Origin: Streptomyces lienomycini | Lineage (GTDB): Bacteria; Actinomycetota; Actinomycetes; Streptomycetales; Streptomycetaceae | Direction: 5' to 3' | Assembly: GCF_027947595.1 (NCBI RefSeq) | Contig: NZ_CP116257.1 | Location: 6,198,001-6,262,000 of the forward strand | DNA length: 64,000 nt | Part shown: positions 1 to 64,000 of the stretch, piece after piece | Layout: each line of letters opens with the position of its first letter | How positions within the stretch are numbered: position 1 is the first letter of the stretch | Made by a program: the position numbers and the translations under genes | The notes under the pieces: model-generated | What the model was told of the DNA's origin: nothing | What the model saw: only the letters and a program-made list of their open reading frames with translations | Databases searched by the model: none

Positions 1-306
1 AACGGGCTCGTCCTCGACCTGCGTTCGGCGGCGTACGCGGCGGCCTGGAAGCCGAAGGGCGAGGTCGCCTCGCGGACGGCGACCGTGCGGGTGCTGCACG
101 CGCCGACCCGGAAGGTGGTCAGCCACTTCAACAAGGCGACCAAGGGGCGGATCGTCCGGGGTCTGCTGACGTCCGGGAGCGCGCCCGAAGGGCCTCGGGA
201 GCTGGTGGAGGCGCTGCGGGAGCTGGGGTACGAGGTGGAGGCCGAGGCGCCCGGGAAGGCCGGGAGGCCGTGGTCGCTGGACGTGCTGGTGGACGAGGTC
301 CACTGA
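1..306 (+). CDS. yaaA: Peroxide stress protein YaaA family, 3' end only
   Basis: The reading frame is open from the first base of the window and ends at a TGA at 304-306, so only about the last 101 residues are present. The fragment matches the C-terminal part of the YaaA/UPF0246 (DUF328) family: a LVLDLRS segment, then a W-K-P stretch, then [15 protein letters not shown], which is the conserved basic C-terminal block. YaaA proteins are cytosolic DNA-binding proteins that limit the free iron pool during peroxide stress in E. coli; the role in actinomycetes is inferred. The start and N-terminal half lie outside the window. The following gene begins 117 bp downstream on the same strand, separated by a C-rich spacer with no obvious hairpin. 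Confidence 0.85.
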
Positions 307-423
307 CCCTCCCCCACCCTGCCCCACCCCACCTCACCCTGCCCCGACCCCACCCCGCTCCCTCGCGTTGCACTGGCTGCAACGGTGATTGCAGAGAGTG
401 CGTTCCGGCGGCACGATGAGGGC

Positions 424-1083
424 ATGAGTTCTCCGCTGCCCTCCTCCCCCGCCCCCTCGGTGCTGGATCTCGCGCCGGTCGTGCCCGTCGTGGTCCTCGA
501 CGACCTCGCCGACGCGGTACCGCTCGCCCGGGCGCTCGTCGCCGGTGGGCTGCCCGCGATCGAGGTGACGCTGCGGACTCCGGTGGCCCTCGACGCGATC
601 CGGGCGATCGCCGGTGAGGTGCCGGACGCGGTGGTCGGCGCGGGCACGCTCGTCACGGCCGAGCAGGTCGGGGAGGTCGTGGCGGCCGGGGCGCGGTTCC
701 TGGTCAGCCCGGGGTGGACGGACGTACTGCTGGAGGCGATGCGGGGGTCCGGGGTGCCGTTCCTGCCGGGGGTGTCGACCACCTCGGAGGTGGTGGCGCT
801 GCTGGAGCGCGGGGTGCGGGAGATGAAGTTCTTCCCGGCCGAGGCCGCGGGCGGCACCGCCTACCTCAAGGCGCTCGCCGCGCCCTTGCCGCAGGCCCGT
901 TTCTGCCCGACCGGTGGCATCACCCCGGCCTCCGCACCGGAGTACCTGGCGCTGCCCAACGTCGGCTGCGTGGGCGGGAGTTGGATGCTGCCCAAGGACG
1001 CGGTGGCCGGCCGGGACTGGGGGCGCGTCGAGGCGCTGGCCCGGGAGGCGGCCGGGCTCAGCGCAGGTGGGACGTCTCGTTGA
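424..1083 (+). CDS. eda: KDPG/KHG aldolase (2-dehydro-3-deoxyphosphogluconate aldolase)
   Basis: A 219-residue class I aldolase that would split 2-keto-3-deoxy-6-phosphogluconate into pyruvate and glyceraldehyde 3-phosphate, or act on 4-hydroxy-2-oxoglutarate. Visible signatures are the VVPVVVLDD beta-strand 1, the AIEVTLRT strand with its catalytic glutamate, VGAGTLV, a FLVSPG segment, the PGVSTTSEV loop and the MKFFPAE motif carrying the Schiff-base lysine near residue 135, ending with the FCPTGGI phosphate-binding strand. Length is normal for the family. I chose the ATG at 424; the frame is open upstream to 385, but those residues do not resemble the family. The 3' end overlaps the opposing RNase H/phosphatase gene by 26 bp, tail to tail. 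Substrate preference cannot be read from sequence alone. Confidence 0.93.
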
Positions 1084-2257
1084 ACAGGCGGACGCTGGCG
1101 CCGCCGTCCGCGTAGTACGCCACCGCCGACAGGGACGCCGCCGACAGCTCCATCCGGAACAGCGACTCGGGCGGGGCGCCCAGGGCGAGTCGCAGGAACG
1201 TCTTGATGGGCGTCACGTGGGAGACCAGCAGCACCGTGCGGCCCGCGTACTCCGTGACGAGCCGGTCGCGGGTCGCGGCGATCCGGACACCGGTCGCCGC
1301 GAAGCTCTCGCCGCCGCCGGTCGGTTCCGCGTCCGGGGAGGCCAGCCAGGCGTCCAGGTCGTCGGGGTGGCGGTCGCGGACCTCGCCGAAGGTGAGGCCC
1401 TCCCAGGCGCCGAAGTCCGTCTCCCGCAGGCCCTCCTCGACCGCCACCTCGAGACCGAGGCGGGCGGCGACGATGCCTGCGGTCTCGCGGGTGCGGGCCA
1501 GGGGTGAGGCGACGACCGCCTCGATCGTGCCGCGCCGGGCGAGGCTCGCGGCGACCTTCTCGGCCTGCTCCCGGCCGACCGGCGACAGGGACGGATCGCT
1601 GCCGCCGCTGCCGGAGAACCGCTTCTGCGGGGTGAGGGGCGTCTCGCCGTGCCGCAGGAGGACGAAGGTGGCGGGGGCGCCCATGTCGGGTGGTCCCCAA
1701 CCGGGCGAGGCCACGGTCTTCGCCGCGCGTACGTCGGCGTCGGCCGCCCGTGCGCCTACGTCGGTGGAGGCCGCGTCGGCCGCGGCGTCCAGTTCCGCCG
1801 TCGACCCGGCCGGTGACCACTGTTCGCCGCGCGCGCCCGCGTCCATCGCCTCGTTGGCCAGGCGGTCGGCGTGCTTGTTGCTCGCGCGGGGGATCCACTC
1901 GTACGTCACGCGGCCGGGCGGGAAGACCCGCGCGGCCTCGGCCGCCAGCGGCTTCATGTCGGGGTGCTTGATCTTCCAGCGGCCCGACATCTGCTCGACG
2001 ACGAGCTTGGAGTCCATGCGCACGTGGACGACGGCGTCCGGGTCGAGCTCCCTCGCCGCGCGCAGGCCGGCCAACAGCCCCCGGTACTCGGCGACGTTGT
2101 TGGTGACGACCCCGAGGTACTCGGCGGCCTCCACCAGGGACTCCCCCGTCGCCGGGTCGAGGACCACCGCGCCGTAGCCCGCGGGCCCCGGGTTGCCCCG
2201 CGACCCGCCGTCGGCCTCGACGACGAACTCCCGTACCCGGCCCCGCGAACCGGTCAC
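1058..2257 (-). CDS. Bifunctional RNase HI / acid phosphatase (CobC-like)
   Basis: A two-domain fusion of 399 residues. The N-terminal 140 residues are an RNase HI-like domain: a VEADGGSRGNPGP strand with the first catalytic aspartate, NVAEYRGLL with the glutamate, HVRMDSKLVVEQM with the second aspartate and ASNKHADRLANEA near its end. After an alanine-rich linker comes a histidine phosphatase domain with LLRHGETPLTP (catalytic RHG) and a second histidine in VLLVSHVTP. This fusion is widespread in actinobacteria; the phosphatase half may act on alpha-ribazole phosphate in B12 assembly, which is an inference here. The GTG at 2257 was chosen because a G-rich Shine-Dalgarno sits about 9 nt upstream and the conserved fold starts within ten residues; upstream frame is not conserved-looking. 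It lies 35 bp after the zinc-ribbon gene, probably in one transcript with it and the NIF3 gene. Confidence 0.92.
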   Translation of the reverse strand: MTGSRGRVREFVVEADGGSRGNPGPAGYGAVVLDPATGESLVEAAEYLGVVTNNVAEYRGLLAGLRAARELDPDAVVHVRMDSKLVVEQMSGRWKIKHPDMKPLAAEAARVFPPGRVTYEWIPRASNKHADRLANEAMDAGARGEQWSPAGSTAELDAAADAASTDVGARAADADVRAAKTVASPGWGPPDMGAPATFVLLRHGETPLTPQKRFSGSGGSDPSLSPVGREQAEKVAASLARRGTIEAVVASPLARTRETAGIVAARLGLEVAVEEGLRETDFGAWEGLTFGEVRDRHPDDLDAWLASPDAEPTGGGESFAATGVRIAATRDRLVTEYAGRTVLLVSHVTPIKTFLRLALGAPPESLFRMELSAASLSAVAYYADGGASVRLFNETSHLR

Positions 2258-2292
2258 CGGATCAGCCCCCGGATCAGCCACCGAACCGGCCC

Positions 2293-3036
2293 CTACAGCC
2301 CGGAGTCGGCCGTGCGCACCAGGATGCGGCGGCAGTTCTCGCAGCGGACGACCGTGTCGGGCGCCGCCGCACGGATCTCGCTCAGCTCGGTGATGGCCAG
2401 CTCCTGGCGGCACCCCTGGCAGCTGCGCTGGTACAGCTTGGCCGCGCCGACGCCGCCCTGCTGCTCGCGCAGCTTCTCGTAGAGCTTCAGCAGGTCGTCG
2501 GGGACGGAGCCCGAGACGACCTCGCGCTCCTTGGTCACCGAGCCCGCCTCGCCGTCCAGCTCCTCGACGGCCGCGTCGCGGCGCGCGGTGGCGTCGTCGA
2601 TCTTGCCCTGGACGGCGCCGGACCGCTCGGTCAGCTCGGCGACCCGCTCCTGCGCGGACTCGCGGCGCTCCATCACCTCCAGCACGACGTCCTCGAGGTC
2701 GCCCTGGCGCTTGGCGAGGGAGGCGATCTCGCGCTGGAGGTTCTCCAGGTCCTTCGGGGAGGTGACGGCGCCGGAGTCGAGGCGCTGCTGGTCGCGGCCG
2801 GCGCGCTGGCGCACCTGGTCGACGTCCTGCTCGGCCTTGGTCTGCTCGCGGGCGCAGTCGCTCTCCTCGGTCTGCGCGGCGACGAGCAGGTCGCGCAGCT
2901 GGGTGAGGTCCTTGTTCAGCGACTCGATCTCGGCGTGCTCGGGCAGCGACCGGCGCTTGTGCGCGAGCTGCTGGAGACGCGTGTCGAGGCCCTGGACGTC
3001 GAGGAGTCGGATCTGGTCGGCGGGCTCGGCTTTCAG
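2293..3036 (-). CDS. Coiled-coil protein with C-terminal C4 zinc ribbon
   Basis: A 247-residue protein made of a long charged helical hairpin (residues about 5-180, rich in E, R, Q and A heptads) followed by a zinc ribbon with CQGCRQE and, 21 residues later, CENCRRIL. This is the actinobacterial C4-type zinc-ribbon family (zf-RING_7). The only start that gives a full-length protein is a CTG at 3036: it shares a CTGA overlap with the stop of the NIF3 gene and has GGGAG placed 7 nt upstream. Between the in-frame TAG upstream and this CTG there is no ATG, GTG or TTG, and the next GTG in frame (2814) would remove about 74 residues of the coiled coil. Translational coupling to the NIF3 gene is therefore likely. 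Biochemical function is not established; an adaptor or RNA-binding role is only speculation. Confidence 0.85.
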   Translation of the reverse strand: MKAEPADQIRLLDVQGLDTRLQQLAHKRRSLPEHAEIESLNKDLTQLRDLLVAAQTEESDCAREQTKAEQDVDQVRQRAGRDQQRLDSGAVTSPKDLENLQREIASLAKRQGDLEDVVLEVMERRESAQERVAELTERSGAVQGKIDDATARRDAAVEELDGEAGSVTKEREVVSGSVPDDLLKLYEKLREQQGGVGAAKLYQRSCQGCRQELAITELSEIRAAAPDTVVRCENCRRILVRTADSGL

Positions 3037-3890
3037 TTGGGGGCTCCCATTGCGCTAGAGGTCGGGGCGGACGCCGCGTGGGCGGTCCAGGGGTCGGTGA
3101 CCGTCTTCGAGACGTGGACCCTGAGGTCCCAGCCGTTGCGGTCGGAGATCTCGTCGAGCTGGGCCGCGCCCAGCTCGCACCAGGGCCACTCGGTGGCCCA
3201 GTGCGCCGCGTCGAGCAGCGCGAGGGGGCTGTGGGCGCGGGCCTCCGAGGCCGGGTGGTGGCGGAGGTCCGCGGTGAGGAAGGCGTCGACGCCCGCCGCC
3301 CGTACGTGGTCGAAGAGGCCGTCGCCGGAGCCGCCGCTGACCGCGATCGTGCGGACGGTCGCCTCCGGGTCGCCCGCGACGCGGATGCCCTGCGCCGTGG
3401 CGGGCAGCCGCTCGGCGGCGCGGGCGGCCAGTTCGCGGACGGTCAGCGGGTGCGGCAGCTCGCACACCCTGCCCAGGCCCCGGCGGCCCTCGGGGTCGGC
3501 CGGGTCCGGCACCAGGGGCCGGACGACGTTCAGGTCGAGGGCGCCGGCCAGCGCGTCGGATACGCCCGGGTCGGCGGTGTCGGCGTTGGTGTGGGCGACG
3601 TGCAGGGCGATGTCGTTCTTGACGAGGGTGTGCACGACGCGGCCCTTGAAGGTGGAGGCCGCGACCGTCGTCGTCCCGCGCAGGTACAGCGGGTGGTGGG
3701 TGACGAGCAGGTCGGCGCCCAGCTTCACCGCCTCGTCGACGATCTCCTGGACGGGGTCCACGGCGAACAGGACCCGGGAGACCTCCTGGTCGGGGTCGCC
3801 CACGACGGTGCCGACCGCGTCCCAGGACTCGGCCCGCTCGGCGGGCCACAGGTTGTCCAGCGCGGCGATGACTTCTGACAGACGGGGCAC
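3033..3890 (-). CDS. NIF3-like dinuclear metal-centre protein
   Basis: A 285-residue NIF3/YqfO family protein (also called GTP cyclohydrolase I type 2-like). The metal-binding motif VTHHPLYLRG lies near residue 65 and the HVAHTNAD histidine motif near residue 100, with the closing histidine-containing segment in the last quarter (about residue 220: LLDAAHWATEW). These proteins form hexameric toroids with two metals per subunit; their cellular substrate is unsettled. The start is a GTG at 3890. A Shine-Dalgarno is weak there. The gene begins a three-gene minus-strand run: its TGA overlaps the CTG start of the zinc-ribbon gene by 4 nt. The facing gene upstream starts at 4100, leaving a 209-bp divergent promoter region. 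Confidence 0.92.
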   Translation of the reverse strand: MPRLSEVIAALDNLWPAERAESWDAVGTVVGDPDQEVSRVLFAVDPVQEIVDEAVKLGADLLVTHHPLYLRGTTTVAASTFKGRVVHTLVKNDIALHVAHTNADTADPGVSDALAGALDLNVVRPLVPDPADPEGRRGLGRVCELPHPLTVRELAARAAERLPATAQGIRVAGDPEATVRTIAVSGGSGDGLFDHVRAAGVDAFLTADLRHHPASEARAHSPLALLDAAHWATEWPWCELGAAQLDEISDRNGWDLRVHVSKTVTDPWTAHAASAPTSSAMGAPN

Positions 3891-4099
3891 GCGTGCAAGG
3901 CTACCTGGAGGTTCTGTGCCCTTGTACCCGCAGCCGGGACACCCCGCCGTGACCGCCGGCGCCCGGTTCGGCGCAGCACACCCCGTGCCCTCCCCTCAGG
4001 CGAATCGTTCCTGTGACACACGTACGTGTGATGGGGGGCGCTGCCGGTCCCCCGCCCGTGCGTGCGAAAACTAGCTTCGTCGCCGGAGGTGACCGAACG

Positions 4100-5374
4100 A
4101 TGACGGCCTGTGCGATCGAGCCTTCGGCGGACCCCGGGAACAGCGGGGCCCCGAAGGCGGGCTGCAGCATCACCGCGGAGGGTGCCTACGCGGCGCGTCT
4201 GGCCCGGAGCGGAGGGAGCGGCGAGGCCTGGTACCCGGAGCGCTGGACCCTGGACGGCCCCGAGCCGTACGCGGTGCCGCTGCCGGGCAACCAGCCGGAG
4301 GAGCCGGGCACCGAGGTGCAGCCGATGGGCGACGGGCGGGTCCTGGTCCACCGCGTCGCGGCCGGCCGGCACCTCTTCGCGCTGCTGTACCCGACCGGGC
4401 CCGGCACCGGCGAGCTGCCGCTGGGCGCGGTCGAGTGCCCGGCGGACACCACCGCTCTGCGGCTGCTGCCTGCCGCGCCGGGCGGCGAGCAGGCGTACGC
4501 CCTGGCGGTCGGCCCGCGCTCGTCGGTGCTGTGGCAGGTCGCGGGCGGCGCGTTCGGGCCCGAGCGGGTCGCCGAGATCCCGGGCCGCTGCTCGGGCGGG
4601 GTCTGGCTGGACCGCACGGGCCGGATACTGGCCGTGGACCGGGAGACCGGCGGGCGCACCAAGGCGGTCGTGGTGGATCTGGAGTGCGGCGGCGAGGTGT
4701 CGCCGCTGCTGCAGATCGCCCCGGACAGCGACGACCGGATACTGCTGGCCGACCCCGACAGCGGGCTGGTGCTCATCCGCTCGGACGCTCCCTCCCCGGG
4801 GCGGGAGCGGCTCGGCTGGGGGGTCCTGGGCAGCACGCTGCCGGTGCGCTTCCCGGAGTGTCTGCGGCTGCCGGACTGCGTGGTGACTCCGTTCGCCGTC
4901 CAGCCGGGGCAGGTGCTGACCCCGGAGCGCTGCGCGGTGGCGCTGCGCGTGGACGGGGCGTTCGGCAGCTGGGTCGGCGTGTGGCGGCCCGCCGAACGGC
5001 AGGTCCGTCATCTCCCGGCGCCCGAAGGGTGGTTGGCGGGCGCCGGACTGTGGACCCCGGACGGGGAGCTGCGGCTGCCGTGTTCCACCCCGCGGTTGCC
5101 GTGCGGCGTGGCCCGGCTGGTCGCTCCCGGGACCGGCGACGAGCGGGCGGAGGGGACGAGGGGCACGGAGGGAACCGGGGGCGCGGGAGGCGCGGGACAT
5201 GGCGCGGGAGGCGCGGGACATACGGAGGAATCGGCTCCGGGCAGGTCCGGCGGGGGCGGGAGCGACGGCGCGGCGGACGCTTCCACGCCCGCCCCGGCGC
5301 CTGCGCCCGCGCCCGCTTCGCCGCGCCCCGTTCCGCTGCAACAGGCGCCGCTGGCACGGCTTGTAACGAACTAG
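4100..5374 (+). CDS. Conserved hypothetical protein, probable beta-propeller-like fold
   Basis: A 424-residue protein that I do not recognise as an enzyme. It has no signal peptide or membrane segment. Residues 40-340 show repeated short beta-strand blocks of the form W-x-V-(A/G)-G-G-x-F-G-P, G-R-I-L-A-V-D and D-D-R-I-L-L-A-D-P-D-S-G, which suggest a propeller of four or more blades. From about residue 350 the protein becomes a low-complexity tail rich in G, E and T, then alternating A and P before a short end. The ATG at 4100 is preceded by a strong GGAGGT at 4085-4090; the frame is open upstream to 4013 but lacks such a site. It is divergent from the NIF3 operon. Cytosolic location is inferred from the lack of targeting signals. 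Confidence 0.75.
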   Translation: MTACAIEPSADPGNSGAPKAGCSITAEGAYAARLARSGGSGEAWYPERWTLDGPEPYAVPLPGNQPEEPGTEVQPMGDGRVLVHRVAAGRHLFALLYPTGPGTGELPLGAVECPADTTALRLLPAAPGGEQAYALAVGPRSSVLWQVAGGAFGPERVAEIPGRCSGGVWLDRTGRILAVDRETGGRTKAVVVDLECGGEVSPLLQIAPDSDDRILLADPDSGLVLIRSDAPSPGRERLGWGVLGSTLPVRFPECLRLPDCVVTPFAVQPGQVLTPERCAVALRVDGAFGSWVGVWRPAERQVRHLPAPEGWLAGAGLWTPDGELRLPCSTPRLPCGVARLVAPGTGDERAEGTRGTEGTGGAGGAGHGAGGAGHTEESAPGRSGGGGSDGAADASTPAPAPAPAPASPRPVPLQQAPLARLVTN

Positions 5375-5471
5375 TGCCGGTTGGCGTGGCCGTCTGGATT
5401 CGACCCGAGGTGTGCCGGTTAGACTCGCCCGGCTGTAGGAAAGATCATGTTGACGGGGTGAATTCCTTCCG

Positions 5472-5639
5472 ATGAACGACGCCAGCACGACCCAGCCGAT
5501 CCAGGCCGCCGGTGCCGACGTTTCCGAGACCGACACCGGCCACGGCAAGCACCGTGGGCCGGTCTCCAGCCAGGAGGGCGTGGTGACCCCGCAGGGCCGC
5601 CACCGCAGGCCGGCCGAGGAGTCCGAAACGGCCGCCTGA
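5472..5639 (+). CDS. Small hydrophilic conserved-looking protein, 55 residues
   Basis: A short ORF from ATG 5472 to TGA 5637-5639. The product is acidic in its first half and has two similar basic stretches, GHGKHRGP and GRHRRPAEE, separated by 16 residues; there is no cysteine, signal peptide or membrane helix. The third-position G/C bias is as strong as in neighbouring genes, which supports coding. Upstream (5384-5460) is a region containing TTAGACT and later TTGACGG, and a modest GGGG about 14 nt before the ATG. It sits alone between the hypothetical propeller gene and the MaoC gene. Function is unknown; I can only say it looks like an expressed small protein. Confidence 0.55.
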   Translation: MNDASTTQPIQAAGADVSETDTGHGKHRGPVSSQEGVVTPQGRHRRPAEESETAA

Positions 5640-5787
5640 CGGCCCGGACAAGGCACGAGCAGGACACGCGCACGTCGTGAGCAGGACGCGGGCAGGACCG
5701 CGAGCAGGACGTGTGTGAGGCACAGAAGCGCACGAAGTACGCGGCTCCGGCCCCGTTCGCCGCATCCGGCGGACGGGGCCGTCGTCG

Positions 5788-6675
5788 TCACCCGTACCGG
5801 ACGACGGTGTCGGCGAGGACCGGGGCGCCGTCCCGTTCGACGGCGCCGACGGCCACCCGCACCGAGCCGCCCACCGAGCCGGCGCGGTCCGGTCCCGCGG
5901 TCCCCCACATGCGGGTGCGCAGCGTCTCCCCCGGGTACACGACCCCGGCGAACCGTGTGCGGTACTCGCGCACCCGGGTCACGTCACCGTCCCACAGCGT
6001 GTCGACGACCGCCTTGAGCGCGGCGCCGTAGGTGCACAGTCCGTGCAGGACGGGCCGCTCGAAGCCGGCGCGGGCGGCGAACTCCGGGTCGGCGTGCAGG
6101 GGGTTCCGGTCGCCGGAGAGCCGGTAGAGGAGCGCCTGGTCCTCGCGCACGACGTGGTCGACGACGTGGTCCGGGGGTTCGGCGGGCGGGGGCGAGGGGC
6201 GTCCGGACGGGCCCCGCTCGCCGCCCCAGCCGCCTTCCCCGCGGACGAAGACCTCGGCCTCGTCGGTCCACAGCGGCCCGTCCGCGTCGGTGACCTCGGT
6301 GCGCAGGACGAGTACGGCCGCCGTGCCCTTGTCGTACGCGGCGACGACGCGCGAGGCCGCGTTCGCCCGGCCGTGCGCCGGGACGGGCCGGTGCAGGCGC
6401 AGGCGCTGGCCGCCGTGCAGGACGTGGGCGAGGTCGACGTCGACGCCGGGCACGGACAGGGCGCGGATCACGCCCGGTGGGCCGCCGCCGGCCACCGTCG
6501 CGAAGCTCGGCAGGACGTGCAGCCGGGTCTCCAGGGTGTAGCGCAGTTCGCGGGGGTCGGTGGCGGGCCGGCCCGCGCCGATGCCGAGGTGGTAGAGCTG
6601 GACGTCCTCGGGCCCCCAGGTGATCTCGCGGACCCGGGGCGCGGCGGCGAGTGCCCCGGCTGCGTCGATGGGCAT
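5788..6675 (-). CDS. MaoC-like (R)-specific hydratase / hydratase 2
   Basis: A 295-residue double hot-dog protein. The C-terminal hot-dog carries the hydratase 2 motif: a DRNPLHADPEFA segment around residue 205 with the catalytic aspartate and histidine, followed by GFERPVLHGLCTYG. The N-terminal half is a degenerate hot-dog, the arrangement seen in eukaryotic-type enoyl-CoA hydratase 2 of multifunctional enzyme 2. The likely reaction is reversible hydration of trans-2-enoyl-CoA to (R)-3-hydroxyacyl-CoA. I chose ATG 6675, which has GGAGCGGGAG upstream; a longer frame to 6858 only reads through the palindrome array in the intergenic region. It diverges from the ABC exporter operon across 221 bp. 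Confidence 0.88.
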   Translation of the reverse strand: MPIDAAGALAAAPRVREITWGPEDVQLYHLGIGAGRPATDPRELRYTLETRLHVLPSFATVAGGGPPGVIRALSVPGVDVDLAHVLHGGQRLRLHRPVPAHGRANAASRVVAAYDKGTAAVLVLRTEVTDADGPLWTDEAEVFVRGEGGWGGERGPSGRPSPPPAEPPDHVVDHVVREDQALLYRLSGDRNPLHADPEFAARAGFERPVLHGLCTYGAALKAVVDTLWDGDVTRVREYRTRFAGVVYPGETLRTRMWGTAGPDRAGSVGGSVRVAVGAVERDGAPVLADTVVRYG

Positions 6676-6761
6676 GGCGCTCCCGCTCCTCATGGTCACG
6701 ACGACGATCACGGACAGCCCGACCGTACGGTACGCGGCGGCCCGGGAGTCCGGGCGCCCAC

Positions 6762-6834
6762 GACATCTGTCCCGCCGCTCACGACATCTGTCGCGCCGCC
6801 CATGACATCTGTCGCGCCGCCCATGACATTTGTC
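6762..6834. promoter_or_regulatory. Four phased palindromes (GACA-N2-TGTC), 21-bp period
   Basis: Four copies of GACATCTGTC (the last reads GACATTTGTC) begin at 6762, 6783, 6804 and 6825, exactly 21 bp apart, i.e. two helical turns. Each is GACA-N2-TGTC and sits in a conserved 21-bp unit with a CGCCGCC-like spacer. They lie 63-135 bp upstream of the ABC exporter start and 87-159 bp upstream of the MaoC start. A dimeric regulator bound at all four would occupy one face of the helix. The NarL-type response regulator encoded downstream (9915-10547) is the natural candidate, by inference from gene context only. Confidence 0.7.
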
Positions 6835-6883
6835 CTGCCGAACACCGGACAACCGCATCTGCCGTCCGACCCCGTCCGCTCCG

Positions 6884-6899
6884 TAGCGTCATCGGCATG
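6884..6899 (+). promoter_or_regulatory. Leaderless-type promoter of the ABC exporter operon
   Basis: A TAGCGT -10 box at 6884-6889 is followed by 7 nt and then the ATG at 6897. No purine-rich ribosome-binding site is present, so transcription probably begins at the A of the start codon. A matching -35 is not obvious, which would fit an activator-dependent promoter served by the palindrome array upstream. Confidence 0.5.
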
Positions 6900-7826
6900 A
6901 CACCGACAGAGGGCACCACCCCCGCCGTCTCCTTCGCGAAAGCGGCCAAGGCCTACGGCGACGTCCGCGCCGTCGACGGCGTGGACCTGCGCATCGAGCC
7001 CGGCGAGACGGTCGCGCTGCTCGGCCGCAACGGCGCGGGCAAGTCGACGGCGATCGCGCTGCTGCTCGGTCTGTGCCCGCCCGACACGGGCACGGTGGAG
7101 CTGTTCGGCGGACCTCCGGAACGGGCCGTGCGCTCGGGCCGGGTGGGGGCCATGCTCCAGGAGGCACGGGCGGTGCCCCGGGTCACCGTGGGCGAGCTGG
7201 TCGCCTTCGTGGCCGGCCGCTACCCGGCGCCGATGCCCGCCGGCACGGCCCTGGAGCTGGCCGGGATCACCGAGTTGGCCGGGCGGCGCGTCGACCGGCT
7301 GTCCGGCGGGCAGGTCCAGCGGGTGCGGTTCGCCCTCGCGCTGGCCGGCCGCCCAGACCTGCTGGTGCTGGACGAGCCGACGGCCGCCCTGGACGTGGAG
7401 GCCCGGCAGGCCTTCTGGCAGTCGATGCGGGCGTACGCCCGGCGCGGCAGCACGGTCCTCTTCTCCACCCACTACCTGGAGGAGGCCGACGCGCACGCCG
7501 ACCGGATCCTGGTCGTCGACCGGGGCCGGGTCGTCGCGGACGGCACCGGTGACGAGCTGCGCCGGGCGGCGGGCGGCAGCCGCGTCTCCTTCGACCTGGC
7601 CGGCCGGTCCACCGAGGGCCTGACGCTGCTGCCCGGGGTGCGTTCCTCGGAGGTACGGGGTGACCGGGCGCTGCTGCGCACCGAGGACTCCGACGCGACC
7701 GTCGTCGCCCTCGCGGAACTCGGCGCGATACGCCGTCTGGAGGTCGCCCCGGCCTCCCTGGACGACGCGTTCCTGGCCCTGACGACACCGGCCGGCCCCC
7801 GGCCGGAGAAGGAGAGTGTGCGATGA
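6897..7826 (+). CDS. ABC-2 type exporter, ATP-binding subunit
   Basis: A 309-residue ATPase: Walker A GRNGAGKST at residues 43-51, Q-loop in GAMLQEARAV, signature LSGGQVQRV from residue 136, Walker B LLVLDEPTAALD at 156-167 and the switch histidine in FSTHYLEEAD. The C-terminal 80 residues are the usual extension of drug-type (DrrA/CcmA-like) exporter ATPases. Its TGA overlaps the permease ATG as ATGA, and the histidine kinase and response regulator follow, a common actinobacterial and firmicute layout in which the two-component system controls the exporter. Energises export of an unknown, probably amphipathic or antibiotic-like substrate. Start chosen from the leaderless promoter spacing and family alignment. 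Confidence 0.93.
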   Translation: MTPTEGTTPAVSFAKAAKAYGDVRAVDGVDLRIEPGETVALLGRNGAGKSTAIALLLGLCPPDTGTVELFGGPPERAVRSGRVGAMLQEARAVPRVTVGELVAFVAGRYPAPMPAGTALELAGITELAGRRVDRLSGGQVQRVRFALALAGRPDLLVLDEPTAALDVEARQAFWQSMRAYARRGSTVLFSTHYLEEADAHADRILVVDRGRVVADGTGDELRRAAGGSRVSFDLAGRSTEGLTLLPGVRSSEVRGDRALLRTEDSDATVVALAELGAIRRLEVAPASLDDAFLALTTPAGPRPEKESVR

Positions 7827-8539
7827 GGGACTACCTGCGGCTGGAGACCCGCCGTACGCTGCGCGATCCGGGCTTCGTCATCGGCGGCGTCGCCATGCCG
7901 GTCCTGATGTACCTGCTGTTCACCAACCTCGGGGGCGACGCGGGCGAGTGGAAGACCGGCGCGATGGTCGGCATGGCCGCGTACGGCGCGGTCGGTTCGG
8001 CCCTCAACACCGGTGGCGGGGTCGCCGAGGACCGGGCGATCGGCTGGCTGCGGCAGTTGCGGGTGACGCCGATGCCCGCGCACCACGTGGTCGTGGGCCG
8101 GGCGCTGACCGCGTCGGTGACCGTGCTGCCCGCGATCACCGCCGTCCTCGCCGCGGGCGGGCTGGTCAACGGCGTGCGGCTGGACGCCTGGCAGTGGGCG
8201 GCGCTGGCGCTGCTGCTCTGGCTGGGCTCGGTCCCCTTCACGCTGCTGGGGCTCGGCAACGGCTACCGGCTGACCGGGCAGACCACGGGCGTGGCGAACA
8301 TGGTGGCCAACCTGGGGCTCGCGGTGCTCGGCGGGCTGTGGTTCCCGCTCGCGCTGTTCCCGGACTGGCTGCGCACGGTGTCGGCGTACACCCCGACCAA
8401 CCGCTTCGCGGAGTTGGGCACCTCGGTCGCCACGGGACACGCGCCCGCCGCGGGTGCCATGCTCGTCCTGGCGGGGTGGCTGCTGGCGTTCGGGACGTAC
8501 GCCGTCCTGTCCTACCGCCGCGGCGCGGCGGACAACTGA
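7823..8539 (+). CDS. ABC-2 type exporter, permease subunit
   Basis: A 238-residue integral membrane protein with six predicted helices: residues about 20-40, 50-72, 100-125, 130-150, 165-185 and 210-230. It has the ABC-2 pattern of a charged N-terminal segment (DYLRLETRRTLRDP), a central region and a late NLGLAVLGGLWFPL helix. It overlaps the ATPase by 4 nt and precedes the sensor kinase by 37 bp. Two copies should pair with two ATPase subunits to form the exporter. Confidence 0.9.
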   Translation: MRDYLRLETRRTLRDPGFVIGGVAMPVLMYLLFTNLGGDAGEWKTGAMVGMAAYGAVGSALNTGGGVAEDRAIGWLRQLRVTPMPAHHVVVGRALTASVTVLPAITAVLAAGGLVNGVRLDAWQWAALALLLWLGSVPFTLLGLGNGYRLTGQTTGVANMVANLGLAVLGGLWFPLALFPDWLRTVSAYTPTNRFAELGTSVATGHAPAAGAMLVLAGWLLAFGTYAVLSYRRGAADN

Positions 8540-8576
8540 GCGCCGCGAGCGGCGGAGTGGAAGGGGGCCGACGGCC

Positions 8577-9905
8577 ATGACCGGAGTCCGAGGGCGGCTG
8601 CGCGGGATCTCGTCCCGCCTGGACGCGTGGCAGTTGGCACGGCAGCCGGAAGCGGCCGGGGTCGGGGCCGGTGGCCGGCCGGAGCGGATCGGGCCGCCGC
8701 CCACCGGTTTCACGCTGCTGCCGTGGCTGCTGCTGGGGCTGGGCAGTCTCGCCAACATCTTCCAGGGCAACAGCTCCAACCCGTGGATCGGCGGCGCGGG
8801 GCTGATCGTCTTCAACTCGCTGTACATCCACGTCGCCTTCCGCTCCTTCCACAAGAAGTTGCGCGAGTCGCTGTCCACACGGCTGGCCCTGGCCGCCATG
8901 GCGGTGGTGACCTGCGCTCTGGCCCTGGCGTACGGCGGGAGCTGGCTGCTGTTCTTCCCCCTGCTCGGCCTGGCCGCGGGGGCGGCGCTGCGCGGCCGGT
9001 GGCTGGGCCGTTGGGGCTGGTCGCTGGCGGCGGTGGCGGGTGTCGTGGCCGGTGTCAAGGACGGCTGGAACGGCCTGAACATCGCCTACGGGACCTTCCT
9101 GTCGACGATGGTGACGGCCGCGATCCTGAGCCTGTCCGACGCCGTACGGGAACTGCGCGCCGCCCGGGAGGAACTGGCCACGCGGGCGGTGGCGGAGGAG
9201 CGGCTGCGGTTCTCCCGTGACCTGCACGACCTGCTGGGGCACACGCTGTCGGTGATCGTGGTCAAGTCGGAGGCCGCACGTCGGCTGGCGCACCGCGATC
9301 TGGAGGCGGCCCTGACCCAGGTCACGGACATCGAGTCGGTCGGCCGGCAGGCACTGACCGAGGTCCGCGAGGCGGTCACCGGCTACCGGGAGGGGAGCCT
9401 CGCCACCGAGTTGGACCGCGCCCGTTCGGCGCTGAGCGCGGCGGACGTGGAGCCGGTGGTCCGCAGTTCGGGCCCGCCGCTGCCGCCGCGGGTCGAGGCG
9501 CTGCTGGGGTGGGTGGTGCGGGAGGCGGTCACCAACGTCGTACGGCACAGCGGGGCGAGCCGGTGCGAGATCGCGGTGTCGGGCGGCACCGAGCGGGTCC
9601 GGCTGACGGTCACGGACAACGGCGCGGGGGCGAGCGGCCCGGCCCGGGGCACGGGCACCGGCCTGACCGGCCTCACGGAGCGCCTGGCCATGGCGGGCGG
9701 TTCGCTGACGGCGGGGGCGGGGCAGCGGGGCGGCTTCTCGGTGACGGCGGAGCTGCCGGTGCGGGAGGGACAGGAGCGAGGAGAGCAAGGAGAGCACGGG
9801 GAGGAGACGGAGGAGCGGGAGGAGCGGGAGGAGAGCCGGGAGGAGGGGGCCGGGGGTGGTGGCGGGCGTGCCGGGGTGGCCCCCGCGTCGTACGGATCGC
9901 CCTAA
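8577..9905 (+). CDS. DesK/NarX-type sensor histidine kinase
   Basis: A 442-residue membrane sensor. Residues about 45-190 hold roughly five membrane helices with very short loops, so the signal is probably sensed in the membrane. The HisKA_3 phosphoacceptor is His217 in FSRDLHDLLGHTL. The HATPase domain has the N box EAVTNVVRHS and G boxes DNGAGASG and GTGLTGLTERL. After the kinase core comes a tail of about 50 residues made almost only of E, G, R and Q, unusual in length and composition. The ATG at 8577 was chosen because the membrane domain starts soon after and the upstream frame is the antisense-like part of the permease gene. Partner regulator follows immediately. Confidence 0.92.
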   Translation: MTGVRGRLRGISSRLDAWQLARQPEAAGVGAGGRPERIGPPPTGFTLLPWLLLGLGSLANIFQGNSSNPWIGGAGLIVFNSLYIHVAFRSFHKKLRESLSTRLALAAMAVVTCALALAYGGSWLLFFPLLGLAAGAALRGRWLGRWGWSLAAVAGVVAGVKDGWNGLNIAYGTFLSTMVTAAILSLSDAVRELRAAREELATRAVAEERLRFSRDLHDLLGHTLSVIVVKSEAARRLAHRDLEAALTQVTDIESVGRQALTEVREAVTGYREGSLATELDRARSALSAADVEPVVRSSGPPLPPRVEALLGWVVREAVTNVVRHSGASRCEIAVSGGTERVRLTVTDNGAGASGPARGTGTGLTGLTERLAMAGGSLTAGAGQRGGFSVTAELPVREGQERGEQGEHGEETEEREEREESREEGAGGGGGRAGVAPASYGSP

Positions 9906-9914
9906 CCTTGCCCC

Positions 9915-10547
9915 GTGACCGACGAGATGCCCCGCGCCCATCCCATCCGCGTCCTCCTCGCCGAGGACCAGGGCATGATGCGGGGCGCGCTCGCGCTGCT
10001 GCTCGGGATGGAGGAGGACCTCGAGGTGGTCGCGCAGGTGGCGGCCGGTGACGAGATCGTCGGCGCCGCGCTCGCGCACCGCCCGGACATCGCCCTCCTC
10101 GACATCGAACTGCCGGGCCTGAGCGGCCTGGACGCCGCCGCCGAACTGCGGGAGCGGGTGCCCGGCTGCCGGGTGCTGATCCTGACCACCTTCGGCCGCC
10201 CCGGGTACCTGCGGCGGGCCATGGAGGCGGGTGCCGCCGGATTCCTGGTGAAGGACGGCCCGGTGGAGGAACTGGCCGGCGCGGTCCGCCGGGTGCTGGC
10301 CGGAGAGACGGTGATCGACCCCGCGCTCGCCGCCGCCGCGCTCAGCGCGGGCCCCAGCCCGCTCACCGGCCGGGAGTGCGACGTCCTGCGGGCCTCGGCG
10401 GACGGTGCGACCGTCGCCGACGTCGCCGCGGCGCTGCACCTGTCCGAGTCCACGGTCCGCAACTACCTCTCGGCCGCGATCGGCAAGACCGGCACCCGCA
10501 ACCGGACGGAGGCGCTGCGCGCGGCGCGGGGGCAGGGGTGGCTCTGA
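9915..10547 (+). CDS. NarL/FixJ-type response regulator
   Basis: A 210-residue regulator: receiver domain (acidic pair ED at 17-18, phosphoacceptor Asp63 in LLDIELPG, conserved Lys in FLVKDGP) and a LuxR-type helix-turn-helix (LTGRECDVLRASADGATVADVA then LSESTVRNYLSAAI) at residues 150-210. The GTG start at 9915 follows TAACCT (9903-9908) by 6 nt, so it may also be expressed from its own leaderless promoter in addition to read-through; that -10 box overlaps the stop codon of the kinase gene. Likely target, by context, is the four-palindrome array at 6762-6834. Confidence 0.93.
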   Translation: MTDEMPRAHPIRVLLAEDQGMMRGALALLLGMEEDLEVVAQVAAGDEIVGAALAHRPDIALLDIELPGLSGLDAAAELRERVPGCRVLILTTFGRPGYLRRAMEAGAAGFLVKDGPVEELAGAVRRVLAGETVIDPALAAAALSAGPSPLTGRECDVLRASADGATVADVAAALHLSESTVRNYLSAAIGKTGTRNRTEALRAARGQGWL

Positions 10548-10602
10548 CCGGCCCCGGCCCCGGCCCCGGCCCGGGCGGCGTCGGCCCCCTGCGGGGTTGC
10601 TC

Positions 10603-10710
10603 GTCGGCCGCGGGCCGGTGGGGGTTGTCGGCCGCGGGCCGGGTCGTTCGTCGGCCGCGGGCCGGTGGGGGTTGCTCGCGCAGTTCCCCGCGCCCCTTCC
10701 GGGGGCGCTT
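10603..10710. repeat. Direct repeats plus Streptomyces-type interspersed repeat
   Basis: The 262-bp spacer after the response regulator contains three copies of GTCGGCCGCGGGCCGG, starting at 10603, 10627 and 10650; the outer two extend to 25 identical bases. They run into GTTGCTCGCGCAGTTCCCCG at 10671-10690 and then CGCCCCTTCCGGGGGCGC, a stem-loop. This GCGCAGTTCCCCGCGCCCC block is a sequence I recognise as recurrent in intergenic regions of many Streptomyces genomes. It lies between convergent genes and may double as a terminator. Confidence 0.6.
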
Positions 10711-10809
10711 CGTCGACCCGGCGACCTGGGGCAACGCCGCACATCCAGGGCCGCCCCGTCGTATCCGGCGGCGCGGGACACTCGCGGCGAAGCCGCCTTC
10801 CCGGGGCGC

Positions 10810-12306
10810 TCAGTCCGTGCTGTGGGCCGTCGGGTCGGGGTTCGGGCGTCCTGCCGGGAGCCACGTCCACATGAGCAGGGCCGCGGCGACCAGGACGACC
10901 GCCGCCGTGCGGAAGACCAGCGCGTAGCCGTCCGTCAGCGCCACCGGACCGGCGTCGTCCGCGCCCCCGGAGCGGGACGCCGCGATCGTCGACATCACGG
11001 CGAGCCCCAGCGAACCGCCCATCGTGCGGGAGGTGTTGATCAGCCCGGAGACCAGTCCGGCGTCGCCGGACCCGGCGCCGGAGATGGCCAGCGACGCCAG
11101 CGGGGTCGCCGCCATGCCCGCGCCCAGCATCATCAGCACGCCGGGGATCATGATGGCGGTGAGATAGCCCCCGTCCGCGGTCATCGTCGACTGCCAGCCG
11201 AAGCCGACCGCCGCGACGACCGTACCGAGGACCGCCACGTTCCGCGCCCCGATCACCGGCATGAACCGCGGGGCCGCCTTGGAGCCGAGGATCACCGCGA
11301 GGGAGCTGGGCACCAGGGCGAGACCGGCCTCCAGCGGGGAGTAGTGCAGCACGTTCTGCGCGTAGAGGGTCATGAAGAACCACATCGAGAACATCGACGA
11401 GCCGGACACCAGCATCGCCACGTTCGCCGACGCCACCGACCGCAGCCGCAGCAGCCCGAGCGGCATCAGCGGCGCCGCCGTCCGCGCCTCGACGAGGAGG
11501 AACAGCGCGAGCAGCGCGAGCCCGGCCAGCAGCGGCACCAGCGTCTGGGGCGCCGCCCAGCCCTCGGACTCGGTCTGCGAGATGCCGTAGGCGAGCGTGG
11601 CCAGCCCGGTGGTGACCAGCAGCGCGCCCGGCAGGTCGAGGCGGCGCCGCACACCGCCGCGGCTCTCGGTCAGCCACAGCACGGCGCCGACCAGCACGAC
11701 CGCGCCCACCGGCACGTTGATCAGCAGGACCCAGCGCCACGACAGCCCGTCCACCAGGGCCCCGCCCACCAGGCCACCCGCGGCACCGCCGCCCGCGCCC
11801 ACGGCGGTCCAGGTCGCGATCGCGCGGGCCCGTGCCGCACCCTCCGGGACGGCGGCGGTGAGGATCGTCAGCGTGGACGGGGCGAGTACGGCCGCGCCGA
11901 GTCCCTGCACGGTCCGTGCGGCCAGCAGCTGCCAGCCCTCCTGGGCGAGGCCGCCGCCCAGCGAGGCCAGCGTGAAGAGGCCGAGCCCGACCAGGAACAT
12001 CCGCTTGCGCCCGTACAGGTCACCGGCCCGTCCGCCGAGGAGCATGAACCCGGCGAAGGAGATGGCGTAGGCGTTGACGACCCACTGGAGCCCCTGGGCG
12101 CTGAGTCCGAGGTCGGTGCGCATCGAGGGCAGGGCGACGTTGACGACGGACACGTCGAGGACGACCAGGAACTGTCCGGCGCAGGCGAGCGCCACGACCA
12201 GCCAGGTCGGTGGCGTGCGGCGCGGGGATATTTGTGCGGAGGCGGACTCGGAGGAGGACTCGGAGGCGGCGGACGAGGTACCGGTGGCTTCGGGCATGGA
12301 TGTCAT
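10810..12306 (-). CDS. MFS drug exporter, DHA2 (14-helix) type
   Basis: A 498-residue transporter. The first helix carries VVLDVSVVNVALPSM, the classic DHA2 motif D1, loop 2-3 has GGRAGDLYGRKRMF (motif A), and helix 5 has the antiporter motif ([14 protein letters not shown]). The N-terminus is a hydrophilic S/E/A-rich stretch of about 30 residues. Proton-driven export of hydrophobic compounds is the family function; substrate unknown. A second in-frame ATG three codons downstream is possible. It diverges from a second MFS gene across 258 bp that holds palindromes. Confidence 0.92.
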   Translation of the reverse strand: MTSMPEATGTSSAASESSSESASAQISPRRTPPTWLVVALACAGQFLVVLDVSVVNVALPSMRTDLGLSAQGLQWVVNAYAISFAGFMLLGGRAGDLYGRKRMFLVGLGLFTLASLGGGLAQEGWQLLAARTVQGLGAAVLAPSTLTILTAAVPEGAARARAIATWTAVGAGGGAAGGLVGGALVDGLSWRWVLLINVPVGAVVLVGAVLWLTESRGGVRRRLDLPGALLVTTGLATLAYGISQTESEGWAAPQTLVPLLAGLALLALFLLVEARTAAPLMPLGLLRLRSVASANVAMLVSGSSMFSMWFFMTLYAQNVLHYSPLEAGLALVPSSLAVILGSKAAPRFMPVIGARNVAVLGTVVAAVGFGWQSTMTADGGYLTAIMIPGVLMMLGAGMAATPLASLAISGAGSGDAGLVSGLINTSRTMGGSLGLAVMSTIAASRSGGADDAGPVALTDGYALVFRTAAVVLVAAALLMWTWLPAGRPNPDPTAHSTD

Positions 12307-12359
12307 GGTCTCAAGCCGGGTGTGCCCCTTGCATCGGAATTTGGTCCCGGCCGGGCCCC

Positions 12360-12487
12360 GGACCGGTCCTAGGACTGTGGATGCAGGGGCCCGAGTGACG
12401 GGGCGGACGTGCGGTGAACGGCGCGTAGGCGCGGTGCCAAGAGAAGGTCAAGAATTAGTTAGGGACTCGAAGCAACGGAATAGTTGC
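12360..12487. promoter_or_regulatory. Palindromes between divergent MFS genes
   Basis: Two overlapping perfect palindromes, GGACCGGTCC (12360-12369) and GTCCTAGGAC (12366-12375), lie near the start of the minus-strand pump. Nearer the plus-strand pump is an inverted repeat GCAAC-N6-GTTGC (12472-12487) next to an AT-richer patch AATTAGTTAG. Either could be an operator for a MarR- or TetR-type repressor of these pumps, but no regulator gene is adjacent. Confidence 0.35.
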
Positions 12488-12564
12488 CCGGGCACACGAG
12501 GTTCAGCCTGCACACACCACGATCAGCACGCGTTCACCGACTCCCGGCCTGGAGGCCCCGCCAC

Positions 12565-14316
12565 ATGTCCCACACGACGACCGACGAACCCGTCCGGAAG
12601 GCGAGCGGGGCCACCGTCCCGGTGCTCGCCTTCGCGGGCATCGTCGTCGCGGTGATGCAGACCCTGCTCGTCCCGGTCATCAAGGACCTGCCCCAACTCC
12701 TGGACACCTCGCCCAGCAACGCCACCTGGGTACTGACCTCCACGCTCCTGTCCGGAGCCGTGGCCACGCCGATCATGGGCCGGCTCGGCGACCTGTTCGG
12801 CAAGCGCCGCATGCTGATCACCAGCCTGTCCGTGATGGTGGTCGGCGCGCTGCTCAGCGCGCTCACCGACGCCCTGATCCCGATGATCGTCGGCCGTACG
12901 CTCCAGGGCTTCGCGATGGGCGCGATACCCCTCGGCATCGGCCTGATGCGGGACATGCTGCCCCGTGAGCGGCTCGGTTCGGCGATGGCGCTGATGAGCT
13001 CCTCGATCGGGGTCGGCGGCGGTCTGGCGCTGCCCGCCGCGGCCCTGGTCGCCCAGCACACCGACTGGCACGCCCTGTACTACGGCGCGGCCGGCCTCGG
13101 TGTCCTCTCCATCGCCCTGACCCTCCTGGTCGTACCGGAGTCCCCGCTGCGCGCCAAGGGCTCCTTCGACCTGCCGGGGGCGCTCGGTCTGGCGGCCGGG
13201 CTGATCCTCTTCCTCCTGCCGATCTCCAAGGGCAGCGACTGGGGCTGGTCGTCGCCCACCACGCTCGGCCTGTTCGCCGCCGCCGTCGTGGTCCTGCTCC
13301 TGTGGGGCCTGATGGAGCTGCGCGTCGCGGCCCCGCTGGTCGACCTGCGCACCACGGCCCGCCGCGAGGTGCTGCTCACCAACCTGGCCTCGATCATGGT
13401 CGGCGTCTCCTTCTTCGTCATCTCCCTCGTCCTGCCGCAGCTCCTCCAGCTGCCCTCCGAGACCGGCTACGGCCTCGGCCAGTCGATGGTCGTCGCGGGC
13501 CTGTGCGTGGCGCCGCTGGGCCTGACGATGATGTTCACCGCCCCGGTGTACGCCCGGCTGTCCGCCCGCTACGGCCCCCGCACCACCCTCATCATCGGTT
13601 TGGTGATCATCGGGATCGGTTACGCGGGCGGCCTCGGCCTGATGAGCGCCGCCTGGCAGACCGTCCTCACCTCGGTACTGATCGGCGCCGGGATCGGCCT
13701 CGCCTACTCCTCCCTGCCCGCGCTGATCATCGGCGCGGTCCCGGCCTCGGAGACGGGCGCCGCCAACGGCCTCAACACGCTGATGCGGTCCATCGGTACG
13801 TCGGTGTCGAGCGCCGTCATCGGCATGGTGCTCGCCAACACGGCGAACGACGTGGGCGGTGTCGCCGTCCCCACCCTGCACGGCTTCCGCGTCTCCTTCA
13901 TGATCGCGGCCGCCGCGGTCGCCGTCGGCCTGGTGCTGGCCTTCTTCCTGCCCCGCGGCAACCCGGCGGCGGTCACGCAGTTGCGCGCGAGCAGCGAGGA
14001 GGACGCCAACCTGGCCCGCGCCGAGCAGGCGCTCGCCGGAGTCGGGCCGCACGGCTTCCGCGGCCGGGTGCTGGCCGCGGACGGCGTTCCCGTCGCCCGT
14101 GCCAAGGTCACGCTGATCGACCGGCACGGGCGTCAGGCGGGCGCGACCTTCTCCGCCGGGGACGGCAGCTACGCCCTGGCCGTCCCCACCAAGGGCCCGT
14201 ACGTCCTCGCCGCCCGCGCCGCCGGTCACGGCCCGCTGGCCCACGCGGCGACCCACGGCGGCGGCCACCCGGTCGACCTGGACCTCTCCCTGCCGGGCGA
14301 GACGGTCCCCGCCTGA
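12565..14316 (+). CDS. MFS drug exporter with C-terminal carboxypeptidase-regulatory-like domain
   Basis: A 583-residue protein. Residues about 20-475 form a 14-helix DHA2 transporter (GRLGDLFGKRRML as motif A; ALMSSSIGVGGGLALP in the antiporter-motif region). Residues about 500-583 are soluble: GFRGRVLAADGVPVARAKVTL, GDGSYALAVP and GPYVLAARAAGH form the strand pattern of a CarboxypepD_reg (transthyretin-like) domain. This extra domain is not part of ordinary DHA2 pumps; topology would place it in the cytoplasm if 14 helices are correct. The ATG at 12565 has GGAGG 9 nt upstream. A strong terminator follows. Confidence 0.88.
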   Translation: MSHTTTDEPVRKASGATVPVLAFAGIVVAVMQTLLVPVIKDLPQLLDTSPSNATWVLTSTLLSGAVATPIMGRLGDLFGKRRMLITSLSVMVVGALLSALTDALIPMIVGRTLQGFAMGAIPLGIGLMRDMLPRERLGSAMALMSSSIGVGGGLALPAAALVAQHTDWHALYYGAAGLGVLSIALTLLVVPESPLRAKGSFDLPGALGLAAGLILFLLPISKGSDWGWSSPTTLGLFAAAVVVLLLWGLMELRVAAPLVDLRTTARREVLLTNLASIMVGVSFFVISLVLPQLLQLPSETGYGLGQSMVVAGLCVAPLGLTMMFTAPVYARLSARYGPRTTLIIGLVIIGIGYAGGLGLMSAAWQTVLTSVLIGAGIGLAYSSLPALIIGAVPASETGAANGLNTLMRSIGTSVSSAVIGMVLANTANDVGGVAVPTLHGFRVSFMIAAAAVAVGLVLAFFLPRGNPAAVTQLRASSEEDANLARAEQALAGVGPHGFRGRVLAADGVPVARAKVTLIDRHGRQAGATFSAGDGSYALAVPTKGPYVLAARAAGHGPLAHAATHGGGHPVDLDLSLPGETVPA

Positions 14317-14337
14317 CCTCCCGGCCCCGGCCGGTCC

Positions 14338-14374
14338 CCGTACCCCCTGTCGCACCGCGCGGCAGGGGGTACGG
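14338..14374 (+). terminator. Intrinsic hairpin after the MFS gene
   Basis: A perfect 12-bp stem, CCGTACCCCCTG at 14338-14349 with CAGGGGGTACGG at 14363-14374, and a 13-nt loop, beginning 22 bp after the stop codon. There is no U tract, as usual for Streptomyces terminators. Confidence 0.7.
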
Positions 14375-14531
14375 CAGCATGTGGGGGCACCGGCGCCCCA
14401 CGCCGCGAACGACGAACCCGCAGCCGCACCCCCGCCCACACCCCGCACCCGCACCCGCACCCGCACCACCCGACGACGGCCCCGCACCCGCGACCCGCCC
14501 TCCCCCACGGCAGCACCACCGAAAGGCCCCC

Positions 14532-15206
14532 ATGACCGCGGCCCCCGCCCCCGGCTCCTCTCCCGCTCCCTCCCCGGAGGCCCTGGCCGCCTTCGAGGCG
14601 GCGAAGGGGTTCATGCCCGCGCACGAGGGCCGCGCGCTGTACACCGCCGCGGTGGAGGCGGGCGGGCTCGGGCTGCCGCTGCTGGAGGTCGGCACGTACT
14701 GCGGGCGCTCCACCGTCCTGCTCGCCGACGCGGCCCGCCGGGCCGGAGTGAGCGCGCTGACCGTCGACCACCACCGGGGCAGCGAGGAGCAGCAGCCCGG
14801 CTGGGACTACCACGACCCGGAGACGGTCGACCCGGAACTGGGAGTGATGGACACCCTCCCCCTCTTCCGCCGCACCCTGCGCCGGGCGGGTCTGGAGGAG
14901 CACGTGATCGCCCTGGTCGGACGGTCCCCGCAGGTCGCGGCGGTCTGGAACTCCCCGCTCGGCCTGGTCTTCGTCGACGGCGGCCACACCGACGAGCACG
15001 CGAACGCCGACTACGAGGGCTGGGCCCCGCACGTCGCCGACGGCGGCCTCCTGGTCATCCACGACGTCTTCCCGGACCCCGCCGACGAGTTCACCGGCCA
15101 GGCCCCGTACCGCGTCTACCTCAGGGCTCTGGCGTCCGGCGCGTTCACCGAGGTCTCCGTGACCGACTCGCTGCGCGTCCTGCGGCGAACGGGCACGGGG
15201 ATCTGA
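14532..15206 (+). CDS. Class I SAM-dependent methyltransferase
   Basis: A 224-residue enzyme with the class I SAM-binding motif LLEVGTYCGRSTVLLADAA (residues about 55-73), an acidic residue after the next strand (LTVDHH) and a LVFVDGGHTDEH motif that may bind a metal or substrate, as in catechol-type and cephalosporin-hydroxylase-related methyltransferases. The ATG at 14532 has GAAAGG upstream. The upstream spacer contains a CGCACC microsatellite around 14420-14470. Substrate is unknown. It is followed after 23 bp by the frameshifted amidase, which has its own promoter. Confidence 0.82.
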   Translation: MTAAPAPGSSPAPSPEALAAFEAAKGFMPAHEGRALYTAAVEAGGLGLPLLEVGTYCGRSTVLLADAARRAGVSALTVDHHRGSEEQQPGWDYHDPETVDPELGVMDTLPLFRRTLRRAGLEEHVIALVGRSPQVAAVWNSPLGLVFVDGGHTDEHANADYEGWAPHVADGGLLVIHDVFPDPADEFTGQAPYRVYLRALASGAFTEVSVTDSLRVLRRTGTGI

Positions 15207-15229
15207 GAGCGCGGTTTAGAGTCGCTGAC

Positions 15230-16227
15230 GTGTCGTACACAGGACCGGACTTCGAACCTCCCCAGCCCCGCCGCTCCCCGCTGCGCCGCCCGTTGACCGT
15301 GGCGGTCGCCGCGCTGGTGCCCGGGGCGCTGCTCGGGTGGGGGGTGTACGCGGCGGTCGGCGGCGGCGCGGACGACGGGGTCCGAACGGCGCCGACCGCG
15401 CGGCCGGCGCACGGCCGTCGGCGGCGCCCTCTTCCGGCGGTGCGGCGTCCGCGAGCGACGACGCCGAGGAGTCCGCGGGCTCCTCCTCTCCCGCCCCCGC
15501 CTCTTCGAAGCCGTCCGCCCCGGCGTCGAAGTCCGCGCCCGCTGCCGGGTCCGGCCCCCTCAAGGGCAAGGTCGTCGTCATCGACCCCGGGCACAACCCC
15601 GCAAATTTCCGTCACGCGTCCGAGATCAACCGCAAGGTGAACGTCGGCACGCACTGGAAGGAGTGCGACACGACGGGCACGGCCACCAACGCGGGCTGGC
15701 CCGAAGCTGAGTTCACCCTGGACGTGGCCCACCGCCTGCGCACGCTGCTGGAGGAGCAGGGCGCGACGGTGAAACTGACGCAGGACGGCGACCGTTCGTA
15801 CGGTCCCTGCGTGGACGAGCGGGCCCGGATCGGCAACGAGGCGCACGCGGACGCCGCGATCTCCATCCACGCCGACGGGTCGGGGGCCGGCAACCGCGGC
15901 TTCCACGTGATCATGCCGGGCGCGGTGCACGACGGCGCCGCCGACACCCGCGCCGTCGTCGCGCCCTCCGCCGAACTGGGTCAGCGCGTCGCGGGCAACT
16001 TCGTGCGCGCCACGGGCAGCGCGCCCTCCAACTACCTCGGCGACGGCACCGGCCTGGTCACGCGCACCGACCTGGGCGGTCTCAATCTGTCAACGGTTCC
16101 CAAGGTGTTCATCGAGTGCGGCAACATGCGCGACGGCAAGGACGCCGCCCTGCTGACCAGCGGCAGTTGGCGGCAGAAGGCGGCGCAGGGGATGTCTGAG
16201 GGAATCGTGAGTTTCCTGCGCGGGTAG
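15230..16227 (+). pseudogene. N-acetylmuramoyl-L-alanine amidase, frameshifted after the membrane anchor
   Basis: The first 60 or so codons, starting at GTG 15230, encode a short cytosolic segment, a hydrophobic helix (VAVAALVPGALLGWGVYAAV) and a linker; the rest, an Amidase_3 domain, is in another frame. Zinc-ligand motifs are intact: VVIDPGHN, WPEAEF, ISIHAD and the catalytic FIECGNM near the C-terminus. Inserting one base at about 15415, within the GCACGGCCGTCGG stretch, would join the frames smoothly as an A/S/P-rich linker. So this is either a recent single-base deletion or a sequencing error in a GC-rich run. The GTG is supported by a leaderless-type TAGAGT box at 15217-15222. If functional it would be a membrane-tethered peptidoglycan amidase. 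Confidence 0.75.
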
Positions 16228-16385
16228 CGACCGGCGCCCCGATCCCTGCGGACAGCCCCGAGGTGCGGACGATAGTGTCGTCCGTACGATGAGGGGCCAC
16301 CCCCGCGCTTCACACCGGAACCTTTCGGCGCCGTCGTGACAGCGATGCCTCTACCGACGACGAGACGACCTACGAAGGACCTGAA

Positions 16386-17264
16386 GTGAATATCCGCTCC
16401 CTCACTCGAGGCGACGGCGTGGTGATCGGAGCAGCGGTATTGCTGTTCATCGCGTCGTTCCTCGACATCTACTCGATCGACGGTGCCTCGGACAACGCCG
16501 ACATCCCCAGCCTGTGGGGCAGTGGGCCGGTCGTGCTCGGTGTCGTCCTGGCGGGCGTCATCGGCGCCGCGCTCGTCGTCGTGTCGCACGCCCTGCCGCA
16601 GCCGAAGAAGGTGGCGGGGCTCGACCTCGGCCAGTTCGGCACCGCGTTCACGGTCTTCGCCGCCTGGTGCGCGCTGGGCAACATCTTCGACCCGGCGGGC
16701 GCCTTCGACGGCGACGGGGGCTTCACCAACGGTCTCGGTGCGGGCATGGGCCTGATCCTCGCGCTCATCGCCACGGTGGTCATGGCCGCCGCGGCCGTGG
16801 CGACCCCGCTGGTCCCCGCCCTCAAGGGCTCCCTGATCCCGGCCCCCCGCCCGGCCGCGCCGCAGCCCTACGGCGGCCAGCCGCAGGGTGGTTACGGCTA
16901 CCCCGGCGCGCAGCAGCAGCCGTACGGCGCCCAGCCCGGTCAGCCGGGGCACCCGGGCCAGCCGGGCCCGTCCTTCGGCGGCCAGCCGCAGCCCGGCCAG
17001 CCGCAGGCCCCGCAGCCCGGTCAGCCGCAGGCCCCGCAGCAGGCGCACGCCCAGCCCCCGGCCGGGGACTTCTCGCCGTTCTGGTTCGCCGTGCCGGTGC
17101 CGCGTCCGCTGTTCGCGGAGGACGGCTCGCCCACGCCGATCGCCGAGCTGGCGCCGGGCACCTGGTACCTGGCCGTCGAGCAGCGCGGCGCCAACCTGGT
17201 CGCGCAGACGCAGGACGGCCGCCGCGGCGTCCTCCAGGACACCTCGGGCATCCAGCGCGGCTGA
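16386..17264 (+). CDS. Membrane protein with P/Q/G-rich linker (DUF5336-like)
   Basis: A 292-residue protein. Residues 10-155 contain four predicted membrane helices; residues 155-225 are a low-complexity P/Q/G region with many GQPQ, PGQP and QPYG repeats; the last 65 residues form a small folded-looking domain (FWFAVPVPRPLF, WYLAVEQRG, LVAQTQDGRRGVL). The GTG at 16386 follows GAAGGAC. Upstream, CGGACGA and TCGTCCG flank TAGTG at 16266-16284, possibly an operator. Similar proteins occur in Streptomyces and mycobacteria as uncharacterised membrane proteins; function unknown. Confidence 0.8.
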   Translation: MNIRSLTRGDGVVIGAAVLLFIASFLDIYSIDGASDNADIPSLWGSGPVVLGVVLAGVIGAALVVVSHALPQPKKVAGLDLGQFGTAFTVFAAWCALGNIFDPAGAFDGDGGFTNGLGAGMGLILALIATVVMAAAAVATPLVPALKGSLIPAPRPAAPQPYGGQPQGGYGYPGAQQQPYGAQPGQPGHPGQPGPSFGGQPQPGQPQAPQPGQPQAPQQAHAQPPAGDFSPFWFAVPVPRPLFAEDGSPTPIAELAPGTWYLAVEQRGANLVAQTQDGRRGVLQDTSGIQRG

Positions 17265-17304
17265 GCCCGCGCGTCCGCTCATCGGCGCGTCCGCGCCTCA
17301 CCTG

Positions 17305-17350
17305 CCAACGGCCCCTCGCCCTCCGGTACTTCCGGGCGAGGGGCCGTTGG
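17305..17350 (+). terminator. Strong 17-bp hairpin terminator
   Basis: A perfect 17-bp inverted repeat (17305-17321 and 17334-17350; stem starts CCAACGGCCCC) with a 12-nt loop, followed by TTT. It ends the preceding membrane-protein transcript. Confidence 0.85.
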
Positions 17351-17383
17351 TTTCAAACACGCGTGCGGGGCCAGACGGAGAAC

Positions 17384-17677
17384 ATGTCACCTCGAACGCG
17401 CAGTGGCTCCAACTCCGCCGGGACGGCCGTCGCGGTGATCGCGGACATCATGGCCGTCATCCTCGGACTGTGGATCCTGATGTACCTGCTGGACGCCAAC
17501 CGGGGCAACGACCTGGTGCGGTTCGTCCATGACGCGGCCAACTGGCTCGCCGGCTGGTCGCACGACCTGTTCACCTTCGACGAGGCCTGGGCGCGGGTCG
17601 TCGCCGGCTACGGACTGGCGGCCGTCGTCTACCTCTTCGTCGGTCACGCCATCGCCAACCGCCTCCACCGGCACTGA
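17384..17677 (+). CDS. Small membrane protein, 97 residues
   Basis: ATG 17384 with ACGGAG 6 nt upstream. Two predicted membrane helices, residues about 13-35 (AVAVIADIMAVILGLWILMYLL) and 68-88 (VVAGYGLAAVVYLFVGHAI), with a charged middle segment rich in D and W. Comparable small membrane proteins of unknown role are found in other streptomycetes. It is convergent with the toroid-protein operon. Confidence 0.72.
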   Translation: MSPRTRSGSNSAGTAVAVIADIMAVILGLWILMYLLDANRGNDLVRFVHDAANWLAGWSHDLFTFDEAWARVVAGYGLAAVVYLFVGHAIANRLHRH

Positions 17678-17732
17678 TCCGGCGCTGATCCGGCACTGAT
17701 CCGGGATCGGGCGGCGCCTGCCGGGCCCGGGG

Positions 17733-18830
17733 TCAGACGCAGCAGTCCGGGTCGAGTCCCCTGGGCAGCCGGTCGCCCGAGAAGACCTGGCAGGTCGCCT
17801 CGTGGCCGCCGAGCGCGGCGACGGCGAGCAGCAGCGAGCCGGCCGTCCAGGTGGTCAGCTCGCGCGGCCATACGGCGTCGTCGTCGAAGACGTAGCCCGT
17901 CCAGTACAGGCCGCTGTCCGGATCCCGCAGGTGCTGGATGGACTGGAGGATCTCCAGGGCGTGGTCGGACTCGCCCACCGCCCACAGGGCGAGGGCGAGT
18001 TCGGCGGGCTCGCCGCCGGTCACCCACGGGTTGGGGACGACGCAGCGCACGCCGAGGTCCGGGACGACGAAGCGGTCCCAGCTCTCCGTGATGCGGGACT
18101 TGGCCTCGGTGCCGGTCAGGGCGCCGCCCAGGACCGGGTAGTACCAGTCCATCGAGTAGCGGCCCTTGTCGAGGAACCGCTCCGGGTGGCGGCGGATGGC
18201 GTGCCGCAGCGCGCCCGCCGCCAGCTCCCAGTCGGGCTGCGGCTCCTCGCGCTGTTCGGCGATGGCGAGCGCGCAGCGCAGCGCGTGGTGGACGGAGGAG
18301 CTGCCGGTCAGCAGCGCGTCCGTGGTGTCGGTGCCGTCGTCGTCGCGGCGCCAGCCGATCTGCCCGCCGGGCTGCTGGAGGCGCAGGACGAACTCGACCG
18401 CGGCGTGGACGACGGGCCACATCCGTTCCAGGAACGTGTCGTCGCCGGTGGCGAGGTAGTGGTGCCAGACGCCGACGGCGACGTAGGCGACGAAGTTGGT
18501 CTCCCGGCCGCGGTCGGTGACGTCGGCGAAGTCTCCGTCGGCGTAGGCGGCGTACCAGGAGCCGTCCTGGTTCTGGTGCCGGGCCAGCCATGTGTACGCC
18601 CGCCCGGCGGCCTCGTGCTGGTCCGCCGCGTCCAGGGCCATCGCGGCCTCGACGTGGTCCCAGGGGTCGAGGTGGTGTCCGCGGAACCAGGGGATGGCGC
18701 CGTCCTCGCGCTGTACGGCGAGGATGCCGCGGACGGTCGCGGCGGCCTCGGCGTCGGTGAGTACGCCGGGCAGGACCAGGTGTTCCGTACGAGGGGTGCG
18801 GGGGGTGCCGGGGGTGCGGGGCGAGGTCAC
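17733..18830 (-). CDS. Prenyltransferase/terpenoid-cyclase-like alpha/alpha-toroid protein
   Basis: A 365-residue soluble protein of repeated helical hairpins, with segments such as TVRGILAVQREDGAIPWF, AYTWLARHQNQDGSWYAAYADG and ILQSIQHLRDPDSGLYW. The Q-x-x-D-G-x-(I/S)-x-W pattern is that of prenyltransferase/squalene cyclase or (alpha/alpha)6 glycosidase toroids; I see no DxDD or DDxxD cyclase motif, so a sugar- or lipid-acting enzyme is as likely. The GTG at 18830 overlaps the methyltransferase stop as GTGA, so it is the third gene of a coupled glycosyltransferase-methyltransferase-toroid operon. A pathway for a glycosylated, methylated lipid or polysaccharide is an inference from that order. 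Confidence 0.78.
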   Translation of the reverse strand: MTSPRTPGTPRTPRTEHLVLPGVLTDAEAAATVRGILAVQREDGAIPWFRGHHLDPWDHVEAAMALDAADQHEAAGRAYTWLARHQNQDGSWYAAYADGDFADVTDRGRETNFVAYVAVGVWHHYLATGDDTFLERMWPVVHAAVEFVLRLQQPGGQIGWRRDDDGTDTTDALLTGSSSVHHALRCALAIAEQREEPQPDWELAAGALRHAIRRHPERFLDKGRYSMDWYYPVLGGALTGTEAKSRITESWDRFVVPDLGVRCVVPNPWVTGGEPAELALALWAVGESDHALEILQSIQHLRDPDSGLYWTGYVFDDDAVWPRELTTWTAGSLLLAVAALGGHEATCQVFSGDRLPRGLDPDCCV

Positions 18831-19561
18831 GCGGCGTCCACCGTCGGCAGGTGCGGCTTGGTGGCGTAGGCCACGAAGCTCTTGCCGATCAGCGGGTTCA
18901 GCGCCTGCTCGGCGACCCGTGTGGCCAGCGGCTTCTTCATGATGTCCCAGACCAGCAGCTTGTGGTAGGCGCGCACCGGCAGCGCCTTGTCGTTGTCGAC
19001 GCCGAAAGCGCACTTCAGCCACCAGTACGGCGAGTGCAGCGCGTGCGCGTGGTGGGTGCCGTACGGCTTGAGGCCGGCCTCGCGGATGCGGGTGAGGAGC
19101 TGGTCGGCGCGGTAGATGCGGATGTGGCCGCCCTCGACCTCGTGGTAGGCGTCGGACAGGGTCCAGCAGACCTTCTCGGGGCCGTAGCGGGGCACGGTGA
19201 CGGCGATGCGCCCGCCGGGCCTGAGGACGCGGACCATTTCGGCGAGGACGCCCTTGTCGTCGTGGATGTGCTCCATCACCTCGGAGATGATGACCACGTC
19301 GAAGGAGTCGTCGGGGAAGGGCAGGGCGAGGGCGTCGCCCTCCATGGCGGTGGCGGTGGCGCCGGCCGGGGCCTCACCGGCCTCCTCCATCGCGGCGAAC
19401 CACTTGGCGACCTCGCGGATCTCCTCGGCGTTCCGGTCCAGCGCGACGACCCGTGCCCCGCGCCGGTAGCACTCGAACGCGTGCCGGCCGGCGCCGCAGC
19501 CGAGGTCCAGTACGCGGTCGCCCGGGGCGAGCGGGAACCGGGAGAAGTCGACGGTCAGCAC
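18827..19561 (-). CDS. Class I SAM-dependent methyltransferase
   Basis: A 244-residue methyltransferase with motif I RVLDLGCGAGRHAFE at residues 16-30, an acidic VVALDRN after the second strand, FDVVIISEVMEHI as the post-II motif and LRPGGRIAVTVP as motif III. Its GTG overlaps the end of the glycosyltransferase gene by 7 nt, and its stop overlaps the toroid gene by 4 nt, so the three are translated together. The substrate is probably the product of the glycosyltransferase. Confidence 0.88.
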   Translation of the reverse strand: MLTVDFSRFPLAPGDRVLDLGCGAGRHAFECYRRGARVVALDRNAEEIREVAKWFAAMEEAGEAPAGATATAMEGDALALPFPDDSFDVVIISEVMEHIHDDKGVLAEMVRVLRPGGRIAVTVPRYGPEKVCWTLSDAYHEVEGGHIRIYRADQLLTRIREAGLKPYGTHHAHALHSPYWWLKCAFGVDNDKALPVRAYHKLLVWDIMKKPLATRVAEQALNPLIGKSFVAYATKPHLPTVDAA

Positions 19562-21018
19562 GTGGCCCTGCTTTCGGGGTAGACGCCGGTGTCACCGGGG
19601 GTCGGGGTCGGGGTCCGGTCCTGGGTCGCGGGTGCGGTCCTCGCGGTGGCCGGGGAGGTGGCCGCGGCGGTGGACGGGGCGGTGGCCGCGGCGGTGGTCC
19701 TGGCGGAGGGGCGGCCGTCGATGGCCTCGCGGTAGCGGGCGACGGTGCCCTCGGCGGCGCGGGCCCAGGTGAAGTGCCGCAGCACGCGTTCGCGTCCGGC
19801 CGCGCCGAGCCGGGCGCGCAGTTCGCGGTCGCCCAGCAGCCGGTTCAGCCCGGCGGCCAGCGCGTCGGCGTCGCCGGTCGGCACCGCGAGGCAGGTCTCC
19901 CCGTCGGGTCCGGCGACCTCCGGGACGGCCCCGCCGGTGGTGGCGAGCAGCGCGGTGCCGGTCGCCATGGCCTCGGCGGCGGGCAGCGAGAACCCCTCGT
20001 ACAGCGACGGTACGCACGCCACCTCCGCCGAGCGCACCAGGTCGACCAGTTCGGCGTCGGAGATGCCCTTGACGAACTCGACGGCGCCTTCGAGGCCGTA
20101 CCGCTCGATCGCCTGCGCGACGGGTCCTTCGGCGGGGCGCTTGCCGACGACGACGAGGTGGGCCCGGGGGTGCTCGGTGCGCGCCTTGGCGAGCGCCTCG
20201 ACGAGGAAGACCAGGCCCTTGAGCGGCACGTCGGCGCTGGACGTGGTCACGATCCGGCCCGGTACCCGGGGCACCGACGGGTCGGGCGAGAACAGGTCGG
20301 TGTCGGCGCCGATGTGGACGACGTGGACGCGGTCGTCCCGTACGCCGAGGTGGTCGACGATCTCCTGGCGGGAGGTGCCGGAGACGGTGAGCACGGCGGG
20401 CAGGCGGCGCGCGACGCGCTTCTGCATGCGGGTGAACGCGTACCAACGGCGCACGGAGTAGCGGCGCTTGCGGTTGTCGGCGGCGTCCAGTTCCAACTGC
20501 CGGTCGACGGTGATGGGATGGTGGATGGTGGTGACGAGCGGGGCGCCCACGTCGCCCAACAGGCCGTAGCCGAGGGTCTGGTTGTCGTGCACGACGTCGA
20601 AGTCGCCGCGGCGGGCCCGCAGATGACGGCGGGCTCGCAGCGAGAACGTCAGGGGCTCGGGGAAGCCGCCCGTCCACATCGTGCCGACCTCGAGCGCGTC
20701 GATCCAGTCCCGGTACTCTCCGCGCTTCGGGGTGCGGAAGGGGTCGGGCTGGCGGTACAGGTCCAGGCTGGGCAGCTCGGTGAGGGACAGCCGGTTCCCG
20801 ACCAGGGGGCCCTCGTCCAGCACGGGGTAGGGCTGGGCGCCGATGACCTCGACGCGGTGGCCGAGGCGGGCCAGTTCGCGGGAGAGGTGGCGGACGTAGA
20901 CGCCCTGGCCGCCGCAGAACGGGTTCCCCTTGTAGGTGAGGAGCGCGATGCGCAGCGGTCGCAACCCGTCGGCGGCGGGCTCCGGACGGGGACCCGTCTG
21001 ACTGGCCTCGGCGGTCAC
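19555..21018 (-). CDS. Glycosyltransferase family 4
   Basis: A 487-residue GT-B enzyme: the N-terminal domain starts RIALLTYKGNPFCGGQGVYVRHLSREL, with VVHDNQTLGYGL in the middle; the C-terminal domain has TTSSADVPLKGLVFLVEAL, VVGKRP and the conserved acidic motif EGFSLPAAEAMATGTALLAT. The last 55 residues are a low-complexity T/A/P tail. GTG 21018 was chosen for its AAGGGGG about 9 nt upstream; an ATG at 21054 is possible. A cytosolic retaining glycosyltransferase that likely decorates a lipid or cell-envelope precursor. It heads the three-gene operon and diverges from a TetR gene. Confidence 0.9.
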   Translation of the reverse strand: MTAEASQTGPRPEPAADGLRPLRIALLTYKGNPFCGGQGVYVRHLSRELARLGHRVEVIGAQPYPVLDEGPLVGNRLSLTELPSLDLYRQPDPFRTPKRGEYRDWIDALEVGTMWTGGFPEPLTFSLRARRHLRARRGDFDVVHDNQTLGYGLLGDVGAPLVTTIHHPITVDRQLELDAADNRKRRYSVRRWYAFTRMQKRVARRLPAVLTVSGTSRQEIVDHLGVRDDRVHVVHIGADTDLFSPDPSVPRVPGRIVTTSSADVPLKGLVFLVEALAKARTEHPRAHLVVVGKRPAEGPVAQAIERYGLEGAVEFVKGISDAELVDLVRSAEVACVPSLYEGFSLPAAEAMATGTALLATTGGAVPEVAGPDGETCLAVPTGDADALAAGLNRLLGDRELRARLGAAGRERVLRHFTWARAAEGTVARYREAIDGRPSARTTAAATAPSTAAATSPATARTAPATQDRTPTPTPGDTGVYPESRATC

Positions 21019-21072
21019 TCTGGGCCCCCTTCTCACTGCGCTGTCCCGCGACACTACGCCGGGACGCTAATC

Positions 21073-21145
21073 TAGAACAAGTTTCAGACTTGATCGTCAG
21101 AGGCTCCGAATCTACCGGCAGGTAGCCGGGCTGTAACAAGTGGAT
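21073..21145. promoter_or_regulatory. KstR-like operator sites between GT operon and TetR gene
   Basis: TAGAACAAGTTTCA at 21073-21086 closely resembles the actinobacterial KstR-type operator (TAGAACnnGTTCTA). A weaker second copy, TGTAACAAGTGGAT, is at 21132-21145. The adjacent TetR protein has KstR-like features, so autoregulation and control of the divergent operon are plausible. Confidence 0.5.
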
Positions 21146-21179
21146 CAGGTGATTCACGCCACGGCGAGAGGGGAAGCGG

Positions 21180-21836
21180 GTGCCCGAGGCGGACCGGCCG
21201 GTGCCAGAGGTGTTCGACCCGGCGCGGCGTGCCACCGCCCCGCCCCTCACCGAGCGCCAGCGCGAGCGTCGGCGCCGCATCCTGCACGCGACCGCCCAGT
21301 TGGCCTGCCGGGGCGGCTTCGAGGCGGTGCAGATGCGCGAGGTGGCGGAGTCCTCGCAGGTCGCGCTCGGCACCCTGTACCGCTACTTCCCGTCCAAGGT
21401 CCACCTGCTCGTCGCCACCATGCACGACCAGTTGGAGCGGCTGCACGGCACGCTGCGCAAGAGCCCGCCCACCGGCGAGACGGCCGCGGACCGGGTGGCG
21501 CAGACCCTGATGCGGGCCTTCGGCGCGCTGCAGCGCGAACCCCGGCTGGCCGAGGCGATGGCCCGCGCGCTGACCTTCGCCGACCGCAGCGTCTCCCCGG
21601 AGGTCGACCAGGTGTCCCGGCAGACCACGGCGATCATCCTGGACGCGATGGGCGGCCTGGAGAACCCGACCCCGGAGCAGCTCTCGGCGGTCCGTGTCAT
21701 CGAGCACACCTGGCTCTCCACGCTGATCACCTGGCTCGCGGGCCGCACCTCCCTCGCCCAGGTGCGGGTGGACATCGGGACGGTCTGCCGGCTGATCGAC
21801 CTGACGGAGGCCGGGGCGGGGGCGACGCCCCGCTGA
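21180..21836 (+). CDS. TetR-family regulator, KstR-like
   Basis: A 218-residue repressor. The N-terminal helix-turn-helix is RRRRILHATAQLACRGGFEAVQMREVAESSQVALGTLYRYFPSKVHLL (residues about 30-80), with the terminal YRYFPSK typical of TetR. The C-terminal domain contains MRAFGALQREPRLAEAMARA, reminiscent of KstR-type regulators of sterol or fatty acid catabolism. GTG 21180 is assumed; the start is not strongly marked. It faces the glycosyltransferase operon, and KstR-like sites lie between. The ligand is unknown and need not be a steroid. Confidence 0.85.
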   Translation: MPEADRPVPEVFDPARRATAPPLTERQRERRRRILHATAQLACRGGFEAVQMREVAESSQVALGTLYRYFPSKVHLLVATMHDQLERLHGTLRKSPPTGETAADRVAQTLMRAFGALQREPRLAEAMARALTFADRSVSPEVDQVSRQTTAIILDAMGGLENPTPEQLSAVRVIEHTWLSTLITWLAGRTSLAQVRVDIGTVCRLIDLTEAGAGATPR

Positions 21837-21897
21837 GGGCGGTCGCTCGGCCCGGCCGCCACCACCTCCCGGCCGCCCCTCGGCCCGGGCCCGGCGG

Positions 21898-22073
21898 GCG
21901 GGTAAAGTGGCGGCGTCGTCATCACCCGTACGGGGGGAAGCCGGTGCAATTCCGGCGCTGACCCGCAACCGTGAGCCGCCCGCCGAGCCCGCTCGGGCCC
22001 CGGACGGTGAGCCGGACTGCCCCGCACGGATGTGACCGGCTCACGTGCCCGGCGCCCGCCGGCGCACGGGCAC
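21898..22073 (+). promoter_or_regulatory. Cobalamin (adenosylcobalamin-type) riboswitch with expression platform
   Basis: The conserved core is plain: GGGGAAGCCGGTGCAATTCC at 21935-21954 (the P3-P4 junction), GCTGACCCGCAACCGTGAGC at 21957-21976 (the B12 box) and GTGAGCCGGACTGCC at 22007-22021 (J11/10 region). A TAAAGT -10 candidate at 21903-21908 precedes it. Directly after the aptamer, CCGGCTCAC (22036-22044) is complementary to GTGAGCCGG (22007-22015), and a further hairpin spans 22045-22073. The leader ends 78 nt before the first gene's ATG. It should repress the downstream importer when cobalamin is abundant. Confidence 0.93.
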
Positions 22074-22151
22074 CGTCGAGGCATACGGGGCCGAGCCGCC
22101 GGGGGTGCCCCGTGCTGCCCGGTCCCGTTCAGGGAAAGGCACCCGCCGATC

Positions 22152-23402
22152 ATGAACGTCCGTCGTCGCGGCAGCGCCGCGGCCCTGGCAGCGATAGCCG
22201 TGATCGGCGCCGCCACCGCGCCCGCGGTCGCCGCCGACCCGTCGCCGTCCGCGCCCGCGTCCGCGCCGTCCGGGCTGTACGGGTCCACCGACCCGCAGTA
22301 CGACGGCGTCTGGCGCCAGTCCCTGGCGCTGCTCGCGCAGGACACGGCGGGCGTGGTCCCGTCGTCGAAGGCCGTGAAGTGGCTCACGGACCAGCAGTGC
22401 GCGAACGGTGCCTTCGCCCCCTTCCGCGCCGACCCGGCGGCGGCCTGCGACGCCAAGACCATGGTCGACAGCAACAGCACGGCCGCCGCCGTCCAGGCGC
22501 TGTGGGCCGTCGGCGGGCACGGCGACGTCGTCGAGGACGCCCTCGGCTGGCTGAAGTCCGTACAGAACGGGGACGGCGGCTGGGGCTACAGCCCGGGCAC
22601 CCCCAGCGACGCCAACTCCACCTCCGTCGTCATCGGCGCCCTGACCGCCACGGAGACCGACCCCGGGGAGGTCCGCAAGGACGGCAAGTCCCCCTACGAC
22701 GCCCTGCTGACCTTCGCCCTGCCCTGCGCGAAGGACAAGGGCGCGGGCGCCTTCGCCTTCCAGCCCGACAAGGACGGCAAGCTCCCGCCCAACGCGGACG
22801 CCACCGCCGCCGGGGTCCTCGGCGCCCTCGGCAAGGGCCTGGTGGCCGGGGCCGGCGAGAAGACCGGCGCCGCCTCCTGCGCCGACGCGGCGAAGCCGAC
22901 CCGCGAGCAGGCCGCCGCGAACGGCAGCGCGTACCTCGCCGCCGCCCTGGCCGGGGACGGCCACCTCAAGTCCGCCCTCGGCGGCTCCGCCGACCAGCCC
23001 GACTACGGCAACACCGCCGACGCCGTGGTCGCCCTCGCCGCACGGGGCGGCGCGGACAAGGCGGCCGAGCCGCTGGCGTGGCTGAAGAAGAACGCCGCGA
23101 AGTGGGCCGAGGAGAGCGGTCCGGCCGCGTACGCCCAGCTGATCTTCGCGGCCCACGCCACGGGCACCGACCCGCGCGACTTCGGCGGCACCGACCTGGT
23201 GGAGCGGCTGAACGCGACGGGCCCGGCCCCCCAGGGCGCGGCGGCGAGCGACACCGCGACCACGAGCGACCAGGCCGCGGGCGAGGAGGACGAGAAGGAC
23301 GGCTCCCCGTTCGGCGTCTGGTGGTTCGTCGGCGTCTGCCTGGTCTTCGGCATCGGCGTCGGTTTCCTGCTCAGCAACCGCAACAAGAAGCGGCAGCCGT
23401 GA
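22152..23402 (+). CDS. Membrane-tethered alpha/alpha-toroid surface protein of a B12 importer
   Basis: A 416-residue exported protein: signal peptide at residues 1-27 (RRRGSAAALAAIAVIGAATA, cleavage near AVAA-DP), repeated helical hairpins at residues 50-360 of the prenyltransferase/squalene-oxidase type (AVKWLTDQQCANGAF, ALGWLKSVQNGDGGWGY, DATAAGVLGALGKGL, PLAWLKKNAAKW), an acidic linker, and a C-terminal helix (WWFVGVCLVFGIGVGFLL) with a basic stop. So the toroid is displayed outside the membrane. No catalytic DxDD is seen. Being first behind the cobalamin riboswitch and coupled to an ECF transporter suggests a cobalamin-capturing role; the (alpha/alpha)6 barrel of animal intrinsic factor and transcobalamin is the structural analogy. 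ATG 22152 has GGGAAAGG upstream. Confidence 0.85.
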   Translation: MNVRRRGSAAALAAIAVIGAATAPAVAADPSPSAPASAPSGLYGSTDPQYDGVWRQSLALLAQDTAGVVPSSKAVKWLTDQQCANGAFAPFRADPAAACDAKTMVDSNSTAAAVQALWAVGGHGDVVEDALGWLKSVQNGDGGWGYSPGTPSDANSTSVVIGALTATETDPGEVRKDGKSPYDALLTFALPCAKDKGAGAFAFQPDKDGKLPPNADATAAGVLGALGKGLVAGAGEKTGAASCADAAKPTREQAAANGSAYLAAALAGDGHLKSALGGSADQPDYGNTADAVVALAARGGADKAAEPLAWLKKNAAKWAEESGPAAYAQLIFAAHATGTDPRDFGGTDLVERLNATGPAPQGAAASDTATTSDQAAGEEDEKDGSPFGVWWFVGVCLVFGIGVGFLLSNRNKKRQP

Positions 23403-24067
23403 CCCGCCGCGTCGTCCTCCTCTTCCTGGCCGCGTTCCTGCTGATCGGGACGGTCGGCCAGGCGCAGGCCGCCGGTTACCGCTACTGGTCCTTCTGGGAC
23501 CACGAGGGCGACCACTGGGTCTACGCCACCCAGGGGCCGTCCCTGGCCCGCCCCTCGGACGGGGACGTGCAGGGCTTCCGCTTCGCGGTGAGCGAGAACT
23601 CGGGCGACGCGGCCCAGCCGCGCGGCACGGCGGACTTCGACTCGATCTGCGCGAGGACCCCGGCCGAGGACGGCACCAAGCGGGTGGCCCTGGTCCTCGA
23701 CTTCGGTACGGCGTCCGACGCCCCGTCCGGCGAGACCCCGCCGTCCGCGCGCACGGCCTGCGCCCGGGTCTCCCCCGACGCCACGACCGCCGACGCCCTG
23801 GCCGCGGTGGCCGACCCGCTCCGCTACAACACCAGCGCCCTGCTGTGCGGCATCGCGGGCTACCCGAAGTCGGGGTGCGGGGAGCAGGTGTCGGAGCACC
23901 AGGAGAAGCAGGAGAAGCAGGGGCCCACGACCGCCCCGGCGCAGCAGGACGCCTCGGACGACGACGGCGGGCCCTCGGTCGGCCTGGTCGCGGGCGTCGC
24001 GGTGATCGCGGTCCTGGCCGCCGCGGGCGCCTGGCAGGCGAGGCGGCGCAGGAATGCGACCCGCTAG
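23399..24067 (+). CDS. SCO2322-family membrane-tethered surface protein
   Basis: A 222-residue protein with a signal peptide (VVLLFLAAFLLIGTVGQAQA) and a C-terminal helix (VGLVAGVAVIAVLAAAGAW) ending in RRRR. The mature N-terminus has an aromatic block GYRYWSFWDHEGDHWVYATQ followed by GPSLARPSDGDVQGFRFAVS, then a domain with four cysteines (SICAR, RTACARV, LLCGI, SGCGE) and a charged linker. The W-x-Y...DGDV-x-G-(F/W)-R-F pattern faintly recalls the small beta-domain (DUF4430) that forms the second half of intrinsic factor; this is my inference, not an established relation. The GTG start overlaps the toroid gene stop as GTGA. It accompanies the toroid gene, consistent with a two-part receptor. 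Confidence 0.8.
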   Translation: MTRRVVLLFLAAFLLIGTVGQAQAAGYRYWSFWDHEGDHWVYATQGPSLARPSDGDVQGFRFAVSENSGDAAQPRGTADFDSICARTPAEDGTKRVALVLDFGTASDAPSGETPPSARTACARVSPDATTADALAAVADPLRYNTSALLCGIAGYPKSGCGEQVSEHQEKQEKQGPTTAPAQQDASDDDGGPSVGLVAGVAVIAVLAAAGAWQARRRRNATR

Positions 24068-25235
24068 GACCGCGGGCGGTCGCGCCGCCGGGACGGCACC
24101 CGTCCCGCGGGGAGGCGGCGCCCCGTCGGCGCGGGGGCGGGTGGGCACGCCTCTGCACCCCGGTGCCTGGTGGCTCTGGGCGCTGGCCCTCGGCACCGCC
24201 GCCACCCGCACCACCAACCCGCTCCTCCTCGCCCTCCTCATAGCCGTCTCCGCGTACGTCGTGGTCAGCCGCCGCCCGCACGCCCCCTGGTCCCGCTCCT
24301 ACGGCGCCTTCGTCAAGCTCGCGCTCGCCGTCCTCGTCATCCGCCTCCTCTTCACCACGGTCCTGGGCTCCCCGATCCCCGGCACCCACACCCTCCTGAC
24401 CCTCCCCGAGGTCCCGCTCCCCGACTGGGCGCAGGGCATCCGCCTCGGCGGCCGGGTCACCGCGGAGGGCCTCGCCTTCGCGCTGTACGACGCGATGAAG
24501 CTGGCCACCCTCCTCATCTGCGTCGGCGCGGCGAACGCCCTGGCCAACCCCTCCCGCCTCCTCAAGTCCCTGCCCGGTGCCCTGTACGAGACGGGCGTGG
24601 CCGTGGTCGTCGCCCTCACCTTCGCGCCGAACCTCATCGCCGACGTCCAGCGTCTGCGCGCCGCCCGCCGCCTGCGCGGCCGCCCGGACAGGGGGGTGCG
24701 GGGCCTGCTCCAGGTGGGGCTCCCGGTCCTGGAGGGCGCCCTGGAACGCTCCGTCGCCCTCGCCGCCGCGATGGACGCCCGCGGCTACGGCCGTACCGCC
24801 CAGGTCCCCGCCCCCGTCCGCCGTACCACCGCCGCCCTCACCCTGGGCGGCCTGCTCGGCGTCTGCGCGGGGACGTACGGGCTGCTGACCGCCGCGGGCG
24901 GCACGTACGGCATCCCGGTGCTCCTGGCCGGTGTCGCCGCCGCGCTCGCGGGCCTGTGGCTCGGCGGCCGGCGCACGGTCCGCACCCGTTACCGCCCGGA
25001 CCGGTGGGACGCCCGCGCCTGGCTGGTCACCGCCTCCGGTGCGACGGTCGCCGCGCTGCTGTTCCTGGCCGCCGCCCGCGACCCGGCGGCGCTGCACCCG
25101 GGCGTGGTCCCGCTGGTGGCGCCGTCGCTCCCGCTGTGGCCGGCGGCCGCCGTACTCGTCGGCCTGCTCCCGGCGTTCATCACCCCCGCACCCGAGACCA
25201 CCACCGTGCAGACGTTCGTGAAGGAGCCGTCGTGA
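24054..25235 (+). CDS. ecfT: ECF transporter transmembrane coupling subunit EcfT
   Basis: A 393-residue T component with about eight predicted membrane helices. The two coupling-helix motifs that bind the ATPases are visible: RAARRLRGRP near residue 205 and AMDARGYGRT near residue 245. It starts 14 nt before the end of the preceding gene (ATG 24054 with GCGCAGGA upstream) and its own stop overlaps the next GTG as GTGA. The N-terminal 35 residues are hydrophilic and the extra helices after the second motif make it longer than a minimal EcfT. It links the S component to the ATPases in the membrane. Confidence 0.92.
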   Translation: MRPARTAGGRAAGTAPVPRGGGAPSARGRVGTPLHPGAWWLWALALGTAATRTTNPLLLALLIAVSAYVVVSRRPHAPWSRSYGAFVKLALAVLVIRLLFTTVLGSPIPGTHTLLTLPEVPLPDWAQGIRLGGRVTAEGLAFALYDAMKLATLLICVGAANALANPSRLLKSLPGALYETGVAVVVALTFAPNLIADVQRLRAARRLRGRPDRGVRGLLQVGLPVLEGALERSVALAAAMDARGYGRTAQVPAPVRRTTAALTLGGLLGVCAGTYGLLTAAGGTYGIPVLLAGVAAALAGLWLGGRRTVRTRYRPDRWDARAWLVTASGATVAALLFLAAARDPAALHPGVVPLVAPSLPLWPAAAVLVGLLPAFITPAPETTTVQTFVKEPS

Positions 25236-26923
25236 TCCGCTTCGAGGACGTGTCGGTCACCTACGACGGTGCGGCCGAACCCACCGTCCGGGCCGTGGAC
25301 TTCGAGGTCCCCGAGGGCGAACTCGTCCTGCTCGCCGGTCCGTCCGGGGTCGGCAAGTCCACCGTCCTGGGCGCGGTCGGCGGCCTCGTCCCGCACTTCA
25401 CCGGCGGCACGCTGAGCGGCCGGGTCACCGTGGCCGGCCGGGACACCCGCACCCACAAGCCGCGCGAACTCGCCGACGTCGTCGGCACGGTCGGCCAGGA
25501 CCCGCTCTCCCACTTCGTCACGGACGTCGTCGAGGACGAACTGGCCTACGGCATGGAGTCGCTGGGCCTGGCCCCCGACGTGATGCGCCGCCGCGTCGAG
25601 GAGACCCTCGACCTCCTGGGCCTGGCCGGTCTGCGCTCCCGCCCCATCGCCACCCTCTCCGGCGGCCAGCAGCAGCGGGTCGCCATCGGCTCGGTCCTCA
25701 CCCCGCACCCGGAGGTGCTGGTCCTGGACGAGCCGACCTCCGCCCTGGACCCCGCCGCCGCCGAGGAGGTCCTGGCCGTCCTCCAGCGCCTGGTCCACGA
25801 CCTCGGTACGACGGTCCTGATGGCCGAGCACCGCCTGGAGCGGGTCATCCAGTACGCCGACCGGGTCGTCCTGCTCCCCGCCCCCGGGGCGCCGCCGCTC
25901 CTCGGTACACCGGCGGACGTGATGGCCGTGTCGCCGGTGTTTCCGCCGGTGGTGGGCCTGGGCAGGCTGGCGGGCTGGTCCCCGCTGCCGCTGACGATCC
26001 GCGACGCCCGCCGTCGCGCCGCCCCGCTCCGGGAGCGCCTGGCCGACCGGGAGATCCCGGACCACACCCCGCCGGCCGCCCGGCTGCCCGCGCCCCCGGC
26101 CCTCCGGCCCGCCCCCTCCCGCCGTTGGCGACGCCGCGGGACGCCCGCACAAGCCCCGGCTGCCTCCGTCCCGTACGCCGCCGAGGTCCGCTCCCTCGCC
26201 GTGCGCCGCGACCGCGTCCAGGCACTGCGCCACGTCGACCTGACCGTCTCCCCCGGCGAGACGGTCGCCCTGATGGGCCGCAACGGCGCCGGGAAGTCCA
26301 CCCTCCTCTCCGCGCTGGTCGGCCTCGTCGAGCCGTCCGCCGGTTCCGTCCGGGCGGGCGACGCCGTACCGCACCGCACCGCCCCGCGCGACCTCGTACG
26401 CCGCGTCGGCCTGGTCCCGCAGGAGCCGCGCGACCTGCTGTACGCCGACACGGTCGCCGGGGAGTGCGCGGCGGCGGACCGGGACGCGGAGGCGTCGCCC
26501 GGCACCTGTCGCGCCCTGCTGTCGGAGCTGCTCCCCGGCGTGGCGGACGACACGCACCCCCGGGACCTGTCGGAGGGCCAGCGGCTGACGCTCGCCCTGT
26601 CCGTGGTCCTGACGGCCCGCCCCCCGCTGCTCCTCCTGGACGAGCCGACCCGCGGCCTGGACTACGCGGCGAAGGCCCGGCTGGCCGGCATCCTGCGCGG
26701 GCTGGCCGCCGAGGGCCACGCGATCGTGCTGGCCACGCACGACGTGGAACTGGCCGCCGAGCTGGCCCACCGGGTCGTCCTGCTCGCCGAGGGCGAGGTG
26801 ATCGCCGACGGCCCGGCGGCGGACGTGGTGGTGGCCTCGCCGTCGTATGCCCCGCAGGTGGCGAAGGTACTGGCGCCGAGGAAGTGGCTGACGGTCGCGC
26901 AGGTACGGGAGGCCCTGGCATGA
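25232..26923 (+). CDS. ECF transporter ATPase, tandem (EcfA-EcfA') fusion
   Basis: A 563-residue protein with two ABC ATPase halves. First half: Walker A GPSGVGKST at 36-44, signature LSGGQQQRV, Walker B VLVLDEPTSALDP, switch histidine in MAEHRLERV. Second half: Walker A GRNGAGKST near residue 350, signature LSEGQRLTL (degenerate: E for the second G), Walker B LLLLDEPTRGLDY and LATHDVE. A proline/alanine-rich linker of about 60 residues joins them. Two unequal halves suggest a built-in heterodimer. The GTG start and the ATGA at its end couple it to both neighbours. Confidence 0.93.
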   Translation: MIRFEDVSVTYDGAAEPTVRAVDFEVPEGELVLLAGPSGVGKSTVLGAVGGLVPHFTGGTLSGRVTVAGRDTRTHKPRELADVVGTVGQDPLSHFVTDVVEDELAYGMESLGLAPDVMRRRVEETLDLLGLAGLRSRPIATLSGGQQQRVAIGSVLTPHPEVLVLDEPTSALDPAAAEEVLAVLQRLVHDLGTTVLMAEHRLERVIQYADRVVLLPAPGAPPLLGTPADVMAVSPVFPPVVGLGRLAGWSPLPLTIRDARRRAAPLRERLADREIPDHTPPAARLPAPPALRPAPSRRWRRRGTPAQAPAASVPYAAEVRSLAVRRDRVQALRHVDLTVSPGETVALMGRNGAGKSTLLSALVGLVEPSAGSVRAGDAVPHRTAPRDLVRRVGLVPQEPRDLLYADTVAGECAAADRDAEASPGTCRALLSELLPGVADDTHPRDLSEGQRLTLALSVVLTARPPLLLLDEPTRGLDYAAKARLAGILRGLAAEGHAIVLATHDVELAAELAHRVVLLAEGEVIADGPAADVVVASPSYAPQVAKVLAPRKWLTVAQVREALA

Positions 26924-27771
26924 CCGGCGGCACCCCTGCCCAGCGCCAGGCCCGCGCCGTGCGCCTGGGCCCGCGCTCGGTCGCCGCCCTGGTGCTGGTC
27001 AGCGCCGTGGGCGTGGCGGGCTTCGGCTGGCCGTTCCTGGCCCCGCCGGACGCCTCGCTGAACGCGCACGCGCAGGACGCGCCGTGGCTGTTCGCGGGCG
27101 TGCTGGTGCTGATGGTGGCCGTGGTGGCGGCGACGATCTCGGAGTCGGGTCTCGGCCCCAAGGCGGTCGCGATGCTCGGCGTCCTGGCGGCGGCGGGCGC
27201 GGCCCTGCGGCCCATCGGCGCGGGGACGGCCGGCCTGGAACCGATGTTCTTCCTGATGGTCCTCAGCGGCCGGGTCCTCGGCCCCGGCTTCGGCTTCGTC
27301 CTCGGCTCGGTCACGATGTTCGCGTCCGCGCTGCTCACGGGCGGTGTCGGCCCGTGGATGCCGTTCCAGATGCTGGCGATGGGCTGGTTCACGATGGGCG
27401 CGGGCCTGCTGCCGGGCCCCGACCGCCTGCGCGGCCGCGCGGAGCTGGCGATGCTGGCCGCGTACGGCTTCCTGGCGGCCTTCGCCTACGGCACGGTGAT
27501 GAACCTCGCGGGCTGGACCTTCATGAACACGCTCGCCTCGAACATCGCCTTCGACCCGGACGCGTCGATCCCCACCAACCTGGCCCGCTTCCTCTCCTAC
27601 TGCCTGGCCACGTCGCTGGGCTGGGACGGAGGCCGCGCCGCGATGACGGTCGTGCTGACCCTCGCCCTCGGCACCCCGGTCCTGAAGGCGCTGCGCCGCG
27701 CCACCCGCAGGGCTGCCTTCGAGACGCCGGTCACGTTCGAGAAGGCCGACGAGGTGAGCCGCCCCACGTGA
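26920..27771 (+). CDS. ECF transporter substrate-binding S component, probably cobalamin
   Basis: A 283-residue membrane protein with six or more helices: residues about 17-37, 50-70, 78-95, 110-140, 145-165 and 180-200. Small-residue-rich helices and the segment AMLGVLAAAGAALRPIG fit ECF S components of the cobalamin/CbrT-like group. A cobalamin specificity rests on the riboswitch and the operon, not on residues I can point to. It overlaps the ATPase by ATGA and is the last gene; a hairpin follows at once. Confidence 0.85.
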   Translation: MTGGTPAQRQARAVRLGPRSVAALVLVSAVGVAGFGWPFLAPPDASLNAHAQDAPWLFAGVLVLMVAVVAATISESGLGPKAVAMLGVLAAAGAALRPIGAGTAGLEPMFFLMVLSGRVLGPGFGFVLGSVTMFASALLTGGVGPWMPFQMLAMGWFTMGAGLLPGPDRLRGRAELAMLAAYGFLAAFAYGTVMNLAGWTFMNTLASNIAFDPDASIPTNLARFLSYCLATSLGWDGGRAAMTVVLTLALGTPVLKALRRATRRAAFETPVTFEKADEVSRPT

Positions 27772-27793
27772 GCCGCTTCCCCTGCGAAGCGGC
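27772..27793 (+). terminator. Hairpin terminator of the B12 importer operon
   Basis: GCCGCTTC (27772-27779) pairs with GAAGCGGC (27786-27793) over a 6-nt loop, starting right after the stop codon of the S component. No U tract. Confidence 0.65.
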
Positions 27794-27813
27794 GTCGTAG
27801 CCGCAGCCGACCG

Positions 27814-28132
27814 GTGGACGGGCCGTACGGCTGCCTCTTCCGTGGCGGATCGGTGCACCGGAAGGACTCCGGGGGCGATCGACCGCTTGTCTGCGTTCCG
27901 GGCGGCCCGATGATGCGCTCCGCCTACTTCGGCGACCTCGGCCGGCTGTCCCAACGGCCGCTGGGACGCCGCCCGCGCGGTACTGGCTGAACTGCGGGCG
28001 CCCGTCCTGGTGCTGTCCGGCGCGCTGGACGGCTCTCCGCGTCCGGACTCCGCCGCTGACAGGGTGCTTGGACGGCCGGGGCGGAAGCGTCCTCCATCGG
28101 CCTGGGTCGGGCACCTATACGCAAAAGCGTGA
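27814..28132 (+). pseudogene. Remnant of an alpha/beta-hydrolase gene
   Basis: One frame (27814-27990) reads GDRPLVCVPGGPMMRSAYFG and on to a stop, the N-terminal strand and oxyanion loop of an alpha/beta-hydrolase. From 27962 another frame reads WDAARAVLAELRAPVLVLSG then ALDGSPRPD, the late strand and acid loop of the same family, ending at TGA 28130-28132. The whole middle, including the nucleophile elbow, is missing. So an internal deletion plus a frame change has left both ends of a dead gene. It fills most of the 567-bp gap before the GntR gene. No signs of transposon ends. Confidence 0.55.
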
Positions 28133-28203
28133 ACACTTCGGAGAATTTGTCCTTCGCGCGCTCGGATGAGCGGGTGGAGGACAGTGGGGGGCGAAGTGTT
28201 CAC
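28129..28203. repeat. Long-spaced perfect inverted repeat upstream of the GntR gene
   Basis: GTGAACACTTCG at 28129-28140 and its exact complement CGAAGTGTTCAC at 28192-28203 lie 63 bp centre to centre (six helical turns). A related GTGAACGCACTTC follows at 28256-28268. They sit 70-210 bp before the GntR start and may be looped operators for it, or remains of an inserted element. Confidence 0.5.
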
Positions 28204-28338
28204 GGTTGCGAGTGAGGGTGGGGGCCTGCGGGCGTGAGGGGCAGGCGGTCGAGGCGTGAACGCACTTCTACTCCATCAGCTTTCAGCCGGTGCCATAGCT
28301 TGCCGGCACCGCACCGCTGAATCGACCGGAGGACCACC

Positions 28339-29118
28339 ATGCCCCGAGAGGCGCCGTACCTCGCTGTGGCCGGCCTGCTGCGTGCGCGGATCCTCGCCGG
28401 AGAGTGGGAGACCGGGGCGCGGCTGCCGTCGCGGGTGCGGCTCGCCGAGGAGTACGGGGTCGGACGCAACGTCGTACAGCGGGCGGTGGACGAGCTGATC
28501 GTCGACGGACTCCTCGAAGGGCGCGCGGGCTCGGGCACGTACGTCCGCAGCCCGCGTGAACGCCTGCGCCTGGTCCGCTCGCGGCACCGGGAGCGGACGG
28601 GCAGGCGCTCCCGCAGCACCGACGCGCGGGAGCGGGGCAGGGCCGACTCCTGGGACGCGGACAGCCGGGTGGGCGTCCCCGCGCCGGAGGCAATCGCCGA
28701 GCGGCTGGACATCGCGCCCGGCGACCTCTGCGTCACCACGCGGTACGAGTTCCTCGCCGGTGGGCAGCCCGTCCAGCTCTCCGAGTCCTGGGAGCCCCTG
28801 GCCCGCACGGAGGGGACCCACGTCGTGCTGCCCGAGGCCGGGCCCCTGGCCGGCCAGGGGGTGGTCGAGCGGATGCGTGCCCTGGGGGTCGTCGTCGACA
28901 CGGTCGTCGAGGTGCCGCGTCCGGCCCGCGCCACCCGGGAGCAGGCGAACCTGCTCGGCATCAGCCCGGGGGACCTCGTCCTCCTGATCGAACGGACCAT
29001 GTACGACACCGTGCGCCGCCCGGTGGAGACGGCGGACATGGTCGTCCCGGACCGGTACCGGGAGGTGGTCTACGAGTTCGGAGTGGAGCGCCCCGCCCGC
29101 ACCACCGCCGGGCGATAG
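28339..29118 (+). CDS. GntR-family regulator with UTRA domain (HutC subfamily)
   Basis: A 259-residue regulator. The GntR winged helix is at residues 5-70 (YLAVAGLLRARILAGEWETG, LAEEYGVGRNVVQRAVDELIVDGLL, GSGTYV). After a charged linker comes a UTRA ligand domain (residues about 115-250) with LCVTTRYEFLAGGQPVQLSESW and a closing VVPDRYREVVYEF. Small-molecule effector unknown. ATG 28339 has GGAGG 6 nt upstream. Its stop is 2 bp before the MFS gene, so it likely represses this exporter and itself, using the inverted repeats upstream. Confidence 0.92.
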   Translation: MPREAPYLAVAGLLRARILAGEWETGARLPSRVRLAEEYGVGRNVVQRAVDELIVDGLLEGRAGSGTYVRSPRERLRLVRSRHRERTGRRSRSTDARERGRADSWDADSRVGVPAPEAIAERLDIAPGDLCVTTRYEFLAGGQPVQLSESWEPLARTEGTHVVLPEAGPLAGQGVVERMRALGVVVDTVVEVPRPARATREQANLLGISPGDLVLLIERTMYDTVRRPVETADMVVPDRYREVVYEFGVERPARTTAGR

Positions 29119-29120
29119 GC

Positions 29121-30431
29121 ATGCCCAGGTCCCACCGGCTCGGGCTCCTCGACGACCGGGACTTCGGGCGCCTCTTCGCCGCCACCGCACTCGGTCAGCT
29201 GGGCGACCGGATCATCTTCCTGACGCTGCCGCTGGTGGCGATCGCGACCCTGCACGCCGACGAGTTCCAGGTCGGGCTGCTGACCGCGACGACCACGGCG
29301 GGCTCGCTCCTGGTCGGGCTGCCGGCCGGGGCGTGGGTCGACCGGATGCGGAAGAGGTCCGTACTGATCGGCACCGACCTCCTGCGCGCGGCGGCCCTCC
29401 TGACCATCCCGCTCGCCTGGTGGGCCGGCCTGCTCAGCGTCCGGCTGCTGTACGCCGTCGCCCTGCTGCACGGCGTGCTGACCGTGTTCTTCGACGTCGC
29501 CCACGTCAGCTACCTGCCGCACCTGGTGGGACGCGAGAACCTCGTGGAGGGCAACGCGAAGCTCTCGGCGGTCCGCTCGGTGACCAGCATCGGCGGCCCG
29601 GCGGTGGCGGGCCCGCTGGTCGGCCTGGTGGGCGCCCCGGTCACGCTCCTGGCGAGCTCGGCGGGGATGGCCGTGTCCGGCCTCTTCGCGGCCACGATCC
29701 GCAGGCGGGAAGAGGACCCGGAACCGCTGTCGGAGAGGCCTCGCCTCAGGACGGAGATCGCGGAGGGGCTGCGCTTCGTCCTCCGCCATCCCGCCCTGCG
29801 CGCCATCATGTTCTCGGACGCGCTGTTCAACCTCTCCCTGATCATGTACCAGACGATGCTGCTGGTCTTCCTGGAGCGCACCATGGACCTGGGGCCCTTC
29901 GGCATCGGACTCGTCCTGTCCGGCATGGGGTGCGGCGCCCTGCTGGGCGCGTTGACGGCCACCACGCTGGCGCGGCGGGTCGGACCGGGCCCGGTCATCT
30001 GGCTGGCCCCGCTGGCCACGTGCCCGTTGGCCGTGCTCATGCCACTGGCCCGCCCCGGCTGGACCCTGTACGCCGGTGCCGTCGGGCTCGCCGCACTCTC
30101 CCTGGGCGGCGTCGTCCGTGTGGTGGCCCAGTCGAGCCTCCAGCAGTCCCTCACCCCGGACCGGCTCCTGGGCCGGATGGCGGCGACGGCCCGCTTCGTC
30201 TCCTCGGGCGGCGTTCCGCTCGGCGGGCTCATGGGCGGGGCGTCCGGCGCCGCGTTCGGCGCGACCGAGACCCTGTGGATCGGCGCGGCCGGTATGACGC
30301 TGAGCACCGTCCCCACCCTCCTGTGGCGGCACGCCGCGCGAACCCGGCCTAGCTGTGGGTGCTCACGGCGGTCCGGAAGCGCCGGCGGTATTCGGTCGGT
30401 GTCGTGTCCAGCCTGCGGCGGAAGGCCCTGA
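29121..30431 (+). CDS. MFS exporter, MFS_3 (EntS-like) type
   Basis: A 436-residue transporter with 12 predicted helices. The N-terminus RDFGRLFAATALGQLGDRIIFLTLPLVAI is the typical opening of this group; loop 2-3 is GAWVDRMRKRSVLI. It directly follows the GntR gene. After about residue 405 the sequence loses family character: a C/S/R/G-rich tail of about 30 residues is read from DNA that also encodes the end of the opposing regulator (82-bp tail-to-tail overlap). The true family C-terminus is near position 30345, so the tail may be a read-through extension. Confidence 0.88.
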   Translation: MPRSHRLGLLDDRDFGRLFAATALGQLGDRIIFLTLPLVAIATLHADEFQVGLLTATTTAGSLLVGLPAGAWVDRMRKRSVLIGTDLLRAAALLTIPLAWWAGLLSVRLLYAVALLHGVLTVFFDVAHVSYLPHLVGRENLVEGNAKLSAVRSVTSIGGPAVAGPLVGLVGAPVTLLASSAGMAVSGLFAATIRRREEDPEPLSERPRLRTEIAEGLRFVLRHPALRAIMFSDALFNLSLIMYQTMLLVFLERTMDLGPFGIGLVLSGMGCGALLGALTATTLARRVGPGPVIWLAPLATCPLAVLMPLARPGWTLYAGAVGLAALSLGGVVRVVAQSSLQQSLTPDRLLGRMAATARFVSSGGVPLGGLMGGASGAAFGATETLWIGAAGMTLSTVPTLLWRHAARTRPSCGCSRRSGSAGGIRSVSCPACGGRP

Positions 30432-31350
30432 CCAGAGTGTCGACGGTGCCGAAACCGCAGGCCGACGCGACGCGTTCCAGGGTCGCGTCGGTGGATTCCA
30501 GCTGCTGGCGGGCCACTTCCACGCGCGCCGACTCGACGTAGGCGTACGGGGTCGTGCCGAGTTCGGTCTTGAAGATGCGGGTGAGCTGCCGGTCGCTGAC
30601 GTGGGCGTGGGCCGCGAGGTCGGCGACGGTGAGCGGTGCGGCGATGTGGCGCAGGATGTGGTGGCGGAGGTCCTCGACGCGCCGGGTCGTGGAGACCTGC
30701 TCCAGCGGGACGCTGAACTGGCTCTGCCCGCCCGGCCGCTTCAGGTACATCACCAGTTGCCGGGCCACCCGCAGCGCCACCGCCTCGCCGAGGTCGTCGG
30801 CGACCAGGGCGAGCGAGAGGTCGAGGCAGGAGCTGATGCCCGCGCCGGTCCACACGTCGCCGTCGCGGACGAAGATCGGGTCGGCGTCGACCTCGACCGC
30901 CGGATGCTCGTCCGCGAGCTGCCGCGCGGTCGACCAGTGCGTGGTGGCGCGCTTGCCGTCGAGCAACCCGGCGGCGGCGAGAACATGCGCTCCCACACAG
31001 ACGGAGGTGACCCGCCGGGTCCGTTCCGCGAGCCGCCCCACCCACTCCACCACCACGGGGTCGGTGAGCGCCCGCACCCGGCGCCGGCCGTCCACCTCGA
31101 CCGCGCCGGGCACGAGCAGCGTGTCGATGCGCCGCCCGGACAGGTCGTCGAAGGTGACGTCGGGCAGGACCCGGACCCCGGCGGCGGTGGTGACCGGGCC
31201 GGTGGTCGCGGCGGCGAGCAGCACCTCGTAGCCCGCCGCGTCCGCCGTCTCGCGCCGCGCGAGGGAGAACACCTCCGGCGGCCCGGTGACGTCGAGCAGG
31301 TCGACGCCCTCGAAGAGCACGACGACGATCAGTCGTCCGACGGAGTTCAC
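30349..31350 (-). CDS. GlxA-type AraC regulator with DJ-1/PfpI-like domain
   Basis: A 333-residue transcription factor. Residues 5-190 form a DJ-1/PfpI-like domain (LIVVVLFEGVDLLDVTGPPEVF, VCVGAHVLAAAGLLDGKRATTHW), with cysteine in the nucleophile elbow. The C-terminal AraC-type double helix-turn-helix (residues 230-325) contains TVADLAAHAHVSDRQLTRIF and LERVASACGFGTVDTLVRAF. The GTG at 31350 has GGGAGG 4 nt upstream. It diverges from the isochorismatase gene over 141 bp that contains tandem GACATTGCC/GACATCGCC half-sites at 31406-31423, a direct-repeat arrangement suited to AraC proteins. Probable activator of its neighbour. Confidence 0.92.
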   Translation of the reverse strand: MNSVGRLIVVVLFEGVDLLDVTGPPEVFSLARRETADAAGYEVLLAAATTGPVTTAAGVRVLPDVTFDDLSGRRIDTLLVPGAVEVDGRRRVRALTDPVVVEWVGRLAERTRRVTSVCVGAHVLAAAGLLDGKRATTHWSTARQLADEHPAVEVDADPIFVRDGDVWTGAGISSCLDLSLALVADDLGEAVALRVARQLVMYLKRPGGQSQFSVPLEQVSTTRRVEDLRHHILRHIAAPLTVADLAAHAHVSDRQLTRIFKTELGTTPYAYVESARVEVARQQLESTDATLERVASACGFGTVDTLVRAFRRRLDTTPTEYRRRFRTAVSTHS

Positions 31351-31491
31351 GGTGCCTCCCGCGGTCGCACGGCCACACGGCCGTGTCGGTATCTGCAGGT
31401 TAGACGACATTGCCGACATCGCCGGGCGGGCCCTAGCGTCGTAGGAGCCGGCCGACGGCCGCCATCCACCCCCGCTCCAGAGGGAGTTCCC

Positions 31492-32082
31492 ATGCCCAGA
31501 ACCACGCTGCGCCGCCTCAGCGGACTCGACGACACCCCCGCGAAGCTCGCCGACTCCACGCTGGTCCTCGTCGACTACCAGAACACCTACACGACCGGCG
31601 TGATGGAACTGGACGGCTGGCGGGCCGCGCTCGACGCGGGCGCCCGGCTGCTGGCCCGCGCCCGCCGGGAAGGCGCGAAGGTGATCCACGTCGTCCACGA
31701 CGGCGGCGAGGGCAGCCCGTACGACGTCCGGGCCGAGATCGGAGGGGTCCACCCGAGCGTCGCCCCGGCCGACGGCGAACCCGTCGTCACCAAGAAGGCA
31801 CCGGACTCCTTCCACGGCACCGACCTCGGCGAGCACGTCGACGCGGCCGGCCACAACGACCTCGTCGTCGTCGGCTTCATGACGCACATGTGCGTGGCCT
31901 TCACCGCCCAGGGCGCCTTCCTGCGCGGCAACCGCCCCACGGTCGTCGCCGACGCCTGCGCCACCCGCGCCCTGCCCGTCGCGGACACCGAACTCGACGC
32001 CCGCCAGGTGCACTACAGCGCCCTCGCCACCATCGCCGACATGTACGGGGTCGTCGTGCCGTCGCAGGAGTCCCTGAGCTGA
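31492..32082 (+). CDS. Isochorismatase-family cysteine hydrolase
   Basis: A 196-residue hydrolase. The catalytic triad of the family is present: Asp in LVLVDYQNTY (near residue 29), Lys in VVTKKAPDSF (near 103) and Cys in GFMTHMCVAFT (near 137), preceded by the usual cis-peptide region. Enzymes of this group hydrolyse amides or N-carbamoyl compounds such as nicotinamide-like or biuret-like substrates; the exact substrate is not evident. ATG 31492 has AGGGAG; a TAGCGT -10 lies at 31434-31439. Divergent pairing with a GlxA-type regulator suggests inducible use of a nitrogen compound. Confidence 0.9.
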   Translation: MPRTTLRRLSGLDDTPAKLADSTLVLVDYQNTYTTGVMELDGWRAALDAGARLLARARREGAKVIHVVHDGGEGSPYDVRAEIGGVHPSVAPADGEPVVTKKAPDSFHGTDLGEHVDAAGHNDLVVVGFMTHMCVAFTAQGAFLRGNRPTVVADACATRALPVADTELDARQVHYSALATIADMYGVVVPSQESLS

Positions 32083-32354
32083 GCCGCGGGAGCGGGGCCC
32101 AGCGGATCACCGCTGTCGAACGCGTGGTGCACGAATCCCAAGCCCCTGGTGCGGCCGACGGCCAGCGGGCCCCCACGTGCGCATGAGGGCGGCAGCCGAC
32201 GTCCGCTCCTGCGGGGTGTCGATCCACGGTGTCACCGTGTAGCGGGTGATCGGGCCCCTCGACCTCAGCCGCAACAAGGCCGGTCACCCCTGCGTCCGGG
32301 GGACGGCAACGGTGCGCCTCCTCCAACCCCTCCCCCGACAGAAGCCTCACCTCG

Positions 32355-32789
32355 TCAGGCCTCTCGCCCCACCTCGAACCATACGGTCTTGCCGCCCCCG
32401 GGCCTGGGGCCCACACCCCACTTGTCCGCCACCGCCTCCAGGAGCACCAACCCCCGGCCGCCCTCCGCGTCGTCGCTCACCCACGCGGACGGTACGGGCT
32501 GCCGGGGGCTCCCGTCCGCCACCTCCACCCGGACACCGCCGCCGCACTCTCCGGTCTGCCGCATCAGCAGCAACGTGCAGCGGCGGTCCGGAACGTGGCG
32601 TACGACGTTGGCCAGCAGCTCGGTGACGCCCAGTTCCACCGCGTCGGTCAGCTCGGCCAGGTCCCACTCGCGCAGGTACGAACGGACGATGCGGCGGACG
32701 TGCCCCGCCGAGTGGGCGCCGACCGTGAAGCTCATCCGGTACTGGTTCGCGCAGTGGCCCACGAGGACCGAGGGAAAGTATTCGTTCAC
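32355..32789 (-). CDS. Anti-sigma-factor-type ATP-binding protein (HATPase_c_2)
   Basis: A 144-residue GHKL ATPase: N box ELGVTELLANVVRHV (residues about 52-66), G1 VEVADGSPRQP, and a G2-like EGGRGLVLLEAVADKWGV near residue 115. It belongs to the RsbW/SpoIIAB-like small ATPases abundant in Streptomyces. The GTG at 32789 is the longest start; an ATG at residue 19 is possible. It diverges from the HTH/DUF397 genes with 93 bp between starts, a conserved neighbourhood in streptomycetes that suggests a joint regulatory system. Partner sigma factor not in the window. Confidence 0.85.
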   Translation of the reverse strand: MNEYFPSVLVGHCANQYRMSFTVGAHSAGHVRRIVRSYLREWDLAELTDAVELGVTELLANVVRHVPDRRCTLLLMRQTGECGGGVRVEVADGSPRQPVPSAWVSDDAEGGRGLVLLEAVADKWGVGPRPGGGKTVWFEVGREA

Positions 32790-32882
32790 GGCACAAGGCT
32801 GACGTCGGACGACTACCGTGGGCTACAGAACGGATACAACCGGTGCCCCAGTGGACCGAGTTGTGCGCGAAGGGGGCTGTGC

Positions 32883-33731
32883 GTGACCCACATCAACGTC
32901 CTTGACCCGGGCGCCTCGCCGCTCGACTACTACGGCTTCGAGCTGCGCCGCCACCGGGAGGCCGCCGGGCTGACCCAACGGCAGCTCGGCGACATCGTCA
33001 ACTACACCGGCTCCCTCGTCGGCCAGATCGAGACGGCCCGCAAACTGCCGACCCCGGAGTTCAGCGAACGCGTGGACGCTGCGCTGGGCACGGGCGGGTT
33101 ACTGTCCCGGTTGGTCGACCTGGTGATGCGCACCCAGCTTCCGGCCTGGTTCCAACAGATGGCCGAGTTGGAGGCACGCACGGTCGAGATCTGCGCGTTC
33201 CAAACGCACATGGTCCACGGCCTGCTTCAAACCGACGCCTACGTCCGGGCCGTGCTCGGCACGTTCGACCCGACCGACCTCGACGACCGCACCGCCGTGC
33301 GGCTCGCCCGTCAGCGCATCTTCGAGAAACAGAGCCCCCCGGTCTTCTGGTCGATCGTCAGCGAGGCCGCACTGCTCCAGGAGATCGGAGGCCGCGAGAC
33401 GATGCGCGGCCAACTGGCTCACCTGTTGTCCTTTCAGGACAATCCACGGATCAACGTGCAGGTGCTGCCGTTCTCGGCGGGAGCACACCCCGGACTCACA
33501 GGCTCATTCAGCATCTTCCGTTTCGCGAGCGACCCGGCCATTCTCTACACGGAGAGGTACGGCAGCGGTCATTCGACCGCCAACCCGGAGAGGATCAAGG
33601 ACTGTTCACTCCGCTACGATCATCTTCGAGCCGCCGCACTCTCCCTCAAAGACTCGGCGGAATTGATTCGCCGGGTGATGGAGGAACGCTATGGAGAGCA
33701 CGGCCATACCGACGACGATCCAGTGGCGTAA
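32883..33731 (+). CDS. XRE-type HTH regulator with DUF5753 domain
   Basis: A 282-residue protein. The helix-turn-helix is at residues 17-60 (LRRHREAAGLTQRQLGDIVNYTGSLVGQIETARKLP). The C-terminal DUF5753 domain (residues about 95-270) contains VHGLLQTDAYVRAVL, VSEAALLQEIGG and INVQVLPFSAGAHPGLTGSF. The Scr1-like family of Streptomyces regulators has this build. GTG 32883 follows GAAGGGGG. Its 3' end overlaps the DUF397 gene by 41 nt. DUF397 proteins are usually the partner, probably an antagonist or co-regulator. Confidence 0.9.
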   Translation: MTHINVLDPGASPLDYYGFELRRHREAAGLTQRQLGDIVNYTGSLVGQIETARKLPTPEFSERVDAALGTGGLLSRLVDLVMRTQLPAWFQQMAELEARTVEICAFQTHMVHGLLQTDAYVRAVLGTFDPTDLDDRTAVRLARQRIFEKQSPPVFWSIVSEAALLQEIGGRETMRGQLAHLLSFQDNPRINVQVLPFSAGAHPGLTGSFSIFRFASDPAILYTERYGSGHSTANPERIKDCSLRYDHLRAAALSLKDSAELIRRVMEERYGEHGHTDDDPVA

Positions 33732-33969
33732 GTCCAGCTACAGCAGCGACCAGGGCGGCGAATGCGTGGAATGCGCGCCGCTCGGTGTGCTGACCTGGCG
33801 TAAGTCCAGTTACAGCGGCGATCAGGGCGGCAACTGCGTCGAAGTTGGTGAACTGCCCGCCACCGTCGCCGTACGCGACTCCAAAACCCCCGCGGGGCCG
33901 ACCCTCACCCTGACCCCCGCCACCTTCACCACCTTCGTCGACTGGGCCCGCAGCTCCCGCACCCCCTGA
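33691..33969 (+). CDS. DUF397 protein with duplicated N-terminal motif
   Basis: A 92-residue DUF397 protein. The family motif WRKSSYS...GG.CVE occurs twice, at residues about 12-28 (WRKSSYSSDQGGECVE) and 36-52 (WRKSSYSGDQGGNCVE), followed once by the normal end VAVRDSKTP and FTTFVDWARS. Usual family members of 60-70 residues have it once, so this is an internal tandem duplication of about 24 residues. Translation overlaps the DUF5753 gene by 41 nt. Confidence 0.9.
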   Translation: MESTAIPTTIQWRKSSYSSDQGGECVECAPLGVLTWRKSSYSGDQGGNCVEVGELPATVAVRDSKTPAGPTLTLTPATFTTFVDWARSSRTP

Positions 33970-33983
33970 CAGGAGTACGGCCC

Positions 33984-34430
33984 ATGTCGGGCGACCAGCC
34001 CTACGCCGAACACGAGGGCGCCGTCCTGCTGCTGTTGCTGCTGGCCGGTCTCGTCGCCGTGGTGTGGCTCACGGTCCGTGCGGTCACCGGCCTGGTGCGG
34101 GGCCGCCGGAACGGCACGACCCTCCTCGGTCCGGTCGCCGTACTGGCCTGGGACGCGGCGGTCGGCATGTACACCTGGGGGCTGCTCCACCTCTTCTTCT
34201 TCGACGACCACGCCCAGGCCAAGGCCTGTGCGACGGCCGTCGGCGGCAGGGTCACCGGCTACGAACCGACCTTCGTACCGCTGCACTTCGGCTGCCGCAC
34301 CGGTGACGGCCGGGTGACCGAGGCGGTCGTCCCGTCCTACCTCAACCCGGCGACCCTGCTGCTCGGAATCTGCGCACTCGTCCTGACCGGGCTCGTCATC
34401 GCACACCACAAGAAGAGCACCCGCACCTGA
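33984..34430 (+). CDS. Small membrane protein
   Basis: A 148-residue protein with three predicted helices: residues 13-33 (AVLLLLLLAGLVAVVWLTV), 46-66 and 122-142. The loop between the second and third contains two cysteines (KACATAV, FGCRTG) that could form an extracytoplasmic disulfide. It follows the DUF397 gene by 14 bp with an AGGAG 10 nt before the ATG, so it may belong to that operon. No family recognised. Confidence 0.68.
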   Translation: MSGDQPYAEHEGAVLLLLLLAGLVAVVWLTVRAVTGLVRGRRNGTTLLGPVAVLAWDAAVGMYTWGLLHLFFFDDHAQAKACATAVGGRVTGYEPTFVPLHFGCRTGDGRVTEAVVPSYLNPATLLLGICALVLTGLVIAHHKKSTRT

Positions 34431-34553
34431 CCACCGGAGGATGCCGGGCCCGTAGCCGGGCCCGGTCCGGGCCAACGTTTCTGTTCGATTTATCGTCTTC
34501 GCACGTGTGTCCACCCCGGGCACGCCCGATGACCTCGAACGGACACCCCGACC

Positions 34554-36206
34554 GTGGCCCCTGCCGAACTCACCGTCCCCCGGACCGAACAGCGTCAGGA
34601 CAGACGTCCGGGTGACGCCCTGCGCGCCTTCGGGCGCCGGCATCGCGTGCCGCTGCTCGCGACCCTGCCCACCATCCCGCTGTACGCGGTGTGGTGGGCG
34701 TTCCTCGCCACGGGCGGCGGGGATCTCGCCGCGCAGGAGGCGTGGGCCGACTTCGCGTCGCGGCACGGGGACTCGGCCTACGGACTGTTCTGGTACGGCG
34801 GCATGCACACCGCCAACTACAGCGTCATCTCGCCGTACTTGATGGCGCTGGTCGGTGTGCGCGCCGTCACGGTCGTGTCCGGGCTCGCCGCCTCCTGGCT
34901 GGCGGCCGTGCTGATCGTGCGCGGCGGCGTGCGCCGGCCCGTGTGGCCCGCGCTGCTCGCCTCGCTCGCGCTGTGGTGCGACGTCGCCTCGGGCCGGACC
35001 ACCTTCGCGCTCGGCGTCGCCCTCGGTCTGGCCGCCGTCGTGCCGCTGGTGCGGGAGCGGCGGCTGTACGTCGCCGCCGGGTGCGCGGCACTGGCCACCA
35101 TGGCGTCGCCGGTGGCCGGGCTGTTCGTGGCCGTCGTGGGGGCCGCGTTCCTGCTCGTACGGGACTGGGGGCGCGCGCTGGTGCTGCTGATACCCCCGGC
35201 CGCCGTCGTCGGGCTGACGACGCTGTTCTTCCCCTTCACGGGGGAGCAGCCGATGCAGATGGGCCGCATATGGTCGCCGGCCGTGCTCGCCCTCGCCGTC
35301 GCCCTGCTCGCCCCGCGTACCTGGCGGACCGCCCGGTGGAGCGGGGCCGTCTACGCGCTCGGAACCGTGCTGACGTACCTCGTGGCCTCGCCGGTCGGCA
35401 CGAACGTCGAACGGTTCGCCGAGCTGTTCGCACCCGCCGTACTGCTGGCGGCCCTGTTCGCCGCTCCTCCGCTCACCGCACCCGGGATCCGACGGCTCAC
35501 GCGGGGACTGCTCGCCGTCGCGCTCGCCTTCTCCGTCTGGTGGGTGGGCAGCAAGACCGTGGACGACCTGAAGGTGTCCACGGTCGTACCGGCGTGGGCC
35601 GCCGAGACCGACGGTGTCGTGGACGCGTTGGAGCGGCTCGGCGCCGACCGCACCCGGGTGGAGGTGGTGCCCGCCCGCAACCACCGCGAGGCGACCGTAC
35701 TCGCCCCGCACGTCAACATGGCCCGCGGCTGGAACCGGCAGCTCGACGTGGAACGCGGGCGCCTCTTCTACGACGGCAGCTTCTCCGCGGCCGCCTACCG
35801 GGAGTGGCTGGACCGTTGGGCGGTGGGCTACGTCGTCCTCCCGCTGGGCAAGCCCGACAGCCCCGCCTGGGCCGAGGCGACGCTCGTGCGGAACCCGAAG
35901 CTGCGTCCGGCGTGGCTGGAGCCCGTCTGGCAGGACGCGCACTGGCAGGTCTACCGGGTGCGGGACGCCGTCCCGCTCGTCTCCGCGCCCGGCACCGTCG
36001 TGTCCACCAGCCCCGCCGAACTGGTGCTGCGCGTGGACAGGCCCGGCCCGGTGACCGTGCGGGTCGCCTGGTCGCCGTGGCTGCGCAGCGACGGCGGGTG
36101 CCTGGCCCAGGAGGGGGAGTTCACGCGGCTGACCGTCGACGCTCCGGGCGAGTACCGGCTCAGCTCCCGGTACGGCCCTTCGCCGGGTGCGGGGGATCAC
36201 TGCTGA
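34554..36206 (+). CDS. Polytopic membrane protein, probable glycosyltransferase-like
   Basis: A 550-residue protein: residues 30-345 contain about ten membrane helices, and residues 350-550 are a soluble extracytoplasmic domain (ADRTRVEVVPARNHREATVL, LDRWAVGYVVLPLG, RPGPVTVRVAW at the end). An acidic pair early in the protein and the general layout are like GT-C membrane glycosyltransferases, but I see no decisive motif. GTG 34554 is the longest plausible start. It ends tail to tail with the GT87-PAP2 gene, overlapping by 47 bp, and may act in the same envelope pathway; that is an inference. Confidence 0.72.
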   Translation: MAPAELTVPRTEQRQDRRPGDALRAFGRRHRVPLLATLPTIPLYAVWWAFLATGGGDLAAQEAWADFASRHGDSAYGLFWYGGMHTANYSVISPYLMALVGVRAVTVVSGLAASWLAAVLIVRGGVRRPVWPALLASLALWCDVASGRTTFALGVALGLAAVVPLVRERRLYVAAGCAALATMASPVAGLFVAVVGAAFLLVRDWGRALVLLIPPAAVVGLTTLFFPFTGEQPMQMGRIWSPAVLALAVALLAPRTWRTARWSGAVYALGTVLTYLVASPVGTNVERFAELFAPAVLLAALFAAPPLTAPGIRRLTRGLLAVALAFSVWWVGSKTVDDLKVSTVVPAWAAETDGVVDALERLGADRTRVEVVPARNHREATVLAPHVNMARGWNRQLDVERGRLFYDGSFSAAAYREWLDRWAVGYVVLPLGKPDSPAWAEATLVRNPKLRPAWLEPVWQDAHWQVYRVRDAVPLVSAPGTVVSTSPAELVLRVDRPGPVTVRVAWSPWLRSDGGCLAQEGEFTRLTVDAPGEYRLSSRYGPSPGAGDHC

Positions 36207-38328
36207 GGTCTTCGGCGGGCGGGGCGCCGTCCTGCGCCGGGGACGGCGCGGGGATCGCGGGGGCGGCGCCCCCGGCGGGAGCGGGAGCGGGGGCCCGGGC
36301 GGCGTCGGTGGCCGCCTCGGCCGTCACCGTGGCCGTCCGGGCGCGCGGGCCCTGGAACCAGTACGTCAGTCCGAAGCCCGCGGCGACCACGGCCGCGCCG
36401 CCCACCGCGTCCAGGACCCAGTGGTTGCCGGTCGCCACGATCGCCGAGACGGTGAAGAGCGGGTGGAGCAGCCCCAGGACCTTCATCCACGCTCTCGGCG
36501 CGATGATCGCGATCACCACCCCGCACCACAGGGACCAGCCGAAGTGCAGCGACGGCATCGCCGCGTACTGGTTGGTGAGGTGGGTCAGCGTGCCGTAGTC
36601 CGGCTTGGAGAAGTCCTGCACGCCGTGCACCGTGTCGATGATCCCCAGGCCCGGCATCAGCCGCGGCGGGGCCAGCGGGTAGAGCCAGAAGCCGACCAGG
36701 GCCAGCAGCGTGGCGAAGCCCAGGGAGGCGCGGGCCCAGCGGTAGTCGACGGGGCGGCGCCAGTACAGGACGCCGAGGACGGCCAGCGGGACGACGAAGT
36801 GGAACGACGTGTAGTAGAAGTCGAAGAAGTCCCGCAGCCAGCCGATCTTCACCACCGCGTGGTTGATCGCGTGCTCGATGTCGATGTGCAGGAAGCGCTC
36901 GATGTCGAGGATCTGCCATCCGTGCTCCTCGGCGCGGGCCCGGCCCGCCGAGTTGCTGCCGCCGGTCGCCGCGAGGCGGACCTGGGAGTAGGCGGCGTAG
37001 GTGACCCGGATGAGGAGCAGCTCCAGGAGGAGGTTGGGGCGGGTCAGGACCCGGCGCAGGAACGGCAGCAGCGGGACGTGCTTGAAGCGGGTGGGCACCG
37101 GCGGCGCGTAGCTCGTGGGGACGGGCGCGGCGAAGTACGGCGAGGTGCGCGGCAGGAAGGGCACGGCGACGGCGGCGGCCAGCGCGGCGAGCAGGACGAG
37201 GTTGTCCCGCAGCGGGAAGAGGGCCTCCATGTTCGGCAGCATCATCTTCGCGGGCAGCGTCATCACCAGGATGACGGCGACCGGCCACACGTACCGGTCG
37301 GAGGCCCGCTTGCCGACCCGGCCGACGACCGCGGGCAGCACCCACAGCAGCTGGTGCTGCCAGGTCGCCGGGGAGACGGCCACGGCCGCGCAGCCGGTGA
37401 CGGCGACCGCGAGCAGCAGCTGGCCGTCGCGGGCGTAGCGCACGGCGCGGCGCAGGGCGAGGACGGCGACGGCCGCGCCGAGGGCGAGGAAGAGGGCGAT
37501 CTCCAGCGGGCCGGAGAGGCCGAGGCGCAGCAGGGCGCCGTGCAGCGACTGGTTGGCGAGGTCGTCGGCCTCGCCGCCCAGGCCCACCCCGGCCAGGTGG
37601 TGGACCCAGTACGTGTACGAGTCCTGCGCCATCGCCACCCAGGCGATCGCGGTGCAGGCGGCGAACGTGACGCCCGTCGACACGGCGGCCCGTCTGCGGT
37701 CGGTGAACCACAGCAGCGGCACGAAGAGGAGGACGGTCGGCTGGAAGGCGGCGGCGACCCCGATGAGCAGGCCGCCCACCCGGTCGCCGTGTTCACCGCG
37801 GACGGCGAAGCAGCCCAGCAGGACCAGGAGGACCGGGATGATGCTGGTCTGACCGAGCCAGAGGGCGTTGCGCACCGGCAGCGACAGCATCAGCAGGCTG
37901 ACGGCGACCGGCGCCGCCAGCAGCGCCGTACGGCGGCCGACGGGCTGGGGCAGGGCGCGGGCGGCGACCAGGCCGAGGGCCACGACCAGCAGCAGCGAGC
38001 CGAAGGTCCAGCCCCAGCCGAGGGCCTGTTCCGCGGCGCGGGTGAAGGGTTTGAGGACGAGACCCACGAAGGGGGTCCCGGTGAACTGGGTGGAGTCGTA
38101 GAGGGACCCCTCCACGTGCAGGACGCCGTGCTCGCCGACCCAGGTCTCCAGGTCCGTCAGGCGTTCCCCGCGCGGGGTGCCGAGGACCGAGGCCACCTGC
38201 CGTACGGCGAGGACGGCCGCGACCATCCACAGGCCGAGGCGTGCGACGCGCAGACGTGCTCTGGTCGCGTCGGCGGCCGGGGTTCCGAAGGATTCCGCCG
38301 GTCGCCCACCGTGCTCCGCATTCGCCAC
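36160..38328 (-). CDS. Fusion of GT87 mannosyltransferase-like and PAP2 phosphatase domains
   Basis: A 722-residue membrane fusion. The first 410 residues form a polyprenol-phosphate-dependent GT-C (GT87-like) unit: LETWVGEHGVLHVEGSLYDS near residue 65, LWLGQTSIIPVLLVLL and AAFQPTVLLFVPLLWF. Residues about 430-690 are a PAP2/inositolphosphotransferase unit: IERFLHIDIEHAIN, FDFYYTSFHF, the phosphatase motif AAMPSLHFGWSLW and the last-histidine motif ATGNHWVLDAVGG. A low-complexity A/P/D tail follows. GTG 38328 was chosen for GGGAGG 10 nt upstream; GTG 38388 is an alternative. Likely transfers a sugar or phospho-sugar to a lipid outside the membrane; substrates unknown. Confidence 0.88.
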   Translation of the reverse strand: MANAEHGGRPAESFGTPAADATRARLRVARLGLWMVAAVLAVRQVASVLGTPRGERLTDLETWVGEHGVLHVEGSLYDSTQFTGTPFVGLVLKPFTRAAEQALGWGWTFGSLLLVVALGLVAARALPQPVGRRTALLAAPVAVSLLMLSLPVRNALWLGQTSIIPVLLVLLGCFAVRGEHGDRVGGLLIGVAAAFQPTVLLFVPLLWFTDRRRAAVSTGVTFAACTAIAWVAMAQDSYTYWVHHLAGVGLGGEADDLANQSLHGALLRLGLSGPLEIALFLALGAAVAVLALRRAVRYARDGQLLLAVAVTGCAAVAVSPATWQHQLLWVLPAVVGRVGKRASDRYVWPVAVILVMTLPAKMMLPNMEALFPLRDNLVLLAALAAAVAVPFLPRTSPYFAAPVPTSYAPPVPTRFKHVPLLPFLRRVLTRPNLLLELLLIRVTYAAYSQVRLAATGGSNSAGRARAEEHGWQILDIERFLHIDIEHAINHAVVKIGWLRDFFDFYYTSFHFVVPLAVLGVLYWRRPVDYRWARASLGFATLLALVGFWLYPLAPPRLMPGLGIIDTVHGVQDFSKPDYGTLTHLTNQYAAMPSLHFGWSLWCGVVIAIIAPRAWMKVLGLLHPLFTVSAIVATGNHWVLDAVGGAAVVAAGFGLTYWFQGPRARTATVTAEAATDAARAPAPAPAGGAAPAIPAPSPAQDGAPPAEDLSSDPPHPAKGRTGS

Positions 38329-38744
38329 GCCTCGTCGGCCTCCCGCCCCGTTCGTGCCGTACGTACCGTACGTACCGCGCTCGTGCACGCAGTGTGTCGT
38401 CCTTGCGAACCCTATGAGGCTCGCACCACCCCCGGGGGAAGACGCGAGCACCCCCCACTCAACCTGACAGCCGCCGGCCTTTCGGTGCGGGGAGCGAGAA
38501 GGATCACAGCCCGCGCGGGGGCGCACGGCGCGCGGCGTGCGCATGTCTCCTGCGTGTGCCCCGTTTTGGTGCACAGTGCAACGAAAAGCATACCGGGCGT
38601 AAGCGGCGCATCAGCGCCTATGGTCGCTTTTCCGCCCGCGGCCGAGTGCCGCGGGCTCTTTCCGGCCCGGCGACAGCGCCGCCGTACGGGTCGTGGCGTC
38701 TTCGCCACCCGTCCCCGTCCCCGTCGAAAGAGGCGAGCGTAGTT
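38329..38744. promoter_or_regulatory. 416-bp divergent region with an 11-bp palindrome
   Basis: Between the GT87-PAP2 gene and the MHS transporter. TGCACAGTGCA at 38570-38580 is a perfect palindrome around one base, followed by GCAACGAAAAGCATACC; the latter may hold a -10. CGTACCGTACGTACCG repeats occur at 38357-38375. Nothing else coding is evident. Confidence 0.35.
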
Positions 38745-40151
38745 TTGTCGGCCGTCCCCGTCGCCACCGCACCGTCCCGTACGAACCCGCCCTCCCCGGG
38801 CTCCCGTCCGACCGCCGCCGCGCCCTCCGGTGCCACGGCCACGGATCCCGCGCTGGTCCGGCGTGCCGTCAAGGCGGCGGCGCTGGGCAACGCGATGGAG
38901 TGGTTCGACTTCGGTGTCTACAGCTACATCGCCGTGACGCTGGGCAAGGTCTTCTTCCCGTCGGGCAACCCCACCGCGCAGCTGCTCTCCACGTTCGGCG
39001 CCTTCGCGGCGGCGTTCCTCGTGCGGCCGCTCGGCGGCATGGTCTTCGGTCCGCTCGGGGACCGGGTCGGGCGGCAGAAGGTCCTCGCCGTCACGATGAT
39101 CATGATGGCGGCGGGCACGTTCGCCATCGGGCTGATCCCGTCGTACGCCACGATCGGCGTCTGGGCGCCCGTCCTGCTGCTGGCCGCGCGGCTGGTGCAG
39201 GGGTTCTCCACCGGGGGCGAGTACGCGGGCGCCTCCACCTTCATCGCCGAGTACGCGCCCGACAGGCGGCGCGGGTTCCTCGGGAGCTGGCTGGAGTTCG
39301 GGACGCTCGCCGGGTACATCGGCGGCGCGGGTCTGGTGACGCTGATGACGGCGCTGCTGTCCGACGGCGACCTCACCTCCTGGGGCTGGCGCATCCCGTT
39401 CCTGATCGCGGGCCCGATGGGCATCGTCGGCCTGTACCTGCGGATGCGGCTGGAGGAGACGCCGGCGTTCGCGGCCGAGGTGGAGAAGTCGGAGTCGGAG
39501 CGGGTGAAGGTGCCGCTGCGGGAGATGGTCACCGGCCAGTGGCGTGCGCTGCTGCTCTGCGTCGGCCTGGTCCTGGTCTTCAACGTCACCGACTACATGC
39601 TGCTGTCGTACATGCCGAGCTATCTGACCAGCGAGCTGAAGTACGACGAGACGCACGGGCTGCTCGTGGTGCTGGCCGTGATGGCGCTGATGATGGTCGT
39701 CCAGCCGTTCGCGGGCGCGCTGACCGACCGGGTCGGACGGCGGCCGGTGATCGCGGCGGGCTGCACGGGCTTCCTGCTGCTGTCCGTCCCGGCGCTGCTG
39801 CTGATCCGCGAGGGCAGCCTGCTCGCCGTGGCGCTGGGCATGGGCGCGCTGGGCATGCTGCTGGTCTGCTTCACGGCGTCCATGCCGTCCGCGCTTCCGG
39901 CGCTGTTCCCGACGCGGGTGCGGTACGGCTCGCTGTCGATCGGCTTCAACGTCTCGGTGTCCCTGTTCGGCGGGACGACGCCGCTGGTGGTGACGGCGCT
40001 GATCGGGGCGACGGGCGACATGATGATGCCCGCCTACTACATGATGGCCGCGGCCGTGGTCGGCGGCGTGGCGGTGTGGTTCATGACGGAGTCGGCCGGC
40101 CGGCCGCTGCCGGGGTCGGCCCCCGCGGTGGACGCCGGGACACGTCCCTGA
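38745..40151 (+). CDS. MHS-family MFS transporter (ProP/ShiA-like)
   Basis: A transporter of about 468 residues with 12 helices. The MHS signature is strong: KAAALGNAMEWFDFGVYSYIA at the first helix, RPLGGMVFGPLGDRVGRQKVL in loop 2-3, RLVQGFSTGGEYAGAS in helix 4 and RRGFLGSWLEFG after it. Proton symport of a small metabolite such as proline, betaine, citrate or an aromatic acid is expected. The start is uncertain: TTG 38745 lies 11 nt after AGAGG and gives a normal N-terminus; no ATG or GTG is suitably placed downstream before the conserved helix. Confidence 0.88.
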   Translation: MSAVPVATAPSRTNPPSPGSRPTAAAPSGATATDPALVRRAVKAAALGNAMEWFDFGVYSYIAVTLGKVFFPSGNPTAQLLSTFGAFAAAFLVRPLGGMVFGPLGDRVGRQKVLAVTMIMMAAGTFAIGLIPSYATIGVWAPVLLLAARLVQGFSTGGEYAGASTFIAEYAPDRRRGFLGSWLEFGTLAGYIGGAGLVTLMTALLSDGDLTSWGWRIPFLIAGPMGIVGLYLRMRLEETPAFAAEVEKSESERVKVPLREMVTGQWRALLLCVGLVLVFNVTDYMLLSYMPSYLTSELKYDETHGLLVVLAVMALMMVVQPFAGALTDRVGRRPVIAAGCTGFLLLSVPALLLIREGSLLAVALGMGALGMLLVCFTASMPSALPALFPTRVRYGSLSIGFNVSVSLFGGTTPLVVTALIGATGDMMMPAYYMMAAAVVGGVAVWFMTESAGRPLPGSAPAVDAGTRP

Positions 40152-40179
40152 AAACCCGGCGGCGCCCGCACCCCGCGTC

Positions 40180-40215
40180 TATATTCGTTAGCGCAACTAC
40201 TTAGAAGCGCTAACG
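40180..40215. promoter_or_regulatory. Operator-like inverted repeat before the O-methyltransferase
   Basis: CGTTAGCGC (40186-40194) and GCGCTAACG (40207-40215) are perfect 9-bp arms, 21 bp centre to centre. TATATT at 40180-40185, touching the first arm, is a good -10. A repressor bound here would block this promoter. It lies 21-50 bp before the GTG of the methyltransferase gene. Confidence 0.55.
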
Positions 40216-40235
40216 AGAACGACTGGAGACACGGG

Positions 40236-40922
40236 GTGCACACCGGCATGAGCGAGTCGCGGCTCTGGGACGACGTCGACGCCTACTTCACCACCCACCT
40301 CTCGCCCGACGACGACGCCCTGGCCGCCGCCCGCAGGGAGAGCGACGCGGCCGGGCTGCCCCCGGTGAACGTCACCGCCACCCAGGGCAAACTCCTCCAG
40401 CTCCTCGCCCAGATCCAGGGCGCCCGAACCGTCCTGGAGATCGGCACCCTCGGCGGCTACAGCACCATCTGGCTGGCCCGCGCCCTGCCCGCCGACGGCG
40501 GCCGCCTGGTCACCCTGGAGTACAACGCCCGGCACGCGGAGGTCGCCACCCGCAACATCGCCCGCGCCGGCCTCGACGCCCTGGTCGACGTGCGCGTGGG
40601 GCCCGCCCTGGAGTCGCTGCCGAAGCTCGCCGACGAGAACCCGCCGCCATTCGACCTGGTCTTCATCGACGCCGACAAGGGCAACAACCCGCACTACCTC
40701 GAGTGGGCGCTGAGACTCACCCGCGCCGGGAGCCTGATCGTCGTCGACAACGTGGTCCGCGGCGGCCGCGTGGCCGACGCCGACGACACCGCGGCCGACG
40801 TACGCGGCACCCGGGCCGCCATCGAGATGATCGGCAGCCACCCGCGGCTCAGCGGCACGGCGGTCCAGACGGTCGGCGGCAAGGGGTACGACGGGTTCGC
40901 ACTGGCGCGCGTGCTGGCCTGA
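40236..40922 (+). CDS. O-methyltransferase, catechol-type (family 3)
   Basis: A 228-residue SAM-dependent enzyme of the CCoAOMT/COMT-like family: TVLEIGTLGGYSTIWLARAL for SAM binding (residues about 65-84), LVTLEYN, FDLVFIDADKGNNPHYLEW with the metal-binding aspartate, and LIVVDNVVRGGRV with the next metal ligands. It should methylate a vicinal diol on an aromatic small molecule using a divalent metal. GTG 40236 has GGAG 7 nt upstream; ATG 40248 is an alternative. Confidence 0.9.
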   Translation: MHTGMSESRLWDDVDAYFTTHLSPDDDALAAARRESDAAGLPPVNVTATQGKLLQLLAQIQGARTVLEIGTLGGYSTIWLARALPADGGRLVTLEYNARHAEVATRNIARAGLDALVDVRVGPALESLPKLADENPPPFDLVFIDADKGNNPHYLEWALRLTRAGSLIVVDNVVRGGRVADADDTAADVRGTRAAIEMIGSHPRLSGTAVQTVGGKGYDGFALARVLA

Positions 40923-40925
40923 TAG

Positions 40926-41036
40926 CACCCCGTGTCTGACCGACCCCGTGTCTGACCGCACCCCGTGTCTGACCGCACCTCTTGCCTGACTACGCCTCTT
41001 GCCTGACTACACCTCTTGCCTGACTACACCTCGTGG
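40926..41036. repeat. Six-copy 17-bp tandem repeat in two sub-families
   Basis: Three copies of CACCCCGTGTCTGACCG (the second one base shorter) at 40926, 40943 and 40959 are followed by three of CACCTCTTGCCTGACTA at 40976, 40993 and 41010, and a seventh partial copy at 41027 that runs into the coding end of the FHA-like gene. The array fills the whole spacer between two convergent genes. Confidence 0.85.
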
Positions 41037-41416
41037 TAGAAGCCGACGTTGACGCTGCGCGGCTCGGCGAGGTCCTGCACCACGACCTCGCCGCTGCCGC
41101 CCCCGGGCAGCGGCACGGTGCCGCCGTACGGCAGGGACCGCGTGTGCCCGGCGACGGTCAGCCGGACCTCGCAGGAGGGGTCCGGCTGCGAGCCGCGGAG
41201 CCAGGTGAGCCCCCAGGTGCTGTCGGGGCCGCACCGGAACTCCAGGTGGACCCGCGAGACGAACAGCCAGTCGTCCGGCGTCGACAGCCGGCACACGGAC
41301 CTGTCCCTGCCCACCCGCAGCACCGTGTCCGGCTCGCTGGGCGCGTCGGCCATCTGCATACCGGCCGTGGCACCCGCGTCCGCCGCGGTGACGGCGGCCA
41401 TGGTGAGTTCGAGCAC
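41024..41416 (-). CDS. FHA-like domain protein, 130 residues
   Basis: After about 25 N-terminal residues, VLRVGRDRSVCRLSTPDDWLFVSRVHLEFRC shows the FHA core: GRD-like turn, then a serine-arginine-x-histidine element (VSRVHL) that binds phosphothreonine in true FHA domains. Two further beta segments follow and the protein ends with NVGFYHEV, coded by the last unit of the 17-bp repeat array. GTG 41416 has GGAG 6 nt upstream. Small stand-alone FHA proteins may act as phospho-adaptors; partner unknown. Confidence 0.72.
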   Translation of the reverse strand: MLELTMAAVTAADAGATAGMQMADAPSEPDTVLRVGRDRSVCRLSTPDDWLFVSRVHLEFRCGPDSTWGLTWLRGSQPDPSCEVRLTVAGHTRSLPYGGTVPLPGGGSGEVVVQDLAEPRSVNVGFYHEV

Positions 41417-41530
41417 GTGCGCTCCTTCGAAGACCCCGGGACGTCCGTCGTCGCGTCCGTCGTTGGCGTGTCGCCGCCGCATGATAGATCGACCGGTGAA
41501 GCCGTGTCCGGCGTCCGGCACAATGGGGTC

Positions 41531-41938
41531 ATGACCGAGCGAAAGCCACCTGGCGTCGACTTCGAGTCCTTCGTCGACAAGCAGATCCGCGACGCGGACG
41601 CGCGCGGCGAGTTCGCCGAACTGCCCGGCGTGGGCAAGCCGCTGCCCAGCGAGATGGACAGCACCTACGACGAACTCTGGTGGGTCAAGCGGAAGATGGC
41701 CCGCGAGGGCTTCTCCGTGCTGCCGCCCACCCTGGCCCTGCGCAAGGAGGCGGAGGACGCCCTGGAGGCGGCGGCGAAAGCTCCTTCGGAACGCGTGGTC
41801 CGCCGCATCGTCGAGGAGATCAACGTCAAGATCCGCGACGTCATGTTCAAGCCGCCGCCCGGCCCCCCGCTGGGTCTCAAGCCCTACGACGTGGAAGAGG
41901 TCGTAGGGCGGTGGCGGGAGGGCCGGGCGGAGCGGTAG
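41531..41938 (+). CDS. DUF1992 (DnaJC28-like domain) protein
   Basis: A 135-residue protein with the DUF1992 pattern: ESFVDKQIRDADARGEFAELPGVGKPL followed by DELWWVKRKMAREGFSVLPPTLALRKE, then a helical end with VRRIVEEINVKIRD. ATG 41531 is 6 nt downstream of a CACAAT -10 and lacks a ribosome-binding site, so it is probably leaderless. Function of the family is not known; cytosolic. Confidence 0.88.
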   Translation: MTERKPPGVDFESFVDKQIRDADARGEFAELPGVGKPLPSEMDSTYDELWWVKRKMAREGFSVLPPTLALRKEAEDALEAAAKAPSERVVRRIVEEINVKIRDVMFKPPPGPPLGLKPYDVEEVVGRWREGRAER

Positions 41939-41948
41939 TGCCCGTCGT

Positions 41949-42455
41949 TCACAGGCGCATCAGGCGGTCCGCCAGCTCACGGTAGTCCCGCAGGGCCAGG
42001 CGGAGTTGCTCGGTGTCCGTGCTCGGTGCGCCGCTGTCCGCCCCGTCGCCCCGCCAGGATGTGCGCAGGGCTCGGCGGCGGTGCGCGACGGCGTCCGTGA
42101 GGCGTGCGGTGACCTCCTCCAGCACGCGGTCTGCCTCCTCGACCGAGCCGCGCGGAGCGTCGACGAATCCGGTCACCGCGTGGTGCAGGCGCCGGGCGAG
42201 TCCGTCCCACTCGTCGTGCCCGACGAGCGTGTCCTCGACCCCGGTGGCCGGGACGGCCGTACCGGTCGGTGCGGCCGGGGTGCCGGTGGCCGTGGCCGTG
42301 GCCGACAGGTCTGGAGCACCCTCACCAGGGGCGCCCTCGGTACGGATGTCTTCGGGTCGGGCGCCTTCGGTACGGGTGCCGGGGGCCGGGCGGGTGCGGG
42401 GCGTCGGGTCGGTGCCCGGGACGGTCTCGCCGGGCTGCCGGGTCACGTCGGACAT
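41949..42455 (-). CDS. Hypothetical protein with C-terminal helical domain
   Basis: A 168-residue protein. The first 75 residues are low-complexity (T, P, G, A, E). The rest, DGLARRLHHAVTGFVDAPRGSVEEADRVLEEVTARLTDAV and onward, resembles the helical part of the next gene upstream (SPREAVGEADRLLAEL), so the two proteins look like paralogues. ATG 42455; AAGGAG lies 13 nt upstream. It starts 5 bp after the stop of that neighbour, in one operon. Confidence 0.68.
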   Translation of the reverse strand: MSDVTRQPGETVPGTDPTPRTRPAPGTRTEGARPEDIRTEGAPGEGAPDLSATATATGTPAAPTGTAVPATGVEDTLVGHDEWDGLARRLHHAVTGFVDAPRGSVEEADRVLEEVTARLTDAVAHRRRALRTSWRGDGADSGAPSTDTEQLRLALRDYRELADRLMRL

Positions 42456-42460
42456 GTGCC

Positions 42461-43201
42461 TCAACTCTCCTTCGGCTGGCGCTTGCTGAACGACCAGGTG
42501 CGAGGGGCGCGGGTGGGGACCGGCGCGTCGTCGTCGGCGCCGGGACGGTGCGGGTCGCCCTCGCGGCGGCCGTCCGCGGCAGGGGCTCCGTCGTGACGGG
42601 CCGCTTCGTGACGGCCCGCTTCGTGACGGGCACCGTCGTGGCGGGCCGGGCGCAGGAGGGCCTCGAACAGTGCGCGGGCCTCGACCATGGACTCGCGCAT
42701 CTCCTCCGTGCCCGCGCCGCCGTCGTGCGCGTCGTCCACGCGGGCGTGCGTCACGCGGTGCACGCGGCGGTACCCCTCGACGTGGTGGGCGTGGTGCACG
42801 GACAGCGCCGCCAACTGCTCCTCGTACTGGCCGCCGTCCGGGAAGCCCCGGGCACCGGCCAGCTCGGCGAGCAGCCGGTCCGCCTCGCCGACCGCCTCGC
42901 GCGGGGAGTCGACGAAGCGCTCCCGGGCCGCGGTCCAGCCCGCCTCGAAGCGTTCCCGCTCGGCGGACTCCAGGGGCCGCGGGTGCAACGACCCGTGCCG
43001 CCGCACCCGTTCGGCCAGTTCGCGCTCGGCGGCCTTGCTGTCGCCGTCGTGCCGGGCCACGGCCCGGTCGTACTCGGGTCCGAAGCGCCGCTTCAGACTC
43101 CCGCCGTGCTGTGGGCCCCGTGCGCGCAGGGCGAGGACGGCCGCGACGACGAGCACGGCCGCCACGATCACGATCAGAGCGATGATCACGCCTGTGGACA
43201 T
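42461..43201 (-). CDS. Single-helix membrane protein with cytosolic helical domain
   Basis: A 246-residue protein: membrane helix at residues 4-26 (GVIIALIVIVAAVLVVAAVLAL), then a charged helical domain (RRFGPEYDRAVARHDG, EAGWTAARERFVDSPREAVGEADRLLAEL) and a H/D/G/A/R-rich tail with repeated ARHDGARHEAG-like units. ATG 43201 has GGGAAGG 6 nt upstream. It resembles uncharacterised actinobacterial membrane proteins; the shared helical module with the next gene suggests paralogy and joint action. Confidence 0.75.
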   Translation of the reverse strand: MSTGVIIALIVIVAAVLVVAAVLALRARGPQHGGSLKRRFGPEYDRAVARHDGDSKAAERELAERVRRHGSLHPRPLESAERERFEAGWTAARERFVDSPREAVGEADRLLAELAGARGFPDGGQYEEQLAALSVHHAHHVEGYRRVHRVTHARVDDAHDGGAGTEEMRESMVEARALFEALLRPARHDGARHEAGRHEAARHDGAPAADGRREGDPHRPGADDDAPVPTRAPRTWSFSKRQPKES

Positions 43202-43365
43202 GAATGCCTTCCCGGTTTCGGGCCTACCGGCTCTCCGCGCGGGCCGGTTCGCCGTTCGTGTTGCCCCGCAGTGCCCGCTCAAACGGCCGCCGGGGTGCGG
43301 CGGGCGCCCGGCGGTGGGAAAATACGCTTGCGCCGGGCGCCGCTCCCCGGCCGACAATGCCGGTC

Positions 43366-43869
43366 ATGACCTGGACCGTCGCCCCGGAACCGTACGACTC
43401 CCCCGTCGCCGCCGCCCTCTGGCGCGCGTACTACACGGAGGTCAGCGACCGCTGGTACCGGTTGTACGAGGGGCGCCCCACCGATCCCGCCGAGCTGGAG
43501 CGGGAGATCGCCGCACAGTCCGGCGCCGACCTCGTACCGCCCCGGGGGCGGCTGCTGGTCGCGCGGTACGGCGGTGAACCCGCCGGCACCTCGGGCGTAC
43601 GGCTGCTGGACCCCGCCACCGCCGAGCTGACCCGCGTGTTCCTGCACGGCGGGATGCGCGGCCGGGGCGGCGCCGCGCTGCTCGTACGGGCCGCCGAGGA
43701 CGCGGCACGGGCGCTCGGGGCCGAGCACATGGTCCTCGACACGCGTGGCGACCTCGTCGAGGCCCGCGCCCTGTACGCGCGCCTCGGCTACACCGAGACC
43801 GAGGCGTACAACGAGAATCCGTACGCGGAGCACTGGTTCCGCAAGGGGCTGCGCGGCGGCGTCTCCTGA
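43366..43869 (+). CDS. GNAT-family N-acetyltransferase
   Basis: A 167-residue acetyltransferase. The acetyl-CoA motif is LTRVFLHGGMRGRGGAALLVRAAEDAARALG (RGRGGA pyrophosphate loop), followed by LDTRGDLVEARALYARLGYTE. ATG 43366 lies 7 nt after GACAAT (43353-43358), so it is probably leaderless. Acceptor substrate unknown. Confidence 0.87.
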   Translation: MTWTVAPEPYDSPVAAALWRAYYTEVSDRWYRLYEGRPTDPAELEREIAAQSGADLVPPRGRLLVARYGGEPAGTSGVRLLDPATAELTRVFLHGGMRGRGGAALLVRAAEDAARALGAEHMVLDTRGDLVEARALYARLGYTETEAYNENPYAEHWFRKGLRGGVS

Positions 43870-43875
43870 GCGCGC

Positions 43876-46068
<2,193 letters not shown>

Positions 46069-46231
46069 TCACCGGTGCGGTCGCGCACGTCCATCCTGGC
46101 CGGTGTGACCGGATTTGGCCTCTTCAGTCCTACGGAAGCTCGCATTCCGGGGGCGTGTGCGCGGAAGTGTGGAGAAGATCTGCATAATCTCTGGAGTTCG
46201 CGAGGGGAGTCGCGAGGGGAGGGACGAACGC

Positions 46232-47644
46232 GTGGAGCAGCAGAAGGAACCGTCGCAGGAGCGGTCCGCGGGGGCCTCGTGCCCGGAGTGCGGCACGCCC
46301 AGAGCGGCGGACAACACGCCGTCCTGCGCCTGCGGGACGCGGGCCTCCGACGCCCTGCGCGACGCGCGTACGGCCCAGGCGGCAGCGGCGGAGGACTTCA
46401 ATCCGCTGCGCATACGGCCGTACGTCGAGCTGGACGGGGGCGGGGAGCCCCTCGGGTCGCCGGAGGGGGAGTCGTCGGAGGCGGAGGCGTCGGCGGGGCA
46501 GTCGTCGGAGGGGCAGTCGTCGGAGGGGGTGGCTGGTTACGCCGGTCAGTCCGTTCCGTCGGGTGCGGCGGCGGACTCGGCCGGTGAGTGTCCGGCCGCG
46601 TCCGGGGCGGCGGCGACCACGTCATCGGTCCCGGCTGCCGCGGGTGCGGGCGCGGGCGCGGGCGCGGCAGTTGTCACGGAGGAGGCCGGGGCCGGGGCGG
46701 GACCGGGGGCCCACGTGCCCGACGGCGACGCCACCATGACGCTGCGCGCCATCGGTGCCGGTGGTGCCGGTGGTGGTGCTGGTGCCGGTACTGATCCTGG
46801 TACTGGTACCGGCACTGGTCCTGGTGCCGGTTCCGGTTCCGGTGCTGGTCCGTCCGGTGCGGGCAGGGGCGCGGCCCCCACGCTGCCGACGCCGCTCGCC
46901 CCCTCGGCCGGCTCGCCCAGCGCGCACGACCTGCGCCTGTTCGACGCCTCCGCCACCGCGCCCCTCCCGGTCGTGGGCCCCGGCCCGGACGGCCCGGGAA
47001 GTGGCGGTCGGCCGCCGCGCAAGCGGCGCAAGGGCGTGCTGCTGAGTGCCGCCGGAGCGGTCGTGGTCGTGGTGGGCGCCGCGGGATTCGCGAGCGGGCT
47101 GTTCTCGTACGAGACCCCCTCGCGGGACGGCGCGATGCCGGACGAGGTCCGGGCGAGCGTGCCGGACGCGTCGACCGGCGAGGCGTCGCCCAGCGCGGAA
47201 CCGAGCGCTTCCCCGGCCTCGCCGACGCCCTCCGCGTCCCCGTCTCCGTCCGCGTCCGCGTCCACCTCGGCGAGCGCGAGCGCCTCGGCCTCGCCGTCCC
47301 CGTCGGCGTCGACCGCGTCGCCCACGGCGTCCCGGTCGGCCGAGCCCACGCAGAGCACGACCGCACCGGCCGACGACGCCCCGCAGGAGTCCGAGGACGA
47401 GGACCGCGACCCGGGCGGCGGCTCCACGCTGCGGCGCGGCGACCAGGGCCCGGAGGTCGTGGAACTCCAGCAGCGCCTGGCCGGAATGCAGATGTACTGG
47501 GGCGACCTCGACGGCGACTACAACCGCCAGGTCGAGGACGCGGTCCGCCAGTACCAGTGGTACCGCGGCATCTACACCGACGGAGTCGGCGTCTACGGCC
47601 CGGACACCCGCAACAGACTGGAGTCGGAGCCGCGACGACGGTAG
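46232..47644 (+). CDS. Membrane-anchored peptidoglycan-binding protein with N-terminal zinc ribbon
   Basis: A 470-residue type II membrane protein. The cytosolic part starts with a zinc ribbon (CPECGTPRAADNTPSCACG, residues 17-35) and a long G/A/T/S region; the membrane helix is at about 268-290 (VLLSAAGAVVVVVGAAGFASGLF); outside are an S/P/A linker and a C-terminal peptidoglycan-binding domain (LRRGDQGPEVVELQQRLAGM, VEDAVRQYQWYRGI, GPDTRNRLE; residues 400-465). GTG 46232 follows GGAGG by 9 nt. Bases 46757-46855 use GGT, GCT and ACT codons unlike the rest, in a repetitive GTGTG stretch. Confidence 0.85.
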   Translation: MEQQKEPSQERSAGASCPECGTPRAADNTPSCACGTRASDALRDARTAQAAAAEDFNPLRIRPYVELDGGGEPLGSPEGESSEAEASAGQSSEGQSSEGVAGYAGQSVPSGAAADSAGECPAASGAAATTSSVPAAAGAGAGAGAAVVTEEAGAGAGPGAHVPDGDATMTLRAIGAGGAGGGAGAGTDPGTGTGTGPGAGSGSGAGPSGAGRGAAPTLPTPLAPSAGSPSAHDLRLFDASATAPLPVVGPGPDGPGSGGRPPRKRRKGVLLSAAGAVVVVVGAAGFASGLFSYETPSRDGAMPDEVRASVPDASTGEASPSAEPSASPASPTPSASPSPSASASTSASASASASPSPSASTASPTASRSAEPTQSTTAPADDAPQESEDEDRDPGGGSTLRRGDQGPEVVELQQRLAGMQMYWGDLDGDYNRQVEDAVRQYQWYRGIYTDGVGVYGPDTRNRLESEPRRR

Positions 47645-48080
47645 CCGCGGGGCGGTAGCCGCGACGGCAGGAGCCGCGGGGCGGTAGTAGCCGCGACGGC
47701 GAGACCCCCAAGGCAGGACCCCGACGGCGAGAACCCCAGGGCGGTAGCCGGTGGCGGCAGGAACCACGGGGCGGTAGCCGTGGCGGCAGGAGCCGCGGGG
47801 CGGTAGCCGTGGCGGCGTGAAGCCGCAACGGCAGAAACCCCCGGGCTGGGAGCCGCGACGACAGAACCACGGGGCGGGAAGCCGTGGCGGCGGAAACCGC
47901 AGGGCACGACTCCGTGGCGACGGAACCCGCAGGCGGGAAGCGCGACGCCGGAAACCTCAGGGTGAAGCCGCAACTGCGGAGCCCCGGGGCAGAAGCCGCG
48001 ACGACGGGAACCCCGGGCAGGAACCCGCGACGACCGGAACCCCCGGGCGGGGAGCCGCATCGGCGGCCCCCTGGTGGCCG
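47641..48080. repeat. Degenerate 28-30 bp tandem repeat field, about 14 units
   Basis: The 436-bp gap between two convergent genes is filled by imperfect direct repeats. A typical unit begins GTAGCCGTGGCGGCAGGA and ends GCCGCGGGGCG; clear units start near 47740, 47771 and 47800, and looser ones continue to 48060 (GAAGCCG..., GGAACCCG...). Units touch each other, so there are no spacers as in CRISPR. The frames through it are open on both strands but with no consistent codon bias, so I call it non-coding. Confidence 0.75.
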
Positions 48081-48746
48081 TCAGCCGATGTGCAGGCGCA
48101 GCGTGCCGTCCGGGTCGGCCTCGACGCGGACCCGCGTGAGGTCCTCCACGACCACGTCCGGCCCGTGGAGCCCGGCGCGCGGTCCGACCCCGACGACCCG
48201 CATCCCGGCGGCGCGCGCGGCCGTGATGCCGGCGCCCGAGTCCTCGAAGGCGATGCAGTCGGCGGGGGCGATGCCCAGTTCGGCGGCGCCCTTGAGGAAG
48301 CCCTCGGGGTCGGGCTTGCTGGCGCCGACCGACTCCGCGGTGACCCGGACGTCCGGCTGGGCGAGCCCGGCGGCGGCCATCCGCGCCGTGGACAGGGCCA
48401 CGTCGGCCGAGGTCACCAGGGCGTGCGGCAGGCCGTGCAGCGAGGCGAGGAAGTCCGGCGCCCCGGGGATGGCGACGACGCCCTCGGTGTCGGCGGTCTC
48501 CTCTGCGAGCATGCGCGCGTTGTCGGCGTAGTTCTGCTCCATGGGCCGGTCCGGCAGCAGCAGCGCCATCGAGGCGTAGCCCTGCCGTCCGTGCACGACC
48601 TTCATGACCTCGTCGCCGTCCAGCCCGTGCCGGTCGGCCCAGCGCCGCCAGACCCGCTCGACGGCGGCGTCCGAGTTGACGAGGGTGCCGTCCATGTCGA
48701 GCAGCAGGGCACGGGCGGGCAGAACGGTGGTGGCGGTGGCCGTCAT
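48081..48746 (-). CDS. HAD-superfamily sugar-phosphatase-like hydrolase
   Basis: A 221-residue HAD phosphatase: motif I LLLDMDGTLVNS (nucleophile Asp near residue 17), cap domain of the beta-phosphoglucomutase type, motif II ALVTSAD, motif III lysine in GASKPDPEGFL and motif IV CIAFEDSGAGI. Cytosolic hydrolysis of small sugar phosphates is likely. Ends beside the repeat field. No Shine-Dalgarno of note; ATG 48746. Confidence 0.9.
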   Translation of the reverse strand: MTATATTVLPARALLLDMDGTLVNSDAAVERVWRRWADRHGLDGDEVMKVVHGRQGYASMALLLPDRPMEQNYADNARMLAEETADTEGVVAIPGAPDFLASLHGLPHALVTSADVALSTARMAAAGLAQPDVRVTAESVGASKPDPEGFLKGAAELGIAPADCIAFEDSGAGITAARAAGMRVVGVGPRAGLHGPDVVVEDLTRVRVEADPDGTLRLHIG

Positions 48747-48983
48747 CGGCAGACTCCAAGGCGCGGGGAGGAAACAAGGCGGCCCCGCCCGCCGGTCAGG
48801 GTGAACGGGCGGGAGCCACTTTGTTCACCCACGGTACAAAACGGAGCGGCGATCGCGCCACCGGGCCCACGAACCGGCGGGTAGGACGAACGGCGCCGGC
48901 GTCGGACCACCGCCCCACCATCCCCCACCCGCAGCCCGCAGCCCGCAGCCCGCCGGCGCCCTCACCCGGCACCCGGCCGACGC

Positions 48984-49140
48984 TCAGCCGGCGATCGCCT
49001 CCCACAGGCTCCACACGCCCAGGCCCAGCATGAGCAGCGCGCCGCGACCTTCGCGATCAGCCGCAGCGGCACCGCTTCATCAGCGCCTTGCCGCCGACGA
49101 TGCCGACCCCGGCCACCGCCCGCAGCGCGAGCACCGCACC
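48984..49140 (-). pseudogene. Decayed C-terminus of a GDT1/TMEM165-family transporter
   Basis: Reading the minus strand, three frames in sequence give GAVLALRAVAGVGIVGGKAL, VPLRLIAKVAA and ALLMLGLGVWSLWEAIAG with a stop, matching the last helices and VPxRxIxxxAA loop of UPF0016/GDT1 cation transporters. Two frame changes separate the blocks, and no N-terminal half is found upstream, where the sequence turns into a GCACCGCGCCG simple repeat (49132-49180). The rest of the 576-bp gap (48747-49322) holds only a CAGCCCG triplet repeat at 48932-48953 and the promoter of the nuclease gene. Confidence 0.5.
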
Positions 49141-49322
49141 GCGCCGCACCGCACCGCGCCGCGCCGCGCCGAGGGCCGAAAGTCCCGCGGATCCCGCCGC
49201 GCGTATAGACGTGCCATGCACACGTCACTAACTTCTTACCGACCGCACATCCGTGCGCCATGCGGCGTCGCGAGCATTCTCCTGCCCGCGTCCCAACGCC
49301 CCCACACCCAAAGGGAGTTCGC

Positions 49323-49967
49323 ATGCCGAAGTTCTACGCGCGTCGACGGCTCGGTTTCCTCGCCGCGTTCACCGGGCTCATAGCCTCCGCCGGGCTCCTC
49401 AACGGCCCGGCCGCCTCCGCCGCCCTGCCCACCCCGGTCAGCGCCGCCACCGCCCGGACCTACCTCGCCTCCCTCACCGTGGCCACCGAGGACCGCACCG
49501 GCTACGACCGCGACCTCTTCCCGCACTGGATCACCCAGTCCGGCTCCTGCAACACCCGCGAGACCATCCTCAAGCGCGACGGCACGGGCGTCGTCACCAA
49601 CTCCTCCTGCGCCGCCACCAGCGGCAGCTGGTACTCCCCCTACGACGGCGCCACCTGGCCCGCCGCCTCCGACGTCGACATCGACCACGTCGTCCCGCTC
49701 GCCGAGGCCTGGGACTCCGGCGCCGACTCCTGGACCACCTCGCGCCGCCAGTCCTTCGCCAACGACCTGACCCGGCCCCAGCTCCTCGCGGTCACCGACA
49801 ACGTCAACCAGTCCAAGGGCGACCAGGACCCGGCCACCTGGATGCCCTCGCGCACCGCGTACCGCTGCACGTACGTCCGCGCCTGGGTGCAGGTGAAGTA
49901 CTACTACGACCTCTCGGTCGACTCCGCCGAGAAGTCGGCCCTGCAGGGCTACCTCGCGAACTGCTGA
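49323..49967 (+). CDS. Secreted HNH-type nuclease (GmrSD/DUF1524-like)
   Basis: A 214-residue exported protein. Signal peptide at 1-33 (RRRLGFLAAFTGLIASAGLL, cleavage near ASA-AL). The nuclease core is DVDIDHVVPLAEAWDSGADSW with the DH of the HNH motif, then NDLTRPQLLAVTDNVNQSKGD and PATWMPS. Four cysteines (SCNTRE, SSCAAT, YRCTYV and the C-terminal NC) probably form disulfides. It should degrade extracellular DNA or RNA for nutrient recovery. ATG 49323 follows AAAGGGAG. Confidence 0.9.
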   Translation: MPKFYARRRLGFLAAFTGLIASAGLLNGPAASAALPTPVSAATARTYLASLTVATEDRTGYDRDLFPHWITQSGSCNTRETILKRDGTGVVTNSSCAATSGSWYSPYDGATWPAASDVDIDHVVPLAEAWDSGADSWTTSRRQSFANDLTRPQLLAVTDNVNQSKGDQDPATWMPSRTAYRCTYVRAWVQVKYYYDLSVDSAEKSALQGYLANC

Positions 49968-50049
49968 CGCACCGTCCGCCAACTGTTCGACGCGGATCCT
50001 CCCCATCGGCCTCCGTCGTTCCGTACCGTACGGGGCGACGGAGGAGAGG

Positions 50050-51693
50050 ATGATCATCATGGCCGGACTGCGCCTGGGGCCACTGCTGAGGTACACCGAC
50101 GGCTCGTGCGCGACCGTGTGGGTCGAGACGGACCGGCCCTGCACCGCCGAGGTGCGCTGTGCCGACGGCGCCCGCGGCACGACCCGCACCTTCCGCGTCG
50201 CGGGGCACCACTACGCCCTCGTCCCGGTGAGCGGCCTCACGCCCGGCACGGCGACGGAGTACGAGGTGCTCCTCGACGGCGCCTCCGTGTGGCCGCCGCC
50301 GGACTCCCGCTTCCCGCCCTCCGTGATCGCCACGCCCACGGACCAGGACGGCCTGCGCGTCGCCTTCGGCTCCTGCCGCTGGGCCGCACCGCCCTCCGGC
50401 GGCAAGGACAAGGTGGGCCCGGACGCCCTGGACACCCTGGCCACCCGCGTCGCGGCCGACCCACGCGGCGCGCGGCCCGACGTACTGCTCCTGCTCGGCG
50501 ACCAGGTGTACGCCGACGAGACCTCCGACGCCACGCGCCAGTGGCTGGCCGGCCGCCGCGACCTGAGCGAGCCGCCCGGCGACCAGGTCGCGGACTACGA
50601 GGAGTACACCCGCCTCTACTACGAGTCGTGGCTCGACCCCGAGGTACGCTGGCTGCTGTCCACCGTGCCCAGCAGCATGATCTTCGACGACCACGACGTC
50701 ATCGACGACTGGAACACCTCCGCCGCCTGGCTCGCCGACATGCGGGCCACGGACTGGTGGCAGGAGCGGCTGCAGAGCGGGCTGATGTCCTACTGGGTGT
50801 ACCAGCAACTGGGCAACCTCTCCCCGGACGAGCTGGCCGCCGACCCCCTCTACGCCGCCGTGCGTGAAACGGCCGACGGCACCGACGCCCTGCGCGCGTT
50901 CACCGCCCGCGCGGACTCCGACCGGGCCTCCGTCCGCTGGAGCTACCGGCGCGACTTCGGCCGCACCCGGCTGCTGATGGTGGACTCCCGCGCGGCCCGC
51001 GTCCTGGAGGAGGACCACCGCTCGATGCTCGACCCCGGCGAGGCCGCCTGGCTGCGCGAGCAGATCCTGGACGACCGCGACTCGTACGACCACCTGCTGA
51101 TCGGCACCTCCCTGCCGTGGCTGCTGCCCCACCTGGTGCACGACGTGGAGACGTGGAACGCCGCCATGTGCGGGGGCGAGCGGGGCGAGCGCTGGGCGCG
51201 TCGCGGGGAGCGGATCCGGCGCGGGGCCGACCTGGAGCACTGGGCCGCGTTCCCGTCGTCCTTCGACGCCCTCGCCGACCTGATCGCCGAGGCCGGTACC
51301 GGGCCGGGGGCGCCCGCGACGGTGAGCGTGCTGTCGGGCGACGTCCACCACGCCTACGTGGCCGAGCCCTCCTGGCCCGGGCGGGCGCCCGACGCGCGGG
51401 TGGCGCAGCTGACCTGCTCCCCCGTCCACAACTCCGTGCCGCTCTCGATCCGCCTCGGCTTCCGCTTCGGCTGGAGCGCGCCGGCCCGCGCCCTCGGGCG
51501 GCGCATCGCCCGGCACGGCCGCTGCTCGCCCCCGACGGTGAGCTGGCGCAGGACCGGCGGCCCCTGGTTCGGCAACCAGATCATGACGCTGACCCTGCGG
51601 GGGCGGTCGGCGCGGCTGCGCCTCGAACAGGCCCGGACGAACCGCGACGGGACGACCGACCTGCGAACGATCACGGACCGGAAGCTGGCGTAG
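50050..51693 (+). CDS. PhoD-type alkaline phosphatase / metallophosphatase
   Basis: A 547-residue protein of the PhoD_2 group. After a beta-rich N-terminal domain (residues 1-100) the metal motifs appear: VAFGSCRW, LLLLGDQVYADE, MIFDDHDVIDDW, LLIGTSLPW and near the end VLSGDVHHAYVAE. No signal peptide is visible, so it may be cytosolic or exported by another route. ATG 50050 has GGAGG 5 nt upstream; ATG 50059 is possible. Likely hydrolyses phosphodiester or phosphomonoester bonds using iron and calcium. Confidence 0.9.
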   Translation: MIIMAGLRLGPLLRYTDGSCATVWVETDRPCTAEVRCADGARGTTRTFRVAGHHYALVPVSGLTPGTATEYEVLLDGASVWPPPDSRFPPSVIATPTDQDGLRVAFGSCRWAAPPSGGKDKVGPDALDTLATRVAADPRGARPDVLLLLGDQVYADETSDATRQWLAGRRDLSEPPGDQVADYEEYTRLYYESWLDPEVRWLLSTVPSSMIFDDHDVIDDWNTSAAWLADMRATDWWQERLQSGLMSYWVYQQLGNLSPDELAADPLYAAVRETADGTDALRAFTARADSDRASVRWSYRRDFGRTRLLMVDSRAARVLEEDHRSMLDPGEAAWLREQILDDRDSYDHLLIGTSLPWLLPHLVHDVETWNAAMCGGERGERWARRGERIRRGADLEHWAAFPSSFDALADLIAEAGTGPGAPATVSVLSGDVHHAYVAEPSWPGRAPDARVAQLTCSPVHNSVPLSIRLGFRFGWSAPARALGRRIARHGRCSPPTVSWRRTGGPWFGNQIMTLTLRGRSARLRLEQARTNRDGTTDLRTITDRKLA

Positions 51694-51868
51694 CCGGTCC
51701 CGGGGGGCCGGCGGACGGGCGCAAGCGGTTTCGGCATGGAGGCGGGCGCGGGGCGGGTATGAATTGAGTCACAGTGGCGGGCGGCGCCCCGCGCATGGGA
51801 GCGCTCCCACCTGGTACGGCGCCAACGGTGCGGAGGTGACTGCACGTCAGGCTATGGCTAAATGTTGA

Positions 51869-51899
51869 ACTTGCAAGTACTCGTTAGGCGCACCTAACG
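51869..51899. promoter_or_regulatory. Two palindromes upstream of the DoxX gene
   Basis: ACTTGCAAGT at 51869-51878 is a perfect palindrome, and CGTTAGG-CGCA-CCTAACG at 51882-51899 is a perfect 7-bp inverted repeat. They are 67-97 bp before the DoxX start. DoxX genes are often under redox- or MarR/HxlR-type repressors, so these are good operator candidates. No regulator gene is next to them. Confidence 0.5.
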
Positions 51900-51965
51900 T
51901 GGGCAGCCCACTCGGTTCCGTCCCCCACCGGCCCCACCCGGCCGGTCGACCGAAGGAGACCCCCC

Positions 51966-52433
51966 ATGCCCATGCCCGGACGCCTCAGCAGCGCCAGCGC
52001 CCAGCCGTACGTACTCGGCCTGTTCCGCATAGTCGTCAGCCTGCTCTTCGCCTGCCACGGCGCCGCCTCCCTCTTCGGCGTCCTCGGCGGCGCCCCGGGC
52101 TCCGGCGGCACGATCGACACGGGCACCTGGCCGGGCTGGTACGCGGCCGTGATCCAACTGGTCGGCGGCGGCCTCGTCCTGCTGGGCCTCGGCACCCGCC
52201 CGGCCGCGGTCATCTGCTCCGGCTCCATGGCCTACGCGTACTTCAAGGTGCACCAGCCGGGCGCCCTGTGGCCGCTGGAGAACGGCGGCGAGGCCCCCGC
52301 CATGTTCTGCTGGGCCTTCCTGCTGCTCGCCTTCACCGGCTCGGGCGCCTTCGGCCTGGACCGGCTCCTCGCCCGGCGCACGTCCGGCCAGGAGCAGTCC
52401 GCCCCGGAGCGTAAGACTCCGGTCGCGGCCTGA
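51966..52433 (+). CDS. DoxX-family membrane protein
   Basis: A 155-residue protein with four helices (about 18-38, 58-80, 84-100 and 112-132). It has the DoxX opening LGLFRIVVSLLFACHGAASLFG and AYFKVHQPGALWPLENGGE. Members associate with redox and detoxification functions at the membrane. ATG 51966 has GAAGGAG 8 nt upstream. Confidence 0.88.
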   Translation: MPMPGRLSSASAQPYVLGLFRIVVSLLFACHGAASLFGVLGGAPGSGGTIDTGTWPGWYAAVIQLVGGGLVLLGLGTRPAAVICSGSMAYAYFKVHQPGALWPLENGGEAPAMFCWAFLLLAFTGSGAFGLDRLLARRTSGQEQSAPERKTPVAA

Positions 52434-52476
52434 CCGGTCGCAGCCTGACCGGCGGACACCGCACCGGCCGGGAGCG

Positions 52477-52494
52477 GGGGCGAGGCATCGCCCC
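52477..52494 (+). terminator. Hairpin after the DoxX gene
   Basis: GGGGCGA (52477-52483) and TCGCCCC (52488-52494) form a 7-bp stem with a 4-nt loop, 44 bp after the stop. No U tract follows. Confidence 0.5.
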
Positions 52495-52665
52495 AAGAGC
52501 GGGGCAGGCATCGTCCGAGTGAACGCCCCGCTCCCTTCGGGCAAGGCCCCTGTGAACCCTGTGTCACACCCCGGGCGTACGCTGTATGGCTGTCATGGGC
52601 CACTCCTGCCGCCCCGCGTCACGCGGCAGGGTCCGGCCCACGGGGGGTGTGAACGGGGAGTTGTG

Positions 52666-53304
52666 GTGGTCGAGAGTCTGGGAAGTATCGGGTCGCTGGT
52701 CAGCAGCCCATGGATCTATGCGCTGGTGGCCGTGTCGGTACTCCTCGACATCTTCCTGCCGGTGCTGCCGAGCGGTGTCCTGGTGATCACCGCGGCCACG
52801 GCGGCGGCCGCGGGTTCGGGTGCGGCGGCTGCCGGGCGGGTCCCGCAGGACGTCCCCGACATCCTCGTCCTGACGCTGTGCGCGACGACCGCCTCCGTCA
52901 TCGGCGACCTGGCCGTCTACCGCCTCGCCTGGCGCGGCGGGGCACGGCTGGACCGAGCGATCGCCCGTTCCCGGCGGCTGACCACCGCGCAGGAACGTCT
53001 CGGCGGTGCCCTTGCGCGGGGCGGCGGCGCCCTGGTCGTCCTCGCCCGTTTCGCACCGGCCGGCCGCTCGGTCGTGTCGCTCGTCGCCGGTGCGGCCCAT
53101 CGCCGGGTCCGCGAGTTCCTCCCCTGGTCGGCCCTCGCCGGACTGTCCTGGGCCGCCTACAGCGTCGCCCTCGGCTACTTCGGCGGGCAGTGGCTGGGGG
53201 CGACCTGGCTGGCGACGGGAGTGTCCCTGGTGGCGCTGTTCGGTGCGGGGGCGGGCGCGGCGTTCCTGATGCGACGCCAGCCCCGCACGACCGGGGCGTC
53301 CTGA
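52666..53304 (+). CDS. DedA-family membrane protein
   Basis: A 212-residue DedA/VTT-type protein. Helices at about 10-35 and 55-80; RSRRLTTAQERLGGALARGG and LARFAPAGRSVVSLVAGAAH include the conserved R and G of the (F/Y)xxR-xxP-xx(R/G) motif, followed by helices LPWSALAGLSWAAYSVALGYFG and LVALFGAGAGAAFLM. DedA proteins help lipid flipping and membrane-potential maintenance. GTG 52666 has GGAG 5 nt upstream; GTG 52663 is possible. Confidence 0.85.
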   Translation: MVESLGSIGSLVSSPWIYALVAVSVLLDIFLPVLPSGVLVITAATAAAAGSGAAAAGRVPQDVPDILVLTLCATTASVIGDLAVYRLAWRGGARLDRAIARSRRLTTAQERLGGALARGGGALVVLARFAPAGRSVVSLVAGAAHRRVREFLPWSALAGLSWAAYSVALGYFGGQWLGATWLATGVSLVALFGAGAGAAFLMRRQPRTTGAS

Positions 53305-53444
53305 CCGACGCCGTCCGAACCGCCCGGGATGCCTGGGACACCCGGGACGGGAAGGGGACCCGCCCCTGAGCCTCGCCCTGGCGGAAGCGGTCCCCGCGGT
53401 GCGCGACACCGCGCCGACGTGCGCCCCCGGGCGGTGAGTCGACG

Positions 53445-53502
53445 CCGACCCCGTCCCGGCCAACGGCAAGACGGTCCCGACCCCGTCCCGGCCAACGGCA
53501 AG
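53445..53502. repeat. 26-bp direct repeat in a 343-bp non-coding gap
   Basis: Positions 53445-53470 and 53477-53502 are identical over 26 bases (CCGACCCCGTCCCGGCCAAC...), with a period of 32. The rest of the gap 53305-53647, between convergent DedA and DUF2277 genes, shows no gene that I can support. Confidence 0.7.
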
Positions 53503-53647
53503 GCAGCCCCGGTTCCGTTCGGCGCCGGGCGCGGTCCAGGTGGGCGCCGCAGTCGTGGTCGGGGCCGGTCGCACTCCGGGTGGAGCCGGTCGGGCCCGTC
53601 GCGGACGCCACCGGGGCCCGTGCGCGGCGGTGCGGATCCGGCCGGCG

Positions 53648-53881
53648 TCAGGAGGCGTGCCGGGTTCCGCCGCCTCCCCGTATCTCCAGGCCGGCCAGCA
53701 GTTCGGCCGTGGCCCCGGCAACGGCCTCCACGGCCTCCTCGAAGACCTCCTGATTGTGCGCGGCGGGCGCGCGGAACCCGGACACCTTGCGCACGTACTG
53801 AAGGGCGGCGGCCCTGATCTCTTCGTCGGTGGCCTCCTCGGCCAGCGCGGGCGGGCGCAGTGTCCTGATGCTGCGGCACAT
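53648..53881 (-). CDS. DUF2277 protein
   Basis: A 77-residue protein beginning MCRSIRTLRPP, the signature start of DUF2277, followed by ATDEEIRAAALQYVRKVSGF and a helical end. The family is common in actinobacteria and of unknown function. It follows the GNAT gene by 4 bp in the same direction, so they may be cotranscribed. Confidence 0.9.
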   Translation of the reverse strand: MCRSIRTLRPPALAEEATDEEIRAAALQYVRKVSGFRAPAAHNQEVFEEAVEAVAGATAELLAGLEIRGGGGTRHAS

Positions 53882-53885
53882 GACG

Positions 53886-54419
53886 TCAGTCTCCCCTCTG
53901 CAGGTCCACCCGCCAGTCGTTCGACCGGATCCAGTGGCCCCTCGGATACTCGAAGTCGGTCTGCCCGAGCAGGGTGAACCCGGCCCCTCGGCAGACCGCG
54001 TTGGACGCGGCGTGGTCGACGCCCGGGAACGCGTGCAGATACCGGTGGGATCCGGCGGCCCGGGCCACCTCCCGTACGGCGCGGGCCGCCCGCACGGCCA
54101 ACCCCCGCCCCTGGAACTCCGGCAGCACCCCCCACCCGGTCTCCCAGACCTCGGTCCCCCGCCAGGCCCGCTGCCAGTACCCGACGGAACCGACGGTCTC
54201 GCCGCCGTCCGCCAACGTCACCCGGTACATCCGCCCCGGCCCCGGCTCCACGTACCGCCGGTGCCGGGCCAGGAGCCGCTCCTCACCCTCCGGACCTCCG
54301 AGATGCTCGGTCATCCCGGGACTGTTGGTCCTGCGCAGCAGCCACAGATCCTCCTCCGACCAGGGGACCAGGCGCACCCGCTCCCCATCCGTGCCGCTCC
54401 GCCCGCCCACGCCGTCCAT
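53886..54419 (-). CDS. GNAT-family N-acetyltransferase (RimJ/RimL-like)
   Basis: A 177-residue acetyltransferase: VRLVPWSEEDLWLL at the start, GWGVLPEFQGRGLAVRAARAV with the Q-G-R-G acetyl-CoA loop, then HAFPGVDHAASNAVCRGAGF, characteristic of the RimJ/RimL type. ATG 54419 lies 7 nt after TACCGT on the minus strand, so it could be leaderless, although GAAAG would also serve as a ribosome-binding site. Acceptor unknown. Confidence 0.85.
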   Translation of the reverse strand: MDGVGGRSGTDGERVRLVPWSEEDLWLLRRTNSPGMTEHLGGPEGEERLLARHRRYVEPGPGRMYRVTLADGGETVGSVGYWQRAWRGTEVWETGWGVLPEFQGRGLAVRAARAVREVARAAGSHRYLHAFPGVDHAASNAVCRGAGFTLLGQTDFEYPRGHWIRSNDWRVDLQRGD

Positions 54420-54534
54420 GTCTTTCACGGTAGGGCAGGGGTCTGACAGTCGGCCCCGGCCGAGGGGCCACCCTTTCGCGTGAACCACCGGAGGGAACGC
54501 GCGCCTCAAAATCGAACAGGCGTATCATTGAGGG

Positions 54535-54891
54535 GTGGCTACGACCTATGATTTCCCCAGTGATCTCCTCGCCGGTCAGGAGGAACTGCATCAGGTCCGG
54601 GCCGAGCTGACGGCCCTGCTGAAGAGGCTTCCCTGGTCCGTCGAACCGCTCGACGGATTCAGTGACGACAACGGCTGGCGCAAGGTCGAACGCCCGGCCT
54701 CGCCCGGCTGGTCGGCGGACGAGCAGGCCGAGGTCGAGAAGCTCCGACAACGCGAGCGCGAGCTCGCCGTGTTCGTCAGCACCCATCGCTACTGGTCGGA
54801 GATAACCGGCCCCGACCAGGTGAGCGCCCGCTCGGAACTGAAACGCGCCCACGAGACCCCGCCCGCGGGAACCCCGCCCCGGGACGCCTGA
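54535..54891 (+). CDS. Hypothetical protein, 118 residues
   Basis: A hydrophilic protein with a helical N-terminus (LLAGQEELHQVRAELTALLKRL), a central LPWSVEPLDGFSDDNGWRK and a charged helix EQAEVEKLRQRERELAVFV. GTG 54535 is 6 nt downstream of TATCAT (54523-54528) with no ribosome-binding site, a leaderless pattern. No family recognised; possibly a small cytosolic regulator. The stop codon lies in an 18-bp tandem duplication (54883-54918). Confidence 0.72.
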   Translation: MATTYDFPSDLLAGQEELHQVRAELTALLKRLPWSVEPLDGFSDDNGWRKVERPASPGWSADEQAEVEKLRQRERELAVFVSTHRYWSEITGPDQVSARSELKRAHETPPAGTPPRDA

Positions 54892-54918
54892 GAACCACGA
54901 GACGCCTGAGAACCACGA

Positions 54919-54947
54919 AAGGCCCCCGGAAGATCTCCGGAGGCCTT
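54919..54947. terminator. Terminator between hypothetical gene and tRNA-Val
   Basis: AAGGCC (54919-54924) pairs with GGCCTT (54942-54947), and an inner CGGA pairs with TCCG. It works in either direction, ending both the plus-strand gene and the minus-strand tRNA transcript. Confidence 0.6.
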
Positions 54948-54973
54948 CGCCCCGACGACGCCGTCGCCGGTCC

Positions 54974-55048
<75 letters not shown>

Positions 55049-55275
55049 AGGACGAGTCGACAGCCTACATGGCCCCGGGCGCTGCCCGGCAAACGCGTAG
55101 GGGCCGTACTCCGGCCGGAGGCGGGGGTTAACCCCACCCCGGATCCGGTAGTGGCCCGGATCCCGGCCGGCCCTCGCGCTCCGTACGGTCTAAGAGTCTC
55201 GCCGGCAGGGTCCCACGTCACCGTGGAAGGCCCCCGGGCGCGGCACCTCGTCGTCCGTTCCAGGGGGAGATCGCC

Positions 55276-56046
55276 ATGCCCGCCCGTCCCGTTCCCGTCC
55301 GCGCCTTCGCCGCCACCGCTGCTGTCGCCGTGCTCGTCGCGGGTCTGAGCGCCTGCGCCTCCTCCTCCGACGACAAGGACCCCGAGCACCGGTCGTTCGA
55401 CCTTCCGGGCAGCACGCTCACCGTCGACTCCGACGACTCCGCCCTGGAGATCGTCGCCTCGGATGACCGCGCGGCCGGGAAGATCGAGGTCACCCGGTGG
55501 TTCTCCGGGTCGGTGACCGTCGGCTCGGACCCCGAGGTGACCTGGAAGATGGACGGCGACAGGCTGGTGCTGCGCATGCACTGTTCCGGTCTGATCGCCG
55601 ACTGCGAGGCCAAGCACCGCGTCGAGGTGCCGCGGGGCGTCGCCGTCAAGGTGAAGGACGGGGACGGCAGCGTACGGGCGAGCGGATTCAAGGACGCCCT
55701 GAACATCCGTACCGCCGACGGCTCCGTGCACGTCACCGACTCCTCCGGACCGCTGGAACTGCGTACCGACGACGGTTCCGTACGGGCCGCGGTCTCCTCC
55801 CGCCGGGTGCGGGCGCACACCGCCGACGGTTCGATCCGGCTGGACCTCGGCACCGTCCCCGACCAGGTGGAATCGCGCACCGGCGACGGCTCCGTGACGA
55901 TCACACTGCCCCGGGCCGCCTACAAGGTGACGACCGACACCGGTGACGGCGCGGTCGACGTGTCCGTCCCCACGGACGACGCCAGCGCGCACGTGGTCGA
56001 CGCCCGGTCCGGTGACGGCAAAATCACGGTCCGAACCGCGAACTGA
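55276..56046 (+). CDS. DUF4097 lipoprotein with repeated DGS(V/I) beta-helix turns
   Basis: A 256-residue secreted lipoprotein. The signal peptide ends in the lipobox LSAC near residue 27. From residue 110 the sequence repeats a D-G-S-(V/I) turn: DGSVRASG, DGSVHVTD, DGSVRAAV, DGSIRLDL, DGSVTITL and DGAVDVSV, each about 20 residues apart, which predicts a right-handed beta-helix. DUF4097 adhesin-like proteins are often near stress regulators. ATG 55276 follows GGGGGAG. Confidence 0.88.
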   Translation: MPARPVPVRAFAATAAVAVLVAGLSACASSSDDKDPEHRSFDLPGSTLTVDSDDSALEIVASDDRAAGKIEVTRWFSGSVTVGSDPEVTWKMDGDRLVLRMHCSGLIADCEAKHRVEVPRGVAVKVKDGDGSVRASGFKDALNIRTADGSVHVTDSSGPLELRTDDGSVRAAVSSRRVRAHTADGSIRLDLGTVPDQVESRTGDGSVTITLPRAAYKVTTDTGDGAVDVSVPTDDASAHVVDARSGDGKITVRTAN

Positions 56047-56117
56047 TCGACCCGTGTGTTCGTCCCTTACGGGTGGGAGAATGAACCCGGGCAGGACGGA
56101 CGACACGGGAGAGGGAT

Positions 56118-57524
56118 GTGACGGCGACACCATCGCAGCCGCAGTCGCCGATGGTGGCGCGCGCCGAGCGCATGCCGCGCCGCTCCCGCCACCGGCCGAC
56201 CGGTGCGGCGGTCCGGGACGCGCTCACCCTCGCGGGTCTACCGCTCCTCGCCGTGCTCGCGCTGCCCGCCGCGTTCGCCGGGGGCGGCACCCGACGCTGG
56301 TTCGGTGGACGCGCCGAGAGCCAGCGGGCCGAGGCCCAGACCGCGAAGGACGACGCGGCGGCCGCGTTCTACGAGCTGGACACCGCGCAGCGGGACCTGC
56401 GGATCTCGATAGAGACCATCGCGGCCGTCGACTCCTCCCCCGCCGCCCGGCGCACCGTCGCCGACTTCGAGGCGCTCGGCCGACGCATCGACGAGGTCAG
56501 CCACCAGTACATCAGCGCCGTCGACGCCCATGACCTGGACCGGGACGACCTGGAGGCGTCGGCCGCCGCCCACGCCCGCACCGAACTGACCACCGCCAAG
56601 AACGAACTGGGCCGCGTCAAACAGGAGCTGGACCGCTTCGCCGAGAGTCTCGGCCCCCTCCTCGGCAAGGCCGAGACCCAACTGGCCCGGCTGGCACCCG
56701 CCGTCGAACGCGCCCGGCAGGCCCTGCTCGCCGCCTCCGACGCACTGGACAGGGCACGGGAGTCCGGGCTGAAGGCGGACGACCTCGCCGCCCGTCTCGC
56801 CGCCCTCGGCCCGGAGCTGACCCGGCTCAACCAGGGCGCGGGACAGCACGGTGTGCCCCAGACCCTCGACCGGGCCGAACGGGTCACCCGGGAAGCCGAA
56901 TCGGTTCGCGCCGAGGCCGAGCGGCTACCCGAGCGCGCCGCCGAGATCGGCCACCGCCTCGTCTCCCTGCGCACCCGCGCCCAGGCCCTGACCACCCGCA
57001 CCGAACAGGTCGAGCCGGTGCTGAGCGAGCTGCGGCGCCGGTTCACCGCGGCCTGCTGGCAGGACCTCCAGCACGTGCCGGACCAGGCCACGGAATCGGT
57101 CCGGCAGGCCGAGCGGAAACTCGCCGAGGCCCAGACCGCGCGCGACGAACAACGCTGGCCCGACGCCACCGCCCTCCTGTCGACGGTACGAGCGCTGCTG
57201 AACTCGACCGACGAAGCCGTCTCGGCGGCGGGCGACCGGCTGCGGCAGCTCAACGCTGTACAGAAGGACCCGCAGCAGGAGATCGAGCGCACCCGCTTCG
57301 CGATCCGCGACGCCCAGCGCCTGGCCATGGCCGGGCGCAACACTCCCGAGCCCCGCCACGCGCGCCCGCTGGACGACGCCGTGGCCCGGCTGGACCGGGC
57401 GATCACCACGCTGGAGGGCCGGCATCCCGACTACTGGCACTTCCTGACGGAGACGGAAGCGGTCCGGCGAACGGTGGCCCGGGTGGTCACCCAGATCCGT
57501 GAGGAGCGCGGGGCCGGTCACTGA
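56118..57524 (+). CDS. Membrane-anchored coiled-coil protein
   Basis: A 468-residue protein. One hydrophobic segment lies at residues 35-55 (LTLAGLPLLAVLALPAAFAGG). From residue 65 to the end it is almost entirely helical with A, E, R and Q heptads (ELTTAKNELGRVKQELDRF, RARQALLAASDALDRARE, ERVTREAESVRAEAERLPE). No enzymatic motif. A structural or scaffolding role near the membrane is plausible. GTG 56118 has GAGAGGG 3-5 nt upstream. It follows the lipoprotein gene by 71 bp. Confidence 0.72.
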   Translation: MTATPSQPQSPMVARAERMPRRSRHRPTGAAVRDALTLAGLPLLAVLALPAAFAGGGTRRWFGGRAESQRAEAQTAKDDAAAAFYELDTAQRDLRISIETIAAVDSSPAARRTVADFEALGRRIDEVSHQYISAVDAHDLDRDDLEASAAAHARTELTTAKNELGRVKQELDRFAESLGPLLGKAETQLARLAPAVERARQALLAASDALDRARESGLKADDLAARLAALGPELTRLNQGAGQHGVPQTLDRAERVTREAESVRAEAERLPERAAEIGHRLVSLRTRAQALTTRTEQVEPVLSELRRRFTAACWQDLQHVPDQATESVRQAERKLAEAQTARDEQRWPDATALLSTVRALLNSTDEAVSAAGDRLRQLNAVQKDPQQEIERTRFAIRDAQRLAMAGRNTPEPRHARPLDDAVARLDRAITTLEGRHPDYWHFLTETEAVRRTVARVVTQIREERGAGH

Positions 57525-57577
57525 TCGCCTCGGCCGACCGGGGGCCATCGGTCGGCCGTGCCGGTTAACCTGTGCGC

Positions 57578-57799
57578 ATGCCTCGCTACGAGTACCGCTG
57601 CCGCAGCTGCGGCGACACGTTCGAACTGAGCCGTCCCATGGCCGAGTCCTCCGCCCCCGCCTCCTGCCCGGCGGGCCACGACGACACGGTGAAGCTGCTG
57701 TCGACGGTCGCGGTCGGCGGCTCGGCCTCCGGATCCGCACCGGCGCCCTCGCCGGGTGGTGGCGGCGGCGGCTGCTGTGGCGGAGGCTGCTGCGGCTGA
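57578..57799 (+). CDS. FmdB-type zinc-ribbon protein
   Basis: A 73-residue protein. PRYEYRCRSCGDTFELSRPM is the FmdB/CxxC zinc ribbon N-terminus, with CPAGHDDTVKLLS as the second half, where a Cx2H-like arrangement replaces the usual second CxxC. A glycine tail ends in GGGCCGGGCCG. ATG 57578 lies 6 nt after TAACCT (57566-57571), a leaderless pattern. Function unknown, possibly in RNA or metal handling. Confidence 0.85.
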   Translation: MPRYEYRCRSCGDTFELSRPMAESSAPASCPAGHDDTVKLLSTVAVGGSASGSAPAPSPGGGGGGCCGGGCCG

Positions 57800-57828
57800 G
57801 GGCTCGCCTCGACGCCGGCCGGAGCGCT

Positions 57829-58473
57829 TCAACTGCCCAGGTAACGCAGCACCGCCAGCACTCTGCGTGAATAGCCCTCCCCTCCGGTCAGTTCCAGCTT
57901 GTCGAAGATCGCGTTGGTGTGTTTTTCCACCGCGCTCTGCGAGATGTGCAGTCGGCGTGCGATCCCCGCGTTGGTGTGCCCCTGCGCCATCTCGCCCAGG
58001 ACGTCCCGCTCCCGCGCGGTGAGCCGGGCGAGCAGGTCGGTGTGCGTCGTGCGGCCGAGCAGCTGACGGACTACCTCGGGGTCGAACGCGGCACGTCCGG
58101 CGGCCACCCTCTCCAGCGCGTCCAGGAACTCGTCGACCTGGACCACCCGGTCCTTGAGCAGGTATCCGACCCCTTCGGTCTCTCCGGTGAGCAACTCGGT
58201 CGCGTACCGCTTCTCGACGTACTGCGAGAGCACCAGCACCCCGACGTCCGGCCAGCGCCCCCGTATCTCCAGGGCCGCGCGCAGCCCCTCGTCGGTGTGC
58301 GTGGGCGGCATCCGGACGTCGGCGACGACCACGTCCGGAGGCTCCTCGGCGACCGCCTTCAGCAGCAACTCGGCGTTGCCGACGGCCGCGAGCACCTCGT
58401 GTCCCTCCTCCGTCAGCAGCCGCACCAGCCCCTCCCTCAGCAGGGTCGAGTCCTCGGCGAGGATCAGCCGCAT
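57829..58473 (-). CDS. NarL/FixJ-type response regulator
   Basis: A 214-residue regulator: receiver with acidic ED at 7-8, phosphoacceptor Asp52 in VVVADVRMPP and Lys in GYLLKDR; LuxR-type HTH at residues 150-205 (LTARERDVLGEMAQGHTNAGIARRLHISQSAVEKHTNAIFDKL). ATG 58473 overlaps the end of the sensor kinase by 10 nt. By context it should bind the TGCGG-N4-CCGCA sites at 59644-59693 and control the kinase operon and the divergent DedA gene. Confidence 0.93.
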   Translation of the reverse strand: MRLILAEDSTLLREGLVRLLTEEGHEVLAAVGNAELLLKAVAEEPPDVVVADVRMPPTHTDEGLRAALEIRGRWPDVGVLVLSQYVEKRYATELLTGETEGVGYLLKDRVVQVDEFLDALERVAAGRAAFDPEVVRQLLGRTTHTDLLARLTARERDVLGEMAQGHTNAGIARRLHISQSAVEKHTNAIFDKLELTGGEGYSRRVLAVLRYLGS

Positions 58474-59606
58474 GGCAGCTCCGCGGCGACGAGGGTGGGC
58501 CCGCCCGGCGGGCTGACCACGCTGAGGCTGCCGTCGAGGGCGGCGACGCGCCGGGCGAGCCCGAACAGTCCGCTGCCGGCGGCGTTCGCCCCACCGCAGC
58601 CGTCGTCCCGCACGCTCACGTACATCCGTTTCTCCTCCGCTCTGACAGCGACGTCTATACGGCTCGGCGCCGCGTGCTTGACCGCGTTGGTGACGGCTTC
58701 GCACACCACGAAGTACGCGACGGTCGCGACGGCCTGCTCGGGCTCCTCGGCAAGGTCGTACTCCACTCCCACCGGCACCGAGGCCCGCTCGGCGACCGTC
58801 TCCAGGGCCGCCCTCAGCCCCGCCTCGTCCAGCGTGGTCGGATAGATCCGCCAGGCCACCTCGCGCAGCTCGTCGAGGGCGCGGCGGCTCTCGTCGTGGG
58901 CCTGGCCCAGCAGCCGGTCACGGCGGTCGGCGTCCTGGCTGCGGCGTGCCCGGCCGAGCAGCATGCCGAGGGCGACGAGGCGCTGCTGCACACCGTCGTG
59001 CAGGTCCCGCTCGATGCGACGCCGTTCGTCGTTCACCGCGTCGACCACGGCGGCGCGGCTGGCGGACAGCTCGGCGATCCGTCGTTCCAGCTCCTCCTGG
59101 TGCCGGGGGCCGAGGAAGCGGCGTGCCAGCTGCCCCTCCAGACCCACCACGCCGAATATTCCCTGCACGGCGAGGAACACGAGGAAGAAGCCGCCCAGAC
59201 TGCTCAGGACGAACGAACCGGGGTTGCGTATGCCGTCCAACAGGAGCCAGCCGTATATCCCGAAGGTGCCGTACCCGAGGCCGACGGCGGCCGTCAGCAT
59301 CACGACCCCGCCCAGGACGCCCAGGGCCCAGTGGCAGGCGACGTATCGCAGTGCCCGTACGTCCTCGTACGCGGGTGTGACACGGAGGTCGAGCCACATC
59401 CGCAGTCGGGCCCGCTCCAGCTCCGCCAGGATCCGCGCGCCCGCGAGGACCGGGCGCAGTACCGCACGGCGTCCGTCCGGCCAGGCCGCGACCGGTAGCA
59501 GCGCCGCGCCGGCCAGCAGGGCGAAGAGCAGCTCGACGGCAGCCGCGGCGGTCCCCATCATGAGGCCCACCCCGCACCGCAGTACTCGTCGCGCCAGATT
59601 TCGCAT
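58464..59606 (-). CDS. DesK/NarX-type sensor histidine kinase
   Basis: A 380-residue sensor with membrane helices at residues about 10-40, 80-105 and 120-150. HisKA_3 has His203 in RRIERDLHDGVQQRL; the HATPase domain has EAVTNAVKHA and VRDDGCGGANAAGSGLFGLARRV. ATG 59606 follows a TAGCCT -10 (59614-59619) by 7 nt, so the transcript is probably leaderless. Together with the regulator it diverges from the DedA gene. Confidence 0.92.
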   Translation of the reverse strand: MRNLARRVLRCGVGLMMGTAAAAVELLFALLAGAALLPVAAWPDGRRAVLRPVLAGARILAELERARLRMWLDLRVTPAYEDVRALRYVACHWALGVLGGVVMLTAAVGLGYGTFGIYGWLLLDGIRNPGSFVLSSLGGFFLVFLAVQGIFGVVGLEGQLARRFLGPRHQEELERRIAELSASRAAVVDAVNDERRRIERDLHDGVQQRLVALGMLLGRARRSQDADRRDRLLGQAHDESRRALDELREVAWRIYPTTLDEAGLRAALETVAERASVPVGVEYDLAEEPEQAVATVAYFVVCEAVTNAVKHAAPSRIDVAVRAEEKRMYVSVRDDGCGGANAAGSGLFGLARRVAALDGSLSVVSPPGGPTLVAAELPCG

Positions 59607-59643
59607 GATCGCGAGGCTAGTCGGGCGTGGTAGCGGCGCACAC

Positions 59644-59693
59644 TGCGGAAAACCGCAATTCCCGCCTGCGGTACACCGCATTCGATCCTGCGG
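59644..59693. promoter_or_regulatory. Array of TGCGG-N4-CCGCA operators
   Basis: TGCGGAAAACCGCA (59644-59657) and TGCGGTACACCGCA (59667-59680) are perfect 5-bp inverted repeats with 4-nt spacers, and a half-site TGCGG follows at 59689-59693; spacing is 23 and 22 bp. They lie between the two-component operon and the DedA gene, 38-96 bp from either start codon. Confidence 0.7.
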
Positions 59694-59738
59694 TCTTCCT
59701 CAGGGTCTCTTCAGCCGCGATTTTCTAGCGTGGTCGTC

Positions 59739-60602
59739 ATGACAGCCATCGCAGCGCAGTCGGCCGTGGACAGCGGCGCGGCACCGCAGTGGATCAACGA
59801 CTTGATGGACGCCCTGGGCGCACCGGGGGCCGGTCTCGCCATCGCTCTGGAGAATCTCTTCCCTCCCCTGCCGAGCGAGGTGATCCTGCCGCTCGCCGGA
59901 TTCGCCGCGAGTTCCGGTCGGATGAATCTGATCGCCGTCCTGCTGTGGACGACGGCGGGTTCGGTGGTGGGCGCGCTCGCCCTGTACGGGATCGGCGCCC
60001 TGCTCGGCCGGGACCGCACGGTGGCGATAGCGGGGAAGCTGCCGCTGGTGAAGGTGTCGGACATAGAGAAGACGGAGGCGTGGTTCCTCAAGCACGGGAC
60101 GAAGGCCGTGTTCTTCGGCCGGATGATCCCCATCTTCCGGAGCCTGATCTCCGTCCCGGCCGGTGTCGAACGCATGCGGCTGCCCGTCTTCCTCGCCCTG
60201 ACCACGCTGGGCAGCGCGATCTGGAACACCGTGTTCGTCCTCGCCGGGTACGCCCTGGGGGACAACTGGTCCGAGGTCTCGGGGATCGCGTCCACGTACT
60301 CCAAGGTGATCCTCGCCGCGGCCGTGCTGGTGCTGCTGGTCTTCATCGGCATGCGTCTGCTGCGCCCGGGCGCCGGCCATCGCAGGCGGCGTCGCGGACG
60401 CGACGGGGACCAGGGCATACGGCCGCGGGCCGACGACGACGGCCGCCCCGGCACCGGGGAAGACGGTGCCGAGGACAACGGTGCCGTCTTCCCCGGCGCC
60501 GGGGGCCGGGACGGCGGGTTCAGCGAGCCGGGCTCGCGGTCCGCAGGAACTCCCGAAGGATCCGCTCACCAGCCAGGACGCCGCGCTCGGGCACGGCGTT
60601 GA
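59739..60602 (+). CDS. DedA-family membrane protein
   Basis: A 287-residue protein: LENLFPPLPSEVILPLAGFAA is the classic DedA N-terminal motif, and FFGRMIPIFRSLISVPAGVERM carries the F/Y-G-R-x-x-P-x-x-R motif, both intact unlike in the DedA-like gene at 52666. Four to five helices, then a long hydrophilic R/G/D-rich tail (residues about 210-287). ATG 59739 lies 7 nt after TAGCGT (59726-59731), leaderless type. The tail end overlaps the opposing HAD gene by 83 bp. Likely controlled by the divergent two-component system. Confidence 0.92.
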   Translation: MTAIAAQSAVDSGAAPQWINDLMDALGAPGAGLAIALENLFPPLPSEVILPLAGFAASSGRMNLIAVLLWTTAGSVVGALALYGIGALLGRDRTVAIAGKLPLVKVSDIEKTEAWFLKHGTKAVFFGRMIPIFRSLISVPAGVERMRLPVFLALTTLGSAIWNTVFVLAGYALGDNWSEVSGIASTYSKVILAAAVLVLLVFIGMRLLRPGAGHRRRRRGRDGDQGIRPRADDDGRPGTGEDGAEDNGAVFPGAGGRDGGFSEPGSRSAGTPEGSAHQPGRRARARR

Positions 60603-61332
60603 TCGTCGGTGCCGCCCACCCGGAGTCGGCCAGTTCCCCGTGGCCGGGGCGCCAGCCGCGGTCGGCGGCGAGGAGCAGGTCGGCGTCGAGCAGCGAGTCG
60701 CCGGCGGCGAGGGTGAGTTCGGCACCGCTGCGGCGGGCGACCTCGTGCATGGCGGCGCTCTTGGTGAGCGGCTTGGGCACGGCATAGATCTTGCGGCCTT
60801 GGAGGGACACGGTCCAGCCGCGGTTCTCCGCCCACACCGCGAGTTCCTTCACCCAGTCCTCGGGCAGCAGTTCGCGTTCGACGACGAGGTAGGCGAAGAG
60901 GTCCTCGGCGACCCGGTGCTTGCGCACCCACAGTGGGTCGGCGGTGTTCATCAGGTGGTCGCGGACCTCGGCCAGCGAGGCGCACTCGTCCGCGAGCCGG
61001 GCGGTCACCCGGGCGTGCCAGCCGGGGTCGGAGACACCGTCCACCAGCAGGTGGCCGCCGTTGGCGCAGATCGCGTACTTCGGCGCGGGGCCGGGGAGGT
61101 TGATGCGCTGGTACTGCTTGCGGGTGCGGGTGGTGGTCGGCACGAAGACCGCCCTGTCACCGAGGTCGGTCAGCAGTCGGGCGGCCGTCTCGGTCATGTA
61201 GGACAGGGGTCTGCTCTCGTAGACCTCCACGCACAGCAGGCGGGGTGCCCTCAGGTCGGGCATGGTCAGTCCGAGAGCGGCCGCGGAGTAGATGAGCGTC
61301 CGGTCGAGGTCGCTGGCGACGAGCACCGGCAT
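60520..61332 (-). CDS. HAD-family hydrolase of a tellurium-resistance-associated cluster
   Basis: A 270-residue Cof/sucrose-phosphatase-like HAD: motif I LVASDLDRTLIY, motif II FVPTTTRT, a lysine in VPKPLTKSAAM and motif IV TLAAGDSLLDADLL. It starts with ATG sharing one base with the TGA of the phosphoribosyltransferase gene (TGATG), so the two are coupled. HADs next to such double phosphoribosyltransferases are part of Ter-associated biosynthetic clusters proposed to make a nucleoside-like metabolite. Confidence 0.87.
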   Translation of the reverse strand: MPVLVASDLDRTLIYSAAALGLTMPDLRAPRLLCVEVYESRPLSYMTETAARLLTDLGDRAVFVPTTTRTRKQYQRINLPGPAPKYAICANGGHLLVDGVSDPGWHARVTARLADECASLAEVRDHLMNTADPLWVRKHRVAEDLFAYLVVERELLPEDWVKELAVWAENRGWTVSLQGRKIYAVPKPLTKSAAMHEVARRSGAELTLAAGDSLLDADLLLAADRGWRPGHGELADSGWAAPTINAVPERGVLAGERILREFLRTASPAR

Positions 61333-63878
61333 CAGAGCGTCACCGCCTTGCCGTCGGCGCCCGTCGCGCCCCGCGTGTACTGGGGGTGGATCAGCCCGAC
61401 GCAGGTGTACGGCAGGCCGGGGACCTCCTCCACGGGTACGCCCCGCTGCTCGGCCAGCAGGCGGACGTGGTCGAGGTCGGCGCCCGCCCCGGCCCGGGCG
61501 AGCACCTTCCACGGGACGCGGCGCAGCATCACGCGGGTGGTCTCGCCGACGCCGGGCTTGACGAGGTTCACGTCGTGGATGCCGTACTCCTCGCTGATGC
61601 GCTCGACGGCGGCCCAGCCCTCCCAGGTGGGGGTGCGGTCGGCGGAGAGGAGGTCCTTGGCCTGGGCGTCGACGGCGTCGGTGGCGTCCGGGAAGCAGGC
61701 GGAGACGGCGTCGAGGAAGGCCGGCGACAGGTCCGCACCGGCGAGTTCGCGGTAGAACTTCGCGCCGTGGAAGTCGTGCGGGCCGACGAGGTCGGCGCGG
61801 AGCACGGTGCGGGAGATCAGGCCGGAGACGGTGGAGTTGAGGCAGGCGGAGGGGATGAGGAAGTCGTCACGGGTGCCGTAGGTGCGTACGCAGGAACCGG
61901 GGTCGGCCAGTACGGCGATCTCCGGGTCGAAGCCGGCGACGCCGTCGGAGGCCTCGAACTCGCGCAGGGCGGCGGCGAGTTCTCGGGTGATGGCGCCCTT
62001 GCCGGTCCAGCCGTCGACGAAGACGACGTCGGCCGGGTCGTGATGGGCGGCCAGCCAGCGCAGCGCGTTGGCGTCGATGCCGCGGCCCCGGACGATCGAC
62101 ACGGCGTAGTGAGGGAGGTCGAGACCATGACGGAACTGCGCCCAGCGGCGCATCAGAACGCCGACGGGGGTGCCCGCGCGGGCCAGGGAGACCAGGACGG
62201 GACGGGGCGACCGCTCGGCGAGCACGACCTCGGTGACGGCGCCGACGGCACGCGCGAGCCGTGCGGCCGACGCCTCCAGCGCCGCGTGGAACAGCTGCTG
62301 GTACTGCTCGCTGGGCTGGTACTCCACGGGCAGCGACTCGGCGTAGTGCGCGCCGCCGCTCTGGATCGCCTCCTCGCGTTCCTCGGTCGGCGCCTCCAGC
62401 GTCACCCGCGAGAGGTCCTGGAGCAGCCAGCCGACCTCGTCGGGCGCGTACGAGGAGAAGGCGGGGCCGCGCAGGGGCTCGGGCAGCATCGGGGGCCTTT
62501 CGGGGGCGCGCGGAGGGCGCGGAACGTACGAGGGGACGACCGCGAGCAGGACGTGCGGGACGTGGGCGGCGAGCCGGGCCGTCAGTCCGTCGGGGGCGTG
62601 CAGCGCGGGGGTGTCGGCGGCCGAGTCGACGACCGCGACGACGGCGTCGAACCCGGCGCCCGCCACGTTGTAGGCGTAGCGCTCACCGGGGCCGTCGGCC
62701 GGGTCGTCGTGCGCGGGGAAGACCAGGCGGGTGCGTATCGCGTAGCCGGGGTCGTCCACCGCCAGGACGGGAGAGCGGGTGGTGGTGGAGTAGCGGACCT
62801 CGGCGTCGACGGCCTGCTCGAGGGCGTGGGCCAGCCGGAGGGGGGCGTACATGAGTTCCTCGAAGCCGAGGACGAGGACGCGTCGGGCGCCGGCGGGCAG
62901 CGCCTCGGCGATCCGGGCCGCCATGCCGGGCAGGGCGTCCTCCAGCCGGTCCCGGTGGGCGGCGGTGAAGCCGTGCCGCCCGCCGTCGGGCACGTCGTGG
63001 GGCCAGCACAGCTCGACGCGCTGGGCGGAGCCGGGCGCGGCCCCGGCCGACGCCGCGTTCGGCGCACCGGCTCGCTGCTCGGTGGGCGCGGTGGGCGACG
63101 CCTCGTGGCGGGCGACCAGTTCCTGGCCCTTCTCCAGCACTCCCGGCGGGAGTCGGACGGTGCCGGAGGCGGTGGTCACCAGGTCCACGCGGGCGCCGAT
63201 CTCCCGGGCGAAGTCGTCGAGCCGGCCGGCGTCCGCGGGCGAGCGCATGTCGACCAGGGCGACCACGACGTACCGCTTGCGGGGATAGCGCTCGTGCAGG
63301 GCGCGGACGGTGTTGAGCACCGTGTTGCCGGTGGAGAACTCGTCGTCGACGAGGACCAGTGGTCCGTCACCGGCCAGCAGCGCCGGGTCCTCCGGGAGCA
63401 GGAGGTGGGAGGTGGCGTGCGAGTGGGACTCCTCGAAGCCGCCCGCCCGTGCGACGGTGGCGACCGGGCGTCGGGTGGAGTGCAAGTAGGGGGCGGGGCC
63501 CAGACCGTCGGCGACGGAGTGACCGAGTCCGGTGGCGGTCTCGGCGTAGCCGAGGACGACCGCGCGTCGGGCGGCTGCGGCACCGAGCAGCTCGCGCACG
63601 CGTCGGCCGAGGGCGACACCGTGGCCGTACACGACGGAGGGCGACTGCGGGACGTGCTTGCCGAGCACGTGGGAGACGAGCAGGTGCGCCCGCTTGGGGT
63701 TGCGGCGCAGGGCCAGCCCCAGCAGGCCGGTCAGCGTGTCGTCGCCGGTGAGTTCGACGCCGAGCCGGTCGGCGACCCAGCTGCCGGACCACACTCCGGG
63801 GGGCCGCTCGGTGGACCACTCGGCGGGCCTCTCCGCGGTCCCGTCGGCCCGCCCCTCGGCGTGCGCCCTCTCGGTCAT
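61332..63878 (-). CDS. Double phosphoribosyltransferase with TRSP-type middle (Ter-associated)
   Basis: An 848-residue multidomain protein. First phosphoribosyltransferase unit: residues about 30-230 with PRPP-loop motif LVLVDDEFSTGNTVLNT near 172-188. A middle region (about 290-460) includes RVLVLGFEELMYAPLRLAHAL and YNVAGAGFDAVVAVVDS, resembling the TRSP domain. The second unit has VVFVDGWTGKGAITREL near 613-629 and KFYRELAGADL. In other bacteria these domains may be separate proteins. ATG 63878 was chosen for GGGAGG 9 nt upstream; ATG 63929 is in frame, and the frame remains open to the window edge, so a longer N-terminus cannot be excluded. Confidence 0.82.
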   Translation of the reverse strand: MTERAHAEGRADGTAERPAEWSTERPPGVWSGSWVADRLGVELTGDDTLTGLLGLALRRNPKRAHLLVSHVLGKHVPQSPSVVYGHGVALGRRVRELLGAAAARRAVVLGYAETATGLGHSVADGLGPAPYLHSTRRPVATVARAGGFEESHSHATSHLLLPEDPALLAGDGPLVLVDDEFSTGNTVLNTVRALHERYPRKRYVVVALVDMRSPADAGRLDDFAREIGARVDLVTTASGTVRLPPGVLEKGQELVARHEASPTAPTEQRAGAPNAASAGAAPGSAQRVELCWPHDVPDGGRHGFTAAHRDRLEDALPGMAARIAEALPAGARRVLVLGFEELMYAPLRLAHALEQAVDAEVRYSTTTRSPVLAVDDPGYAIRTRLVFPAHDDPADGPGERYAYNVAGAGFDAVVAVVDSAADTPALHAPDGLTARLAAHVPHVLLAVVPSYVPRPPRAPERPPMLPEPLRGPAFSSYAPDEVGWLLQDLSRVTLEAPTEEREEAIQSGGAHYAESLPVEYQPSEQYQQLFHAALEASAARLARAVGAVTEVVLAERSPRPVLVSLARAGTPVGVLMRRWAQFRHGLDLPHYAVSIVRGRGIDANALRWLAAHHDPADVVFVDGWTGKGAITRELAAALREFEASDGVAGFDPEIAVLADPGSCVRTYGTRDDFLIPSACLNSTVSGLISRTVLRADLVGPHDFHGAKFYRELAGADLSPAFLDAVSACFPDATDAVDAQAKDLLSADRTPTWEGWAAVERISEEYGIHDVNLVKPGVGETTRVMLRRVPWKVLARAGAGADLDHVRLLAEQRGVPVEEVPGLPYTCVGLIHPQYTRGATGADGKAVTL

Positions 63879-63937
63879 GTAGTCGTGCCTCCCGTTGTCC
63901 ACCGCGTCATGGCTTCTGGCGTCGGTCATGGATTCCT

Positions 63938-64000
63938 GGCGTTGGTCGTCCGGCGTTCGATCGTCCGGCGTTCGATCGTCCGGGGGTCGGTCGTCCCGGG
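63938..64000. repeat. 15-bp tandem repeat at the window edge
   Basis: Two perfect copies of GGCGTTCGATCGTCC (63952 and 63967), a diverged third (63982) and a 14-bp variant before them. On the minus strand they are in frame with the phosphoribosyltransferase and would encode PDDRT pentapeptides, or the end of a gene beyond the window. Confidence 0.7.

What the first reader, a model, noticed from the sequence alone, without database searches (positions are those of the whole stretch)
21898..27771. Riboswitch-controlled B12 importer with a possible two-part, intrinsic-factor-like surface receptor
Seen: a cobalamin riboswitch, then five genes joined by GTGA, 14-nt, GTGA and ATGA overlaps. The first two products are exported and each tethered by a C-terminal helix: an alpha/alpha-toroid and a small Trp/Tyr- and DGDV-rich protein. 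The other three are EcfT, a double EcfA and an S component. Known: animal intrinsic factor and transcobalamin combine an (alpha/alpha)6 barrel with a small beta domain (DUF4430), and cobalamin lies between them; ECF importers normally need no extracytoplasmic binding protein. Inference: here the two halves may be separate membrane-bound proteins that clamp cobalamin and hand it to the S component, a bacterial counterpart of the animal carriers.
Basis: partly seen in the sequence, partly recalled or inferred. Interest (0 to 1): 0.78.

Follow-up and report, generated by a model that had tools for sequence, protein, structure and literature searches.

The report
Permuted two-part vitamin B12 receptor operon
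A Streptomyces operon that looks like a vitamin-B12 importer carries two surface proteins related to the two halves of the animal B12 carriers, and in this bacterial lineage the chains of both have had their front and back parts swapped.

Summary
The operon is real: a cobalamin riboswitch (below Rfam's cut-off alone, supported by comparison), exported toroid (SCO2321 family), exported small protein (SCO2322 family), EcfT, fused EcfA-EcfA, S component. Relatives of the small protein are homologous to the transcobalamin/intrinsic-factor beta domain (DUF4430; profile-profile P = 9.5e-6). The window's version is circularly permuted: strands 3-5 precede strand 1-strand 2-helix-hairpin; its model (pLDDT 95) shows those elements. 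Unexpectedly the toroid is permuted too: 55 of 55 scored toroids in permuted-beta loci, 0 of 50 in unpermuted-beta loci. Riboswitch matches lie upstream of 35 of 40 permuted and 17 of 21 unpermuted beta genes. A natural toroid-beta fusion (Nocardioidaceae) was modelled; its first 13 PDB rows are transcobalamin/intrinsic factor, but the domain orientation is not reproduced, and rigid superposition of the toroid favours squalene cyclases. Toroid plus transcobalamin-like domains beside CbiO/CbiQ were described in other bacteria in 2007, so the concept is not new; the Streptomyces assignment and joint permutation appear to be. Against an obligate clamp: 27 of 67 loci lack a toroid, and 21 of 26 such genomes searched show none. 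Cobalamin binding is untested.

The parts
21935..21990 (+). cobalamin riboswitch core (Rfam RF00174 match, sub-threshold alone)
   Evidence: comparative position
22152..23402 (+). exported alpha/alpha toroid, SCO2321 family, with a C-terminal hydrophobic stretch and basic tail (by eye)
22269..22874 (+). toroid 'core' repeats (residues 40-241), which come second in unpermuted relatives
22923..23222 (+). toroid 'cap' repeats (residues 258-357), which come first in unpermuted relatives
23399..24067 (+). exported small protein, SCO2322 family, GPS-CTERM anchor: circularly permuted transcobalamin-like beta domain
23474..23590 (+). N-half of the beta domain (strands 3-5 of the canonical order)
23678..23878 (+). 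C-half of the beta domain (strand 1, strand 2, helix, hairpin of the canonical order)
23969..24052 (+). GPS-CTERM anchor of the small protein
24054..25235 (+). EcfT (CbiQ family)
25232..26923 (+). fused EcfA-EcfA' ATPase (two ABC_tran stretches)
26920..27771 (+). S component (ECF_trnsprt, PF12822)

Best explanation
A riboswitch-controlled importer for cobalamin or a close corrinoid. An ECF transporter (EcfT, fused EcfA-EcfA', dedicated S component) is served by two proteins exported and tethered by C-terminal helices: an alpha/alpha toroid and a small beta-grasp domain of the transcobalamin type (SLBB superfamily). By analogy with transcobalamin, toroid and beta domain hold the corrinoid between them (inferred) and pass it to the S component (inferred). 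Shown by computation: operon, riboswitch context, homology of the beta domain through unpermuted relatives, natural toroid-beta and S-toroid fusions, and circular permutation of both partners in the lineage that includes Streptomyces.
For: Order toroid-beta-EcfT-EcfAA-S or DUF4430-EcfT-EcfAA-S-toroid recurs across the fetched loci. RF00174 match (E <= 0.001) upstream on the same strand: within 8 kb of 23 of 28 SCO2322-like matches and 19 of 23 DUF4430 matches examined; within 5 kb of 35 of 40 permuted and 17 of 21 unpermuted beta genes. In the 5 of 26 toroid-less loci whose genome has a toroid match on another stretch, it starts about 200-600 bp downstream of a riboswitch match of its own. Unpermuted beta vs DUF4430: P = 9.5e-6 over 91 columns, score 33.8; 60 column shuffles reached at most 20.0, reversed 7.2 (a smaller first comparison gave P = 3.7e-5). 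Beta order: 41 permuted and 30 unpermuted of 71 ORFs with both halves; 39 and 40 of 79. Rotating the window family raises its score against unpermuted relatives from 99.4 (40 columns) to 169.3 (102-104 columns) at the five sampled cuts in the inter-half linker. Toroid likewise 300.4 (190 columns) to 444.8 (297); toroid order agrees with the beta type in 105 of 105 scored ORFs of loci with a typed beta gene. Window beta model: pLDDT 95.3, pTM 0.90, elements as expected for a permuted SLBB. Toroid-beta fusion model: first 13 PDB rows are transcobalamin/intrinsic factor, E 3.0e-9 to 2.5e-7, 466-490 alignment columns with gaps. Fusions.
Confidence: 0.72

Rival explanations
1. The small beta protein alone is the extracytoplasmic corrinoid receptor or S-component partner; the toroid is an optional accessory with another task (tethering, surface scaffold, presentation).
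For: 27 of 67 loci with a typed beta gene (19 of 41 permuted, 8 of 26 unpermuted) have no toroid in the fetched stretch (a few of these stretches begin near a contig end), and 21 of 26 such genomes searched have no SCO2321_fam match.
Against: Where the toroid lies on another stretch it has its own cobalamin riboswitch match, 5 of 5 (G211 may be one locus split by assembly); toroid-beta and S-toroid fusions exist; toroid and beta have the permuted order in the same loci.
Confidence: 0.25
2. The toroid is an active squalene-cyclase-like terpenoid or sugar enzyme that merely shares the operon.
For: Nearest PDB sequence and rigid-structure matches are squalene-hopene cyclases.
Against: No D-x-D-D string anywhere in the window toroid (that this motif is the catalytic one is recalled); curated cyclase cut-offs are missed by far (TIGR01507 17.8 of 431.1 bits); it looks exported and shares the riboswitch-associated operon.
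Confidence: 0.05
3. The ECF system carries something other than complete cobalamin: cobinamide or other corrinoid precursors, or cobalt.
For: The genome already has a riboswitch-linked CbiM cobalt system and another riboswitch-linked ABC system.
Against: The S component matches ECF_trnsprt and no CbiM model; a transcobalamin-type beta domain suits a corrinoid rather than cobalt ions (inference). Cobinamide cannot be excluded.
Confidence: 0.25
4. The 'permutation' is an artefact of repeat similarity or misalignment.
For: Toroid repeats resemble each other, so a cap profile could match another repeat; some second, weaker cap hits do occur. Some half-domain hits in unpermuted beta proteins are modest (C-half E from 2e-19 to 4e-4).
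Against: Half profiles built separately from permuted sequences hit unpermuted ones in reversed order; rotation scans peak at the linker for both domains; NF040672 itself matches relatives as two reversed halves (G129; G207, G223, G235).
Confidence: 0.03

Closest known systems
Bacterial transcobalamin-C-like SLBB/DUF4430 proteins with alpha/alpha toroids beside CbiO/CbiQ (Burroughs et al. 2007, PMC1796856; parts 1-2 of 6 of its main section and term passages read)
   Same: Toroid plus transcobalamin-like beta-grasp domain, surface-located, in predicted CbiO/CbiQ (ECF) operons, proposed for B12 scavenging.
   Different: The text read places the clade in low-GC Gram-positives, planctomycetes and less often euryarchaea; the words Streptomyces, permut- and riboswitch have 0 occurrences in its main text, though the legend's species list for the whole superfamily names two actinobacteria. 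Here both domains are circularly permuted and sit on separate anchored chains.
Animal transcobalamin / intrinsic factor / haptocorrin
   Same: Toroid plus SLBB beta domain; the unpermuted bacterial toroid-beta fusion has them as its first 13 Foldseek rows.
   Different: Separate membrane-tethered chains, both permuted; the eukaryotic cobalamin-binding Pfam model (PF01122, accession recalled) is not in the lists; orientation and ligand binding not shown.
ECF-CbrT and BtuM cobalamin transporters (PMC5997447, PMC6072759: start of abstracts in search listings only)
   Same: ECF-type, or predicted, bacterial cobalamin uptake.
   Different: What I saw of them mentions no extracytoplasmic receptor pair; I did not read the papers.
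NCBIfam SCO2321_fam (NF053823) and SCO2322_fam (NF040672)
   Same: The window proteins are plain members (614.6 and 235.8 bits).
   Different: These families carry no functional name; this report proposes one.

Membership tests
Transcobalamin-type SLBB (DUF4430, PF14478) | Match to the Pfam model | tested here: not met
   No Pfam family for the window protein at E <= 10; no PF14478 match at E <= 0.001 in its genome. The unpermuted relatives mostly miss it too: 21 of 23 genomes with weak SCO2322-like matches had no PF14478 match.
Transcobalamin-type SLBB (DUF4430, PF14478) | Profile homology | tested here: met
   Unpermuted relatives vs DUF4430 P = 9.5e-6, 91 columns; window family rotated 77 columns, P = 3.5e-6 (native order 44 columns, 9.1e-6). 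A first comparison with only near Streptomyces sequences was weak (0.0042 rotated, 0.0097 native).
Transcobalamin-type SLBB (DUF4430, PF14478) | Elements strand 1-strand 2-helix-hairpin-strands 3-5 | tested here: met
   The elements are present in the window model, in permuted order; in canonical order in the L214 fusion model, where strand 4 is not listed by DSSP. Canonical list: PMC1949818 table passage.
Transcobalamin-type SLBB (DUF4430, PF14478) | Canonical chain order | tested here: not met
   permuted.
[quoted passage not shown]
   Tyr155 of the G-Y-P motif is a candidate, nearly invariant among permuted sequences; no ligand model.
Transcobalamin/intrinsic factor (two-domain carrier) | Toroid and beta domain working together | tested here: inconclusive
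   Fusions and co-occurrence, joint permutation; but many toroid-less loci, and orientation not reproduced.
Transcobalamin/intrinsic factor (two-domain carrier) | Rigid superposition on transcobalamin/IF | tested here: inconclusive
   Not among the 50 rows shown by VIA-align for the fusion model, where cyclase and epimerase toroids fill the list.
Transcobalamin/intrinsic factor (two-domain carrier) | Cobalamin binding | not testable with these tools
   Needs protein.
ECF transporter | EcfT, two ATPases, S component | tested here: met
   CbiQ 33.6 (25), two ABC_tran stretches, ECF_trnsprt 30.9 (30.7).
Cobalamin riboswitch RF00174 | Gathering score | tested here: not met
   27.6 of 31.5 bits; positional conservation supports it.
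Squalene-hopene cyclase | Curated family score | tested here: not met
   TIGR01507 17.8 of 431.1 bits; no D-x-D-D string in the window toroid (motif recalled).

The most novel reading that the evidence does not exclude
Two physically separate proteins that together form one B12-binding clamp were both circularly permuted in one lineage while their partnership, and presumably their interface, was kept: a natural case of concerted permutation of interacting partners, perhaps by tandem duplication and trimming of an ancestral toroid-beta gene pair or fusion, re-siting both membrane anchors relative to the ligand face so that the pair can dock on the S component.
Probability: 0.35. Interest if true: 0.88.

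Novelty: new variant of a known kind. Interest (0 to 1): 0.7.

Why it matters
It gives a testable function to two conserved unnamed Streptomyces families: SCO2322-like matches were found in 30 of the 31 genomes listed as same genus and 123 of 296 genomes drawn from the class. It extends the proposed bacterial counterpart of the animal B12 carriers to a further large group of actinobacteria. The joint permutation of two partner proteins would be a natural experiment on how protein interfaces survive topological rearrangement.

Tried and rejected

My first DUF4430 seed translated minus-strand loci on the wrong strand; it was rebuilt. One search uses one search's positions and searches use the rebuilt set. 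The profile was still used to mark DUF4430 positions in the maps (it also gave some opposite-strand marks); no count rests on those marks. The beta profile iterated mixed both chain orders and is not used; orders come from separate half profiles. 14 ORFs showed only the N-half and were not typed there; in the trees 9 loci among them were set as unpermuted by eye.

One search examined 28 of 33 distinct SCO2322-like matches and 23 DUF4430 matches, one in each of 23 of the 37 genomes; the rest were not searched for riboswitches. One search covered 26 of the 27 toroid-less loci's genomes (the genome of L186 was left out), plus three genomes with a toroid as controls, all three found. One search used 30 permuted and 30 unpermuted toroids drawn at random and 8 of the DUF4430-type ones. 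In one search, 8 of 136 toroid ORFs lacked one of the two segments and were not scored; 23 further ORFs had no typed beta gene (22 cap-core, 1 core-cap, L082, weak); some ORFs are second toroid genes of a locus, on either strand. Counts are of ORFs, not independent events: several genomes or near-copies occur twice (for example L163/L212, L162/L194, L176/L254, L179/L246). Of the 5 permuted beta genes without an upstream riboswitch match, 2 lie within 500 bases of a contig start.

Alignments A6, A8, A10, A11 and A12 for the fusion misplaced toroid ends or tails onto the beta columns; A13 was used, with linker tails of several toroid rows still in beta columns. EcfT trees: 6 changes of chain order in the first (135 rows), 3 in the second (80 rows after dropping 4 rows and near-copies); starred branches force at least 2 and 1, so a single origin of the permutation is not shown.

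Literature, by seven searches of the held open library: no paper on SCO2321/SCO2322 in B12 uptake (one search listed one paper, on another subject) and none on a permuted transcobalamin-type domain among the listed ones. A different permutation, in the UFD domain of E1 enzymes, is in PMC1949818 (passages). PMC4350170 and PMC13385337 were seen as passages; PMC11109136, PMC3766115 and PMC2667541 were only searched for terms.
Full report
WHAT IS THERE. The window lies in a Streptomyces-like genome of 7.86 Mb (the nearest rows in the EcfT tree are Streptomyces). Family scans: toroid = SCO2321_fam 614.6 bits; small protein = SCO2322_fam 235.8 bits plus a GPS-CTERM anchor and no family in the held Pfam (the protein database's own precomputed table gives it a newer Pfam accession, PF28005); EcfT = CbiQ; double EcfA; S component = ECF_trnsprt. 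The riboswitch match is RF00174 at 21935-21990, 27.6 bits, under the gathering score of 31.5. The genome has six RF00174 places at E <= 0.001; four of the others precede a CbiM cobalt system, a substrate-binding protein of an ABC system (best models EitA and F420-0, both below their cut-offs; a BtuC-like permease follows by my reading), a CbiB/CobD gene, and ribonucleotide reductase alpha. The genome therefore seems able to make corrinoids too.

COMPARATIVE CONTEXT. SCO2322-like matches occur in 31 of 197 genomes drawn from the phylum (9 over cut-off) and 123 of 296 drawn from the class (102 over cut-off). DUF4430 occurs in 37 of the 197. Mapping profiles of the window proteins on the fetched stretches shows two recurrent orders: toroid > beta > EcfT > EcfAA > S, and DUF4430 > EcfT > EcfAA > S > toroid. 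An RF00174 match (E <= 0.001, many below gathering score) lies upstream on the same strand of 23 of 28 SCO2322-like and 19 of 23 DUF4430 matches examined (within 8 kb), and of 35 of 40 permuted and 17 of 21 unpermuted beta genes in the class set (within 5 kb). Of 67 loci with a typed beta gene, 27 have no toroid in the fetched stretch (19 of 41 permuted, 8 of 26 unpermuted). In 5 of 26 such genomes searched a toroid sits on another stretch (G129, G099, G336, G202, G211), about 200-600 bp downstream of its own riboswitch match; G211 may be one locus split by assembly. In the other 21 no SCO2321_fam match was found. The toroid thus seems dispensable in many lineages.

THE BETA DOMAIN IS A CIRCULAR PERMUTANT. 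Already the curated NF040672 model, which follows the Streptomyces order, hits relatives as two halves in reversed order (G129; G207, G223, G235). Separate half profiles, iterated independently from Streptomyces seeds, give 41 ORFs with the N-half first and 30 with the C-half first among the 71 with both halves; 14 more show only the N-half. In the 80 loci of named genomes the figures are 39 and 40 of 79 ORFs: permuted in Streptomyces (one exception, L246), Kitasatospora and Nanopelagicales, unpermuted in Amycolatopsis, Lentzea, Umezawaea, Actinomadura, Thermomonospora, Knoellia, Janibacter, Stackebrandtia and others. The unpermuted family aligns with DUF4430 over 91 columns (P = 9.5e-6, score 33.8; 60 column shuffles at most 20.0; reversed 7.2), after a smaller comparison with P = 3.7e-5. 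Rotating the permuted family lifts its score against the unpermuted one from 99.4 (40 columns) to 169.3 (102-104 columns) at the five sampled cuts inside the linker. Against DUF4430 the gain is mainly in coverage, 44 to 77 columns, with the score going from 35.4 to 37.5 over a broad range of cuts; with near Streptomyces sequences only it was weak. AlphaFold2 on the window domain (69-row alignment) gives pLDDT 95.3, pTM 0.90, and strands/helix in the order 3-4-5 then 1-2-helix-hairpin. That element list, with the extra hairpin before strand 3, is the published signature of the transcobalamin-type SLBB clade (PMC1796856; PMC1949818 passages). Order-dependent structure searches with this model find nothing, as expected of a permuted chain but inconclusive in itself. 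The unpermuted relatives also escape the DUF4430 model in most genomes, so divergence, not permutation alone, hid the family.

THE TOROID IS PERMUTED AS WELL. In permuted-beta loci the toroid runs core then cap; in unpermuted-beta and DUF4430 loci cap then core. Scored separately: 55 of 55 toroid ORFs in permuted-beta loci are core-cap, 50 of 50 in unpermuted-beta loci are cap-core, and 22 of 23 without a typed beta gene are cap-core; 8 of 136 lacked one segment. A rotation scan on 30 permuted and 30 unpermuted toroids drawn at random agrees: 300.4 (190 columns) natively, 444.8 (297 columns) when cut at the core-cap linker; against 8 DUF4430-type toroids 147.7 (160 columns) to 213.9 (270). These ORFs are not independent. 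EcfT trees cluster the permuted state within the unpermuted one but need 3-6 changes and do not establish a single origin. Unpermuted is the likely ancestral order, because DUF4430 loci share it (inference).

MECHANISM. Computed: operon, riboswitch context, anchor domain, homology and permutation; export signals are read by eye. Inferred: the pair holds a corrinoid between toroid and beta domain as in transcobalamin and passes it to the S component; low adenosylcobalamin relieves the riboswitch. Beta-only loci suggest that the beta domain is the more constant partner, perhaps able to work with the S component alone.

WHAT IS KNOWN AND WHAT IS NEW. Burroughs et al. 2007 already joined transcobalamin-C-like domains, toroids and CbiO/CbiQ operons in low-GC Gram-positives and others, proposed B12 scavenging, and proposed bacterial ancestry of the animal carriers (abstract, sections). 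New here, as far as seven searches of the held library show: the Streptomyces SCO2321/SCO2322 assignment, the circular permutation of the beta domain, and its coupling to permutation of the toroid.

Noticed in passing
L101:3920-6151 (-) and L103:3922-5895 (-): Single reading frames that join an ECF S component to a toroid, a physical link between transporter and receptor.
   Followed up: partly
L072, and G162/G322/G392/G441: Some genomes of the window's genus carry two SCO2322-like matches at separate places, one strong and one weak; in G162 the weak one is unpermuted (L072) and a DUF4430 match lies about 6 kb further on.
   Followed up: partly
L096:3836-8443 (+): 1536-aa protein with DUF4430 stretches, Ig-like domains and a propeller-like match, beside another DUF4430-EcfT-S group.
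   Followed up: no
L005 (own genome, C1:2495561-2495704): Sub-threshold cobalamin riboswitch match (29.4 bits) with no clear downstream gene; a MarR-like gene by eye.
   Followed up: no
L002 (own genome, C1:3447642): Strong cobalamin riboswitch ahead of an ABC substrate-binding protein whose best named models are siderophore EitA and F420-0 (both below cut-off); possibly the corrinoid ABC system.
   Followed up: partly
L130, L131, L133-L139, L142, L143, L149, L152, L159, L164: Permuted-beta loci with no toroid gene in the fetched stretch: apparent beta-only variants.
   Followed up: yes
window 21180-21836 (+): TetR-like regulator gene directly upstream of the riboswitch leader (by eye).
   Followed up: no
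window 54977-55048 (-): tRNA gene, 69 bits.
   Followed up: no
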